Below, one piece after another: positions 1 through 64,000 of a stretch of DNA of 64,000 nt (position 1 is its first letter; every line of letters begins with the position of its first letter). Under the pieces are notes generated by a model. The model had not been told where the DNA came from and did no database searches. It saw only the letters and a program-made list of their open reading frames with translations. The stretch comes from Sarcocystis neurona (Eukaryota > Apicomplexa > Conoidasida > Eucoccidiorida > Sarcocystidae), in NCBI GenBank assembly GCA_000727475.1, contig KL647291.1:596325-660324 (forward strand), in the 5' to 3' direction. Both the position numbers and the translations under genes were made by a program.

Positions 1-661
1 TGTAAATATATGCACATATATATATATATATATATATATGTATACACACATACACGTACACGCATGTATACCTATCTACATAGACGCACGTGTATGTATA
101 TATATATATATATGTATACACACACGTTAGTACAGATACACACATACACATAGTATATATACATACATGTATATATATATATATATATGCACATGCGCAC
201 AAGTACCCAAACATACACATACACATCTATACCCACACCTACGTACATATAGATATATACACACATACACGTACGCGTAAATACATACATACATACATAC
301 ATACATGTTCACATACAATTGCATATTTACCCGTGCACACGTGCACGTCTCTATGTAAGATAAATACGTAGAATGTACATATATACATATACACAAGCGC
401 TTACTCTACACACATACACAATACACACATACACAATACATATACATATATATATATATATATGCACTTGATCTAGATGTACATACAATACAGACGTAGA
501 TAACACATACACATATATATATATATATGTACAAAATAGATGGAGGTTCATGTAGCATATGTCACTCACTAGTAGGCAGACATACACTCTTGCTTTACAC
601 CCGGAGACGAACGTACGCAAAAGAGAAGGAGACGCTTTTTTGGTCGGGCGAGAGTACCTAC
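1..661. repeat. TA/CA/TACA microsatellite-rich sequence, probable glyoxalase II intron
   Basis: This stretch is made of TATATA, TACACA and CATACATA runs, for example (CATA)n near 280-305 and (TA)n near 445-465 and 510-525. The reading frames here are mostly Tyr-Ile-His-Thr runs, as expected of dinucleotide repeats, and none resembles a glyoxalase II exon. It sits just downstream of the donor at 661, so it is most likely intron. Confidence 0.7.
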
Positions 662-3600
662 CTGCGTGGTCGTAGTGTTTGTGCGTACACAGACAAAGAG
701 AGAGTTCCACGCCCTCTTTGGCCGCTGTGTGCAACACCTGCAAATGTCAGTCACACACAAAAATCCCTGCGTCACGGCAGAAATCGTGTCTAACACACCA
801 GAGGAATCCACAACACACATATACTCAAACACCACCTACACATATGTAGTGTATATATGTATGTGTGCACGGATATGCGTATTCGCGGACACTACACAGA
901 TATACACACACACGCTCGCACGTGTACACACCTATATATGGATGTATAGCTGGGCAACGTCCGTACTTATATTTATGTCTACAGCGCGATATACATCCAT
1001 GTAGGTGAGGTACGCACACGTATATGTATGCACACTATATGGATACAGCTGGACACGTGTACAGACACTCACATACACGCTCGCATGTATATATATACAC
1101 CTGGGCAGCACGTCCGTACTTATATTCATGTGTACAACTCGATATATTTACATGTACATATAAGCACGCATACATGTATGTATGTATAATATAGATGGAT
1201 ACAGCTGGGAAGGTCTACCCTTCCATGTGTGGGTACAACTCGCCACATATGTATATCTAATGTTATGCATGTTTATCTCTCTCTCGAAACGGGCTACATC
1301 TATGGACTCGTGTGCGGTGAACCTTCTCTTCCCCGTGTGCTTGCTCTTCTCCTTTATCTTCATGAATAACACACACACACGCAGACCCGCTGCTGCAAAA
1401 CTGCGAAGCACGTGCGTTTCTCGAGCGAGCGCGGAGAAGCCACTTCTCTTTTCTCCCCTTTCCTTTCTCCTTTCTCTTTCGCCTCTCCCTCCCCGTCCCT
1501 TTCCTGCCCCACTTTTCTTTTCTCTTCGAAAAGTGAAGTATCTGCGGTGGTGCAGGTACCTTCTGCGGCTCGGCGGGGTCCACGCATGCAGCCTTCTTCG
1601 TTTCTCTGCAGAGCGCCCACAACACAGCAGGAAGCACACGTTCTGCACAGCAGAAATTCTCTCGCGTCTCCACAGACTGCGACGTTGTGAGTAAAACTCG
1701 GTGAACAGCGCCTTCGTATAGTATGCAGAGGGAGACACACAGAGCGAGAAACAGACAGACAGAGAGCTTTCCTGCTGTTTGATGAACGGACGAAGAAGGA
1801 AGATGGCGCAGCATTTCTCTGAAATTTGTCTTAACATAGAAGAAGAAATGTGTACCGGCACACAAAAGTACTGACGGCTATACGGACGCACATACCTAAC
1901 GTATACATGTGGAAACGCATCCTTATACAGAATCATTAACTGAAGATACACACACACACACACACACGTATGTGTACGTGGAGAGAGAACAGACGAAAGA
2001 AGTGAGAGGGAGCGGGTAAAAGTTCGAGAAATTCTATAGAGGGGCACGTAGACGAACTTTATACAGCTGTATATATATACATGTATGTGTATGTATACGT
2101 AGATATGGTAACAGTGTGAGGCATGGGGGCACGTAAACGAACTCTACACAGCTATATATATATATACACAGGTGGTAAGACAACGGCACATGGGGGCACG
2201 CGTAGACAAACTTTGTACTGCTGTGTGTGTATGCGTATATATATATATATATAGACGTGGAAATAAAATGAGGCATGTTTCTACGAGCCTGTTCAACACC
2301 AGTATATAAGAAGTTTAACTACATAAATCAATACGCTGTACCACATATATGTGTATATATATACATGTATACATATGTGTAATACTGAAGTGTACTAAAT
2401 CAACGAAGAACCCTATTTGACTTTATGTGGGTTTTCAGCCCATACACGTATATCAGTGAAGTGGGGAACCTACACGCACATATGCCTCGGCGGACCACCT
2501 GTGGACGAGGTCACATANNNNNNNNNNNNNNNNNNNNNNNNNNNNNNNNNNNNNNNNNNNNNNNNNNNNNNNNNNNNNNNNNNNNNNNNNNNNNNNNNNN
2601 NNNNNNNNNNNNNNNNNNNNNNNNNNNNNNNNNNNNNNNNNNNNNNNNNNNNNNNNNNNNNNNNNNNNNNNNNNNNNNNNNNNNNNNNNNNNNNNNNNNN
2701 NNNNNNNNNNNNNNNNNNNNNNNNNNNNNNNNNNNNNNNNNNNNNNNNNNNNNNNNNNNNNNNNNNNNNNNNNNNNNNNNNNNNNNNNNNNNNNNNNNNN
2801 NNNNNNNNNNNNNNNNNNNNNNNNNNNNNNNNNNNNNNNNNNNNNNNNNNNNNNNNNNNNNNNNNNNNNNNNNNNNNNNNNNNNNNNNNNNNNNNNNNNN
2901 NNNNNNNNNNNNNNNNNNNNNNNNNNNNNNNNNNNNNNNNNNNNNNNNNNNNNNNNNNNNNNNNNNNNNNNNNNNNNNNNNNNNNNNNNNNNNNNNNNNN
3001 NNNNNNNNNNNNNNNNNNNNNNNNNNNNNNNNNNNNNNNNNNNNNNNNNNNNNNNNNNNNNNNNNNNNNNNNNNNNNNNNNNNNNNNNNNNNTATATACA
3101 TATATAAGGATACGCATATACCTATATACAGATATATACATATATATGTGTAGTGCTACCTGTGAAGACAGATATACATATAACGGAGAAGAAGCCAGGC
3201 AAGTGCAGCAGCTCCTTTTGCTGTCTCTCGGTAGAAACGGACCTGCGAATGCGCACACACGTATCCCCGACGTGTACATTCATTTACTTAGAACTTGTAC
3301 ATATTTTTATTCACACCTGACAAGAAAAATGTACCTGTGAAGACGCCTTACATGAATATCGACAGCCGCACATCACCCATCTACAGTATGAATATATATT
3401 CTGTGTATATGTCCAGGCGTATACTGGCCCTACTGTGTAAATAGGTAACCGAAAAAAATACGTAAAGACGTCGTATGTACATATAAATAGACGTCCAGCA
3501 TACACAGGTATACAAGCATATTATGTACGGGTCCATATACATACATCGTGTATAGATACATACATCCATTAGGTGTATGTGTAGGACACGTATTACATAT

Positions 3601-3781
3601 GTATGTGTGTACCTACATACATCTGTATGTATCTACGCATATATATACATACATACGTTGTATTTGCATACAGTAGGAGAGGCGTTTTACGTAAATTTTT
3701 GTCGCTGCAGATGTGTACATATCGATAAGCAGATAGGCGTAGCTCTCCTATTACATGTATACATATAAGCACATACGAACC

Positions 3782-3815
<34 letters not shown>

Positions 3816-6151
3816 ATATGTATGTACTTGAAAATATAGTGTATTCTGGTGTACAAGTACAAGTGTTCTGAGTCAACGTTTTGCTAGTGGAGCGGCGCAT
3901 ACCTGTCGATAAGCAGATACGCGTAGTTGTCAGAGAGGAATGGGACAAGGACGACGTCGGCTGCTTGGTGTGGGTCCTGCAGCAGCGAAGGGAGAAGAAC
4001 AGTCTCCCGTATCTCTGCGTAAACTACGTCGTCGTCCAGCAAATGAACACCCAGCAAAACAAAGTAAGTAGGGGAGAAAAGGACAGGGACAAGTCAGGCA
4101 AACGAAAAATGGGTCACAAAAAATTGTGCCGAACGAGGTGTGGGGACACACACACGTATGCGTACATCTCCGTCTCTAATAGAGACATGTATATACATAC
4201 ATACACGTGCATACATATATACAAACATACACTGTGTATACATATTATATGTTAAATGTATGTATGCTGTCTCCGTCCTGTTCCTTTACTCTTGGACTGC
4301 ACTGGCACGTATAAACGAGACACATTATTTCTTTGCTGGTCGCATTCGTCTTCGGGATTCTGTTGCAGCACACTGCGGAAGCTGAAGCAGGACTCAAAAA
4401 CCGTAAATATTTACGCGGCTGACGTATATATTTAATATATATCTGCATACATCTGGGGGTTACCGTATACTGACGTCTGCCTAACAGACACTAGCCACAC
4501 ACACACATATATATCTCTACGGGGTTGGTGTAGACGTACTGAGAAGACTATATATATATATATATTTATATATACTCATCCCTATTTATACATATATATA
4601 TGTAAATAGATATGTGAAGATCTTGATGGGAATACGTATCGTTTTACTCACGTACCAGTGCAGTCATATATGTAATACATAATCTATATACTACATATAT
4701 GAATATAGATGCACACACATGTATATATACGCATATAACTGACGGGCACGTATGTATATATGTGTCCACATCTCGTTTCCTACATTTTTCTACAGCTGCG
4801 CAGCAATGGAGCAGCAGACCAGGCGTACTACAAGGAATATATACACATATATGTAGTGTGGGAAGCGAGTCGAGGACCAACACCACAGCACGGAATAGAT
4901 ATATGTACATAGATACGTGTGCGCATGTATACATGTATATATGATCTCTGCAGGGTCGCAGCAGATGGGAGGAAGCCACACGCGTAACAGCGACGGTGTA
5001 TGTATATCAGTGAATAACAAGTAAGCAGGAGAGCAAACCGACACGACGGAAGACCTTAGAATCTCATACGCATGCATACACGTAGCCGGGGGACAATCAT
5101 ATATAGTAGCGCGGCAGAAGGGTACAGATCCGTTAATAAAGGTTCTGGACCCACGTATCTACATATATGTCTATCTTTTTCCATATATGTCTGTCTGTGT
5201 ACCAATGTCAGGATATCCACACATATCTCTGTACACCTCCATCGTTGTGTATTACTATTTATCTGCATATATTCATGTATCTATATCTACATATCTATCT
5301 ATATGGCTGTCCACAGGCCTACCTATATCTATGTATACGGTTGTACACACAGCTAGAGAGAACACCGCAGACCAGGACGCGAGAGAAAGCAGCCGTAGAA
5401 CGAAGAAAGAAAGGCTGCAGGCAGGGAAATGTGTTCAAGAAAATAAGGTCCCACTGACAGAAACGGACACAACAAGTGAAGAGGAAATGCAAACACTTTA
5501 CGACGAAAGTTGCAATCGTACACACAGCTGGGACGGCCACTTCACATGGAAACAGAAAAGCGGGAGACGACGTAGATGCCAGAGAGAGACAGAGGCACCG
5601 AGAAGAAAGCGGAGTGGCAGGGAAGACGCAGAGGACCCCGAAGAACAGGAGTACACGCTGCAGCAACACTTCAAGAAAAAGCGACAATTTTGGAAGTCTT
5701 TAGCGAAGGTACCGCGAAGGGGTGTGCGTCTGCAGCAGGGGTTACCATAAGACGCTGCCATGTGTTTTCTTCTCTTGCGCAGCGAGGAAAACAACACTTT
5801 GTTACACGTAAAAAAGGTTGACGACTGTTGCTTTGCGAGGAAGGTTCACGTGTCAGCTTCTTTCACGAAAGTTCCTATTGCTGGGACGCTGCCACTCTAG
5901 GTGTACGCAAGGTTATTTCCGCGTATGCACTCACACACGTATCTGCTACACAAGCTTCTAGTCTTGTATATGTGTACACACGTGTACAAAGAGATATACG
6001 TATGAGTATCTGTGTTCCTCTCTCCCCATAAGTATACATATATATATACATATATATATGAATGAAATGCGATGTTCATACGCGGATGCCGATGAATCTG
6101 TTGGTCAGCTGACGCAAGTACCTTCGGATTAAATCCGCCCATTGTCGCCAT
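662..6151 (-). CDS. GLO2: Glyoxalase II (hydroxyacylglutathione hydrolase), 5' four exons, truncated by window edge
   Basis: Four minus-strand exons join in phase: 6122-6151 (MATMGGFNPK, phase 0), 3903-3976 (phase 2), 1560-1605 (phase 0) and 662-737 (ends phase 1). All introns are GT-AG; the donors are AAG|GTACTT, ACAG|GTATGC, AAG|GTACCT and GCAG|GTAGGT. The product reads VLVPFLSDNYAYLLIDR, then ETKKAACVDPAEPQK, then CLCTHKHYDHAG. This is the N-terminal order of glyoxalase II: the DNY motif, the VDPAEP motif, then the metal-binding HxHxDH motif of the metallo-beta-lactamase fold, with every metal ligand present. The family hydrolyses S-D-lactoylglutathione to D-lactate and glutathione. The ATG at 6151 has a strong context (accATGG) and would give a cytosolic-type start. 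The remaining exons, from the Gly-Asn that normally follows the motif, are not recognisable in positions 1-661 and should lie left of the window. The first intron join is the least certain; the other three exons are firm. Confidence 0.85.
952..1255. repeat. Diverged tandem minisatellite in glyoxalase II intron
   Basis: A block containing ACGTCCGTACTTATATT, then an ATGT..ACA..CTCGATAT-like stretch, occurs near 958-1005 and again near 1109-1160. A third partial copy (GGATACAGCTGG... TACAACTCG) lies near 1197-1250. Copies differ by substitutions and small indels, so this is an old tandem duplication in intron sequence. Confidence 0.6.
2041..2225. repeat. Three-copy minisatellite in glyoxalase II intron
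   Basis: Three copies start with GGGGCACG(T)AGACGAACTTT-like sequence near 2041, 2124 and 2193. Each is followed by ACAGCTGTATATATA or a variant. Unit length is about 70-83 bp and differs between copies. Confidence 0.6.
2518..3092. other. Assembly gap (575 N)
   Basis: A run of N inside the glyoxalase II intron between the exons at 1560-1605 and 3903-3976. Flanking sequence is TA-rich microsatellite, the likely cause of the gap. No exon is needed here, because the flanking exons already join in phase. Confidence 0.99.
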
Positions 6152-7201
6152 GGTGCCACGTCTTCTATTCAAAAGAGAAGTAGCTTTCGTTGTTGGGATT
6201 TCCGTAGTTGCTGTTCTTGCTGCAGGTATAGATGACGGAGCCCTCGCCGCTGCTGTTCCTGTTGCGTGGGGAGGGGTGCGTCTTGCTGCTCCTCGCCAGC
6301 TCCGGCCAGGCAACGAAGAGTGCGGGATGGAAAAATAGGGGGAAAAGAGAGGCGGAGGGCGAGAAAAAGCACTCTGCTCACCAGGATACCAGTTGGTGCT
6401 AGTGGCAAGCCGCCTCGTACTGCCGCTGGTAAAGCAGGCTCTGCTGCTGTTCCTGTCCCCAGGAAAGTTCCTGCAACCGCTAGTGTCGCTACTGCTGCGG
6501 TAGTTGACTGCAGGCCGCCTTGATGCTATCGCTACGGGTACCTCCTCTGACGCTTCTCCGTGTGTTGCCGGTGCGCTTTTCTGGTGTGCTGCTTCTCTAT
6601 CATACGGCAATGCTGCCTTGTAGTACACTGTTGCTGGAGGTGTGGAATGTGTTGTTGCATCGATAAAAGATGATATTCGTGCAAGCGGTAGCAACGGAGA
6701 GCGAATTAGCGAAGCTCCTGCTGTTGAGGTTGAAAATAGTGGAGAAAAACAAAGAGGAAAAAGCAGCGGCGCAAGCCGAAACGAAAAACACACGGCGTTG
6801 CCCGTTTTCCGCTGGTTATGCGAGAGAATTCCGCTCAAGTTCCTGCATGAGTGACTGACAACAACGGGATGTTCAGCCCCAGCAGCAGCGGGACTAGCTG
6901 CAGTTGAAGAGGCATTACACGAAGCTTTACGGGCAACAACACGACCACCAAGTGCACCTGCTGCAGCCCATACTTTCCTCCTAAAAGCAGCAGTCGCGGC
7001 TGTAGAACTTGCTGACAGAGCAAGACGAACAGCGGCGCCAGTACTCTCAGGACGTAGCGGACTACACGGAGCGCTGGCGGGCACGCGGCAACCGGGGACG
7101 GTGTCGTAGACGCCGGAAGGAGAGTGACTGTATGTGCGCTGTGAAATAACGGACTGTCGAAAAAGCGCGACGACTTTTCTGCAGACGCCAGGACGCACCA
7201 T
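6152..7201 (-). CDS. Possible N-terminal extension of glyoxalase II (organelle-targeting presequence)
   Basis: The reading frame of the first glyoxalase II exon stays open upstream to an ATG at 7201. It adds 350 residues in frame before MATMGGFNPK. The extension starts MVRPGVCRKVVALFRQS, with several Arg/Lys and no Asp or Glu in the first 30 residues, as in mitochondrial presequences. It continues Ala/Ser/Arg-rich with short GCT/GCA runs. Known: the human HAGH gene makes mitochondrial and cytosolic forms from alternative starts. Inferred: the same could hold here. The alternative is a 5' UTR that is open only because triplet-rich DNA has few stops; several other frames here are also open. Confidence 0.35.
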
Positions 7202-10200
7202 GCCGGAAGTCTTCAACGAACGAAGAAATAGAGTTTTCCGTGTCACTGTGGAGCAACAGATCCCCCCCCAACCTACACAAGAGAAGTTTGCTCTCCCCGT
7301 GGTCGTGACATAATGGAGATTACACGTTTTTCCTACTTATTGGACGAGATTAGCCAAAGACATCTCTCAACCTAAGCAAAGCAAGAAAAGTGTGTGTCTA
7401 CTCTCCAGAAAGGATAGCTCGTTTCCCGCCTGTACAGTAGTATATCGGCCGCGGCTGGACCGCCTGCATCAGCGTCTAACGACGCCGGGCACAACTGTCT
7501 CGCCGCACGCACAAGAAACAGGCTGCAGGTCTGCTTGCGTGTGGAACAGCCGACCATATGGGCAGCAAGCACGCCACAACAAGGTTGGTGTACATAAAGA
7601 CTAAAGGACAACAGTGTTCACGATGTTCGTTGTTGCCGTCGAAACCGTCTTTTCGTCAAGGAAAGGCCAGTCGGAAAAAAAAGGTGACAGATGCATGCGA
7701 GGATTATTCTGACTGTGAAGCGGGACATGGAGTCAAGTCGGCAGAAATCATGCGTCCAAGTTTTAGTCAAAAAAGTTGTCACCTTGTTGAATCAGCAGCT
7801 CTAGGAGGCCATGGGTTACTTGTGTGTGCACGTAGTAGTGGCGACGAATTACGGCAGGCACGGCGTCAGCTGGCAGCCCTGTTTTCTAAAGGAGCAGAAT
7901 TTACCCATGGCATTTACTCACGCTGTGGAAATTTGTCACTGAATGTGCGGATATGTATATGCGGGACGCTAACGCTCTGTATATGGAATTACAGCTGTGC
8001 GGACAGCACTGGGCCAAAGGGAATTGCTTGGACGGTGGGAACCCCTTGTCACCAACACCGCACTTTGCTTGTTATTCTATAGGAATGTGTATTCGATTGT
8101 GCGTGGTGGGCCGGTACTGTTACTCCTGCGGGTCTTCTAAGAGTATAGAACGCCCCAGGGAAAGTGTCCAAGATGTACACATGCGTTCTACCGTGACACC
8201 AAGTTTGTGAAAACTTCTTACTTTATACTTGTAGGCCTGTTGCAACGATACGATGTACACAAGTATGTTGGTTAGCTGTGGAGCTCTGCTGGATGACGTG
8301 CAGAGATGAGCGGGTAGTGTACGCAGTTCTTTGTCGTAGGTGTTGACAAGTATGATGCTCTATGAGGTTAGATCCGTTGGTACGACTTCGGCCAGGACCC
8401 AGAGAAAGGCACTGTGTGAACGCTAGTGTCGCTACAAATTGTTCGTAAAAGTCCTGTCACTATACTTGAGGTTCTGCAGATTCGCACGAGGTTGTTCTTG
8501 AAGGTTCACCTGTGTCTAAAGGCCCAGTCTTCGTACCTTCCCGCACTTAGAATCAAAAGGTATGCACATACGTAAAAACCTGCGTGTCGTCTTTATATCG
8601 GTGAGTGAAAAGTGCACCAGCCTGGAAGATCCTATTTCAAGAACGTTTGTCTTGGTTTCCACAGTTGAAATGAAGGCATGAAGGTCTTGCGAAGTTGGGG
8701 ATTTTAATTTCAGAGGTATTTGAAGCAGCGCTGTGCAGCCCACCATTGCACTGTCGCGAAAGAATATGTTCTGCTTTCAGGTGGTGTGTCACGACTTCCC
8801 AGCAACTACATGTTAAGAAGGTTATCATGTCGTTGAATTTCCAGGCGGCCAAACGGGGGTGGCAAGTCAAATCCAGACATGGGCAGATATATTCATCTGG
8901 ACAGATTTAAGTTGCACACACGCAGCGGCACACATCTTGAACTTCACTTATCTTGTGTGCACCCGCTTCGACGTGTAGAGCCATGGCTGTGGCGTTTGCC
9001 AACCAGTTGCCTAACAGATAATTTCGGCGGGGTGAAGTTGCTGGAGTGTACTCAGGGTCGTAGGTACGTGAGAGGGGCCACGGTGTGTGTAAGCAAGAGC
9101 CCGTAGGGATTGACCGTTCAGCAATTTGTCCACGCACGTGTGCTGGCTGCATGTAAAAAGTCGATTACAGTAGTCAGTTTTAGGGGTACGCACAAGGCGA
9201 TACAGGTTATATATATATACATATATATATGCATATATGAAAGCGTCTTCAAAGACGCATTATACTTCCAGCTTCTCGCGCAGAAGCCCATTGCTCTCAC
9301 TGGTGCTAGGTGGATGTCGAAGATAGCCACGTAAGAGGGTAACGAATTACACGAAAGACTCGGTTCGGACATATAAAGAGCTACAAACCGCGAGAGAATA
9401 TGCCGGAAGACAACATATATATATATATATATATATATTTAAATAATTTCTAGGAGACCTAGTTTAAATGGAAGAACATTGACTCATCTGTTGAGAGCTT
9501 GTTTCAATGTAGCGTTACCGCTGCAAAGGTCAAGCGACAGAGCAAGAAATTTAAGTGAGAATACCGGCTACATGCAAGGAATTGAATTCTCGTCAAAGAA
9601 CACTTTAACGTTAGCAGACAGAAGCATAGCTTAGATTTTCATGGAAATATATATCTGTATATCTGTAGAGGTGAATTTGACGGAAAAATACACGAATTTA
9701 CATGAGTGGTTGCACCTCGTGTGTATCGAGCAAATGGCCACATGTACCGCAGGAATTCGTCGCTGCGGAAACACTGAAAGCTCTACGAAGTGGGCGCGAG
9801 AGCAACGCACACACACATATCTTTTCACCGTTGGTAGAGGTGCCATAGAATTTCTTGTACTCCGGAGGAATGTCCCGTACATAGCGGTAGGTAGACTCAC
9901 TCACCACACTGCTTCCCCCTATTACCACGTGCTTCACGTCTGTAACAGGCACTGTTGTATGACTGAATTACCTGTGCGGATTGTGGAGGCCGTTCGTCAG
10001 GAGTTGCACAAGAGGTACTTCGTGCGGAGGCACCCCTGCGCATTTCTGGTGGTCGTAACACAGGATCCACGGCAGCTTTACGCCACGTAAGTGGGATCTC
10101 CACTAGGCATCTTCACTCCTAAATTACACATGAGGACCGCCACACCAATTAGCGAAAGTGTTCCTCTGCCCAGCCTCTCCTTTTCCCACATTCTTCGGGT

Positions 10201-12939
10201 TAATGTGAGGTTGAAAGGATAATCTGAAAACATTATGCCCGCAGACAGGGCGCAAAGGCAAACATTTACGTGTATGTCCCACTTGGACATGCAAGTGAAG
10301 TATGTTTTTATCACATAAAGCCACATAGCAGTTCCCGTACTACCGGTACACCGTACCGGGTACACCGACGCGTGCACGTGCTTCACAACTCTTCTTGGGA
10401 TCCCGGTATGCGGGAGTGCCCCAATATCCATGGTGAATATCAACATGGGAGGTTGCCTCCAAAGATTTCATTTCCAGGCAACTCTCAGGACATCAGCAAA
10501 TTAGAATTGTCTCTATCGGTAATAACGGCATAACTCTTCTTTTGTCCGCATTCGTCATATCAAATCCTTCGATACCCAGCGGTATTCTTCCTGTCAGTTC
10601 GTAAGAGGATACACACATTCAATACAACCCATAGTTTCCTCAGCGTTTTCCCCGCAGCGGTCTCATGTGTAGGATTTTTTCTCAAGCATGAACCGACCGC
10701 TCCAGGCTGCGGGCAGCTGCCCGGGCACCCGCCCGCGTACCTGCCAAGTAAACTACACTATGACCACGAACGAGCCGCGCACGGCGACAATCGTGCGTAT
10801 ATATTTCTCATGGAATACATGAGTAACGCAAAACGCGAGACGAGGAGGCGGAAATGCGACTACACTTGGGCAAATCAGCCCTGCTGTTTGTGAAACGTTG
10901 ACCGCGAGATACACACACAAAAACACCGACGACGAGGACAGGGAAAACTCTTCGCCTTGAGATGTGTACGGCATTACAGTGCCCAGCAAGTTCAGAGACA
11001 AGTCAGAATTGACGCGAAGGATGTGTTGACGCTACAGGTGTATCAGTGGAGATGATGCGTTCAACGGGAAGGCAGGTTGAATGGAGGCGTGACAGTTCTC
11101 CAGGTACGCGGATGCATAATTTACGAAAGCCTGGCTTCCCCTTTGAAACGACTGGCACGTCTACGAAAGATTTGAGGAAGGTACCATGTGGCTAGCTTTC
11201 ACTCTAACGGGGCATCCACCAGTGCAGCCCGCTTTCCAGTGAACCTTTGCTCGAGTGTGTAGGAAGTGGGAGTAAAACGTAGGCATAATATGTCCTAGGA
11301 AAAGATAAGTATCCGATTCCAGAGCTAATGGAAGTAGAACACATCAAGCACACACGCGACGCTGAAGTGTCTGCGGATTGAGCACGGTGCACGTAAGCGC
11401 TACCGTGCACCCAGAGTAAAATATTTTTCTTTACTGCATAATGAACGACTGCGGAAAACAGCCGTGAAGTGCACTCGCTGTGGATATTTTGCGAGCTCTC
11501 ACATTAAATGGAGTTTCCAAAACTCATAACCTGACTTGAGGACGCTTGAAGAAACGGCTGGCAAGAAATTTTCGGACTACAGCATACCATCCACCCTTTG
11601 TGACAGAGCCAGGCGGCGACCGCAACTTTTGTAGAAGCACAACAGACCCTCCTTCAGTCAAGGTGAGACGGAAGTGCAGGTAAAAGTGTTTCTGAATAGA
11701 AAGAAGGACTACGTGAAACACGTGGCAACCCCGGTAGCGCGTCTTCTGTCTACGGCGGCACACCTTGTGTGTGTGCGCGAGTCCGTGCGTGTCACCACAT
11801 GTTGAAAGACACCTGTGGGTCTGAAGTTCGTGGGGGGGTGTATGTTACCATGGCGCGAGGTCGGGTCATCTTATGAAATATATCTGGAAAAGATGGAGAG
11901 TAACTGCGGGCTCAAATTACGTAATTGAAAACGTGTGTGTGTGTACCTCGTACACATGTAATGCCGGCCTATGAAAGGCTGTGAGAAAGGGACACGGTCT
12001 TGGGCTTACAGGAGGGCACTTCTTCCACTGCGAAAAGACATCCGGGTTTTGAAAGAGTAGCTTCCCTGGGTACAGTTGTCCTATTCATCTAATTTTGCGC
12101 TGACTGTCACCGGGTGTCTTCCCAACTGCAGGGCAACCCGGATAAACCCGTGGCAGTTTTGAGCAGCCACACAGAGGGAATTCCCAGTCGAATGAAAACC
12201 CGGCGTGTGTTAAGTTCAGTATTTCCAGTGCAACAGAATTTGTCGCGTTGTACCGTTATGATGTAAACAACGTTGTCATCATCTTCCACACGTGTCTGCT
12301 TCTTACTTAGAGGACATGCTGTCCACCACACTTTTCCTGAGACTACTTGCTCCGTCGTTATCTCGCTGCGTTATTATTATCATTCCTACATTCGCAACCA
12401 CTGTTGAGGGAATATTTGTCGGATTCACGCTTTTCTGTCGTTGTCGTCCTGCCGGGGGCATTATTGCTACTAGTATCTATATTGTGTATTACACTGACGA
12501 CACACATATTTCTTCGACACCATACAAACCACCCGTCCACCACGGCCGTACGAGACACTCCTACTGGTATCTTCCGCTTCTTCTCCATGCTCTTTCTCAA
12601 AAGCTTTTATCATTCCAGATGCTCCAGACTCGACGAGTAGTATCGTCGCCCAGTTCCCACCTCGATGAAGTGAGCACCTTACGTAATCAAAAGTGTACTG
12701 TCATGTTCGCAGGAACATCCGTTGATGAATGACCAAGTATCTCGTACACGTGTGTTACCCGAAGTACCTGGTTTTGCTCTTCTGAGCCCTCACACGCACA
12801 GTTTCCGCGTCTCTCCGTGAGATTACCTATTTCTCACTCGTGTGTGGTGGATGTCACCACCGCGCAGTCAGTAGAGGAAGCTAAAACGACATTCTACTTC
12901 AGTTTCATATCTCATCTTGCCACATTTCCGTCCTTTCCT
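7202..12939. other. Repeat-poor stretch with no recognisable gene
   Basis: This interval has few microsatellites (one (TA)n at about 9415-9440) and no CAG/CTG tracts. All six frames hold only scattered open stretches under about 180 codons with no motif I recognise. The longest is 7558-8082 on the plus strand. It separates the divergent glyoxalase II (minus) and aldo/keto reductase (plus) genes, so both promoters may lie here, but I see no defined element. Confidence 0.5.
7558..8082 (+). CDS. Unassigned ORF, 174 aa
   Basis: An ATG-started open frame in the repeat-poor stretch downstream of the glyoxalase II 5' end. It has a basic N-terminal third (ASRKKKV) and scattered Cys, with no signal peptide, transmembrane segment or family motif that I recognise. 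A frame of this length is compatible with chance at this base composition. It is listed because it is the longest in the 5.7 kb interval. Confidence 0.2.
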   Translation: MGSKHATTRLVYIKTKGQQCSRCSLLPSKPSFRQGKASRKKKVTDACEDYSDCEAGHGVKSAEIMRPSFSQKSCHLVESAALGGHGLLVCARSSGDELRQARRQLAALFSKGAEFTHGIYSRCGNLSLNVRICICGTLTLCIWNYSCADSTGPKGIAWTVGTPCHQHRTLLVIL

Positions 12940-13476
12940 ATGTCTCAAGTATGCCACTGCTACACTGAAATGCAGACTGCTTCGGTCTCTCCCGGCCCGT
13001 CCAACGTTGTTGCGGCTGGTGGTTGCAGACTAAAATTCTGGCACCTCCAAGCTGCTGTTGCTCGTCCTCTTCCTTGTCTGCACGACACGCCCGTTACGCC
13101 TCACGTTCGTGCTGCAGCTCCCAATGCTGCTGCTGCGGCCGCCGCCTGCATCATTCCTGCTCCAGCGGTGCTACGTCCTGGTGCTGTTACTGTTTTACGT
13201 GCGTCGCCTGCTGCTGGGCGTTCAACGGCTGCAGCGGCTGATCTCTCTTCCGCATGCGCAAGTCCTCGGGGGAATTTATCTGGTATCTGGGGTTCTGCAG
13301 GATACGGAGGGGCAGCAGCAATCGCGACAGCAGCGACCCGACTCAACAAATCGTGGGCAGCTGCAAGATCTTTTCGGCCGGCACAGCAGCTGCTGCTTGC
13401 CATTTTTAGCTTTACAGCAGCAGCAGCAACACGCTCACGAGGTCCACGTGCCCTTAGTCGTTCGACAAGTCGCAGC
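12940..13476 (+). CDS. Possible Ala-rich N-terminal extension of the aldo/keto reductase
   Basis: The aldo/keto reductase frame is open upstream to an ATG at 12940, adding 179 residues that are Ala/Ser/Arg-rich with GCTGCT runs (for example AAAPNAAAAAAAC). With it the protein would be 486 aa, much longer than the usual 280-330 aa of the family. It may be a targeting sequence or a homopolymer expansion. It may also be UTR or intron kept open by triplet repeats; the other plus frame here is open too. Confidence 0.3.
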
Positions 13477-16400
13477 ATGCATCGCCTCACGTCTCTCTCT
13501 CCTACGCTGCCGGTGAAAGCGCCTGCTGCTCTCGCCGCCGCAGAAGAAGGTCATGCCGGACACGACGTCATCGTCAACGTGCCTCGCCTGCTCTACGGCA
13601 CGGCGTGGAAGAAGGAGAGAACTGAGGACCTCGTTTACACCGCACTGCGGCATGGTTTCAGAGGTGTAGACACAGGTATTTCTTGCGTAAATAGACATAC
13701 TTGGGAAGCACAAACTCTGCTGCCACAGCTGAATCCTCTTCCTGTGCATATATATATATATATATATACGCGGAAGCGTGTATTAATAAGATGTGGACAT
13801 ACACTTGCATACAGGGGAGAATATATACATATAGAAAAATAGCGATCCTGCTCCCCGCGTGTATGTATGTGTCTCTGTTTTTGCAACTGTCTGTAGGGGT
13901 GTAGAGACACGTGTGCAGCTGCATGCCGTCCGACCGTATAAGTTTTGCCTTTCTTTTCGTTTAAGGGAGACACATTTAGTAGTTTGCTTCTATTGCTCCT
14001 ATGCTCGCGGCACGTGTCGAAGAGGTAAGAGCTATCTATCAGGACTTGCGTGTCGTACCGTCAAAAAGTTATCTCTCTGTTCTTTTGCTGCTGCAGCAAA
14101 AGCTCGCTGAGCTTCCAGCGGAAGCCGCGATCCTCACATAGCCTCCCCGTACCAGATGCAATGCTGCTGGTGCTGCTCCTAGTCCCTCTCTAGTTGCTAC
14201 TGCTACTGGTAGTCCTCTACCTGCTGCTGCTGCTGACGCTGTTATTCATTCTGTCGCAGCTGGTGCTGCCCTTCCTGCCTGCCTGCTGTGCTGCTACTGT
14301 TGACTCTCCCGCTGCAGCTGTGGTCATGCTCTTGGTACTGCCGCTGGTGGCTCTCCATCTGCTGGTACTGCTCTTGCTATCCACGCGCGTTTGTGACTGC
14401 CGCAGCTGGCCAACGTTCTCAGCGTCCTTTAGCGGCGGAGGCCTCATTTATTTTTTCACGAAGACAGCGGAAGTTGAGAAGTCAGTGCCGCAGTTCTTCT
14501 CTCAAGAAAAACCGATCAACTGCACCGGCTAGAAACGTGCAGAACTCGGAGAGTTTTTTGTGAATAGCAGCAGCTGCAGGACATGTGTAGGCAGAAGAAA
14601 CGCGGGAACCGACGAGCAGGAACTCTCAATTTACCAGACGTGCGTTCTTCTACCGCCGTACGAACAGCAGCAGAGCAACAGCAGCAGCAACAGTTTAGCA
14701 GCCGGAGCACAGTAACACCAGCAGCAGCACAGCAACAGCAGCAGCCGAAGAGCTGCAGCAGCGTGAGGAGCCGAATAACAGCAGCAGAGAATTGTCGACG
14801 ACGCAGTAGCGCAGGCAGCCACGTGCCTTTCTTTCGAACCTCCGCAAGAGAACGAGTTAGAGGAGGCAGGCGGACAGCGAGCAGCGGCAGCGGCAGCAGC
14901 AACAGTTCTACTCTGTATCGGCCGAAGTACGACATGTACTAGCAGGAGCAACAGACCTCCTCCTACACATATATTTCTGTGGATATCTGTATATTCACTT
15001 AGTGAGGAAGACGTATGTATGTGACGGTGCCACGACGCGTATAGCGGCAAGGACGTGTCTTTTTTCTGAACTCACTGCAGAGAAATGACCGCAGTGAATA
15101 TCTTACCATACTGTACGCATGACTATACGTGTTTATAAATACACGCGTACGTGCAATTTGGCGTTAACGCCCGTTCGTTCCTACATCAAGGTGCACGCAC
15201 GTATATCACTCCACCGGAGTCCCCTGGCAGGTCTCGGGGCAGTGTCCGTACAGCGCGTCGTGCGGCGTGTTTGTTTCTGTGGGGTGTGTCACCCGCAGCA
15301 TGTCAGCCGAAGCACTACAACGAGCCCGGGGTCGGGAGGGGCATTGCGCGATTTCTGCGAGAGACGCAGCTGCCACGAAATTCGCTCTTCATTCAGACGA
15401 AGTTTACTCCCGTCGACGGACATGACTTATCGCAGCCGCTGCCCTACGATGCCCGAGCTTCCGTAACGCAGCAAGTGCAGCAGTCCCTGCAGGTCAGAGA
15501 AGCTTTTTTTATCTGCTGCTGCGTGACCTCACGTACAGCAGCGCCTACGCAAACTCTCTTACGTCTTTGCGTCTCCGGTATCATCTACTTGGGGAAAGGG
15601 AATGGGCGCTCGCTGTATGCGTCAGAGAAAGAATGCGTGACTCGCATTCTTGATCTGGCTAAAATTTGGGAACCTGGTGTACGCCTTCCGCCTGGTAGAA
15701 TCTTTTTCGGCGTTCTCTTTTGGTCCACGTAGAATTTGGGAAAACGAAAGCATGCCGTCGTTGGGTTGTAGGGTCTTTCCTGCGTATTTTTTCTTGTTCA
15801 GAACACACGTGGACGTGTATGTGTGCGTGTACACGCATATATATACACGTGTAAGTGTACGCATACGTGTGTGTGAGGGTGTGTGTGTGTGTGTGTGTGT
15901 CTCTCTCTCTCTCTCTCTATATATATATGTATATATACAGCAGGTGGGTCTCCACCTATTCGTCCGCGTCTGTGTGAAAGCTGCGCGCGCGCAGAGAGAA
16001 GAAGTTGGCATAAACGTGAAAACACTACACATAGTACGTATGAACGTGCGCGTGTCCCTAGCTCTCTGTGTGTGGACGTTCACGCATGCACCTCCTTCGT
16101 GCTACGTCTACGAGACAGAGCCAGACAGAGACGACACGCGTCAGCTGGATGAAGAAGTGGCTTTGCTTGCACCCTTTCCCAAGTGTGGAATTGTGAGAAA
16201 AGAAAGTTTCCTGCAAAGCACTAGCTGCAAAATTCCATACAGAATATGATGCCTCGCGTAATGACACCGGATGCCTGCCTTGTCTACGCAACAGACGTCG
16301 CTTCACAATCTGCAGTGCGACTACTTGGACGCGGTGCTGCTGCACTCCCCGCTGCCTACTATGGCACAAACGATAGAAGCGTGGAGAGTCCTGGAAGCAG

Positions 16401-19400
16401 CAGCTCAAGAAGGGAAAGTTCGGCTTCTGGGCATCAGCAACTGCTATGACGTGTCTACACTCGAAGCGTTGTATCGCGCCGCCAAGGCCAAGCCTGCGCT
16501 GCTGCAGAACCGCTTCTATTCGGCAACGGCATACGACGCAGAGGTCAGAACCACCCTTCCCCGTTGCCCAGCAGCAGGAGCAGGAGGGTAATGGCAGGGA
16601 CGCACACGCAGCAGCGACGGCGCTGCAACACACCGGCACCGGGGACGAGTGCATCCCACCACCAGAAATAGAGCAGCAGTAGCAGGCACGGGCGCGGCGT
16701 GCCCGCGTGCAACAGCAACAACCACTGTCATACATACGGCAGCAGACAAGCGAGCGAAGCAACCGCAGCAGCAGCAGCAGGGAGAAAGAGACAGCCGAAG
16801 AATTCACTCAGGGGAAATGTAGCAGCAGCAGAAGTGGAACTGGAGTACACTTGGTCGCTCTGAAAGACAGCTGCCATATTTCCAAGAACGACGGCTGCTG
16901 CAGCGGAACAAAAAGAGTAGCAAAGAACCATGTGCAGTTTCCACACACTCGCTGGCGACAGAAGCAGAGGAGACGCAGGAACAGCAGCAGGACGCATCAG
17001 GAGAATCAGAGCGGCAACAGCAGGAACGTAGAAAATGCGAAGCAGTGACAGCAGAAATAGCAGGAAAGGGGACAGAAAACGAAAAAGGAGGAAGGATGGA
17101 CAAAGAAAACAGCAACTTCGTGTCATCAACGACGCATGCGTTATCAGTAGTGGAAGTAGCAACAGCACGACTCAGAGTAAGAGGGGCTGCTGTAGCAGCA
17201 GCGATCTTCTTGTGAGGAAAGACGAGCACTGCCAGAAAACTACGAAAGTGAATTAGTAGAACGACTTAATTTTTGTTTGGTGACACCCGGCGTGTGAGCT
17301 ACACACTTCCGTTTACAATCGCGCTGGACTTGCAGAGAGAAACAGGAAATGACCCAGTACTGTCATCTCTCTTTCCCCAGTGTAAGAACAAGAAGCAAAA
17401 AGGAGAAAACAAAAGGCTTGTTGACGGTGGTGCCTAGCGAAGAGCAGCAACTAACATGTACACCCGTTAGTCGCAGGAAGCGTGTAGTGCTATCTGTCTA
17501 CAGAGAAGCGCCCAAGCTGCAACCCGTGTTTACTCGCTACAGAGGAAAAATAGCAGAGCCAGCGCTGTCAACTGGCAACGTATTCACGTGGCGGTCCAAA
17601 CTTGTGAGTGACGAAGTACAGAAAAGCGAGGCCTGAACGAGGTCCGCGCATCGCGGAGTGCTTCTACGTGACAGCCGGTAAACCCAGAGGCGTGTGCACG
17701 CACATGTGTTATGACTTGTCCAAGTGAAGTACACAGGTAAGAAACGGCGTCACTAGCAGCTAGCTGTGTGTAGTCGGAGCAGCAACGCGAGCAGCAGTAA
17801 AGGAGACCGTTGACTAAGCAGCTCGACGACGTCGACATGCGCCGTACGAACTCGTGGAGCAGTACACTTTGCAGGGGCGCACTCCTATTTTAAGCCAAGG
17901 GACGCTTGTAGGGTCTCTTTTGCTCTAGGTGGTGAATAAAGATGGGCGTGTGTGAGCAGGTTGTTTAAAAAGAGAAACACTTGTAGGTTTACTTAAGGCG
18001 AGGCGAGTGCACACTTTGGCAGAGGAACAGCTTAAGAAGTGTTGGACGATACGCATTCCCCAGTGGAGAGCGGTTGCTGCTATTCGCGTGAAAGATGAAA
18101 GAGCTGCTGCTGCTGGTCTTCGCCTGCGATGGTGAATGCGGCTGTGGATTCTGCTACGGAGTTTTGCTGCTCCTGCTGCTTCTCGACAGACGCTCCGAAA
18201 TTCTGCCGCTGCTGCTGCGTCTTCTTCACAAACGCGCAGGTTCGTTCTTTTTGCGACCAGCACGGGATGGTGTATGAGGCCTTCTGGACGCTAACAGCAA
18301 ACCCCCATATGCTGCGAAGCCGTGCGGTGCAGCACGCTGCTGCTCGAACTGGCTCAAAGCCCGAACAGGTGACTTTCAACAATACGTCTCTCCGTCTCTT
18401 CCCTGCTGCTCTAGTTGCCGCTTCTACATGCCTTTCTGACTCTGCTGCTCTCCTTACTTTGACCAAGAGGCACTTGTTGTGCTGCTTGCCGGTCTCTGCT
18501 GTTGTCGTCGTCCTTGGTTCCATTGTGTCTCTGCTAGTAGCTGCAGTACTCCTCTTGCGGCTGCTCCCTACGCTGCTGGCGTTGCTCCTCAGGCTGCTGT
18601 TGCTGCCCTCCTCCTCCTCCTCAAGCTCCTGCTGCTGCCGCTCTCGGCCAGCAGGCGGTGCTTAGCCCACGTTGCTGCTCTTATTTTTCCTCTTTCCTTC
18701 ACCGTCCCTGCTGCTGGTGGTGCGCACGCGCACGTGACGCTGATTGCCGATGTACTGCTGCGTGTGCGCTTTTCTTGTAACAGCTAGTGCTGCTTCAACT
18801 CACCATTGCCGGTGCGCTTCTTTGTCCACCGCTAATTTCGCTTAGCGTGCCGTTACCACGTCTGTCGCTACTCTCTCCTTTTGTAGGACGGGTCGCCTCT
18901 GTACTAGAAGTGCCCTTTTGGCTCACGGTGCTGCTGTCTCTCCAGATCCTTTCTTTGTAAGGCTGCTTCTCTCCCCCTCTGCTGCCGGACTCATATTGCT
19001 AATGTTGTCATTAGAGCGCACTAGCGATTCCACTTCTCAGCTGTATCCTTTGCGGCCGCTTTCTTCACCCTTGCTGCCGGTCGCTGCTATGTCTTTGCCC
19101 GCGCTCCTGCTGCGTGGCTTCCCTGGCTGCACCTGTTGATGTTGTTGCATCTGTGCTGCACCTGACTCCTCCGCTTTGGCTGTCACCACGTCTGCTCCTG
19201 GTGATTTTTTTAGTGCTGCGGCTGCCCTTTCCGCTGTTCGTCTCTGCTGTACCGCTGCTCTTCCCCCTGTTACTGCTGGCAGTTGCTCCCGCGCTGCTGG
19301 GATCACCTCTGCTGATGTGTTTGTTCTGCTGTGCTGCGCCTCTCTCTGTTGCTCGCACTGAAGCGTGCGAGCTGCGTTGCTCTGCGGTTGCTGCTGCGCG

Positions 19401-20818
19401 CACTGCTGCTCGTGCTGTGGGGTCGGTTCGCCTCTTGTTGGACTTGGGGGGACACTTCTCTCCCGCTGCTGCTTTTGACGAGCGTGCAGCAGGCCCGCAG
19501 CCGACCAACTCTCAGGTTTTTATGCCGTCTCTCTCGCTCTAGAAAATTTGTGCCGCAGCGGTGATTGACTCCGTCGTCGTACTCACTTCCGGTAGCACAG
19601 CTGGTACACATGCAACCCCCAGGGGCCCCCCTTGGTTGGCCGCATGACGGCTGTGAAAACCTCTATCGCAGCTTGAACGTTAATACACAGCACTGCACAG
19701 GCGTGCGCGTGTGTAGAGAAAGGGCTGAATTCTCGTAAACGTAGCTTTATACTCTTGGGTAGATGCTCGAGAAGATGAGAGGAGGGTTGCGTACACACGT
19801 AAATATGTATACATATTTACCGCGGTCTTTTCTTGCTCAATGGTAATCTGCGTCAGCAATAATTGAACCCAGCCGCTTCTGGCTTAGTTCGTATGCGTGT
19901 ACGTAGGTACTGCCAGGGGCAGCCCAGTTTCTTCCGTTGCTTGTGTTTATGGTATATGTAACCTCGACACCGCAGTACTGTCCGCTTGGGTAGGTGTGTA
20001 CGTATATGAAATCGTTAAATATAACTATGTGGATATAGTAGCGCCTCTGTGTCTACGCATGTGTGTGTGTATTGATCTGCGCGTATCTTGTTTTCTGCCT
20101 CCATGGATATTGTGGATATATTATATATTTATTATATCATGGCTCGACCGAGCCAGACCACCAGCGCAGCGGAAGAGAAATAGCCCGCAACGGCCGCTGA
20201 CCTATACGCAGAACGAAGGCACTACGGCGGGCGGGACGCGTTTCATGACGTGAGCGTTGTCGCTTTATTTATGGTGTAGCGACATCTGAACAAGTTATGC
20301 GGTAGAGAAAAGGTATGTTTCAGCAACCAGGTCAACCTTCCTCCGTGTAGTTAGTGGATACACAAACACAGTGAGTAGGAGGCGATTTGCAAGTTAGCTT
20401 TTTGATTCCTTTCGTCAATACGTCCACGCACGTCTTCAAAGTGGCAGGTGAGCCTCCGCCTTGCGAGACGTCAAGGCAGCAATCAGTGTTCCACACAAAG
20501 GCACAAGGTAGACAGCAGGAACAAGTTTTCGAAGAGGGACCCCGTTACACTTTGCAGTTCAGCGTGCACCTGTGCGTTCGCGTTGGTGTACGGACACCAG
20601 CGTCTGCACAAAGACACATACGACAAAGTTCCACGCGCGAATCCGTACGCAACTGCGCACCACAGGTCTGGTTCCGTTACCTGCTCGAGAACGGCTTAGT
20701 TGTATTAACGGGAACAACCTCAGTGCACCATATGCAAGACGATTTGCAGAGCCTATCGATCGAATTTTCCCAAGAAGACCGTCATGCAATCGACGAAGAA
20801 ATGGCCGCCTACATTTGA
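13477..20818 (+). CDS. Aldo/keto reductase family oxidoreductase, five exons, complete
   Basis: Exons 13477-13675, 15299-15492, 16295-16543, 18240-18368 and 20666-20818 join in frame (phases 1, 0, 0, 0) with GT-AG introns, giving 307 aa and the stop TGA at 20816. The NADPH-dependent aldo/keto reductase barrel is clear. GFRGVDTA (catalytic Asp) spans the first junction; PKHYNEPGVG carries the Tyr, FIQTKFTP the Lys and DAVLLHSP the His, so the D-Y-K-H tetrad is intact. Then come LLGISNCYDV, LLQNRF and the C-terminal LTGTTSVHHMQDDL loop, which resembles the GTTS-type cofactor loop of fungal and protist members. The ATG at 13477 (A at -3) gives the usual family length; an in-frame ATG at 12940 would add an Ala-rich extension. 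The substrate cannot be read from sequence; small aldehydes or ketones are typical. Introns 1, 3 and 4 carry CAG/CTG blocks. Confidence 0.88.
14161..14925. repeat. Paired CTG block and CAG block (inverted) in aldo/keto reductase intron 1
   Basis: Plus-strand CTG-type imperfect repeats occupy about 14161-14447 and CAG-type repeats about 14570-14925. The two halves are complementary in type and could pair. Both lie wholly within intron 1 (13676-15298), so they are not homopolymer-coding sequence of this gene. Confidence 0.7.
16550..17190. repeat. CAG-type triplet block at the 5' part of aldo/keto reductase intron 3
   Basis: Imperfect AGCAGCAG/GCAACAG repeats begin within about 20 bp of the exon 3 donor (16543|GTCAGA) and fade near 17190. 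All plus frames contain stops, and the flanking exons join without it, so it is intronic. Confidence 0.75.
18090..19510. repeat. CTG-type triplet block around aldo/keto reductase exon 4
   Basis: CTGCTGCT-type imperfect repeats run up to the exon 4 acceptor (GCGCAG|GTTCG at 18240) and resume after the exon to about 19510. They are of opposite sense to the CAG block at the start of the same intron. Confidence 0.75.
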
Positions 20819-23800
20819 GACGAATGTGCGTGTCGCACTGAAAATCCACGATCTACCTCTTACGTACGAAAGGATTGTCTACAGCGGTTTGCGTACACAA
20901 CCGATGTGGAGCCACGACGTACCAAAATCTGTTGTTTGTTGATCAGCTGTGGCCGCGTCTGGAGTAGGGCTTCTATAACTCCGCGTGTGTAGAGATCTTC
21001 GTGGCAGTCGTGAAAAAAAGGTGTGTGCGCGTGAAACTGCACGTGTGTCGTACAGTTGGCCACCCGTGCAAAACGGTGTGTACATTGCTTTCTGTTTTGA
21101 GGGTTTTGTGCACCGCCAGTACACCGCAGCGCTACTGTTACCCAAGACGCATGATGTATTAGGTGCGACTGCCTCCGTGTTCTTCCAGGTTGTGTTGAGG
21201 CAGCTGGATAATTCTGTTTCCCGGCTGGGGTTGTAAGTGAAGCACGCGAACATGCATCCTTCTCTTTACACACATGTATATATTTTTCGTTATGTACGAA
21301 GACATCCGCAAATGCAAGTGTGGGTACATATACGTATACACAACTATTTAAACATATGTGTGTTTGTATATGTCTACGACTGTATGTGTGCATAAATCAA
21401 ATGTCTATATATATATATATATATATATACATATACGTATACGTATGTATGTGTATATATATATAGCAGCGTAGTGAGTTCGCTGGCTGGGTCATGACGC
21501 ACAATTTTACGTGCCCGATAACGCGACCCTCTTGCCACCCCCCTCCCCCCAACGTCTCTTCATAACAGGGTTGGGAAAAAGCGCTTACCTCTGCACTGCG
21601 GTACACTCCATGGGCACTTCCACGGTGTATGGGTCACAGCCTTGGACTGAGCTTTCTTCTCTGTAAATTGAGACGACGACGTGAACAACTGGTGAAACGG
21701 GAGTTCCCCGAAGTAGAATTATCGTGCACCATTGTGCGTATACTGTTTTTGTAGAGGAATTCAAGCCGCACACGAAGGTATTCGCACGTCTTGAAAGGCG
21801 GCAGTGCTTGTGAGAGGACTTACACTGCTAAAATTGTGCTTATTCGTCATGCATGCGCAGCCTTAGTATCCTTTCAGACAAACAGTTGAATGCATGTCTT
21901 GACGACGCTCTGCACGTATTGACGAGCTGCTGCGTGAAAAGCTACTTGAAAAGTTGTGCAAGAGGTTTACCAAAGGTTGCTGCCGGCTCGTGCTATGTGT
22001 GGAAGAACACTAGCACTTGACCGTGACTTGCAAAGGACAGTTTGCCAATATGCACAGGACACAACTACCAAATTAAGGAGCGCCGTCCACATCACGAGCC
22101 AATTCCCACAACTTACACAGAGACAGACACAGACATACGCACATGCGTATATGTATACACAGTAGATGTCAATAGCAATACCCATGCCGGTGGCCCGGTA
22201 ATGAGACGTGTAACTGGCTATTTCCACAAAGAAGATCCGTGCTTTCAGCTTAGGGAAATCTTTGACTCGCCAGACGAGCGTGACAGTGTTTGGCCAAACC
22301 TCTACAAATGTTACAACATACGTGTCAAGCCAGTTTGACGAGACTCGTAGTAACTCCATTAGTAGGTTCTTGGTCTTCGTGAAGTGCCGTTTCCAAGTGA
22401 GTAGAAAGTGCCACTCAAGCGCTTGTGGCCTGAAACCTACACTCTTCATGTTCCATTCAGCATTCATACATTTATGCATACAATGAAGAGATGAACGCAA
22501 ACAGCCCTCAGTATGAATGTGCATGTTGTGCACTGCGCTACGCGTTCATTCGTTTCTATTACACGCTTTTTTAGGGTGGTAAAGTACGCCGCCTCAATCC
22601 GAAAATTTCGGGCACCAGTAGACTTGCACGCTTGCTGTAAACAAACCGAAAGGATAATTGATTCCATTTAGAGTTTGACAAAGTGCTCGAAAAGGTGTTT
22701 CTGGAAAGCCTTGTTAGTACACTGCCTTTCTCGTAAACCTATGATTACTGCGAACATTGCCGCCAACTATGTGATTCTTACTTAAATGTAACTTGGTCCT
22801 GAACAACAAAAAACACAGCTGTGGCAGATCCTTTGGGTCAAGCATTAAAAATGGCTCTGTAAAGCATACTTTTACACTAGTCGTGTGGCAGCTGAGGCCA
22901 AAGCGATGCAACATGCGGGCCTATGCGACTGTACCAAACGTTTACGGACAAAATTTTCAGACGGCTGTGCCATTTTGGCATACACGCATTATACACGCAC
23001 GTACGCATATACAATCAAACCTGGAAAAAACTCTCCATTGTGGGCCTCCTTACACATACACGCCAACCCGTTTACGTCTTTCTGCCCGACAAACGCCTAC
23101 TCGAATACAGTTCAACATAACTGACTCAAGAACCTAGATGTATTTTTCCATTCTCTGTTGCCCTGTTCCGAGCACTGGGTCGACGACAAAAGATTCCAAA
23201 AAGTTATTCACTTGGAAGAATTGATCATGTCTCCCTGTACTACACGACGTGTCGACTCCAGTGAAGAAACACTTTGATCGTTATCATCCTGTTTGGCTCC
23301 TCTACCAGAACCAACGCAACTTCTTCAAGTTCTGGCTTGGTACAACACGAAACAGGATTACCCCCCTTTCCTCGCTACGGTGTCGAGTTCGACATTGCCA
23401 ACAAAGAGGCAGCTCTTGCCCACAAAGAGTAGATACCGTATCAACAATGCAGCGCCTACGTTGCCTTGCTCCATTAGGACGAGGGCGTTCTGCGGAATTA
23501 CGGAGCGAGAAGCCCCACCCACATCACGTCGCATAAGCACGACGCAGACAACGCAACATTACGAATGCGCCACAAGTACTACGATAGGATGCACGCTTGC
23601 TCGGGATAGAGTACGACGCAGACTTCGACGGTGTAACACACAGCCGGAGAGCCCGACTGTGTGTTCGGTAGCATTCTGTGCTGGGTTGTAAGATAAAGCC
23701 TGGACCGATGTTTACACACCGTTCTTTCGTACGTAACTTCCGAGGCCGCTCTCTCTGTTCATTTTGGTATCGAAAAGCACGCCTTCTTTCGAAGTGAAAA

Positions 23801-24050
23801 GACACCTAATTCTAATAAGGTACCCTCCCCGGCAAACAGCTGCCTCTACACCTTCTCTTGATAAAGCCCTAGCAACAGCAGTCTGACGGAGGCACGACAA
23901 AACAGAACAAGTATACCCACATAACTCAAAACAAGTACCTGTGCGACTTTGCTTCAGAAGAAAAAGATTAACAGCTATCTCACGTGCCCCGTGTCAATTC
24001 AAAGACGACACTTTCTGCCCCTGCTTCTAAGATTACAGTGCGTCCCTATG
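20819..24050. other. Intergenic stretch, no gene supported
   Basis: It starts with the 3' flank of the aldo/keto reductase, then a TA microsatellite near 21403-21470, then repeat-poor sequence. Open frames such as 21967-22533 (minus) and 23293-23691 (plus) have no recognisable domain, and I could not chain them by splice sites. Confidence 0.45.
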
Positions 24051-25444
24051 TCATATAAAGGAAGAACTTTTACTTCTTTTCTTCTGGCGTAGTAATCTTT
24101 CTAACGTGATTACCGGCCGCCTCTGGCGGGTGCTATTCATTTGTTCACTTAACCATGTGCTCGCTGCGACCAGAGCAGTACTTTCTCTTAGTTCTTGCAG
24201 TTTCGGAAACTCGTACTCTTGCCCACTTGTCCGCTGGGCAGTACTACTGATGTTGTCGTCCTCGTCCTGTGTCGCCTCTTGGTTTCTCTTCTTTCCCCTA
24301 CCCTGGTGGGGACAATCCAATGACTTCCGTATAGTTCGCAGTATTTGACGATTCTTCGCATCTGCCACGCGCCACAGACAGCCCACAATTTCCCGCAAGA
24401 CACGCAGATTTACATGTATGTATGTACTCGTGTGAGTGCATGTACCGGGAACGACGAACACGAACTGTCAGAAAGGCGCAGGTAACGGAGTCATGCTTTT
24501 TAATACGCTACTGTTCGTAGCGACCACCCCGTCGACTTCTAACATGGGATCCTGTGCCGTGCGTCCTACGTAGCAAGAGAGGACTACGCTGACATTTGTT
24601 GTACGAAATTCGCTACCTCCAAGTTTCTCTATGACAAGTGAACTTCGGGCATACTGCGACCTCTTGAGTTTCTGCGCATAATAGTATGCGGGATACTATT
24701 ATCCCGGATACTGTATCCAGTTTTGCATACGTTAACAAAAACGGAATTTTCGATGGCAGCACCGCGTGAATTCGAGGAGATGCTCCTTCAACGCAGAAGC
24801 AGAAATGCCGACTTACATGCAAGCAAACCCTCGATCCCATGGGATTGTGGTCTCTTACCTTTCCAAAATGTCACGCTGAGAAGTTTTGACCTTAAATTCC
24901 TTTGTTCGGGTTTCTTTTTGCTCTTTAAGGTCTCTCTTCCGTCCACTTTAGGGCACAGCCGCTTCGACGCCACTACACTTGTGGAAAATGCGGCAGCCGC
25001 TTGTCCGCTGTTTTTACGACTGCCGCCTTGCTGTCCGTCCCTGTCTTTGACGGACAAAGCTGACGGCTTAGTGGTCGACGTGGTAGCCAGACTATCAGGA
25101 ACACTAGCACAGCTCGTTTTACCTCCGGGCGCGTGTGTTTCATCAACATCTTCGGGCCATTCAGGAAGCGTGGGAGGCAGCTGCCGAAGTAGAGGCTGAC
25201 GGCGGTGGAACGTTGCACCAGCTGCATTGTCAACTCCCAAGTTCCTCCCTTTCCGCTTCACCTGACTCGGGGTGAAACTTTTGGCTGACGCTCGCACGTC
25301 TTTCTTTGCCGTGGAACAAGGATTAACATTGGTTCTGCCGCTTGTGCTTACTTTGGCCACCGCGTGGTCAACACTTGTAAACCCTTTGTGCATCTGTGCA
25401 ACTGCCGGCTGTACGTTTCGGCTGGAAAGTCTCTTCTTAGACAT
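24051..25444 (-). CDS. Unknown Lys/Ser-rich protein, two exons, 312 aa
   Basis: Exon 1 runs from an ATG at 25444 (A at -3) to a consensus donor GCAT|GTAAGT at 24817 (phase 1). Exon 2 starts after GTGGCAG at 24361 and ends with TGA at 24051, entering in the matching phase, so a 455 bp GT-AG intron gives one 312-residue frame. I recognise no family. The protein is hydrophilic with no signal peptide or membrane segment. It begins MSKKRLSSRN, is rich in Lys, Arg, Ser and Thr, has basic clusters (PSQVKRKGRN, GRGKKRNQ, RQKKRSKSSS) and a helical acidic/Leu stretch (EYEFPKLQELRESTAL) near the C-terminus. Such composition is common in nuclear or chromatin proteins, but that is inference. Support is the phase-matched splice pair and the two long open exons in repeat-poor DNA. 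Confidence 0.55.
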
Positions 25445-27476
25445 TATGGCCGCACGTTTCTCATTAAAGCTTCACATATCCTGCGTTACCACCCTACCAG
25501 GACTGTTAAAGACGATATTTGCACGCTTTCCGCATGCGGCACCTCGCGCATGTCAAGCATAAACCAGTAAGACGCGGGACGGGGCTGTCTCTTCACTCAT
25601 GCACTCCAACGTACCAATCGTTAGACGACAGTCAGTCACCTTTCTTCGTAGTTTTCCTTAGCGATGAAGGGGCGAAATGGATGGGCCTTAACGGGATGTT
25701 GCGAGGGTGTAGTGTACACTGCATGCATCTATTGTAACGAATCCACGTCTGCAGTGCTTACCCGATTGAGAACAGCGGCGCGTCACTGTAACCAGCCAAC
25801 GTCTTTGAAACGATCCCGCACACTTCGTGATGTCTCAGTCCTAAAAATCACACCTACCTGTGAATGCGTAGACGTGGAACGCCATCGACTAAAGGATAGA
25901 ACACGCGTTGATTCTGCGGTGTCACTGCGTAGGTTTCAGCACAACACGCGGGAGGCACATGCAGCACAGCACGTTCGCTTGTGAGGCGGCAATATCAGCT
26001 CTGCACACAGAAGTTCGTGGCAAAGACAACTCTGCCGCACACCCATTGTTAAACTCCCATTTTCGCGCAAAAAAGAAACGGCAACGGTGCAAGAGTTGTT
26101 CGCTCCCTTTGGAACGAAGCTTGTTCGCAGGTGATTGAGTGGAGCGTGATCGACCCAACACGGACTGACGAGATCCCTGCGGCTTGATAGGCGATATGTA
26201 CGGTAAAACAACGACACCGATTTGACTTGTAGAAATGCCATAAGTAGAGGCCTAGCCAGCTTCAAATGGACCACACAGAAAACGCTACGAAAGCCTTTTC
26301 ATGAGTAGTTTGTGCGGTCAGCCGACCACAGCGTAATCTTGAAACGGGCTTTCGCCTAGGACTTTACAGCTGGGGTCTCGTAAGTTCGAAGACTATCTTG
26401 CGGTAAACACCCGAGCTAGTACCACCTTTTTGTCCGGCCGGCAGGGTCTGCCCTTGCGTCTACCGTGCTGCTAGTCATTCCCCGAAGCCCTGGTTCTGGC
26501 CGAGAAGATCGTACGCCGGAGGTACGTTAACAGGTGAAAAGCCTTCTCTTCGACGCCTGGTTGCTTCGGCTGCCCTCCTATGTATTCACTTACCTCTGTG
26601 TTGCAAGTTTTGTTACAAACCCGCCTATTACGGATGAGGGCATTGAATGAAGGTTACTGCTGTTGAGACAGGAGCGATACAATGGCTGTTCTGGCATACG
26701 CTGTGATAACGTTGAGACAAGTCAGGCTTCCTCATTGGTTTTTGTCGCGCACGGTTCAGCGGCTAGGGAGCACGTGCGTCCAAACTGTCTTCCGCAGCAA
26801 TAACATTTCAGTTGTGGCGCGATTTTGAGTGAGGGGAGGGATGTGGAACGTGTGTATGTGTCCAAGTACTCCAACGTAGGCACACACGATTCCTACCGCT
26901 GAGCGAGGTTAGTGCATCGCGTTTCACTTCTGCTGTATACGACCTAAAACAGCCATCTGAGCAAATGTGAAGTGGGGAAGAACAAGAGACAGCTCTGCCT
27001 TCTTCAGCCCCCAAATCCTCTTCCTGCAAAGAGCCACCTTCAGACGTCTCCAAGCTGGATGTCCGTTTACTGTAGCGGGTAGTAAAGACCCTGCTAGTTA
27101 CCTTGAAATACGCCAGCAGTGAAAGTTCGGTGCATAGCTTGTAATATACAGAAAGTCGCAGTGAAGACAGCGTGCCACCACCGGTATGGTCAAAAATCAT
27201 CATGGATCTTGAATTTTCTTGCGCATGGAAATCCTTTCTGAATATCAAAGTCTGTTTCGAGGAAAACGCGGTGAAGTATCGTGAAAGTTGAAATTGCACG
27301 ACGATAACAAAGGAGTACATCGGTACACGTGGTATTTTTCCACGCTGTATTGAAGTCGCAACAATTAACAGTGGCTCCGAAAACCACGCGCGATGCTCTA
27401 CAAATGATTATTATGTGGGCACCGGATTACCGCGCAAAAAGAGGTTCAAGTGTATGTGTCGTAGTGCGTTCCGTCT
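25445..27476. other. Intergenic stretch, no gene supported
   Basis: Repeat-poor sequence between the Lys/Ser-rich gene and the first small secreted-protein gene. The minus-strand frame at 26808-27320 is open and partly acidic but has no start context, splice partner or motif that I can defend. It may include the 3' UTR of the gene upstream of it at 27477. Confidence 0.45.
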
Positions 27477-28076
27477 TCACTCTTCCGTGGACAGCCGTTT
27501 TAGAAACCGGCCTAGGCCGAAGCCGTAGCCACCATAAGGATATCCCCAACCTCCGTAGGGGTAGCCGTAGCCGTAACCGTAACCGTAGTTAGGATATCCC
27601 CCACCCCAGAAGCCCCATCCCATGCTAGCGCGGCGTTTGCTCACGTCTGCCGCGGCAACTCTTTCCATTGCGCGCTGTTCGGCTTCTTCCATCATTTCCT
27701 CTTCCATTTGTGCCACGGCTTCCTCGGATGACTTCTCGCTCTGCAGCAAACAGTGCACAATGCATGGTTACAAGCAGAGGATGAAACCTCGTCACATCAG
27801 TCTGAGAAACACGCAACTACTTCGGCTAAATGCCCCTCATGTGTTTAATTCAAGCACGCTAATGGGCCACCAAATTCGCTGATGTGTCGCCTGTCCAAGA
27901 TTTGTAGAGGTGGGATGATTTGCGCACCTGTTCTTATTACCGTCGTGGAAACTACTCTAGTACAGCAACAGCAGATGACAGGTTTTTTTTTCACCCACCG
28001 GTCTCGCAGCGTGCGCAGTCGTCACACTCATGACGACAGCTGCTAGAAGAGCAAGAAGGAGCTGCAACAGTTTCAT
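27477..28076 (-). CDS. Small secreted Gly/Tyr/Trp-rich protein, copy 1 (113 aa, two exons)
   Basis: Exon 1 (27999-28076, 26 codons) encodes a textbook signal peptide, MKLLQLLLALLAAVVMSV, ending in THAARP with a likely cleavage after AHA. The donor is CCG|GTGGGT and the acceptor TGCTGCAG|AGC, both phase 0. Exon 2 (27477-27740) encodes the rest. It starts with an acidic Glu/Met/Ala helix-like segment (AQMEEEMMEEAEQRAME), then a basic site (VSKRRAS). Next comes a tail of about 45 residues made almost only of Gly, Tyr, Trp, Pro and Phe, with ten Tyr (YPNYGYGYG, GGWGYPYGG), ending GLGRFLKRLSTEE. No cysteine occurs in the mature part. Function is not known to me. Tyr/Gly-rich secreted proteins in coccidia include oocyst-wall precursors that cross-link through dityrosine, so a structural role is a reasonable inference. 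A paralogue with the same exon plan lies at 31263-31808. Confidence 0.82.
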
Positions 28077-31000
28077 TTTGATTTTCTCAATGCGCGACGA
28101 GGGAAGGAAGCGCGCAGTCGACACTTGTTTTAGGGAACTGACTTGATGAAGAAGGAAAAAGTAGTTGTGGCAGACGTAGGAGCAAACCTCACTCTCCCAC
28201 CACCGTATGGAGCGGCGGGCCTCATTCAGCGACTTTCAGATGGGCACTCAAGCGACATACGTTGACTAGCCACTTTTTTGGATAGTGATCTCTTATCACC
28301 TTACGCTTCTCAGTCTGTTCCACGCAATTACTGGTGCAGCGTCCTTTCTGAAACAACTGCTTCTATGTTTTGCACCCAACTAACTTGGCTTTTCAACCCT
28401 TCCCACTCCGCACGCCAGAGACTCGCGCAGAAATCGGCGTTTCCTTTTCTGGTAAGCAACGAAGTTGCCAGCCCTGAAGAAATTACTCCGCTCTGAAAGT
28501 ACTCGGACTGCATCTCCTCGGCCGCGACTACGCCAAGATTCACACAGCTATCTTGCAGCCAAGCAACCAGCTCGTCAAGAAATTTCGACGCTTGGAGTTT
28601 CGTACACCAGCACATACGCGAGCGCTGAATAATAAGGCTTAGTCGCTTGCTGCAAGCCGACGTAAGAGACGGCCTGATGGCCCTAATTCAGCTATGACTC
28701 CAAGAGCATTTTGCATTACAACATCCAAAGCTCACCACAAAACCTTGGTCGCGTCTTTCCAACCTCACAGAGCATCTTTCGCCCGTGCGTATTACGCAAC
28801 GAAATGTAACACATTAACTATCGCCTTCAGACCTGAAACGTTATGCACTGCTACATGACTCGCAGCAACACTGCAGCTGTTCCCGGTCTTAAGGGCCACA
28901 TCTCACAGGGTGGAAATAATAAAAGCAGACAAATATTGAAAAAGTCAAGTCGCAAGGAAGTTCAGGTGTTTATAGTGCGAGAAAACAGAGCATATCAGTC
29001 GTGCGACCCCTACGGCAAGCAAAGAGCTCTCTCGTCGCTCAACTACAGACGTGCCTGTAGATCGCTGCGATGCAGATTTCGGGAAGACCACAGGAGTACG
29101 ACCCGCAGCACACCAAGGAAGGGACGCACGCAGATCTGGCACAATAATCTGTTCAGATAAAAATCTGAAAGAGAAATAGCTTGAGGTTTGACTCCACTAC
29201 TGACATGAGGCAATCCCAAAAAATCCCTCGCTGCAACCCATCCACCCGAAATACACACATTTCAGCTTCTGGAACTTTGCTTCGAGTCTGGAGACGCTGA
29301 CGGGGGTGGTATGTAAGACGGTTTCTTCACAGATTAGCAGGACGAATTGACTCTACATTACAGTCAACCGTGTGCTCACTGCACAGAGCACGACTCCCAG
29401 CCTTCGCCAATCTCCTTCGATGACTGCTTAAGTCGCCCTCGCCAAAGGATACCCGTTATGTTTTAACATGGTATTCCCTCAATTATGCGCATGGTGAGCC
29501 TCGCCGTCGCTGTCTGCTTCGTCCCTCGATAGTGGCAACGGGGCTCACACACTGGCAGTAAACAGGGTAGCTCGTTACTACTAGCATTAAGACCACGATA
29601 CAGCACATAAATGGAAGCGACGCGACAAGACCGACGTGTTTCACCAGTAACTTCCCAAAGTGTCTTTACCTGCTGACATTAACCATTTACACGGTATTGG
29701 GAAGCGCTCCAATTGATACTAAAGCGGGTCTTCCTCAGGGATGTTGCTGACACGACGAACAGGAGACAGCCTACACCCACTAACACGGATATACGTCAAC
29801 GGTAGGAGGTGGGCAAACGGTGAACATTTTCGACCTGTGTCCAGCGGACGACCACGGCTTCCTTAGAGATACATGAAACTGTAAGCAGCAGCATCACGCA
29901 CGCCGCTCACGTGGTCCGACTCAGGGGGAACCCTTCGCATGCTGAATTCGGGCTGTGGCGATTTGGCATATGTTTACATATAGATGTATATGTATATACA
30001 CACTACTACGGCAGTAGAGAGGTTTTCGCACTTTGTTCAGCAACAAGAGTCTCGTAATTTGTGTTAGTGTCGTAGCAGGCCCCTAAGTGAGACTATGCTG
30101 ATGTATACCTGCATCGGTTTTTGCGAGAAGCAGTGCCAACCAGCAAGAAACGCCTCGTCAGTCACGGATAATCTCAAGCAGTGCGCGGTTAGAGCCGCCT
30201 ACAGCTGCAGGGGTGACAGAGTATGCACTGACATTTACTGCGGTAACAATTTGTCTTATTTTGAGAACGAAGGTCTGAGGGCGTTCCATTGATGACAGCA
30301 GAGATCCCTTCGTATGCTTTATTCAGCGACTGGAGTCCGGTGCTTCACGACACAGGGGAGCCCGCTGGAGTACTTATGCATCCAACTATCCAAAAAACAA
30401 TGACAATTGCCAAGGAGGACCTGCGTCGATCCTTGACAAGCAGTGGCGTCAAACTGTAAAACGCATTAAGTGCATGTCGGATTACTACAGCTTTTGTTGC
30501 CTGCAGGGAGACTTGCTACGCCGTCCGCTACGTACCTCTGATCAGACACCACATGGTCTTGTGTGTGCACTCACTAGTTACACGCCACCACGTCCAATAA
30601 CGTAGCTTGGCTCAGTGAACAAGGTGAAATGTCCACTTCTTAGACCCCGAAACCGTGAACAGGCCACAAAAAACGGCGCACTTATGTGGTGCAGATATTG
30701 TCTCTTGCCACTACGGCCTGCTGCACATCTTGCAATTATGTGTAGATTGGGGGGCACCTCCCAGTAGTTTGGCAGCAGAATGTTCTATGAAGTGGCTTGC
30801 AGGCCAGTAGACTTACACAGGTGGGTGACAAAACGTTGACTTTTTACGTAGCTTTTCAGGTGAGGTAAGGTACGCAACGTACTCGCGCGCTTCCTTGTGA
30901 GTGCCTTTATGCGTCCAACCTGTGTGACAGATGATGCTGTGGACACAAGAGTGTCACAAGAGATGCTGTCGAGAAGTGATCCCATCGTAGATCGAACCAC

Positions 31001-31262
31001 GACGCTCCTTCGGAAGCAGTCAACTGTATTAATGGAATTCGTATGTCTCTAAGGGCTCACAAATATAAGGTACTACAAATGACACTCCACTGCAAGCAAG
31101 TCTCAGTAGCGAGGTACCGGACACCGATATAGGAATGTCTTAACATTTGCCAGTCAATTCAGTGATTGAGGAGTACAAAGCCTGTGCGTGGCGAAGGCAA
31201 GGTTCACGACAACCAGGTCACTACTTACAATGCGAACTGTTTTCCAGCATTTCCACAAAGAT
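28077..31262. other. Intergenic stretch between two secreted-protein genes
   Basis: Repeat-poor except for a short TA run near 29975-30000. It holds the 95-codon minus frame listed separately and other short open frames on both strands, but no splice chains or domains I can support. Promoters of copy 1 should lie just above 28076; no defined element is visible. Confidence 0.4.
28328..28615 (-). CDS. Unassigned ORF, 95 aa, upstream of secreted-protein copy 1
   Basis: An ATG-started frame on the same strand, 250 bp upstream of copy 1. The product is mildly acidic with a natural-looking amphipathic stretch (KFLDELVAWLQDS, VVAAEEMQSEYFQ) and no signal peptide. I do not recognise it. It could be a small gene, an exon, or a remnant of an older element. 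No splice partner was found. Confidence 0.25.
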   Translation of the reverse strand: MCWCTKLQASKFLDELVAWLQDSCVNLGVVAAEEMQSEYFQSGVISSGLATSLLTRKGNADFCASLWRAEWEGLKSQVSWVQNIEAVVSERTLHQ

Positions 31263-31808
31263 TTACTGCCTCCTGAGGAAACGTCCGTAACCGAGGCCGC
31301 CATAAGGCCAGCCCCAGCCTCCATAGTAACCATAGCCATAGTAAGGATATCCCCAGCCACCATAGCCACCCCAGCCGCCGCCCCAACCACCACGGCCACC
31401 CCAGCCGCCGCCCCAGCCACCGCCCCAGCCACCACGGCGACGGCCCATTTTTCTGCTTTCGCTTCTTGCTTCGTGGTCGGACTCCATGCTCTCCATCGCC
31501 TCGCTGCTGGCTTCCTCTTCTTCCATGTGTGGTCTCATCTCTTCGGTATCCATCTTCTGTGAACACAGGAGAGAAGAAGTAATCAGATTGGTGTACCCAC
31601 ATTTTCGACACTGGAATCCTCCGCAAACATTGGATTTCAAGATCTTTGTGGGGAGGTGTACAGCGTACTTACTGTACAGGCCCTACGTCTCCTGTTGTGG
31701 CACCACTGGCACGACGATTGTACAACTTACCCGCTTCTCAGCTTGTGCAGTTGCAAGTGACATTGCAACTAGTGCAAGAAGAATCAAAAGTTTCCTTGTG
31801 ATATTCAT
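31263..31808 (-). CDS. Small secreted Gly/Trp/Tyr-rich protein, copy 2 (123 aa, two exons)
   Basis: Exon 1 (31731-31808) has exactly 26 codons, as in copy 1, and encodes the signal peptide MNITRKLLILLALVAMSL ending in ATAQAEKR. The donor CGG|GTAAGT and acceptor TTCACAG|AAG are both phase 0. Exon 2 (31263-31556) encodes an acidic Glu/Met/Ser segment (RPHMEEEEASSEAMESME), a basic site (RSESRKMGRRR), then a tail of WGGG-type repeats with eight Trp, followed by GGWGYPYYGYGYYGGWG and PYGGLGYGRFLRRQ-stop. The order signal, acidic segment, basic site, aromatic Gly tail, GRFL[KR]R end is shared with copy 1. The signal peptides also align (LLxLLAxVxMSxxTA), so the two are paralogues. The tail has expanded by WGGG repeats here and by YG repeats in copy 1. 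Extracellular structural or wall material is inferred. Confidence 0.82.
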
Positions 31809-33937
31809 TCTGAAAACTGCTCTTTGAATGATTGGGGAGGCAGAAAGGGAGAGGAACTCGAGGGAAGTCAGTTTGATTTGGAGAAAAAAAAATCTGACTC
31901 GCAGTCGTAACACTGTTCGGTGGCTAACACCCAGTGAAAAGCCACGACGCTGATCCCAAGGCCCAAGACAGGTCTCTGCGCGAGCTGACGAGCCGCGGAG
32001 GCGCTAGCTGAATACACTAGAACATCAATGCCAGGTGCTGGCTAGAAGTATTTCTACTCAAATTCTGGTAAAGTGCATGTTGGTCTTTCCAGGATCTAGT
32101 GCGCTGGGCTGGCTCAACAGTCGCGTCAGTGGGCTGGCTAGCGAGACCATTTGTGGCAGAATGCGCTCAAACCAACGTGAGATTCATAAGCGTACAATCG
32201 ACGCTGCTGCCCAGTATTATATGATTGTTTTCCCCGAAAAGTCAAGCGCTGCGCTGGCCCAGCTGTACCGTCAGTGGAATGACTAACGAGACTGTTTGTG
32301 GACCGGATGCATTCAATAGTTATGATATGTACAGGTGCATCTGGTGCCCACGACACGATGCGACTCGCCAGTCATATACCACCGCTCAGTCGCACATTTT
32401 TAGTCGAGCTGCTATGCAGCACAAAGGCAGTGAATCTCTCTCCACAGGGAATGCATCATCAGAGAGATGTTTATGATTGCACCTGTAGGGCAGCACGGGT
32501 GGGTGAGGGATCAGTGAGGGGGAGACATGCAGGAAAGTGCTTATCACTGTTTCCATAGTCTCGTAATGGAAGTTCTGTCGCGTCACACGGCCCACGACTG
32601 CGTTCGCTCGTCACTTCTACCCGGCTACTGAAGTTCCTGCTTTTCAACAAGTGGTGCTTACCTGCTGGTAATACAGACTTGTGTGGGTTAGCTGCTGTAG
32701 AATCCGCTGGATCTATAGCTCCAAGCGATCGCTTATATGGAATAAGTACCCCCAACGCAGGACAAGCGCCAACAGCGTAGGCTCGTATGTGCAGACACAG
32801 TGTCTTCCACCTGCGACCGATGCCACCAATTCGACGACGATTGACGCCACAGAAGTACGCGATGACCTCTCAGCTGCTCGGTCGCCACCTACACGCAACG
32901 GCAGTGTTAAAAACCCGGTATTACATTGCCGAACTAGCTTGGTGGCAGTCTGAATTTGCTAGTACAGGTTGTCACAACAGCTCGTTTGTGCGTTTCGTTG
33001 CCGTTTGCTCGCACGAGCGTGATGAAGGCAGCATCCGAGCTAAGGATATTTGTGAACACCGGCGGTTGCAAGTAGGCCGCTGTAGTTCTGCGTCTGTGCA
33101 ACACTTGATCAAGATCAACGGCGGAGCCTGACAGATCTTGTGAAGTTGCGTATTGAATGTTGTGCCATCCAGCAAGAAGACACCTATCAACCATTGGCTC
33201 TGCTGTCTAGCATGCAGAGAGCTGATGCTCTACTAAGACAATTCTGCTTCACCTCTATGGCTGCTGGTCTCAATCTTTTCTTCTGCTGCGTGTAGCGTCT
33301 TTACTCGAGGATGGCGGGTCTTGCTGCACTTGGTATTCCTGGACAGAAGCAAGAGGTTTGTTGCTCAGGCAGAACGTTCTCTTCAAGGTCCTGCGTCCCT
33401 GTGTTTCTTTTGTAACGTGTTTTCTGCAACACCAGGAAGTGGGCTGTCCCTCTTGGACCAAAACATGTTTGTTGTGGGATGTGTTCTGTATACGAACTGG
33501 CTGTATGCTCGCAAGGGGGGTGAAGTCTTCACAGAAGGAACAGTTCAGAGTATTCAACTAGTGCTTCTTCGCATTGTCAATCCAGTGTGTCACTTCCAGG
33601 CAGAAACACCTCGGTGGCGAAAGCCACGGTTAGTAAACCTGCACAAAGGTGCAAAGGGGTTGCGTTCAGGTTTCGCTCTTGGTACAAACGAGGACAACAC
33701 GCGAAGTCACTAGTGCAGAAATAATACGAGAACTTTTGACAAGGCCTTCCGTAGCACTAGATGCGCGCCCATTACCTGCGCAAGTTAAGAGTCGTAAGAA
33801 CGAAGTTTTAGCATGTTACCGAATTCAGCTTTGTCGGCTGGAAAATTGCGACACGGCCGCCAACACTGATGTGAGTGCGACAGCTCTATGTATATATCTC
33901 TCTCTAGAAATGGTCTGCAGCAGTCCACGATCTGAAT
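31809..33937. other. Intergenic stretch with a diverged tandem duplication
   Basis: Repeat-poor sequence between copies 2 and 3. The only structure I see is a diverged duplication at about 32087-32310 (listed separately). The plus frame 33321-33713 is open for 130 codons but has no motif and overlaps the likely 3' UTR of the gene at 33938. Confidence 0.4.
32095..32310. repeat. Diverged tandem duplication, unit about 138 bp
   Basis: The segment GTCAGTGGGCTGGCTAGCGA near 32126 recurs as GTCAGTGGAATGACTAACGA near 32270, each followed by GAC..TTTGTGG. The surrounding GCGCTG(G)GC(T)GGC(T)CA sequence also recurs. Copies differ at many sites, so the event is old. Confidence 0.55.
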
Positions 33938-34430
33938 TCAGGTGGACTGGACAGCTTCAAGCAGGGTCTCAGTTGCTTCTTTCACGTGTTGTTCAACCCC
34001 GGGCACCTCGTGCAGCGGAGGCTCTCGGGCACTCCGCAGAATGTCCTCAACCTCCTGTTCGCTGGGTATCATTTGACGGTTGAAATGGCTCTCGTCCACC
34101 TGTGCAGCTCACATTTCACAAGTGTGCATTAAAGTGAGTTTGGTGATTTCTTCTAGGGTGGCCGTGGACGCGTAGGACCTGACGTCTTGTTGACGAAGAC
34201 ACTCTTGTACTGTGCGCGGCTCATGTGTGCTGCTGCTTGGTAACCTTGCTTTTGGCGAAAGCGAGAAGCCTCAGTATCTCCACGGCAGAACCGCCCTAAA
34301 CTTGCGGTAGGTGACGATTGCTAGCTCATACAAAAGGCACGAAAAGCCAGCTTACCACTTGACCTGCTGCCATCGACCAGCACGCCGCTAGCACGACAGC
34401 GAAACCCAACAAAGCTTTCGAGCATTCCAT
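33938..34430 (-). CDS. Small secreted protein, third gene with the same exon plan (78 aa)
   Basis: Exon 1 (34356-34430, 25 codons) encodes a signal peptide, MECSKALLGFAVVLAAC then WSMAAGQV. The donor GTG|GTAAGC and acceptor CTGCACAG|GTG are phase 0, as in the two Gly-rich copies. Exon 2 (33938-34099) gives 53 acidic, helix-prone residues (SEQEVEDILRSAREPP, HVKEATETLLEAVQST) and TGA. There is no Gly/Tyr/Trp tail. It may be a member that keeps only the acidic half, or an unrelated small secreted gene that happens to share the exon plan; sequence identity to the others outside general composition is weak. Support is the signal peptide, clean splice sites and matching phase. Confidence 0.6.
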
Positions 34431-35110
34431 GTTGCAGGTGTGAGGGAGCTTGCAACAGGCGTCCGCGTATATCTTGAACTCCTTTTGGCTCAAAAAGCAG
34501 AAACTCTCCGTAGTCTCAGCAGCCACCTCCCGCTAATATTAGCAGCGTCTGGTTTCTCCTTCAATTGTGACCGATTTTTTTCATTGCGCAGGGCCGCAGA
34601 TAGCTCGATCGATCGGCACGTGCTCTGCGGGATCCAGTGTTCTACACGGGCCACGTGGTCACGGTTACGTTGTCTATGTCGCTAGCTGCGTTTAGCAACT
34701 CTCTTGACTGAATGCACCTCAACTGTCTGTCGAAATTACATCGAAGCAGGACAGTTTTCTGGTTTCCCGGTACACCGCCAAAATCAGCTGATAAATATTC
34801 GTAAGATCTTTTCTCTCGTTGACTTCCCGCTGTGCCGACTGAGTACCCGAAATTTCCTGAAAGATGTAAAGTCGTGCCTAGGAACCTACTGTCACAATGT
34901 AACCAAGCACCACGGCCTCTAATAGAACTGAAATTTCATTCAGGCACCTCTTTGAAAATAGGGGTTTTTTACGAAATACGCACTTGCATGAATTCTGCAG
35001 CAGCATGCCATTCCAGGGCATTTCTGTTTGTATTCGTGTTGTAGATGCACAGTACACGCTCCGGCCCGACCAGACAAGTTCCGGGTTGCGCGCGTTGGCA
35101 AAGGTGCACG

Positions 35111-35244
35111 GATGAGTAGCTTTTGGGCGGAGCACGATGGGACATACAGCTACATGCGTAACAGTACGGTGAACACGGATGAGTAGCTTTGGGGCAGAGC
35201 ACGATGGGACATACAGCTACATGCGTAACAGTACGCTGAACACG
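35111..35244. repeat. Recent tandem duplication, 67 bp unit, two copies
   Basis: Two adjacent 67 bp copies (35111-35177 and 35178-35244) start GATGAGTAGCTTT and differ at three positions only. High identity points to a recent event. Confidence 0.95.
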
Positions 35245-35380
35245 GTCAAGATAAGACGCCTACCTGTACAGACCTCCGCAGTGTGCTCTACCACCGTTTG
35301 AAGTCTGCTGCGTTGGTAGTTGAAAGCGTGGCGGTGCTCCGGAGAGGGATAATTGAGGTTGCGCGACCACTTTGTACTTT

Positions 35381-35422
35381 AAAGGATGCACTGCATTCAC
35401 TAAAGGATGCACTGCATTCACT
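35381..35422. repeat. Perfect 21 bp tandem duplication
   Basis: The 21-mer beginning AAAGGATGCACTG and ending CATTCACT occurs twice, back to back and without mismatch. The unit is a multiple of three, so any frame through it is preserved. Confidence 0.95.
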
Positions 35423-36992
35423 GAGTTTGACCAGCAACGAACTGCTACCAACGCCGGCACCACAGCGGTCACCAGGACGACCTCAAAAAGATAGGAAGAA
35501 GCGAACAGGACTAGTTTTGACAGCCAGGACCGAAACCGAGAGGCTGCGTGGAAACGGTAGGCCAGCAATCCAGCTAACCCACGGCTGCAGAAATCAGCGA
35601 CCCTACCTCTGCAAGGGGACTGTACCGCCGTAGAACCGTGGTGCTTCAGTTTCCCGATCAGTTTGGTATGTCGCACCCCGTTCTCAGCGCACAGAAACCG
35701 TAGCGAGCGAGATTTGTATCAGCTCGAAGCAGAGCTCAAGACGGTACGACCGTGACACAAATCTTTCTCTCGGCAAGCGCGCGATGGACGTCGCCGTTCT
35801 ACAGTGCAGTACGCGAGGGAATTAGGCACGATACGTACTAGGACTGCAGGACATCGGACCACGCCTAAAAATAAGTTCCCGGAGGTGCGCTTATATTCTC
35901 CGGTGGAAAACTTTACAGCGTCTACATTGAACTGAAGTAGAACGAATGCAACGGACTGACCGGCTTCGGATTCTTTGCGGATGGGGGACGAACGGCCACA
36001 TTCGTAAACCCTCGAAAGCAGAATATCGTTTGACATTTAGCATGCACTTGTCCACGCGCAAGCGGACACCGTCACAACCTTCCACCCATTTATCGCCGCC
36101 GGCTGGATTATATAAGCTCAGACGTCACCGTTGTTTCATGTAGGCCTGCGTCCGCCAGCTTCTGGTAAAGCTCGTTTGTTGCATCGAGCAATGCGCTCCT
36201 TGTACGTCGTAGAATCACGGTTTCTCCCGCCTCTCCCGGGCACGAATGACGAGTGTCTCAGTTCTGAACATGCTTTCCGCGCCAATGGTGGACAAACTCA
36301 AGTGAAGTTTTGGTGCGTCTGACCCCGGTGTCTACCGTCTTTAAGCACGTCTATTACTGGGCACATCACCGGCACCCGCAGGACCTCATACCACAGCTTG
36401 ACAGACACCTCGATAGTTGACCTTTCTTCGAAGCAAGCTCCATCAGCAGCCGGCACAACGAGTATCTGTACGCGCTTTGGTGCAAACGGTCCTACTAGCG
36501 GCAAATTTAATGTTGCCTCCGCACGACACTACAAAGCCCAAAACTTCGGCTGGCGCAGGAGTTAAGCTGGCACGCCATAATTCCCATTACCTGCTTGCAC
36601 GCATCAACGCCAGAGCAAAGACTCTGGCAACGTTAATAGCGTAATGACTTCTTCTCAACAAAAATTCGCAGCAGATCCGGATCCTTTTCCACTTTTACGT
36701 GCTCCACAGGTATACGTTACTTGCGTACTATCCTGCGTTACACCAGTTCGTGAATTAGACACGCACTACTTCTCATCCCACACTTCCAGGCACCACACGT
36801 TCGCAGATACTGAGACACGGAAACGCTTCCACGCGATGCTGTCATACTTGAGCACGCTTCAAATAAGCAAACAGTTTCTAGCAGTGTTCTACAGGGCACA
36901 ACACATGCACGACTTCTCACGGAGCGCCGGTTCAATCGAATTCCGCCATTGCGGCTCCACTGCTCTGCCGTGGTCTTGTCGAGACGGCCACC

Positions 36993-37676
36993 TCACTCTT
37001 CAGCTGTTTTCTCTGGTTTCAACCCCCCGTCTTCAGCGGGCTTCCCAACGGAGAATGTGCAGCCAAGGACGTTTTCGAATGTTAAGATGCCTAGGGTTTT
37101 TCCACTGGTTCCGCTACGCTGCAACGACAAATAAGAGTAGATTGCTCGGGGTTCGGACGCTAGTAAAAATGATACTCCACTTGCAACTCGGGCAGAAAGA
37201 ACCTCTAGAGTAAGCGACAAACCTGCGGTTAAATCTATACATATGCATTTGTGCGCGTACAAATACGTGCAGATGCTAAGTGAACGATAGAGTTCGTGTC
37301 ACATTCACCTGCAGTCCTTTTAGAAAGATTCTCTTTTGGCTGCAAGCGATGCCGCGTACGTAGACTCTGATGCCAAAATCCTCTGAGCGAAAGTATTACT
37401 AGGAACTCTTCTGTGGTGTTCTCTGCCGTCTTTGAACTCCTCCGGAATAGAGGGCACTTTACAACCTGTGAGTGTGAAGAAAGGGCAGTCCGCTCGGGCT
37501 GGCGGCGAGCGCACAGAAATGTTACGCAGGCTGTGCCACGGTACAGTCGTAGTCGTCTTGCGTTTACGCCAAAAAGACGCCGCAGGCTTCTTTTCCATAT
37601 GGCTCCATTCGGTAACAACACAAAGTCATCTTCGATGCTGTGAAATGTGCCCTTCGAAACAGAGCGTGCTTTTACT
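36993..37676 (-). CDS. Possible two-exon 3' part of an unknown gene
   Basis: On the minus strand, an open frame from about 37676 reaches a donor CTGCAG|GTGAAT (last exon base 37309, phase 1). It can join a frame beginning after AACCGCAG at 37222 in the same phase and ending with TGA at 36993. The second exon includes SARVASGVSFLLASEP and ends KPEKTAEE. No ATG is available for the first part, so another 5' exon would be needed. It lies just downstream of the phosphatase stop on the same strand, so it could instead be that gene's 3' UTR. No family recognised. Confidence 0.22.
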
Positions 37677-37920
37677 GTGAAATATATTGCCAAGTTATCT
37701 TTTAAGAAGCTGCTTTTTCTTCAGCGGTTCATCACAGTAAAAAACGAAATCGATCCACCGCGACGGGATGGCAATACTGAGAGGAGTTTTTGAAGAGAGC
37801 GGATTTTCCCTTCACAAAATCAAGGAAGAGCGGAAGATTCGTCGTTTACACCTGTTCTGTCTGTGAACTGTATTAGTTGAAGAAGATCGACAGCATTCTT
37901 CCTCCATGTCACCTCCAACA

Positions 37921-40900
37921 TCACCGCAGCCACACGACCTGGCAAGTGATCTGATACAACATCCACACAGCAGAACTGTGGGAAAACAAATAGCTGCGGA
38001 GCGACTGAACGAGACTATCACGTACCTGTTCAGAATGAGATACGGAAGAAAGCTTACAGAGAAACAAACACGCGATGCAAGCACAAAACAGCACAGACGC
38101 GTCACCTATAATGTGATCGGCATGTATACACGTGCATGCCCACGTGTGCGGTGTCCACCCACACGCGTACACTCACTCTACGGTGCACACACGTCTCCAC
38201 GTATGTCTATTCAGAGATCCACACATAAATGTACATGTATTGTTCCACACCGTATATCACGTACACATCTACAGAGGTCCAACCTTACAAAATGCATTCG
38301 TCCCACATAACCCCATTTACTCTACACACACAGGTGACTGCGAGGGTGCTGTCCATGAGATCTGCCTTCTTCCCTGCGTGGCTGTATGTGCGCTTGCTTC
38401 CCGAAGCCGCAAAATCGTAGCGTGGTGCCTACGCGGATATCCCTCCTGTGCGTGAGACCATGCACTTCTACACACGAAAATTTCTTCCAGCGTGTCTGTA
38501 TGTGTGCAGGTGATCGTCGGCACTGTCTTGGACGGATATTCAGCCTCAAAGAGGACGGGGGGAAAAAAAATTTCTCCTCACAGTGACTATTTCGTGTTGT
38601 CACTGACGCGTGTACTGTTGGTCGAGAGGTTGCCTAAGGCTGGTGTAGAACGAAGAAAACGGAAGAATTGGGCCCCCTCAGTTCGTTACAGAGGAAACAG
38701 CATCTTGAGTTTTACTCAGACGATGAAGAAATTGTTGTTTTCGTCAGGGAAGGAAATGTTTCGTTTAGTGCGAACAGATTGAAAGAGAGCGTGTCATGAC
38801 AGAATCACGGATATCTGTTAGTTATGCCTTGAGCAAGTGAAGCAACAGCAGCTTACGTCATCGATTACGTGGCCGTCCTCATCTATCCATCGCTTGAAAG
38901 CTTCCAGCGCCAATTTATCGGCAGCCGCTTTAACTTTGGATTTGCTCGTGTTCCCCACCACCTGCAAACAGTGATGCAAACAGCGCACCAAAGTCAACAA
39001 ACAGAAATATAACAAGAGCAGCACACCAAGCGGGCACCTTATCACACCGGCCCACTGTTTTGGGAGAAAAACAGATGGTGTTGAGGCAGAACAACAAAGA
39101 CGCGCCAAAAACATCATGCAGAGCTTGCTGTGATCGCTGTGGAGTAACAGAGAAGTACAGATACACACCGGTTCAAAAGAAGAGTGCTTCACATAGAAGT
39201 CTCCGTCACGGTTAAGGAAACAAGGCACAAATACTCTAGCGGATACGCAAAGAAACAGTGGAGAGATAACTGTCACCTCCTCCTTAGGAAAGACTAGCAA
39301 GAGCGGCACAACCGTGCGTGTTGGGGACAGCGTTGTGCGAAAGAAGAGCAGGAGCGTAACAGTGCTGCAAGACGAAACTACCATTCCCCCGTGTCTTGAT
39401 CTTTTTCAGCAGTACGCGTCTGCTAAGACAAACAAGATACGCGCGTGTGCCCGCTGCACGAAAGATTTTACACATATGTGTACCCACACATTTATCTGCA
39501 CACAGGTGTGTGGCTCTGCAGCCAAAGAGAGGTAGCACAACACAAAGAAGGTCCGTGTGCAACTCGACCGAGTAGGCGAGCTGCCTGCCCAGAAACAGTC
39601 GCGCAGCCCGGGGAGTTCTGCCCCGTCGCTGAGCTGGGCGGACACACACACGCACTTCCGCGTACAACGCAGAACTGGCGCCGCAAGACGCCGGCGGGCA
39701 AGCCTGTGTACACACACGCAGAAGCGTTGGCGGGTCGGAAGCCCGGACCGTCACCGACCCTGTAGATGACCCAGTCCTATGAAGAAGAGACAACGACTAT
39801 CCAGAAAACCAGTGGAACACATGGAAACGGCTTCTGCTCAGTTCACCGATGCCCGCCACGCCAATAACGAGAGAGTCCAGCAGAGGGGACAAGGAAGCAT
39901 ACACCCACGCCCCCCTCCCATATCAAAGAAGCGGAACGTTTAGTGAAAACAAAGAGGCGTACGCGCGCAGCCTCCATCATTTAAAGAAAGTGGAGGAAGG
40001 GGGGGGCCGTGAGAACAGAGACCGGCCCGTGTGAATATTGGTGCTCCCCAGCAACCAAGTGGATGGAGTCCTCTTTAAAATGAATGCATGTGCACATGAC
40101 TTCAACCAGGAACAACCAACCGACACGAGGACCACCACCACTTCCAACTGACGCACAGAAATTAAAAGCGTCACTTGGGAAAACGACCACACGCACACCT
40201 CGCAGCCCTGGGGCAGTCCATTGTCGCCTTCTGCTCGCATGGCACAGCTACGCAAAGAGTTCCACTACCAGACAGGTCGCGTGCTTGACTGACCACTTGC
40301 AACCCTTCGCGCAGGAAAGTAAATTTTAACGCAGACACCTCCATGTTGGGCGGACACAAAGAAGGCATGTGTCGGCCGGGGAGCTTCTCTTTTCTACCGC
40401 TTAGAAGCCGCGCTTTCTTTCCTTCGGAGATTCCACAAGCAGGACTTGCCGTTTCTCAGAGCTGTCTACAAGGAGTCCACGTATTTTGTCTCCGCACGAA
40501 GAAATACACGCCCAATGTACGCACACATGTACGTGCGAAGTATATAGACACATGTAGGCGATATTTTCATGTCTACTACTACGGATCAAGGTCTGGCGAG
40601 TTGTGTGTGCCTGTTTTCCTGACGGAGAGACGCTCACAACAACTGCGTCCAGCACGCGCTTAAACCTCTATACAGGAGAAAAAGAGATCGGCACACACAT
40701 ATATATGTACACACGAGTATACACAGACACATCCATAGAGGCACACAGCCTTCACAGCAGCACGCTTACACACACGTGGTCTGGTTCTTCCTGCCGCCAT
40801 TTGTACACATGCAGAGAATAGATAGGGAGAGCCGCTTAAATATAATAACCGGTGTCCTTGCGTCACTCACAAGAGATACAGCGCTCCTCTGCCTTGAAGA

Positions 40901-43900
40901 AACGAGTAACCCTCTCCTCCCCTCCCCGTCGCTTTTCTTCTTTCTGCATTCCCTACAGACATTAACATATATACGCCGGCCGCGATGCAGTACTCGCAAG
41001 AGACGCGGCATTTCTGAAAATGAGAGAGACCCTCCCCTCCCCTACCCGTCGCTCTCCCTCTCACTTCACCCACGCGGAGACGTGAATACATATACGGCTG
41101 CTGTGACGCAGTACTCACTTTGCTAGCCCCTGGTCTACGAACCTCAAACACTCACCCACACACATTCACATACACATACAGACGGTAACTTCTTCGCTTT
41201 TCATGAGCTGTGTCCTCTGCGTCCCTGCCGATGTAGTTGGACCCACCTAGAATCCCTTGCCCTCCTCCTCTACGCAGACGTAGCTCTGCAGATATACAGA
41301 AGGTCTAGGGAGCTTCACACACACACCCACACACAAGTACTTCTACGTGTATACAAATACGCCCTTGCAAGTGGCTCTTTTTTCGACTTTTGAGAACGGA
41401 GGTCCTTCGTGTCCCTCCGGCATACACAGATGAAACTCCCTTTTTTCCTCCTGTACACAGAAAGGTGGCCCCTGCACGTGTCCCTGCGGAAGCAAACTTA
41501 CGCTGTAAACTATTTGGACGGCATCTTCGCTGCTGATGAACTCCCATACGCCATCGCTCGCCAAAATCAGAAAAAGGCAACTTCTATCTAAGTCGACCTG
41601 CGGCCAGTTAAACATACATATCGCACCATACAATGTACACATATATATATATATATATCTCACCGATACACACATATACACACATGAGAAGCGGTACGTC
41701 TTTTAATGTACATGTCACCGGTCGCAACAATTGCTTAAAGGCGATTTTTTCTAACGCCCATCTCATAGGTTGAAAGAAGTAGGTATGGATACCCTACTAT
41801 ACCCGCCATGATAAACAGCTTCGCAACAGCGCTTTGCACATATACATATATACACGTACACGCGCAGGTCTATATACGCGCCTCTGCTCAGATATTTACG
41901 TACAAAGAGAGAGGCCACCTGGAGGAAAATGCAACAGAAGAAAATGTAACACTTCTTCTTTCCCTGTGAAAACTCTCCTTCTCTCTCTGTACGTGTAACA
42001 ACAGACACACACAGGCGAGTGGGCTTCCACCGTCAAACCGTCATTTCAACGAGGGAAACATGAAAAAAATGCTCTACAGACACACGCAAGCGTAGAGATA
42101 TTTTTACACGAGGTCGTACAAATAGGATATCTGTTGCAATACACGGACGTATGTGTACGTCTATGAGAGAGAGGCAGTGGAAAGAATATCTTCCACCAGA
42201 GTCCACCAGCAACATATATATATATATGTTCTTTACATTGATATATATATATACACATAGAGTGTACACGACGTACATGTAGATACGGATCTCCCTTGTG
42301 TCTTGTCTTCTATTATCCCTCTTGTACATACATATATATATATATACGTTCTTTACATTGATATCTATATATATATACACACACATAGAGTGTACACGAC
42401 ATAGATATAGATACGGATCTCCCGTCTGTTTTGTCTTGTATTATCCCTCTTGTACTTTGTTCCGCTATGTCTCGCATTCTCTCTGTTTTTCTTTTCCCTC
42501 TCTGTGTCTTTCTCTCGACACATACGGCAGTATGCGTGAATCGTTTTCTCAGTCTCTCTTGCTCTGTCTGTCTGTCTTCCGCCCTACAGAAATGAACATC
42601 TTTTATATTGTCCTTGTTCTCCTTTTTTGTTCGTTTTCCTTTATCTCTCGCCCAGTCACCGGCTCTCGCTTTCTACATTCATCGCAGATCACGGTGTACC
42701 TACCGGTAAGAAAGAAACGGTTGAGACTTCTCGCACACTTTCTTCTTCGCTCTACACAGGAAACTCCCCACTTCCCCCAGAAAGTAATCATTTCTCACGA
42801 TCAGTAAAGAACAGAAAGCAGCAACTTGTCCACTCTGTCTTTAACGCGTGCAGGTATCTACGGACTGCCGCTATAAACACACATACATATATACACGCGG
42901 TTGTCATGTGTGTATGTGTGTGTCCTTTCACGTCCGTCGTTTCTGTATGTACGTATACGTTTATCTATAGAAAGAAATGTACACCTTTGTACGTATGTAT
43001 GTATGGATGTATACACGTTCACACACACATTTATATGTATGTACATATATACGTTGTAGTCGTAAACCGGCCTGTCCTTGCAGCGTTCATGTGTCGATGG
43101 ATTTCCTTTATAAACACATACATATATATATGTATATACGCGGCCACCATGTGTTTTGTGTGTCTACATTCGCGCCTATACTTTCTGTATGTATATGTAC
43201 GTATACCTATGTATCTACACGTATAACTTTGTATGTATGTACATTTATATATATATATACACGTTTACGTACACATATGTACGTACACACATATAAGTTT
43301 AAATTTTTCTCTCTCTAAATAGATATATATATGTATGAGGACAGCAACAACATAGCTACTACGTGCGTACGTAAGTACAACGGTACAGCGCCCCCGGCAG
43401 GAAGACAAACGACCCCACGAAAAAGGAGAGAAATCTACGCCATTCGTCTGTGAAGACACAAAGTAAGAGAAACGTCCCTTTTTCACAAAAAGCAACTGTT
43501 ACCAGAACTTGTGCACCTTCCTCTCGACACATCAATATATCTCTATTTATGTTATGTAGATGTCCAGGTGTATGTATACATACATACATACGTACACCTA
43601 CATAGAGAAAGTGGTACAGGAATGTCTCGCCAGCTGCAGGGGGACACTTTCAAGAAGCAGCGCAGAGTAGTAAAAGCGAGTGTCGAAACTCACCACTTTG
43701 ACGGCAGGCATGCAGGAAACGCCAACTTGGGAACCGATGGTATCGCCGATGGCCCGGCTCATGGCAAGGCCCGGGTAAAGGCGTCCTCGGACGAACAGGC
43801 GATATGGAATATCACTTTCAAGTCGTCGAACTTCTCCTCCTGCGACCCACGACCGAGATCCAGCAGCAGCAGCATTAGCGTGGACACTCCTGCACACCGT

Positions 43901-46353
43901 GCTGCAGCAGCAGCCGCCCCAGCAGGAGCCACGTCAGCAGCAGCCTCCCCGGCAGCAGCCGCCACAGCAGTGGAGAACCTTCCCTCGCAGACGTTGCAGC
44001 ACAGGCAGCACTACCAACAAAAGAAGCCGCGCGTGCCTGCTGTAGCAGCTGCAGGCGCAACAGCAACAGCTGCGGGAGCAGCAGTAGCGGCCGCAGCGGA
44101 GACCATTCGCAGACAGTGGGTGCAGCAGCAGCGGCAGCAACTCTTCCTGGTGGACATCGCAGAAGCAGCAGCAGGTGATATAAAGATGGGCACGCGCGTT
44201 GGACCGACAGCAGCACATGCAGAAGCGACGGCAGTGGACTAAACACCCCCTTGGCAGCAGCAAGCAAAGCCGCTGCAGCAGACACTTTCGCGCAGCAAGA
44301 CGGCTGCTGCAACGTGAACAGTCAGCCACGCCTCTCGCCCACATCAAATCTCCTCAAGGAGGATCCTGCTGCTGCCTCTGCAAAGAATTAAAGGTATTTC
44401 TTTTGATGTACTGCAGCAGCAATCTCGCTCTCTCTACCGGCGTGCGCGCTACGCAGTGACTCCGGCGGAAGGCAATCAAAGGGACGTGCACGCAGGCGCA
44501 GAAGAATACACATATATATATATATATACATACATATATGTAAATGTGTGAACAGGGTTGCTACTATTTTGCCGGTTAAGAGACCTTCGAATGGTTACAT
44601 TCTCGAACGAAAAACGATATATATATATATATATATGTGTATGTACACGTACACAGACAGATACACGTACATCGCGGGAACACGCCGGCAAATACAAATT
44701 ATACCAAATTTTTACGTATATATACATACGTATACATATATATACACGTTTACGTAATTCTGCGTAAGAATGGACCACAAAGTACGTATATTGTCGAATT
44801 CCTGAACACATACATATATATACATACATATTCACTAGACACCCAGCTATACGACGGGAAAATACCATCTACTATATATTCACCTAACTACTAGGAGAAA
44901 GTACCTATTTATTTATCCATACTCTATATCTATACCTATATTTACATCTATATCTATTTGAAAACTATATATGTATGTATATCGCTGGAATACCGAACAA
45001 AGCATACATACACACCCGCACCGCTACGGATATACACATGTACACACGCTTCTGCATATCGCCGGAGCAGAGAGCGCGAAAAAGTAGACATATTACCTCA
45101 CTCCTACGGATATATACATATCCGCATTTATACATACACGAACGTATGTATATACCCCGCACAAACACGTCACCGAACACATGTATTCTTGATTAAAGAA
45201 GCGTATCCACTTATTTATGAACATGTAAATATACATACATACATAATATACATGTGTAGACGTGTCTCACGGAAGGTGGCAACAAAAACAGATATCCTTT
45301 CTACTTACGACGGAGACACAAATATATGTGTGTATGTATTTTCACGTATATTGTCAGAATAGGCCATCACAGAGAAGGTCTATCTGATTAACGCAGATAC
45401 GTAAACGCATACGTACACCCAATTATGTCTTTTGCAGGAATATGCCAGCGAAAAAGTTACCAAATTACATACGAAAGCACGTGCGTGTCTGTGTCTGTGA
45501 GTCTAGCCCCACGTCGAAACGTTTGGCGGCAGGAGAAACTCTTTCAACACACAAAAGTCTAGACACACAGGCTTCTCCACAGAAGAAAGCGGAAGATGCA
45601 CACGTCTACACACATACACAAAAAAAGACAAGGGCACACCCAGACGCATGCACAAATATATATATTCACATGTAAAAACAAGCGGGGAAGCAAACTCGTA
45701 AAACGACAGCCGGGACAGCATCAAAAATTCACACACACGTCTGCATATGTATACACACGTGTATCTGTATACACCTCTATACCTATACACACATATATAT
45801 ATATCTATATGTGTATGTATATGAGAGATGACGTACATATATATATATATATATTCAGACATACAAATATACGAGGGGAGCAAATAGATAAAAACACAGC
45901 TGTGACATCGTCAGAGACACGTACATATATGTACGCATATGTACACAGAATATATATACCTATATCTCCATATATATGTATATAGATAGATATATGTATA
46001 TGCATCTATACACATACATATATATATATGTATAAATGTGGAAACGAGCAGACGCTGAGGTACGCACACAAGAAAAAACATTCTAGCAACAATAGCAGAA
46101 ACTGCACGTACCTTACACAGGTGCAAGTACGTGTATACATATATATAAATATATCTATATAGATAGATAGATGCATACATATTCGCGAGAATATATATAT
46201 GACAATCTACCATATATATATATACCGAGATCTATACACATATTACTACAAATGCAGCTATAGGCACTCGCAAACAAATATGTAAGACACATACGTATAC
46301 ATACATAAATATAAACACCACAAATAAATATATAAGACATGCACATGTGTGCG

Positions 46354-46385
<32 letters not shown>

Positions 46386-49300
46386 AACACCCATTAACAA
46401 GCATATAAGACACGTGTATATATGTATATGTATATATATGTACACGACGCTTTTCTTTGAGGACCTGATTCTCTCTATCTATGTGCTTATACGTACATAC
46501 ATGGGAAGAATATATATATAATATATAGTATGTGCGCATGTGCACATACTAATACATGAATGCTTGTATGTACTGCCGCAATTATTTCCTTCATAGATCT
46601 TTCGCTTTGTTGATTTGTATGAATCGAAGATGCGAGTCTTCTGGCTAGTGTTCACACATATATATATAGAGGTGCCCCCACCTCTATATAAGAACGTTAT
46701 GTACGTATACGTAGAGATATATATGTGTGTACGTATCTTATATTTTGTTTTCTGGGGGTTGAGTTCTCTGTGTATCCAAGTGTACGTGTACCGTTCATTT
46801 CAACAGAAGAAAATCACCTGCTGCTTCAATCCTCGCTCTTTCCTTCGGACACGTTGGCTTGTGATCCACCGTCAGCGTCTCCGCATAAACGCCTGAAAAA
46901 AAAAATTCGTTCACTACGACATATATCAGACCAACACAAAAAACTTCCATCTGCCTCTCCTTTTTCTCCTTTCTCTCTCTCTCTCTCTTCACACATACAT
47001 ATACATATATGTAGGTATACACATAAATACGTATATATACGTGTAGACACCCATACATAGATAAAACACATACATATTCACATATACACATACATCTATA
47101 TATATGTGGACCTATTCATTAAACCCTCTCTCCCCTCTTTACCTCTCCGTCTACACACATGTAACGTATACACACGTGTGGACACGCATACATAGAAAAA
47201 AATAACACATACAAATTCATATATATATAAATTCAGAAGTATTCATCACATTCTCGAACTCCATTGATATCCGATACATCTGATACATACATATATATAT
47301 AAATATGTATAGAGACGTATACAAGCATATTCAGTCATACATATTCGTACGTATAGCTACATACACACATATATACATACATATATACACATTTATATAC
47401 ACATATATGTGAACTATAATATATTGATTCACATATATACATATAGACGTATACAAGCATTTAGGTACAGACATGTATATATATACATATACATACGTAC
47501 ACACATACATCCATACGTATATATACATATATGTGAAGTCTAGTATATTGGTACACATATTGACAAATATGTACATACACAAACACGTATACAAACATAT
47601 TCGTTCACGCATAGGCCAACATATCTTCATCGATACATCCATTTACACACGTACATATATATATATATATATATACGAATACGTGTGATTCGCACACATA
47701 TACACATATATATATGTATGTATGATTCGCATACACATGGATACATCTACTATATATGTCTGCGTATGCATTATTTAACTGGGAGCGTCCTCTCTCTGAA
47801 GGAGAATTTGCCAATCAATTTTTACATACAACCCAATACTGGTGTGGTGTATTATATCCTCCGCCTTGTATTTCTCTCTCTGTGTCTGTTCTACGAACGT
47901 CTACATCAATTACGGACATTTCTATGAGGCGAAAACCTGCCCCACTTAAAAAAGAGAAGTCCTCTCTTCCTCTTCCTCTCCCTTCCTCTTTCTCTCCCTT
48001 CCTCCTCTCTCTCTCTCCTTCCTCTATCCACCCCCCCCCCCTCCCTTCTCTCTGCCCTCCCTCCTCTCTCTCCTCCTTCTCCTCTCTATCTCCTTCTCTC
48101 TCCCCCTCTCCTTCTCCCTCCCTCCTCTCCCTCTCTCTATTCCTCTTTCCTCTTTCCTCTCTCTCTTCTCTCCGCCCTCACTACTCCCTCTCTCTTCTCT
48201 CTCTGCTCCCCCTCTCCTTCTCCCTCCCTCCTCTCTCTCTCTCTCTCTTCTCTCTCCGTCTCCTCCTCTCTGTGAGTGAAGGAGACTTCACTCTTCTCTC
48301 TTCCCTCTCTCCCCCTCTCTCTACCCCCTCTCCTTCTCTCTCCCTCTNNNNNNNNNNNNNNNNNNNNNNNNNNNNNNNNNNNNNNNNNNNNNNNNNNNNN
48401 NNNNNNNNNNNNNNNNNNNNNNNNNNNNNNNNNNNNNNNNNNNNNNNNNNNNNNNNNNNNNNNNNNNNNNNNNNNNNNNNNNNNNNNNNNNNNNNNNNNN
48501 NNNNNNNNNNNNNNNNNNNNNNNNNNNNNNNNNNNNNNNNNNNNNNNNNNNNNNNNNNNNNNNNNNNNNNNNNNNNNNNNNNNNNNNNNNNNNNNNNNNN
48601 NNNNNNNNNNNNNNNNNNNNNNNNNNNNNNNNNNNNNNNNNNNNNNNNNNNNNNNNNNNNNNNNNNNNNNNNNNNNNNNNNNNNNNNNNNNNNNNNNNNN
48701 NNNNNNNNNNNNNNNNNNNNNNNNNNNNNNNNNNNNNNNNNNNNNNNNNNNNNNNNNNNNNNNNNNNNNNNNNNNNNNNNNNNNNNNNNNNNNNNNNNNN
48801 NNNNNNNNNNNNNNNNNNNNNNNNNNNNNNNNNNNNNNNNNNNNNNNNNNNNNNNNNNNNNNNNNNNNNNNNNNNNNNNNNNNNNNNNNNNNNNNNNNNN
48901 NNNNNNNNNNNNNNNNNNNNNNNNNNNNNNNNNNNNNNNNNNNNNNNNNNNNNNNNNNNNNNNNNNNNNNNNNNNNNNNNNNNNNNNNNNNNNNNNNNNT
49001 CTCCCTCCTCTCTCTTCCTCTTTCCTCTCTCTCTCTCTTCTCTCTGCGCTCGCTACTCCCTCTATCTTCTGTGTCTGCCCTCTGTCCTCTCCCTCTCCTC
49101 CCTCTTTCCTCTCTCTCTCTTCTCTCCGCCCTAACTCCCTCTCTCTTCTCCCTCCCTCCTCTCTCTCTCCTCCTTCTCTCTACTCCCTCTCTCCCTCTCT
49201 CTCTCTGCTCCCTCTATCTTCTCTGTCTGCCCTCTCTCCTCTCCCTCTCTCCGCTCTCTCTCTTTCTCTCTTTTGTATCTTTCGCTCTCCGTCTCCTCCT

Positions 49301-52300
49301 CTCTGTGAGTGAAGGAGACTTCACTCTTCTCTCTGCCCTCGCTCCTTCTGTCTGCCCTCGCTCCTTCTGTCTGCCCTCTCTCCTTCTGTCTGCCCTCTCT
49401 CCTTCTGTCTGCCCTCTCTCCTTCTCTCTACTCCCTCTCTCTGTATACAAATATATATACGTGTGCGCGTGTTGCAAGCATATGATACAAATCGTGTGTC
49501 GTCTTTCCGTTTCAGACAGACAGCAAGGAAGAATGTGATGAGAGCCGCTGAAGAAGTGCTTCCGGCAAAGCAGTCGGTTTTCCTTCATAACGTCCACGAG
49601 AAAGAGTCGCGCGCTCGTGTGTCGCTTGCTGCCCCTACCACGACTACCCGATCTCTGTCTGCTTCGTCAAGCTGTTTCTTCTTCTCGCTGTATACCGCGA
49701 GGAACAAACAAAGGAAAAAGAGAGAAGAGGAGAAGAAGAAGTCGACAGAGACGCAGAGAAAAATGCACCTTCGTTGCAACACGCAGACATGCATGTGTCG
49801 GGGGAGAAGAAAACGGGACCCAGCGCGACGTGGAGAAGTAGACGACATTTCTGGAAGGAAAAGTGGCGTGTTATCTCTGTCCACATACATATTCATTTAT
49901 ATTTATGGACGTAGGCTTGACGTCATCCCTGTCCATATAAATATTTATAGACGAGCGTTGACGACGGTGAAAAACACTTTCTTCTCTATCTGGCTACCTG
50001 CGTGTGTTATCTCTGTCTCCACATACATATACATATATATACATATCTTTGCAGACGTAGGTTTTTTTTTTGTTGACCGTTCCATGAGGAGAGGTCAAGA
50101 AACGCAGAGATGAACAGGTGTTTCTTGGTATCTAGCGATTTGTTGTAGGATCACTGTCTGCAACACATACATACACACAGACACCCCTCTTCGTATATAG
50201 ATATGCATATATATGTTCGAACTTCTTTTCTACTTTTCCTCTCTCTCTCTCTTCTTCGTGTACACACATGTATATGTTTGAACTTTTTTTTGAAATATCC
50301 TCTCTCCCCTTCTTTCTTCTTTGCTCTTGGTGAAGCAGCTCACCTCGAGCTTTTTGCCGGGCCAAAACAACTCGGGAGTCACCCACGTGACCCACGTACA
50401 AGTGGCGTCTCGTTCGAATCACAACTGACGCAGTTGTCCCGCTCAGAGAGACATCAAAAAGATCCGTTTCCGCAGTAAAACTACACAGACACCTATGTGC
50501 CTGCAAAAAGAGGGACTCCACCAGCAACGACAGCGGCAGGAGCGACCGCAGCAGCAGCAGCAGCAGGAGCGACCGCAGCAGCAGCAGAGAGAGTAGCGGG
50601 AGCAGTAACGAGAGCGACAGCAGCAGTCGCGACAGGAGGGGCAAGAGAAGGAGGAGTAGCAGCAGCAAGAGCAGAGGCAGCCCAGCAAGGACACGCACAG
50701 CAGCAGCCGCAGGTTGACCGAACGCGGCAGGAGGAGCAGGAAGCGAAGAGAGAGCAGCCACGGGGATAACGCCGGAACAGCAGCAGTTCTGCGGAGGCCA
50801 GCAGCAGCAACAGCGGCAGGAAAAATCCAAGGCCGTCGCAGCAGCAGCAGATCCCCACCCCCGGCCCCTCACACACAGCACGCGTCTTGACGTCTGCGTG
50901 TGCCGGGTCTGCTTCCCAACATGCGTCCGTAGACTTTCTTATTTTAACTCTCATTCTTCAGGCTCTTCGACAAATAGTCGACAAGCGCACACACACGGAG
51001 AGAAATGTATTCTCAAAAGTTCTTCACCTCGACGAGGTTTTCCTCCACGGGCACCTCCCCGGCAGCCGTACATCACCGGCGTGTCCACCAGTCCATTACG
51101 CCCTCTCTCTGCGTGTCTACTACCTGCTCCACACGTCCGTAGAAAATAGGAAATAAAGGCGTCAAGCTAAAACAGCTCTGGGTGTGTCGACGCATGCGTG
51201 CATATATATATATATGTGATTGTTGTTGTATACCGATGTGTGTACAGATGTGGATCTTTATTCCCGTAAATCTATACATATATATATATATATAAATGTT
51301 TACCCAGGTGTGCCCACATGCAAATCTTTCTTCACGTAAATATATATATATACATATGTATATACTTTGTATAGCGATGCGCTTCCACGTTGGTGAATTC
51401 TTCTTCTTTTTCACCGTGTGCCCATCCATCCATACATACACACACGCATACCTGTTCAATTTCCATGAATTGGAAGATACTTACACCTGCCTAGAGCTAC
51501 CAACACTTCACTTGTAGCAGTCGTTCCTCTGCGTTCCCGAGTCACAAATAGTCCTCTACATCTGCTCGGTCCATAAACACTTCGACGAAATTGCTGCGTC
51601 GACACGTATACACCCCCCACCTCTCTAACATATCAGGAGCATCATACATATATATTTATATATATATATGCATGTAGTAATATACGTGCAGATATATGAA
51701 CACGCACGCTGTACGCATGCATATGTCCACATATATATATATATACTTATATACGTACAAACACGCACTCGCATGTGTGTGTACCCGACTTACATACCCG
51801 TTGCTCCCTTTTTATATATGCGTATATATACATCTCATCACAAATATATATACATATATATATATATATATTTGCACATGCTGGTAGTGAGGGGCCCCGT
51901 CTATGTAAAGGAGCAAAGATCGACAAAGGTACGCTCATCGATATAGAGACACACATTTATGGACGCATGCGTCGAGAGCTGTTGTAGGCGCCTACTATAT
52001 GTTCAGGGCCTTTCTGTGTGTTTTCTGTCCATGTAGATGCTATCGTAGCTCATCTTGCAGAGACGCCTCCTCACCTACGAATATAATTCCACGTGTATAT
52101 GTTGATGAAAAATGGAAGAGAGGAAGAAGAAACAGATGAGCTGCAGAGAAAGAAGACGTCGTACCGCAGTAAAAGAATTCTGAATTGCCTTGGGGACGTC
52201 GTAATCGAGCGCCGGGTCGGTCAGCAGCAGGTAGAGCAGCAGGCGAGGAACAAAGAAACTGACGTCATGGCCGCTCGGGCCGTGGCCGTCGAAGACCGAA

Positions 52301-55300
52301 TATACGCCGAAGGAGCCGGCACAGAGCACGGCAGAATTGTCTTGATTTGGGCTGTCCTGCTTCACGCCCTTCCGGCAGACGCATGCGACCCCCAGCTGCT
52401 GCAGGACCCTCTCTTCGCCGGCGTCGCGAGGGGAGTACTGCGACCCCGCGAAGCCCCAAAGCAGCAGCACAACAGGAGCAGCAGCAGCACCAGTTACAAC
52501 AGGAGCACCAGCCATAGCAGCGACAACAGGAGGAGGAGGAGCAGCAGCAGTGATAACAGGACCGGCAGCCACAGCAGCGATAAGAGGAGCAGCAGCAGCA
52601 GCAGTAGCAGCGGTGTGACAATAGGAGCAGTCGCACCGCAGCAGAAAAAGTGTGCGTGAGGCGAGGCGGAAGACGAGGAGGAGACGCAGCGTGGAAGAGA
52701 CGGAAGCGCCAGGAGCAGCAAGGGAAGACGAGAAGCGGAGAGAAACAAACAGCAGGCGCAGCAGAGAAGATGAGAAGGAGAGGCTGGCAACGAGCCGGCA
52801 ACCGCGCGCAGACAAAAAGGCAAAAGCAGGTGGCTATGAAGAAGCAAACGAGGGGAAGAAACGGAGGAGGCAGCGAAGAAAACGGAGGTCACATGACGAG
52901 CGAAGAAGCGAAGGAGGAGGACGAAGAAGAGGAGAAGGAAAGGCGCGCCCAGGAAGCAACAGCAACAGAGGCAAACGCGTCGCAGCATAGGAGAAGCCCC
53001 AGCCAGCGCAAACTGATCTGCTGCAGAAACATCGCCCCGACGCACACAGAAAAAGAGAAAATGTCTTCGAAGAAGAACATTTACACTTCGACAAATTCTT
53101 TCTCTCTCTATATATACAAATGCGTATGTACAAAGATACACCCGTCCAGCTGGGCAATGATCCACACGTCAGTCCATATACATATATATATGTGTAGACA
53201 TATGTACCTGCTACATACATATATATACGTGTGCAAACCTACACACCTGCCACACAGAAAATAGACCTGCTTCTACAAACATGTATATATAAATGTTTGC
53301 CTATACGTGTACAGACACACATATACATACACAGGTGTCCCTCGCTCTGTACAGAAACGCTTGTAATGCCCCCTTTCCCCTCTCCCACACGCAGAGATAA
53401 ATAGACACCTCTTCCTCTCCCTTTTTGTGTCTCTCTCTCTGTACATATATATATATATATACCTGCCTATACGCATATATACATATATATACACACATGT
53501 ACATCAGCAGCACTATCCCGAAGAACGCGCGTAAGTTGTCTATCGCCCATATGGCCACAGACAACCGCAGAGGGGAAGTAGAACTACGTTCGTCTGCATG
53601 CAGAGATGCTGAGAAGATGTCGCCTGCGTCATTTGAAGAGAAGTGAGGAGGTTTCGTTTCCTCTTGAAATACTGTCGCTTCAAAAGACCGCGCGGCGTCC
53701 TTGCTGATTCTGGTGGCACTTACTGCGGCGTCTTGCGGTCGGTCGTCGAAGCCCGCCTGCCAGGCGCAGGGCGCAGTGCCGAGGAGGCAGCAGCGCCACG
53801 TTCCATCATAGGCAGAGGTGAAGAGCTGCAGAAACAAATCCGCCGTGAGTGTGTCTGAGTGTCGCCAGGCCGCTGCCCGAGGCACCGGCGGTGGGAACTG
53901 CACCGGCGGTATTTCTGCGTCTCCCTCATTTTCAACTGCTGCAGGTGCTTCTTCGCGCTCTGCAGACGCGCCCGTCTCAGCAGCAACAGCAGCAGCTTGC
54001 TGCTGACCGCTCCCCGGGGTCGTCACTCCCTCCCACAAAGTAGCAGCAGCAGCGACAGTTGCCTCTCCTTCTTCGTTTGTCCCTCGCCCTGTTGCTGCTG
54101 CGCCAGCTGCTGCTGCTGTCGTGCGAGAGGAGTCCCCGCTGCTATTCGGCGCCGTCTCCCGCGGCACCTGCTGCGGCTGCGCCTCCTTTTCATCCTCCTC
54201 CCTGTCCGCCGCCTTCGCACGCTTCCTTCCGACGTGTCTTGCAGCAGCTGCTGCTGCTCCTGTCCCGTCGCGGGCGTTCCCAGCAGGGAGTCGACGCACA
54301 CCAGCAGCAGCAGCATCAGCAGCAGCAGCATCAGCATGCAGATCCAGCTGCTCCTTCCGCTGCTTCCACTTCATTTGCTGCGCTATCGGATCGTTTGCTT
54401 CCGGCGTCACCGGCAGCGACTTTTCTCTGCGTAGTCTCTGTAGCAGCATCACGCCGTCGACGCCGCCTCCTCCTTCTCCTCCTCCTCGTCCTGCTGCTGT
54501 TGCTGCTGCGGCAGCAAAGGCGCGTCGCCGACTATCTGTCGAGCTGCTGCGAGAGCGGCGTGAGAAGTACTTGCTCGTTGCAGAGCCTGACGGCGAACAA
54601 CTCCGCAGGGCAACATGAATCTTCTTCGTGTCTGCCAGTCCCCGACCGGGTTGTTCCTCTCCTTTTCCTTTTCTCTCCTCTTTTCGCCCGCTCCTCTGCT
54701 GCAGCTGCTTCCCCCACGCGTCCGCTCCCGCAGTGCCATCGCTTGCCGCACTTGCTGCAGCAGCAGCAGCACCGCGTTGCCATATGTCTGGTCGAACCAA
54801 AAAAGTCGTCCCTCCCGCCCCGTTCTGCTGCTTCTGCTGTTGCTGCAGCAGATGTTGCTGCAGTGCTTCCTCTGACTGCAGCGCTTCTCCCATCCCCGTC
54901 GTTCCCAACGACTCCCCTGCTTCCTTGCTGCTGCTGCTGCTGCTCCCACATCCGTTGCCGTTGCCCTGCCGAACGACTGACTCTGCGGCTGGCGCCTTCC
55001 CAGCTTCACCCGCTGTCGCTGTTGCTGCCCCATGTTGCTGCTGCTGCATCTGCTTCTTCCTCTCCGTCTTCTCGCCCTCTTCTTCCTCCTTCTCTTCTTT
55101 TCCCTCCTCACCTGCAGCCCAGTTCCGTCGGTCCGACTCGCGCGTTCCTCCCCCCGGTTCTCGTGGTGAAAAAGGAAATGCCTTCTTCTCTACCTTTTGC
55201 TCCTCCTGCTGCTGCAGTTTCTGCTCTGCTGCTGCTGCTGAAGACGACCCACCGCCCCCTGCCGCCGCTCTGCACCACTCCTCCTCGTCGTCCGCGCGTG

Positions 55301-55508
55301 CTGCTGCTGCAGCAGCTGCTGCGGCAGGGGCGTCGTCGCCGCTTGCGTCTGCTGACCCTTTGTTAACGGCTGTTGCAGCTGCTTCGCCGTGGCCCGTGGG
55401 CACCCCCTGCTGCACTGCAGAACTTGCTGTCGCTGCTGCAGAAGGAAACGCGCATCCTTCCTGCTCTCGAACTTTCTCGGTCTGAAGCTTGCTCTTGCAG
55501 CTTCCCAT
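37921..55508 (-). CDS. PP2C-family (PPM) Ser/Thr protein phosphatase, N-myristoylated type, eight exons, 888 aa
   Basis: Exons 53724-55508, 52165-52437, 50344-50500, 46818-46892, 43694-43839, 41502-41597, 38857-38961 and 37921-37950 join with GT-AG introns in phases 0, 0, 1, 1, 0, 0, 0. The frame runs from ATG to TGA. The N-terminus MGSCKSK fits N-myristoylation (Gly2, Ser6) with Cys4 open to palmitoylation. Exon 1 (595 residues) is low-complexity Ala/Gln/Glu/Ser. From exon 2 the metal-dependent phosphatase domain follows: SPNQDN, FDGHGPSGHD, LSGTTASV, GHVGDSRVVL, LTVDHKP, GGEVRRLE, MSRAIGD, LILASDGVWEFIS and a final WIDEDGHVIDDITC. All metal-binding Asp positions of the family are present, so it should be active. 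It would dephosphorylate Ser/Thr, probably at a membrane. The 30 bp last exon codes ITCQVVWLR. The exon 1 end rests on a consensus GTAAGT and is the least certain boundary. Confidence 0.92.
40908..41125. repeat. Diverged tandem duplication in phosphatase intron 6
   Basis: CTCCCCTCCCCGTCGCT near 40918 recurs as CTCCCCTACCCGTCGCT near 41036. Each is followed about 65-70 bp later by GA(T/C)GCAGTACTC. Unit is roughly 117 bp; copies are diverged. Confidence 0.7.
42212..42455. repeat. Tandem duplication of about 120 bp in phosphatase intron 5
   Basis: The sequence (AT)n-GTTCTTTACATTGATAT ... CACATAGAGTGTACACGAC ... ACGGATCTCCC ... TTATCCCTCTTGTAC occurs twice in a row. CTTTACATTG lies at 42231 and 42351. 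The copies differ mainly in microsatellite length. Confidence 0.9.
43855..44440. repeat. CAG-type block (sense strand CTG) upstream of phosphatase exon 5
   Basis: Imperfect CAGCAG/GCAGCA repeats on the plus strand lie in intron 4 and end within about 20 bp of the exon 5 acceptor at 43840. On the coding strand this is a CTG/CTCCTG tract running into GTCGCAG|. It is intronic. Confidence 0.75.
48348..48999. other. Assembly gap (652 N)
   Basis: A run of N inside the CT-rich tract of phosphatase intron 3. Flanking exons 50344-50500 and 46818-46892 join in phase, so no coding sequence is missing. Confidence 0.99.
49332..49426. repeat. 19 bp minisatellite, five copies
   Basis: Unit TCTGCCCTCGCTCCTTCTG; copies 1 and 2 are identical, and copies 3 to 5 read TCTCTCC in place of TCGCTCC. 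The last copy ends C instead of G. Confidence 0.97.
50520..50860. repeat. CAG-type block (sense strand CTG) upstream of phosphatase exon 3
   Basis: AGCAGCAG and GGAGCAG repeats on the plus strand lie in intron 2, starting about 20 bp from the exon 3 acceptor (TTTTTGCAG|GCAC at 50500). Confidence 0.8.
52438..53000. repeat. CAG-type then purine-rich block in phosphatase intron 1
   Basis: From the exon 2 acceptor at 52437, CAGCAGCACAACAGGAGCAG-type repeats reach about 52640. They pass into a GA/AGG-rich purine stretch to about 53000. On the coding strand it is a CTG/CTCCT pyrimidine-rich tract leading to the acceptor. Confidence 0.8.
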
Positions 55509-55600
55509 TTCGTCTAGTCTTTCTCTCCTCCTGCTGCTGCTGACACTGCTGCTGCTCTGGCGCCTCCGCCTTCTTCTCTCCCTCTTCCTGCATCACTTCT
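53930..55600. repeat. CTG-type block (sense strand CAG) coding homopolymers in phosphatase exon 1
   Basis: CTGCTGCTG repeats on the plus strand cover the minus-strand exon 1 and give runs of Ala, Gln and Ser in the phosphatase (for example QMQQQQH and AAAAAAAAARADD). Orientation is opposite to the intronic blocks at 52.4, 50.5 and 43.9 kb. Confidence 0.85.
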
Positions 55601-57250
55601 TCCTACAAAACTGTCGCATGCGCGCACCGCGCCGGCCGCTGGGAACTCCCAGTAGTAGCAGCGGTCTCCCCCGCCCTCTTTTTTCCTCCCACGTGATGCA
55701 GCTGCGTCGCCCCACAGCGGAGCAGCAGCAGCAGCAACTGGTGCAGCACTCGTGCGTCACCCAGAGCGGCAGCAAAAGCAGCAGCGGATCACCGTCTTGA
55801 CAACTCTTTTCTTCTTCTTCTCCGTCTGTGCTGCTCTGCTATTCCTCCTTGCTGTACTACGCGTCTATCCGAAGGACTCTCTGCAGACCTCCCCAGCAAC
55901 TCGTGGAGCTGTCTCTGGTCAGAACAAAGAAATATATAAGAGGAACATTTCTATCTCCCCTGCGAGTCGCAGGAGCAGAAAACTGCTGCCTCCTACTGTA
56001 GTGACAGAGACAGCCGGAGACGCATGCAGCGGAGCGACACGTCAACCAGGAGCCAACGAGACGACCCTCTAATGCTGCTGCTGCTTCTTCTGTCGTCAAG
56101 CGCATGCCCCAACTAAGCGCTCCATAAACATGTGGACCCACACATATACACGCCTACACAGAGATCCGCATGCGTACACGTGCATACGCATGCATTTATG
56201 TTATATGCAGCTCAGCACAAAAAAACTCCCCATGCTGTACCTAATTCTACATACAAAGATATATATATATATGTATACACACACACAGAGACATACACAT
56301 ACGCCTATATATATATATATATACAGAGAGAGAGAGACAGAGAGAGAGACACACACACACACACTTATACAGAGAGAGGCGCATACGCTAATATACATAT
56401 ATATATATACATATATATATATACGGAGAGACACACATATACCGAGAGTGACACATAAGGATATATATATATATATATACATACAGACACATATGTAGAG
56501 AGACAGACACATACGCTAATATACACGTACACACATGTAGAGGGAGACGCCCATATACAGAGAGAGACACAAACGTATAGTTACATACACAGAGACACAG
56601 ACAGTAACAGAGAGAGACAAACACATATACATACATATATACGTTATATATGTATATATGTATATATACATATATATATATATACACATATATATATATA
56701 TACATATGTATGTACACATACATATATATCTATATACATATATATATATATATATGCAGAGAGACAGAGAGAGACATACAAACACAGACACGCGTCTGTC
56801 TAGACATGCGTGCGTCCACCGTCTGCAGACCCCGGGTGTCTGTACATATTTATATGTGGAAAGTAGACAGGGAGACAGATACATGCGGCGCCTAACATTT
56901 GTACGTTTGCCAACAAAAAGAACGACCTACACACAATTATAGCAGAGACAGGGAGGTACACATACGCGACACAAGCGCGTCTGCGAGACTAGTACACGCT
57001 TAATCTGTGGGCGTAGTTATATACGAACAGGTAGATATGCCCGCACACAATGTCATTGCCTTGATATATATATATATGTATATATATATGTATATATAGA
57101 GAGAGAAACAGAGAGAGCGAGACAGACTTGAAAAGAGTGTACACTTGAAGGTATGTATGCATATTTGGAAAGGCGTAGATATAACTTGTGAGAAAAAGAG
57201 GTAGAAGCAACTGCGGCCGTGACTTTGTCATGCGGTACGCCACTCCTGAG
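55509..57250. other. 5' flank of the phosphatase gene, with TA/CA/GA microsatellites
   Basis: The first 300 bp are CTG/CT-rich. From 56250 to 57110 the sequence is TATATA, ACACAC and AGAGAG runs, with two near-identical GAGAGAGACAG-type stretches. No gene is supported; the phosphatase promoter probably lies in the first kilobase, without a defined element that I can see. Confidence 0.5.
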
Positions 57251-57289
57251 AATTCTGAATCGCCGCCACAGCTGCGGGAGCACCAGCAG

Positions 57290-59180
57290 GAGTGACGCAG
57301 GACTTTACAGCAGCCGCGGCAGGTCCCGTTTCTTCTTTTTCTTTTGCAGCAGCTGCAGCACAGCAGCAGCACCCTCTGCGGGTCGAGCATTTCCACAGTC
57401 GCACAGAGCAGCTCGTGAGCGGCGCAGGTGCTGCAGCAGCCTTCCCCCTACCCCGCAGGCAGCAGCATCGACTCCCGCCCGTGCAGCAGCCGCAGCAGCA
57501 CCGTCCCTTTCTTCTTCTGTCGAAGAGCAATGACGCGGGCAGTTGCAGCAGCAGCCACCGCTGCGACAGCACTCGCTGCTGCAGCAGCAGCCACCCTTCC
57601 AGTAGCCACAAGAGCGGCGCAGAAGAAGCAGCAGACCGCAGCAGGGAGGGAAGGAGGAGGAGGAGGAAAAGGAGGAGAAGCAGCAGGAGCAGCACCGGCG
57701 GGAACTGGTGGTGGAACCAGTTCAAATGCAGCGGGCGCGTCTCTGCTGTACGTACACCGGAAGCCGCTGCTGCACCAGTGCGAGGTCCGGCAAAACGCAG
57801 CTGCAGCATTTGCAGCCACAACGTTGCTGCAGCTGCAACACCACGCGGGCTGCTCCAGCAGATTCAGCGACTGCTGCAGCAGCAGCAGCGGAGAAATGAC
57901 GCTGCAGCAGATCGGGAGCAACAAACGTAGGTGCAGGTGCAGCAGCGGGGACATCCCAAGATGCTGAAGCAGCAGCTACATAAATTTCTGTCGGACCCCA
58001 CACTCGACAAAAGCAGCTGCAGCAGACGCAGCCGCGCGCCGTGAGACGCAACGCAACGGCAGGAGCCGCAGCAGCAGGTGTCGTCTCGGAGCCTTGCAGC
58101 AGCAGACGTCGCCTCGGAGCCCTGCAACAGCAGGTGCAACACGAAATGCTGCTGCAGCAGCTGAGCACACGCAGCAGCAGTGACTTCTGGCAGCGGCGTG
58201 GCAGAGACTCTGTCTTACGGCGACGGACGAGCAGCAGCTGCGAGCAGCAGCAGCCGCAGACGTGAACTGCAGCGGCAGCAGGGAGGAGAGGAGACGCAGC
58301 CGCAGCAGCAGGAGCAGCGTTCGCGTGGAAACGCAGCAGCAGCCCCAGTACAAGCGATAAGACCAACTGGTGAACTAGTAGCGAAGACAGTTGCAGGGAA
58401 ATGTTTGTACAGACGTGCATAGAGGGGAATATTCATGAATGTAAACCTTCCCCTTCCTTCGTGTTTTCCTTGTACTCACACAACCAAAATATACACATAT
58501 ATATATATATATGTATAGAGAGAGAAAGAGGAAGAGTGAGTTGTGCTGCTTGCGAGAACGACGGCAGCACTGAAAACAGGGAGAGGTGTACAGACACCTG
58601 AGCCAGGGTGACACGCAGCAGCAGCACCCCCTGCTGCAACGAGACTCGAGCAGATGGTTTCGTTCGTTGAATTACAGGGACAAATTCCTGCAACACGCAG
58701 CAGCAGCAGCGCGGCGGCCGCAGCAGAGAGAGCGAGAAAGCAGCAGCAGACAGGACGAGGCAAGAAGGGAAAGTGGAGGAAGAGCAGGAAGAACAGCAAG
58801 AGGCAGAAGAATAACTGAACAGGAGCAGCACCTGTCGCACAGCAGCGGCGCCGCAGCAGCAGCGAGAAGACAACGTATACACTGCCAGAAAAGCAGGAGG
58901 TGGGGTGAGAAAGATATACGTACAGATACACATATATGTCTCCACTCACACATTAACATATATAGTGCAAGACATGTCATCTATTCATACGTACGTACAG
59001 AGATTTACAGGTATACATGCTCGCTGGCGCACTTTGTCGTTGACACGGTGCCCCCTCTCCCCCGAGGAGCGGCGCCAGCAAAAAGTCGTGCAGCAGAAAA
59101 GAGACGTACCAGAGGAGAGAAGCAGCAGAAACGAGCAGCAGCAGAAACGAGCAGCAGCAGAAACGAGCAGCAGCAGAAGA
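57290..59180. repeat. CAG-type triplet blocks, with a 16 bp minisatellite
   Basis: Plus-strand CAGCAG/GCAGCA repeats run over about 57290-58350 and 58610-58860. Around 59115-59178 a 16 bp unit AGCAGCAGCAGAAACG is repeated about four times; 16 is not a multiple of three, so it would shift any frame. Several frames on both strands stay open throughout, so open length is not evidence of coding here. Confidence 0.8.
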
Positions 59181-60890
59181 GAACGGAAGAAGCACAAATG
59201 GGCGTCCCTTTCAGCGGAGAGGTGTGCGGCAGAACTTCGACAAGAGCTGCGACGATTTCTGAGAGGAAAACACAAGAGAAGGGAGGAGATCCACCACGGG
59301 GGAGCGGACACAGAAAGGAGATGAAGACAGAAGGGAGCAGCAGCCACGTCTCAATGTAGAAACGGCCATCGCGGGTCGGCATCTTCTCCAGACCTCCCTT
59401 ACAAATGTGCCGAAGAAGTCCACACACGTATCAAAGCGGTCTCTCTACGTTGGGTAATACGTACACACACACATATATATTATACACAGGTGAAGAGACG
59501 GATACACAGAAATATATATGCTAGAACACAAGCATGATGACACGGGTCCGCATGTACGGAGCCAGGTCCATATTCACACATCCACAAACAAGCGTCTTTA
59601 TAAAGGTGAAACTAGACGTATACACACATACACATACATATAAACGTACTTACGTATACATACGTATACGCGGAGGTACAGAGATACCTATATATTCGAA
59701 CACACATATACCCCTATACGTAAATGTATGCAAATACATTCATATATATATGTATATCGAGAGAAACGGAGAAAAACGTCTACAGGTACGCAGAGATACA
59801 TCCCTCGAATATGAGTATCCCACGGCGTTTTCTTGCAGGCAGCCCCACACCACAAGGCAGGCGGGACAGATATACGTGTACACAGCACGGGTAAGAGAAC
59901 TTGAAAAAAAGGATGTCTCTTTATCTTCTTTTACACGGAGCTTTGAAAGAAGAGAGAGAAGGAGACGTGGGTGCCGACGTGTGTCATGCGTCTACACCGC
60001 GCCAGGAACTGTCCGGTGTCTGTACACCCGGAAAAGAGTCCCCCCCACGCCCACGCGCAGAGACGGAATTCGCGTAGAGAAGCTCTTATTCACAAAAAAT
60101 GCAGTCTTTCTCTTCTGGCGCGCCACATATGTTGGTAGACGACAGCAGAAGAAGAAACGATGCTTCCACGCCGAGAGATAGGTGGACAAAGCGGTCCCGT
60201 GAATTTCTCTCTCTATTTTGGAAAATACCACACACGGACACCAGGACATATATATATGTATGTATGGGTATATATATTTTATACTACGTGCATATATACA
60301 TATATATGTGTACACGTATGGATATACGGAGAAAGGCGATGGTGTTTCTAGAGAAGCAGAAGAGAAGAAAAAACGCGAGAGGGGCAGTATAGTCGACGAA
60401 GAGACATCCGCTGACGTGGCACAGGCATGTCCACATGCAAAAACCCACGGACATGCAGCGGAAGAGAAATCGAGCAGAAGAAATGGAGAGACACAAACGG
60501 AGAGGGAGACAGCGAAAAAGAAAGGAGAAAAAGAGACACACAGGTACAGGAGTCTGTCACTTGATATCTGAAAACACGAGCAGCTCTCTCGCGAGTCGCT
60601 CACGTCGTCGTCTTTATGCGGAAGAACTCTCTACTGCCACCTTACGCGTGGCAGGAAGAGAGAAAGGCAGGTAGACGGGGTGTTCCTTTGTTGCTGCAGT
60701 ATAGGGGAAGTATAGAGGGGAGAAAAGTGTACCGCTATAGAACTAACGTGCGGCATTTTGTTCTATCCATGAGACTTCCTCAGAAAGAGAAGAAAAGCAG
60801 ACGACCCTCGCAGACGAGACGAGAATGCCAGGCGAAGCGGAAGAGACGGTCCCAAGACGGAGGAGGACCGTGGAAAAAACGCGGCTTGTT
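59181..60890. other. Stretch with TA/CA runs and no supported gene
   Basis: It contains TA/CA microsatellites (about 59460-59770 and 60245-60310) and GA-rich segments. The only item of note is a 42 bp minus-strand candidate exon near 59403-59444, treated in the findings. No promoter or RNA gene seen. Confidence 0.4.
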
Positions 60891-61108
60891 GCTGCGAACG
60901 CAGCTCAGCAACAGCAGCCGTGCAACGGCAGCGGCAGCCGTGCAACAACAACAGCAAGCCGAAGACAAGGAACGCACAGACACGCAGATTCCTGTGTATC
61001 AGCTGCTGCTGCTGTTCCTCCTCCTCTTCCTTCTCCTCACGTTGCTGTTGCTGTAGTCACTTCGTCCCCGTCGAGGTGCTGCTGCTGCAACTTGCGGAGG
61101 GTACCACG

Positions 61109-62042
61109 TCAGAAAAAAGTGAAGTGGCCTGCGTTCTCTCTTCGGTGCTGCTGCGCTGTGCTGCGCTGCCTTTCTTTGGCTCCTCGGCTGCTGTCGGGCA
61201 GTCTCAGCCTTCTTTTAGTTCTGAGGAGAATCTGCAGCAGCAGCAGCAGCCCCGCGACTCTGTTGCTGTCTCCGGCTACTGGCCGTGCGTGTCTATACAC
61301 TGTTGCTGTTACGCGCCGTGGTGTCTACTGTCGTTCTTTTTCCCCTCCTACGCCGCTCCGGTGTTCCCGCTGCTCCGGGTTGGCGTCCTGCTGCTACTGC
61401 TGCTGCTGCTCTCCTGGGTACTAATTCTTTTTCGGCTGCAGATGCTCTTTCGTATGCCGCTCCTCAGCGGCCTGGCACTCCTTGCGCTGCTGCAGCTGCT
61501 GTAATTCTTCCTGCTGCTCTAGCCTTCCTTGCTGCTGCCCTTTCTGTGCTGCGTTAGCGCTGCTGCTGCTGCTGCTGCTTGTTTTTCTGCAGTGGCTGCC
61601 GCTGCTGACGCTCCAGCACCGGACAACAGGGCACAGACACACCTGCGTTGGGCGGGCGGCTTACTGCCGCTGGTGGCGTGATTTTCTCCATGAGGAGATC
61701 TGCAGCAACACACTCGGCTCTCGCACTTTGCAATTCCGTCTCTAGCGGCTGTTTCTCTTGCGTGTTATTTCCTGACGCTGCAACGACGACACCGATAGAG
61801 CTGCTGCGGCAGCGGCAGTCCGAGGACGCGAGGCGCACACCAACCCAGTCGACCTCCGAACCCTGCGACTGCAGCAACACAGTGGCTGCAGCAACACAGC
61901 GGCTGATAAACTTTTCAGGTCGAATGGATGTAGTAATTACGCAAGAGGCAGTCATCATCTGCCGCGCAGCTGCTGCGCCAGACGCGGCCCTTCGCACCCA
62001 TGTCGTTGCCGCAGTGCCTCGTCGCGCTGTAGACGGTCCCAC
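61109..62042 (-). CDS. Possible C-terminal exons of an unknown protein
   Basis: A minus-strand frame open from at least 62042 reaches a donor GCGGCA|GTAAGC at 61665 (phase 0). A second frame starts after GCTGCTGCAG at 61231 in phase 0 and ends with TGA at 61109 (40 codons, basic: LLRTKRRLRL). The upstream part has non-repetitive, natural-looking sequence (EVDWVGVRLASS, ETELQSARAECVAADLL, MEKITPPAA). No ATG in good context was found and no family is recognised, so a 5' part is missing or lies further right. The triplet-rich setting makes open frames cheap, which lowers confidence. Confidence 0.3.
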
Positions 62043-62984
62043 CGCGGACGGTAAAAAGAGAAGCGGGAGGCGGCTCTGCGGATGCAGCAGTGAAGGAAAG
62101 ACTTCTTGCGTTAGAGACGAACAGAAAAAGAAAAGGCCGAGCGCGTCTCTGCGCTGCTCTGGCCGCGCTCTCGATTATTAGGACGCGTCGACAGGCGGGC
62201 GAACGATACGGCGGGGTCATCTGCTCTGATGTTGTCGCGCACAGCTACATGAGCTGGCGAAACACTTCCGCAGCAACACCAGCCGCAGCAGGAGCCCAAG
62301 CTCTGCCGTTGCAGCAGCGGCAGAACGAGAAGGAGGACGAGTAAGCAGCGACAACGCAAAGGGGAAGAGAAGGACAACAACAGCTGCTGCAGCCGACGCT
62401 GATTGTTGTTCAGGCGTGGAGCAGCAGCAGCGGCAAGACCACGAGCAGCCGTAGCAGCGGCAAGACCACCAGCAACTGTAGCGGCAGCGAGACCACCAGC
62501 AGCAGCAGCAGCAAGAGCCGCACGGCAGCAGCGGGAAGGGCAGTAGCAGCGAGGGCGAGAGCAACAACAGCAAGAGGACGGACAACAGCAGCAGCAGCAA
62601 GAGCAGCAAGCGGGAGCAGGAAGGAAAGGCGTTGACTCAGCAGTAGCAGCGGCGACAGCGACGCGGGCTGTTCTCGTCTATTACGATAGCGGCAGCAAAA
62701 ACCACGCGGCCAGCAAAGGGGAGGAGCCGATCCTTGCCTGCTTGTCCATGGCGCCGCAACAGCACTCGTTCTTCGGTCCGCAGCCGCAACAACAGCAGCA
62801 GCACAGATGCAGTTCGCACCTCAGAAGCGGCAGCAGCGGACCGGTCCTTCAACGGGCTAAAATGATGTGTTTGGTGTTACCAAACAAAATCTCTCTTGCT
62901 GCGCGTTGCCGCCTGCGACAGCGGGGCTCGACTAAGCCAACAGCTACAACAGGAGAGATGCCACGACTGCGCACCTTGCTCCGC

Positions 62985-63440
62985 TTACTCCCGCGAACAT
63001 ATTTGCTGCTTCACGCAGCGGTCTCTCCTCCGCACACCAGTACAGTACACAAAAAACGAATTCCCCGGCAGCACACCTATACGCGGTCCGGCTGCATGTG
63101 CTGCTGCTGCTTCTTGAGCCGCTACTGCTGCTGCTTGTGTTGCTGCTGCTCCTCCTCCTGTTGGTGCCTCCTGTGTGCAGTGCAGTGGCTTCTGACGTTG
63201 CTTCGACGACACACTGCAGCGACCGCTCGTGTAGCTTCTCTCTCTGAACGACCGCTGCTCCCCTGCCTCGGACTTCCCTACGACGCTCCTGACGCCACGG
63301 AAAAAACGCGCCGTTTGACGACGGCTGCTACTTTGCCGCAGCGCTTCCTCTGCTAACTGCCAGAACCTCGTTACACGGCTGCTTTCCCGCTGATGCCGCT
63401 GCTGCTGCTCAAGATGCTCGTGCACCTCCTGCTGCTCCAT
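62985..63440 (-). CDS. Unassigned ORF, 151 aa, Gln/Arg/Ala-rich
   Basis: An ATG-started minus-strand frame with a helical Gln/Glu/Arg-rich N-terminus (MEQQEVHEHLEQQQRHQ, TRFWQLAEEALRQ), then an Ala-rich run. The N-terminal half is not a simple repeat translation. It might be a 5' exon of the gene whose possible 3' exons lie at 61109-62042, but I found no phase-checked join. Confidence 0.25.
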   Translation of the reverse strand: MEQQEVHEHLEQQQRHQRESSRVTRFWQLAEEALRQSSSRRQTARFFRGVRSVVGKSEAGEQRSFRERSYTSGRCSVSSKQRQKPLHCTQEAPTGGGAAATQAAAVAAQEAAAAHAAGPRIGVLPGNSFFVYCTGVRRRDRCVKQQICSRE

Positions 63441-64000
63441 TCCCTCTTCCCACTAGTGTTTCCTTCACAGTGCTCACTGCTGGTGCTGCACCAGTTGCAC
63501 TGCGTTCCTTCTGTTGAGGGTGCTACGCGCTTACCGCTGCTGCTACTGCGGCTGCCCCGGTTACTCTTCCTTCCTCCTTGCTGCTGGTGTGCGTGCCGAT
63601 GTTTTTGCAGCTGCCGCTTGTGTGCCTTTGCTGTTGCTGCTGCGGCTACAACTGCTGCCCCTGCTGTACGTGCTGCTCACCTGGCTTCTGGTGCTGCTGC
63701 TTCTTCCTCGTGCTTTGGAGTCGGGGACTGGGCTGCTACCGCGTTTCTCTCCAAGACTGCTGACACCGTGCGGCTGCGGAGTTGCTGCTCTCGCTGCTGC
63801 TACTGCTGGAGCAAGCTGTAAGTGCGCAGAAAGTTCGCAAGCATCATTGTCGCCCGTGCTGGTAATGCTGCTGCCTCTACTGCACTCCTGCGAATGTTGT
63901 TGCTGCCGCCAATGCTGATGCTGCTGTTGCTGCTTTGGAGCTGGCTACAGTTCCGGTGTGACAACGCCTGCAGGTCTGCACAGACACGAGCGTGCAGTGC

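Follow-up and report, generated by a model that had tools for sequence, protein, structure and literature searches.

Analysis of the window, the whole 64,000-nucleotide stretch of Sarcocystis neurona DNA studied here, identified two genes on the minus strand, copy 1 and copy 2, which by sequence comparison are tandem paralogues and probably coding. Each is composed of a signal-peptide exon, a phase-0 intron and a mature exon that joins an acidic segment, a basic site and a tail of Gly, Tyr and Trp. Together with a look-alike gene on a different contig (C19), they are tentatively regarded as encoding secreted precursors of material for the oocyst or sporocyst wall, a reading whose chances we put slightly below even. 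Genes for an aldo/keto reductase and a PP2C lie nearby. The elements of the two genes are as follows (window positions):

27999..28076, minus strand: copy 1 exon 1, a 26-codon predicted signal-peptide exon with AHA-ARP at its end, similar to that of copy 2 (z 7.0).
27741..27998, minus strand: copy 1 intron, phase 0, 258 nt, GTGGGT...TGCTGCAG, with in-frame stops.
27477..27740, minus strand: copy 1 exon 2, acidic segment, KRR site and Gly/Tyr/Trp tail; GRFLKRLSTEE, then stop.
31731..31808, minus strand: copy 2 exon 1, a 26-codon predicted signal-peptide exon with AQA-EKR at its end.
31557..31730, minus strand: copy 2 intron, phase 0, 174 nt, GTAAGT...GTTCACAG, with one in-frame stop.
31263..31556, minus strand: copy 2 exon 2, acidic segment, GRRR site and Gly/Trp/Tyr tail; GRFLRRQ, then stop.
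31351..31421, minus strand: 30-bp tandem repeat of copy 2 (2.4 copies, 90% matches), in the DNA coding for the Gly/Trp-rich section of the tail.

Both introns are of the GT-AG type, and the mature exons comprise 87 codons in copy 1 and 97 in copy 2, giving products of 9.8 and 10.8 kDa, respectively, without Cys. The signal peptides, predicted by a simple scripted rule, possess a hydrophobic core and a small-residue cleavage site. The acidic segment is 34 residues long in copy 1 (pI 4.1) and 36 in copy 2 (pI 4.5). The tail of copy 1, counted from KRR, has 53 residues (pI 9.5; 17 Gly, 10 Tyr, 3 Trp); that of copy 2, counted from MGRRR, has 61 (pI 10.3; 30 Gly, 9 Tyr, 8 Trp). Tyr accounts for 10 of the 113 residues of copy 1 and 9 of the 123 of copy 2, over 5% in both. 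The common ending had been written as PYGG[YL]G[FY]G..GRFL[KR]R, a pattern that does not fit copy 2: PYGGYGF-GL-GRFLKR in copy 1 faces PYGGLGY-GRFLRR in copy 2, with a two-residue indel. An AlphaFold2 model of copy 1 exon 2 (mean pLDDT 55.8) places a helix across the acidic segment, where block-of-ten pLDDT values are as high as 76, and falls below 50 at residues 44-73; most of the tail is thus predicted to be disordered. A low-confidence helix at residues 76-86, at the tail end, speaks against a wall function.

The kinship of the two copies is carried by their signal exons (z 7.0; score reached by one of 5,000 shuffles) and their tails (z 6.2; reached by none of 5,000), while the acidic segments, taken by themselves, show no likeness (z 0.6). 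DNA matches between the copies with E below 1e-3 are confined to the tails. Across 35 aligned tail codons, 16 differ synonymously and 7 alter the residue, and third positions hold 18 of the 28 nucleotide differences. Protein-guided alignment itself favours third-position differences (mean fraction 0.47 in codon-shuffled pairs); the real fraction of 0.64 was reached by only 9 of 2,000 such pairs. The signal exons diverge fast, with the residue altered in 13 of 25 codons. In 164 kb with 2,732 open segments, the two tails alone have Gly, Tyr and Trp in over half of 40 residues (fractions 0.95 and 0.75); the next-highest stretch (0.45) comes from the copy 2 repeat read in a different frame. These data bear on the alternative that the loci are repeat-bearing DNA or decayed duplicates which read as Gly/Tyr/Trp by chance and yield no functional product. 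Such an origin would agree with the 30-bp repeat that makes up part of the copy 2 tail and with the occurrence of the bare two-exon plan in shuffled DNA (see below); it is nevertheless very unlikely, given that the copy 1 tail has no tandem repeat in the repeat listing, that the third-position excess exceeds that of codon shuffles, and that open frames with GT-AG phase-0 introns directly after the signal are found at two loci on different contigs.

The original prediction placed a third gene of the same plan in the window:

33938..34430, minus strand: copy 3 as proposed, a putative gene, excluded (exons 34430-34356 and 34099-33938; unrelated sequence, weak acceptor).

This model consists of a 25-codon signal exon, a phase-0 GT-AG intron (34355-34100, 256 nt) and a 53-codon mature exon. 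Its signal exon gives z 0.83 and -0.05 against copies 1 and 2, and its mature part z -0.06 and -0.42 against the two acidic segments (5,000 shuffles each). The proposed acceptor is pyrimidine-poor, and the scripted acceptor rule picked 33931 in its place. Having neither the sequence nor the tail common to copies 1 and 2, copy 3 was dropped as a family member. The predicted models, codon counts and phase-0 introns were confirmed, and copies 1 and 2 do have the acidic segment, the KRR or GRRR site and the Gly/Tyr/Trp tail; the claim of one plan for a trio within the window fails, because only two of its members are related. The bare plan, defined as a signal exon, a phase-0 donor, an acceptor and an open exon of 45 or more codons, arises in dinucleotide shuffles of 164 kb (12 shuffles, 0-6 occurrences each, mean 2.0) and is therefore poor evidence for copy 3. 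Yet it is not wholly at chance level: the real 164 kb contains it at 11 start codons, more than any shuffle, many of them in TA/CA-repeat frames.

Further members were sought with each exon as a genome query. With E 1e-3, copy 1 exon 2 recovered itself; with E 10, two pieces of copy 2 came up as well. Copy 2 exon 2 recovered, besides itself, copy 1 at E 4e-4 and four places elsewhere, at E 0.00125, 0.0074, 0.21 and 7.2. Three of the four were set aside: the C1 match is a Gly/Trp/Asn repeat passing into masked N, the C8 match is Glu-/Gln-rich with one Gly run and without Tyr, and the C31 match is Gln- and Gly-rich. The signal exons of copies 1 and 2 each matched themselves alone in the genome, and the window with 50 kb on either side held neither an additional Gly/Tyr/Trp-rich open stretch nor an additional convincing signal-exon model. 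Each genome protein search scored 1-9 candidates, so that three members represent a lower bound and more dispersed ones may well exist. The remaining place, on C19, belongs to the following gene:

C19:291897-291977: signal exon of 27 codons, the signal peptide judged by eye.
C19:291978-292623: intron, phase 0, 646 nt; its pyrimidine tract is strong.
C19:292624-293346: mature exon with acidic part, RRL and Gly/Tyr/Trp tail.

The C19 gene has the same anatomy as the pair and is a better third member than copy 3. Its acidic part has 190 residues (pI 4.9; pI 4.5 over the last 45) and its tail 50 (pI 9.2; 17 Gly, 8 Tyr, 2 Trp; neither Cys nor Lys), and RRL sits exactly at the junction of the two. 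No other stretch of this kind occurs in the 823 open segments of the 50 kb examined. The whole protein has 267 residues and four Cys, with Tyr at 8 of 267 (below 5%) and at 8 of 50 in the tail, and lacks the GRFL[KR]R end of the pair. A second intron within the mature exon, near the Cys-bearing stretch, is possible. Homology to the pair is suggested, with a weak likeness by sequence: the tails give z 2.0 (reached by 182 of 5,000 shuffles) and 2.8 (49 of 5,000), and the signal exons z 1.3 and 0.9. As a genome query, the C19 tail matched itself and one place on C7 (E 7.1), which is Gln-rich with an internal stop and was rejected; copies 1 and 2 were not recovered.

The claim that no named family has this layout holds in Pfam, and in NCBIfam for the pair: searches of Pfam with the pair and the C19 protein, and of NCBIfam with the pair, gave no match above cut-off. 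Scores under the cut-off included TIGR04260 (copy 2, 29.5 bits; copy 1, 24.5; curated cut-off 31) and PF07172 (copy 1, 19.6 bits, E 0.0014; curated cut-off 30). Both PF07172 and the GrrA/OscA1 cyclophane RiPPs of TIGR04260, a model from the prokaryote library NCBIfam, share with our proteins a leader and, behind it, a Gly-rich stretch containing aromatic residues, a likeness of composition. Rfam and tRNA scans of the window found none. With both copies aligned as the query, a protein-database search (7,978 candidates scored) gave no convincing relative among the matches listed. At least 12 of these had E 4.7e-3 or better (two from insects, two from nematodes, eight without organism), and those 12 are read as composition likeness. 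None of 46 candidates matched copy 1 residues 1-70 at E 10, and none of 744 matched copy 2 residues 84-123. The protein search admits 0.55-1.75 times the query length, so that relatives as long as the C19 protein could not appear; no Eimeria-named match was among those listed for both copies, and proteins of GAM length fall outside the same length window. The negative result is weakened by this limit, by the low complexity of the query and by the absence of a positive control on coccidian proteomes. A PDB search with copy 2 as query gave six chains with E no higher than 1, Sm D1 being the best at 7.8e-4; they are likewise taken as composition. No Gly/Tyr/Trp-tailed coccidian protein of such layout was found in the portions of the literature available. 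Domain searches of the genome gave no reverse-transcriptase match. They also gave no match to PF11054, the TA4-type antigen family of Eimeria; the same search was silent in all 14 control genomes, so that it does not establish absence. An Eimeria source is not supported by these data or by the genome size of 123 Mb.

In Pfam, copy 2 scores below the cut-off on two prepropeptide families (E 0.27 and 0.67), as does copy 1 on the glycine-rich family given above. These matches introduce another possible function, in which the acidic part is a pro-segment to be removed and the small cationic Gly/Tyr/Trp-rich tail acts on microbes or membranes as nematode YGG-type peptides do. A signal, an acidic pro-segment, a basic site and a cationic Gly-rich mature part form the classical layout of such precursors, and the tails are suitably basic (pI 9.5, 10.3 and 9.2 in copy 1, copy 2 and C19). 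We consider this function improbable: every such Pfam match lies under the cut-off, the 190-residue acidic part of C19 is long for a pro-segment, and a literature search for such peptides in any organism found none.

The wall function, a guess of the original prediction based on composition and layout, appears plausible by analogy and has close published precedents, which the proteins match in layout and not in sequence. Against it count the weak sequence likeness of the C19 gene to the pair, the Tyr share and four Cys of the C19 protein, and the failure of the length-limited homology searches to yield a convincing relative. The coccidian setting assumed there is supported by the SRS/SAG domain PF04092, matched 20 times in the same genome, which measures 123 Mb; available parts of the published descriptions give Sarcocystis genomes of 113.89 Mb in 75 contigs and of 127-128 Mb (PMC12132954, PMC5354109). 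We infer the secretion, cleavage, stage, place and cross-linking of these proteins along the following route: (i) the signal exon would route the protein into the secretory pathway; (ii) the acidic part would offset the charge of the basic aromatic tail, holding it soluble in storage; (iii) a protease would cleave the basic junction, KRR, GRRR or, in the C19 protein, RRL; (iv) the released disordered tail, about 45-56 residues, would be deposited in the wall, where oxidative coupling of Tyr, perhaps also of Trp, would cross-link and harden it. In the pair, the basic GRFL[KR]R end may serve for a second processing step or for docking.

Oocyst candidates of Toxoplasma were defined, in the available text of PMC3261165, by a signal peptide and over 5% Tyr, and the Tyr-rich oocyst proteins of T. 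gondii given there (TGME49_116550, 081590, 087250 and three others) are small, with 5.5-19.5% Tyr. Compared by description, copies 1 and 2 have both features, and the whole C19 protein lies below the Tyr threshold. EtSWP1 of Eimeria tenella (ETH_00000115), located in the sporocyst wall, is similar, as far as the accessible sections of PMC4776368 describe it, in its signal peptide, its acidic E/D-rich disordered stretch, its Tyr-rich basic stretch and its few sequence relatives. The same acidic-before-basic order is found here: pI 4.1 and 4.5 before 9.5 and 10.3 in the pair, and 4.5 before 9.2 in C19. However, EtSWP1 has 224 residues, no predicted intron, Tyr paired with Lys, and three Cys (PMC4776368, same sections); by description it is KY-rich with HGYK between two Cys, whereas the pair has no exon-2 Cys and 0-2 tail Lys. 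GAM56/82, oocyst wall precursors of Eimeria, also have a signal peptide. According to the available portion of PMC5718062, their genes are clustered and Tyr takes turns with Ser, Gly or Pro in a domain bounded by RNMG/RxL and RRL motifs, which are suspected processing sites. RASMG...KRL in copy 1, RKMG...LRR in copy 2 and RRL in C19 recall these motifs, a likeness found by eye, short and post hoc. There are also differences reported in that portion: the GAM proteins are of about 50 and 59 kDa in E. nieschulzi with a Gln-rich region, and GAM56 has CxxC after RRL, in contrast to the Cys-free exon 2 of the pair and tail of C19. GAM genes have either one exon or an intron near the 3' end, while the intron of the pair directly follows the signal (PMC5718062).

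The RRL junction of C19 also fits RRLxx, the consensus of ASP5, and our proteins might instead be lineage-specific parasitophorous vacuole or dense-granule secreted proteins, with an acidic part and a disordered tail between which a protease of the ASP5 type would cut, and unrelated to walls. Duplicated orphan genes for small secreted proteins are frequent at the host interface, and the fast divergence of the signal exons of the pair would suit such a place. In the available part of PMC4764566, RRLxx is the cleavage consensus in Toxoplasma dense-granule proteins and lies far from the signal peptide in MYR1; compared with these ASP5-cleaved proteins as described there, all our proteins share the signal peptide, and the C19 protein alone shares RRLxx between two parts. 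We hold this explanation to be unlikely, as copies 1 and 2 have KRR and GRRR at the junction instead of RRL, their likeness resides in the aromatic tail and not in the acidic part, and RRL is also described in the Tyr-rich GAM wall proteins.

Oocyst and sporocyst walls give coccidia their environmental resistance. According to the accessible text of PMC7389338, Toxoplasma and Eimeria have Tyr-rich wall proteins that are unrelated to each other. If the wall reading is right, a compact set of acidic-basic precursors whose junction is clear could easily serve as a recombinant model of the storing, cutting and curing of wall material; if it is wrong, orphan secreted proteins with a putative processing site would still be of interest. 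A more specific version of the wall reading, in which the genes represent a dispersed, lineage-specific kind of precursor whose acidic, chaperone-like part, be it short or long, is cut from the Gly/Tyr/Trp tail at a basic or RRL junction and which is cured by mixed oxidation of Tyr and Trp, has a small chance of being correct. It would mean that part of the UV absorption and blue autofluorescence of the wall, usually credited to dityrosine, is Trp chemistry. Copy 2, with its Trp, is relevant to the dityrosine account, on which the available part of PMC10128015 casts doubt: oocyst autofluorescence stayed intact there after deletion of both Toxoplasma aromatic hydroxylases. The genome has genes for an aromatic amino acid hydroxylase and for a copper amine oxidase domain, kinds of enzyme which, in the literature excerpts at hand, have been proposed for wall Tyr chemistry, neither family being wall-specific.

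Through translation of the gene models, two of the three minus-strand genes proposed from the sequence alone, copies 1 and 2, were found to possess the predicted signal exon, phase-0 intron and single mature exon, with an acidic segment, a basic site and a Gly/Tyr/Trp tail.

28076-27477, minus strand: copy 1; signal exon of 26 codons, phase-0 GT-AG intron of 258 nt, exon 2 of 87 codons
31808-31263, minus strand: copy 2; signal exon of 26 codons, phase-0 GT-AG intron of 174 nt, exon 2 of 97 codons

Neither intron allows read-through. The mature part consists successively of an acidic Glu/Met-rich segment (pI 4.1 in copy 1, 4.5 in copy 2), the basic site (KRR and GRRR, respectively) and a cationic tail, of 53 residues in copy 1 (17 Gly, 10 Tyr, 3 Trp; pI 9.5) and 61 in copy 2 (30 Gly, 9 Tyr, 8 Trp; pI 10.3). 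Both copies end alike, but the proposed pattern PYGG[YL]G[FY]G..GRFL[KR]R fits the translated ends only with a two-residue indel, since they differ there (PYGGYGF-GL-GRFLKRLSTEE; PYGGLGY-GRFLRRQ). In a low-confidence AlphaFold2 model from two sequences, copy 1 is modelled as helical in its acidic part and without structure at residues 44-73, with a doubtful helix at residues 76-86.

Against 5,000 shuffles, the two copies resemble each other in the signal exons (z 7.0), the tails (z 6.2) and the signal plus acidic part (z 6.8), whereas the acidic parts alone show no likeness (z 0.6). The signal-exon value is inflated, because a signal peptide loses its hydrophobic order on shuffling, yet copy 3 (34430-33938, minus strand) reached only 0.8 and -0.05 against copies 1 and 2 in the same test, and the local set of three genes in the original prediction loses this member. 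Its translation agrees with the prediction; it lacks an aromatic tail, is not similar to copies 1 and 2 and has a poor proposed acceptor, and the genome search returned no second copy of it. The bare two-exon plan occurs 11 times in 164 kb (the window and 50 kb on each side) vs 0-6 times per shuffle in 12 shuffles. Upstream of copy 3, a 67-bp unit is repeated about twice (35107-35245, 95% matches).

When the protein alignment is used to pair 35 tail codons, copies 1 and 2 differ at 28 nucleotides, of which 4 are first, 6 second and 18 third positions. Of these codons, 12 are the same in both copies, 16 differ synonymously and 7 alter the amino acid. Protein-guided alignment partly produces this third-position excess (mean fraction 0.47 in codon-shuffled pairs), yet the real fraction, 0.64, was reached in 9 of 2,000 such pairs. 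The bias is absent from 25 signal codons (10, 9 and 15 differences). Among 2,732 open stretches of at least 40 codons in the 164 kb, only these two tails are more than half Gly, Tyr and Trp.

The plan had been regarded as local, and it is not confined to the window, because a gene on another contig (C19), found with copy 2 as query (E 0.00125), has the same anatomy.

C19:291897-291977: signal exon of 27 codons, ending EAQKS, then a GTACGT donor
C19 intron: 646 nt, with a pyrimidine tract, then CTTGGTCAG at the 3' end
C19:292624-293346: mature exon of 240 codons; both junctions phase 0

Its product runs from an acidic Asp/Glu/His part (190 residues, 18 of them His; pI 4.9) through LRRLGFF to a 50-residue tail (17 Gly, 8 Tyr, 2 Trp; pI 9.2); a Cys-bearing, less acidic stretch within the acidic part could represent an intron missed by the gene model. 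This protein has no GRFL[KR]R end, and a genome search with its tail did not return copies 1 and 2. Likeness to copies 1 and 2 is weak in the tail (z 2.0 and 2.8) and the signal (z 1.3 and 0.9), and homology with them is suggested.

The likeliest reading of the copies 1/2 type is a precursor that would be cured in the wall. Every step beyond the gene models we infer from published layouts, the AlphaFold2 model and two enzyme matches in the genome: the acidic part would shield the sticky aromatic tail during storage, a cut would fall at the basic junction, and the tail would be cured by oxidation. A vacuole protein or a prepro-peptide would likewise be compatible with this layout. The C19 junction carries RRL, described as the consensus of the Toxoplasma protease ASP5 (PMC4764566), which argues for cutting, not for a wall.

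Regarding the wall precursor, the layout of copies 1 and 2 repeats that of published cases. Sporocyst wall protein 1 of Eimeria tenella (EtSWP1) is reported with a signal peptide, an acidic disordered stretch and a Tyr-rich basic stretch, the tagged protein being located in the sporocyst wall (PMC4776368). The Eimeria oocyst wall precursors GAM56 and GAM82, encoded by clustered genes, are described with Tyr-Ser/Gly/Pro domains flanked by RNMG/RxL and RRL motifs, suspected processing sites (PMC5718062). Oocyst fractions of Toxoplasma reportedly contained signal-bearing proteins with >5% Tyr, and earlier BLAST with GAM56/82 found no compelling homologue (PMC3261165). Copies 1 and 2 share the signal peptide and >5% Tyr of such candidates, the oocyst-stage criterion aside; unlike GAM56 and EtSWP1, they lack the cysteine features of those two. 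Protein-database searches among proteins of 0.55-1.75 times the query length gave no convincing homologue, and the accessible portions of the literature searched held no description of the Gly/Trp-rich tail, the signal-exon plan or the GRFL[KR]R end. Of the two enzyme matches, one is an aromatic amino acid hydroxylase, the other a copper amine oxidase domain. Oocyst autofluorescence reportedly stayed intact after deletion of both Toxoplasma aromatic hydroxylases, and dityrosine-like fluorescence is considered possible from Trp products (PMC10128015).

The genome comprises 123 Mb in 74 contigs and has 20 matches to the SRS/SAG domain, which fits an SRS-bearing coccidian. Five of them (C4:15764-22528, minus strand) share a single 7,628-residue open frame close to the beginning of a contig outside the window, perhaps a very large multi-SRS protein. 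No TA4-type antigen was matched in this genome or in the control genomes. RVT_1 (PF00078), matched in 3 of 14 control genomes, gave no match in the 123 Mb, an unexpected result for a coccidian genome as large as this. Within the window, a 218-codon open frame from ATG (24788-25444, minus strand), without a Pfam match, lies downstream of copy 1. The open frame at 20375-20815 (plus strand) encodes what resembles the C-terminal portion of an aldo/keto reductase (E 0.0028 to PF00248, below cut-off), with a possible earlier exon seen by eye at about 12.7-13.8 kb, where Pfam gave no match. Two minus-strand segments, 41346-41702 (E 3.7e-5, above cut-off) and 43602-43933 (E 0.0041, below cut-off), are likely to be exons of a PP2C-type protein phosphatase, with additional likely exons, judged by eye, up to about 52.8 kb.
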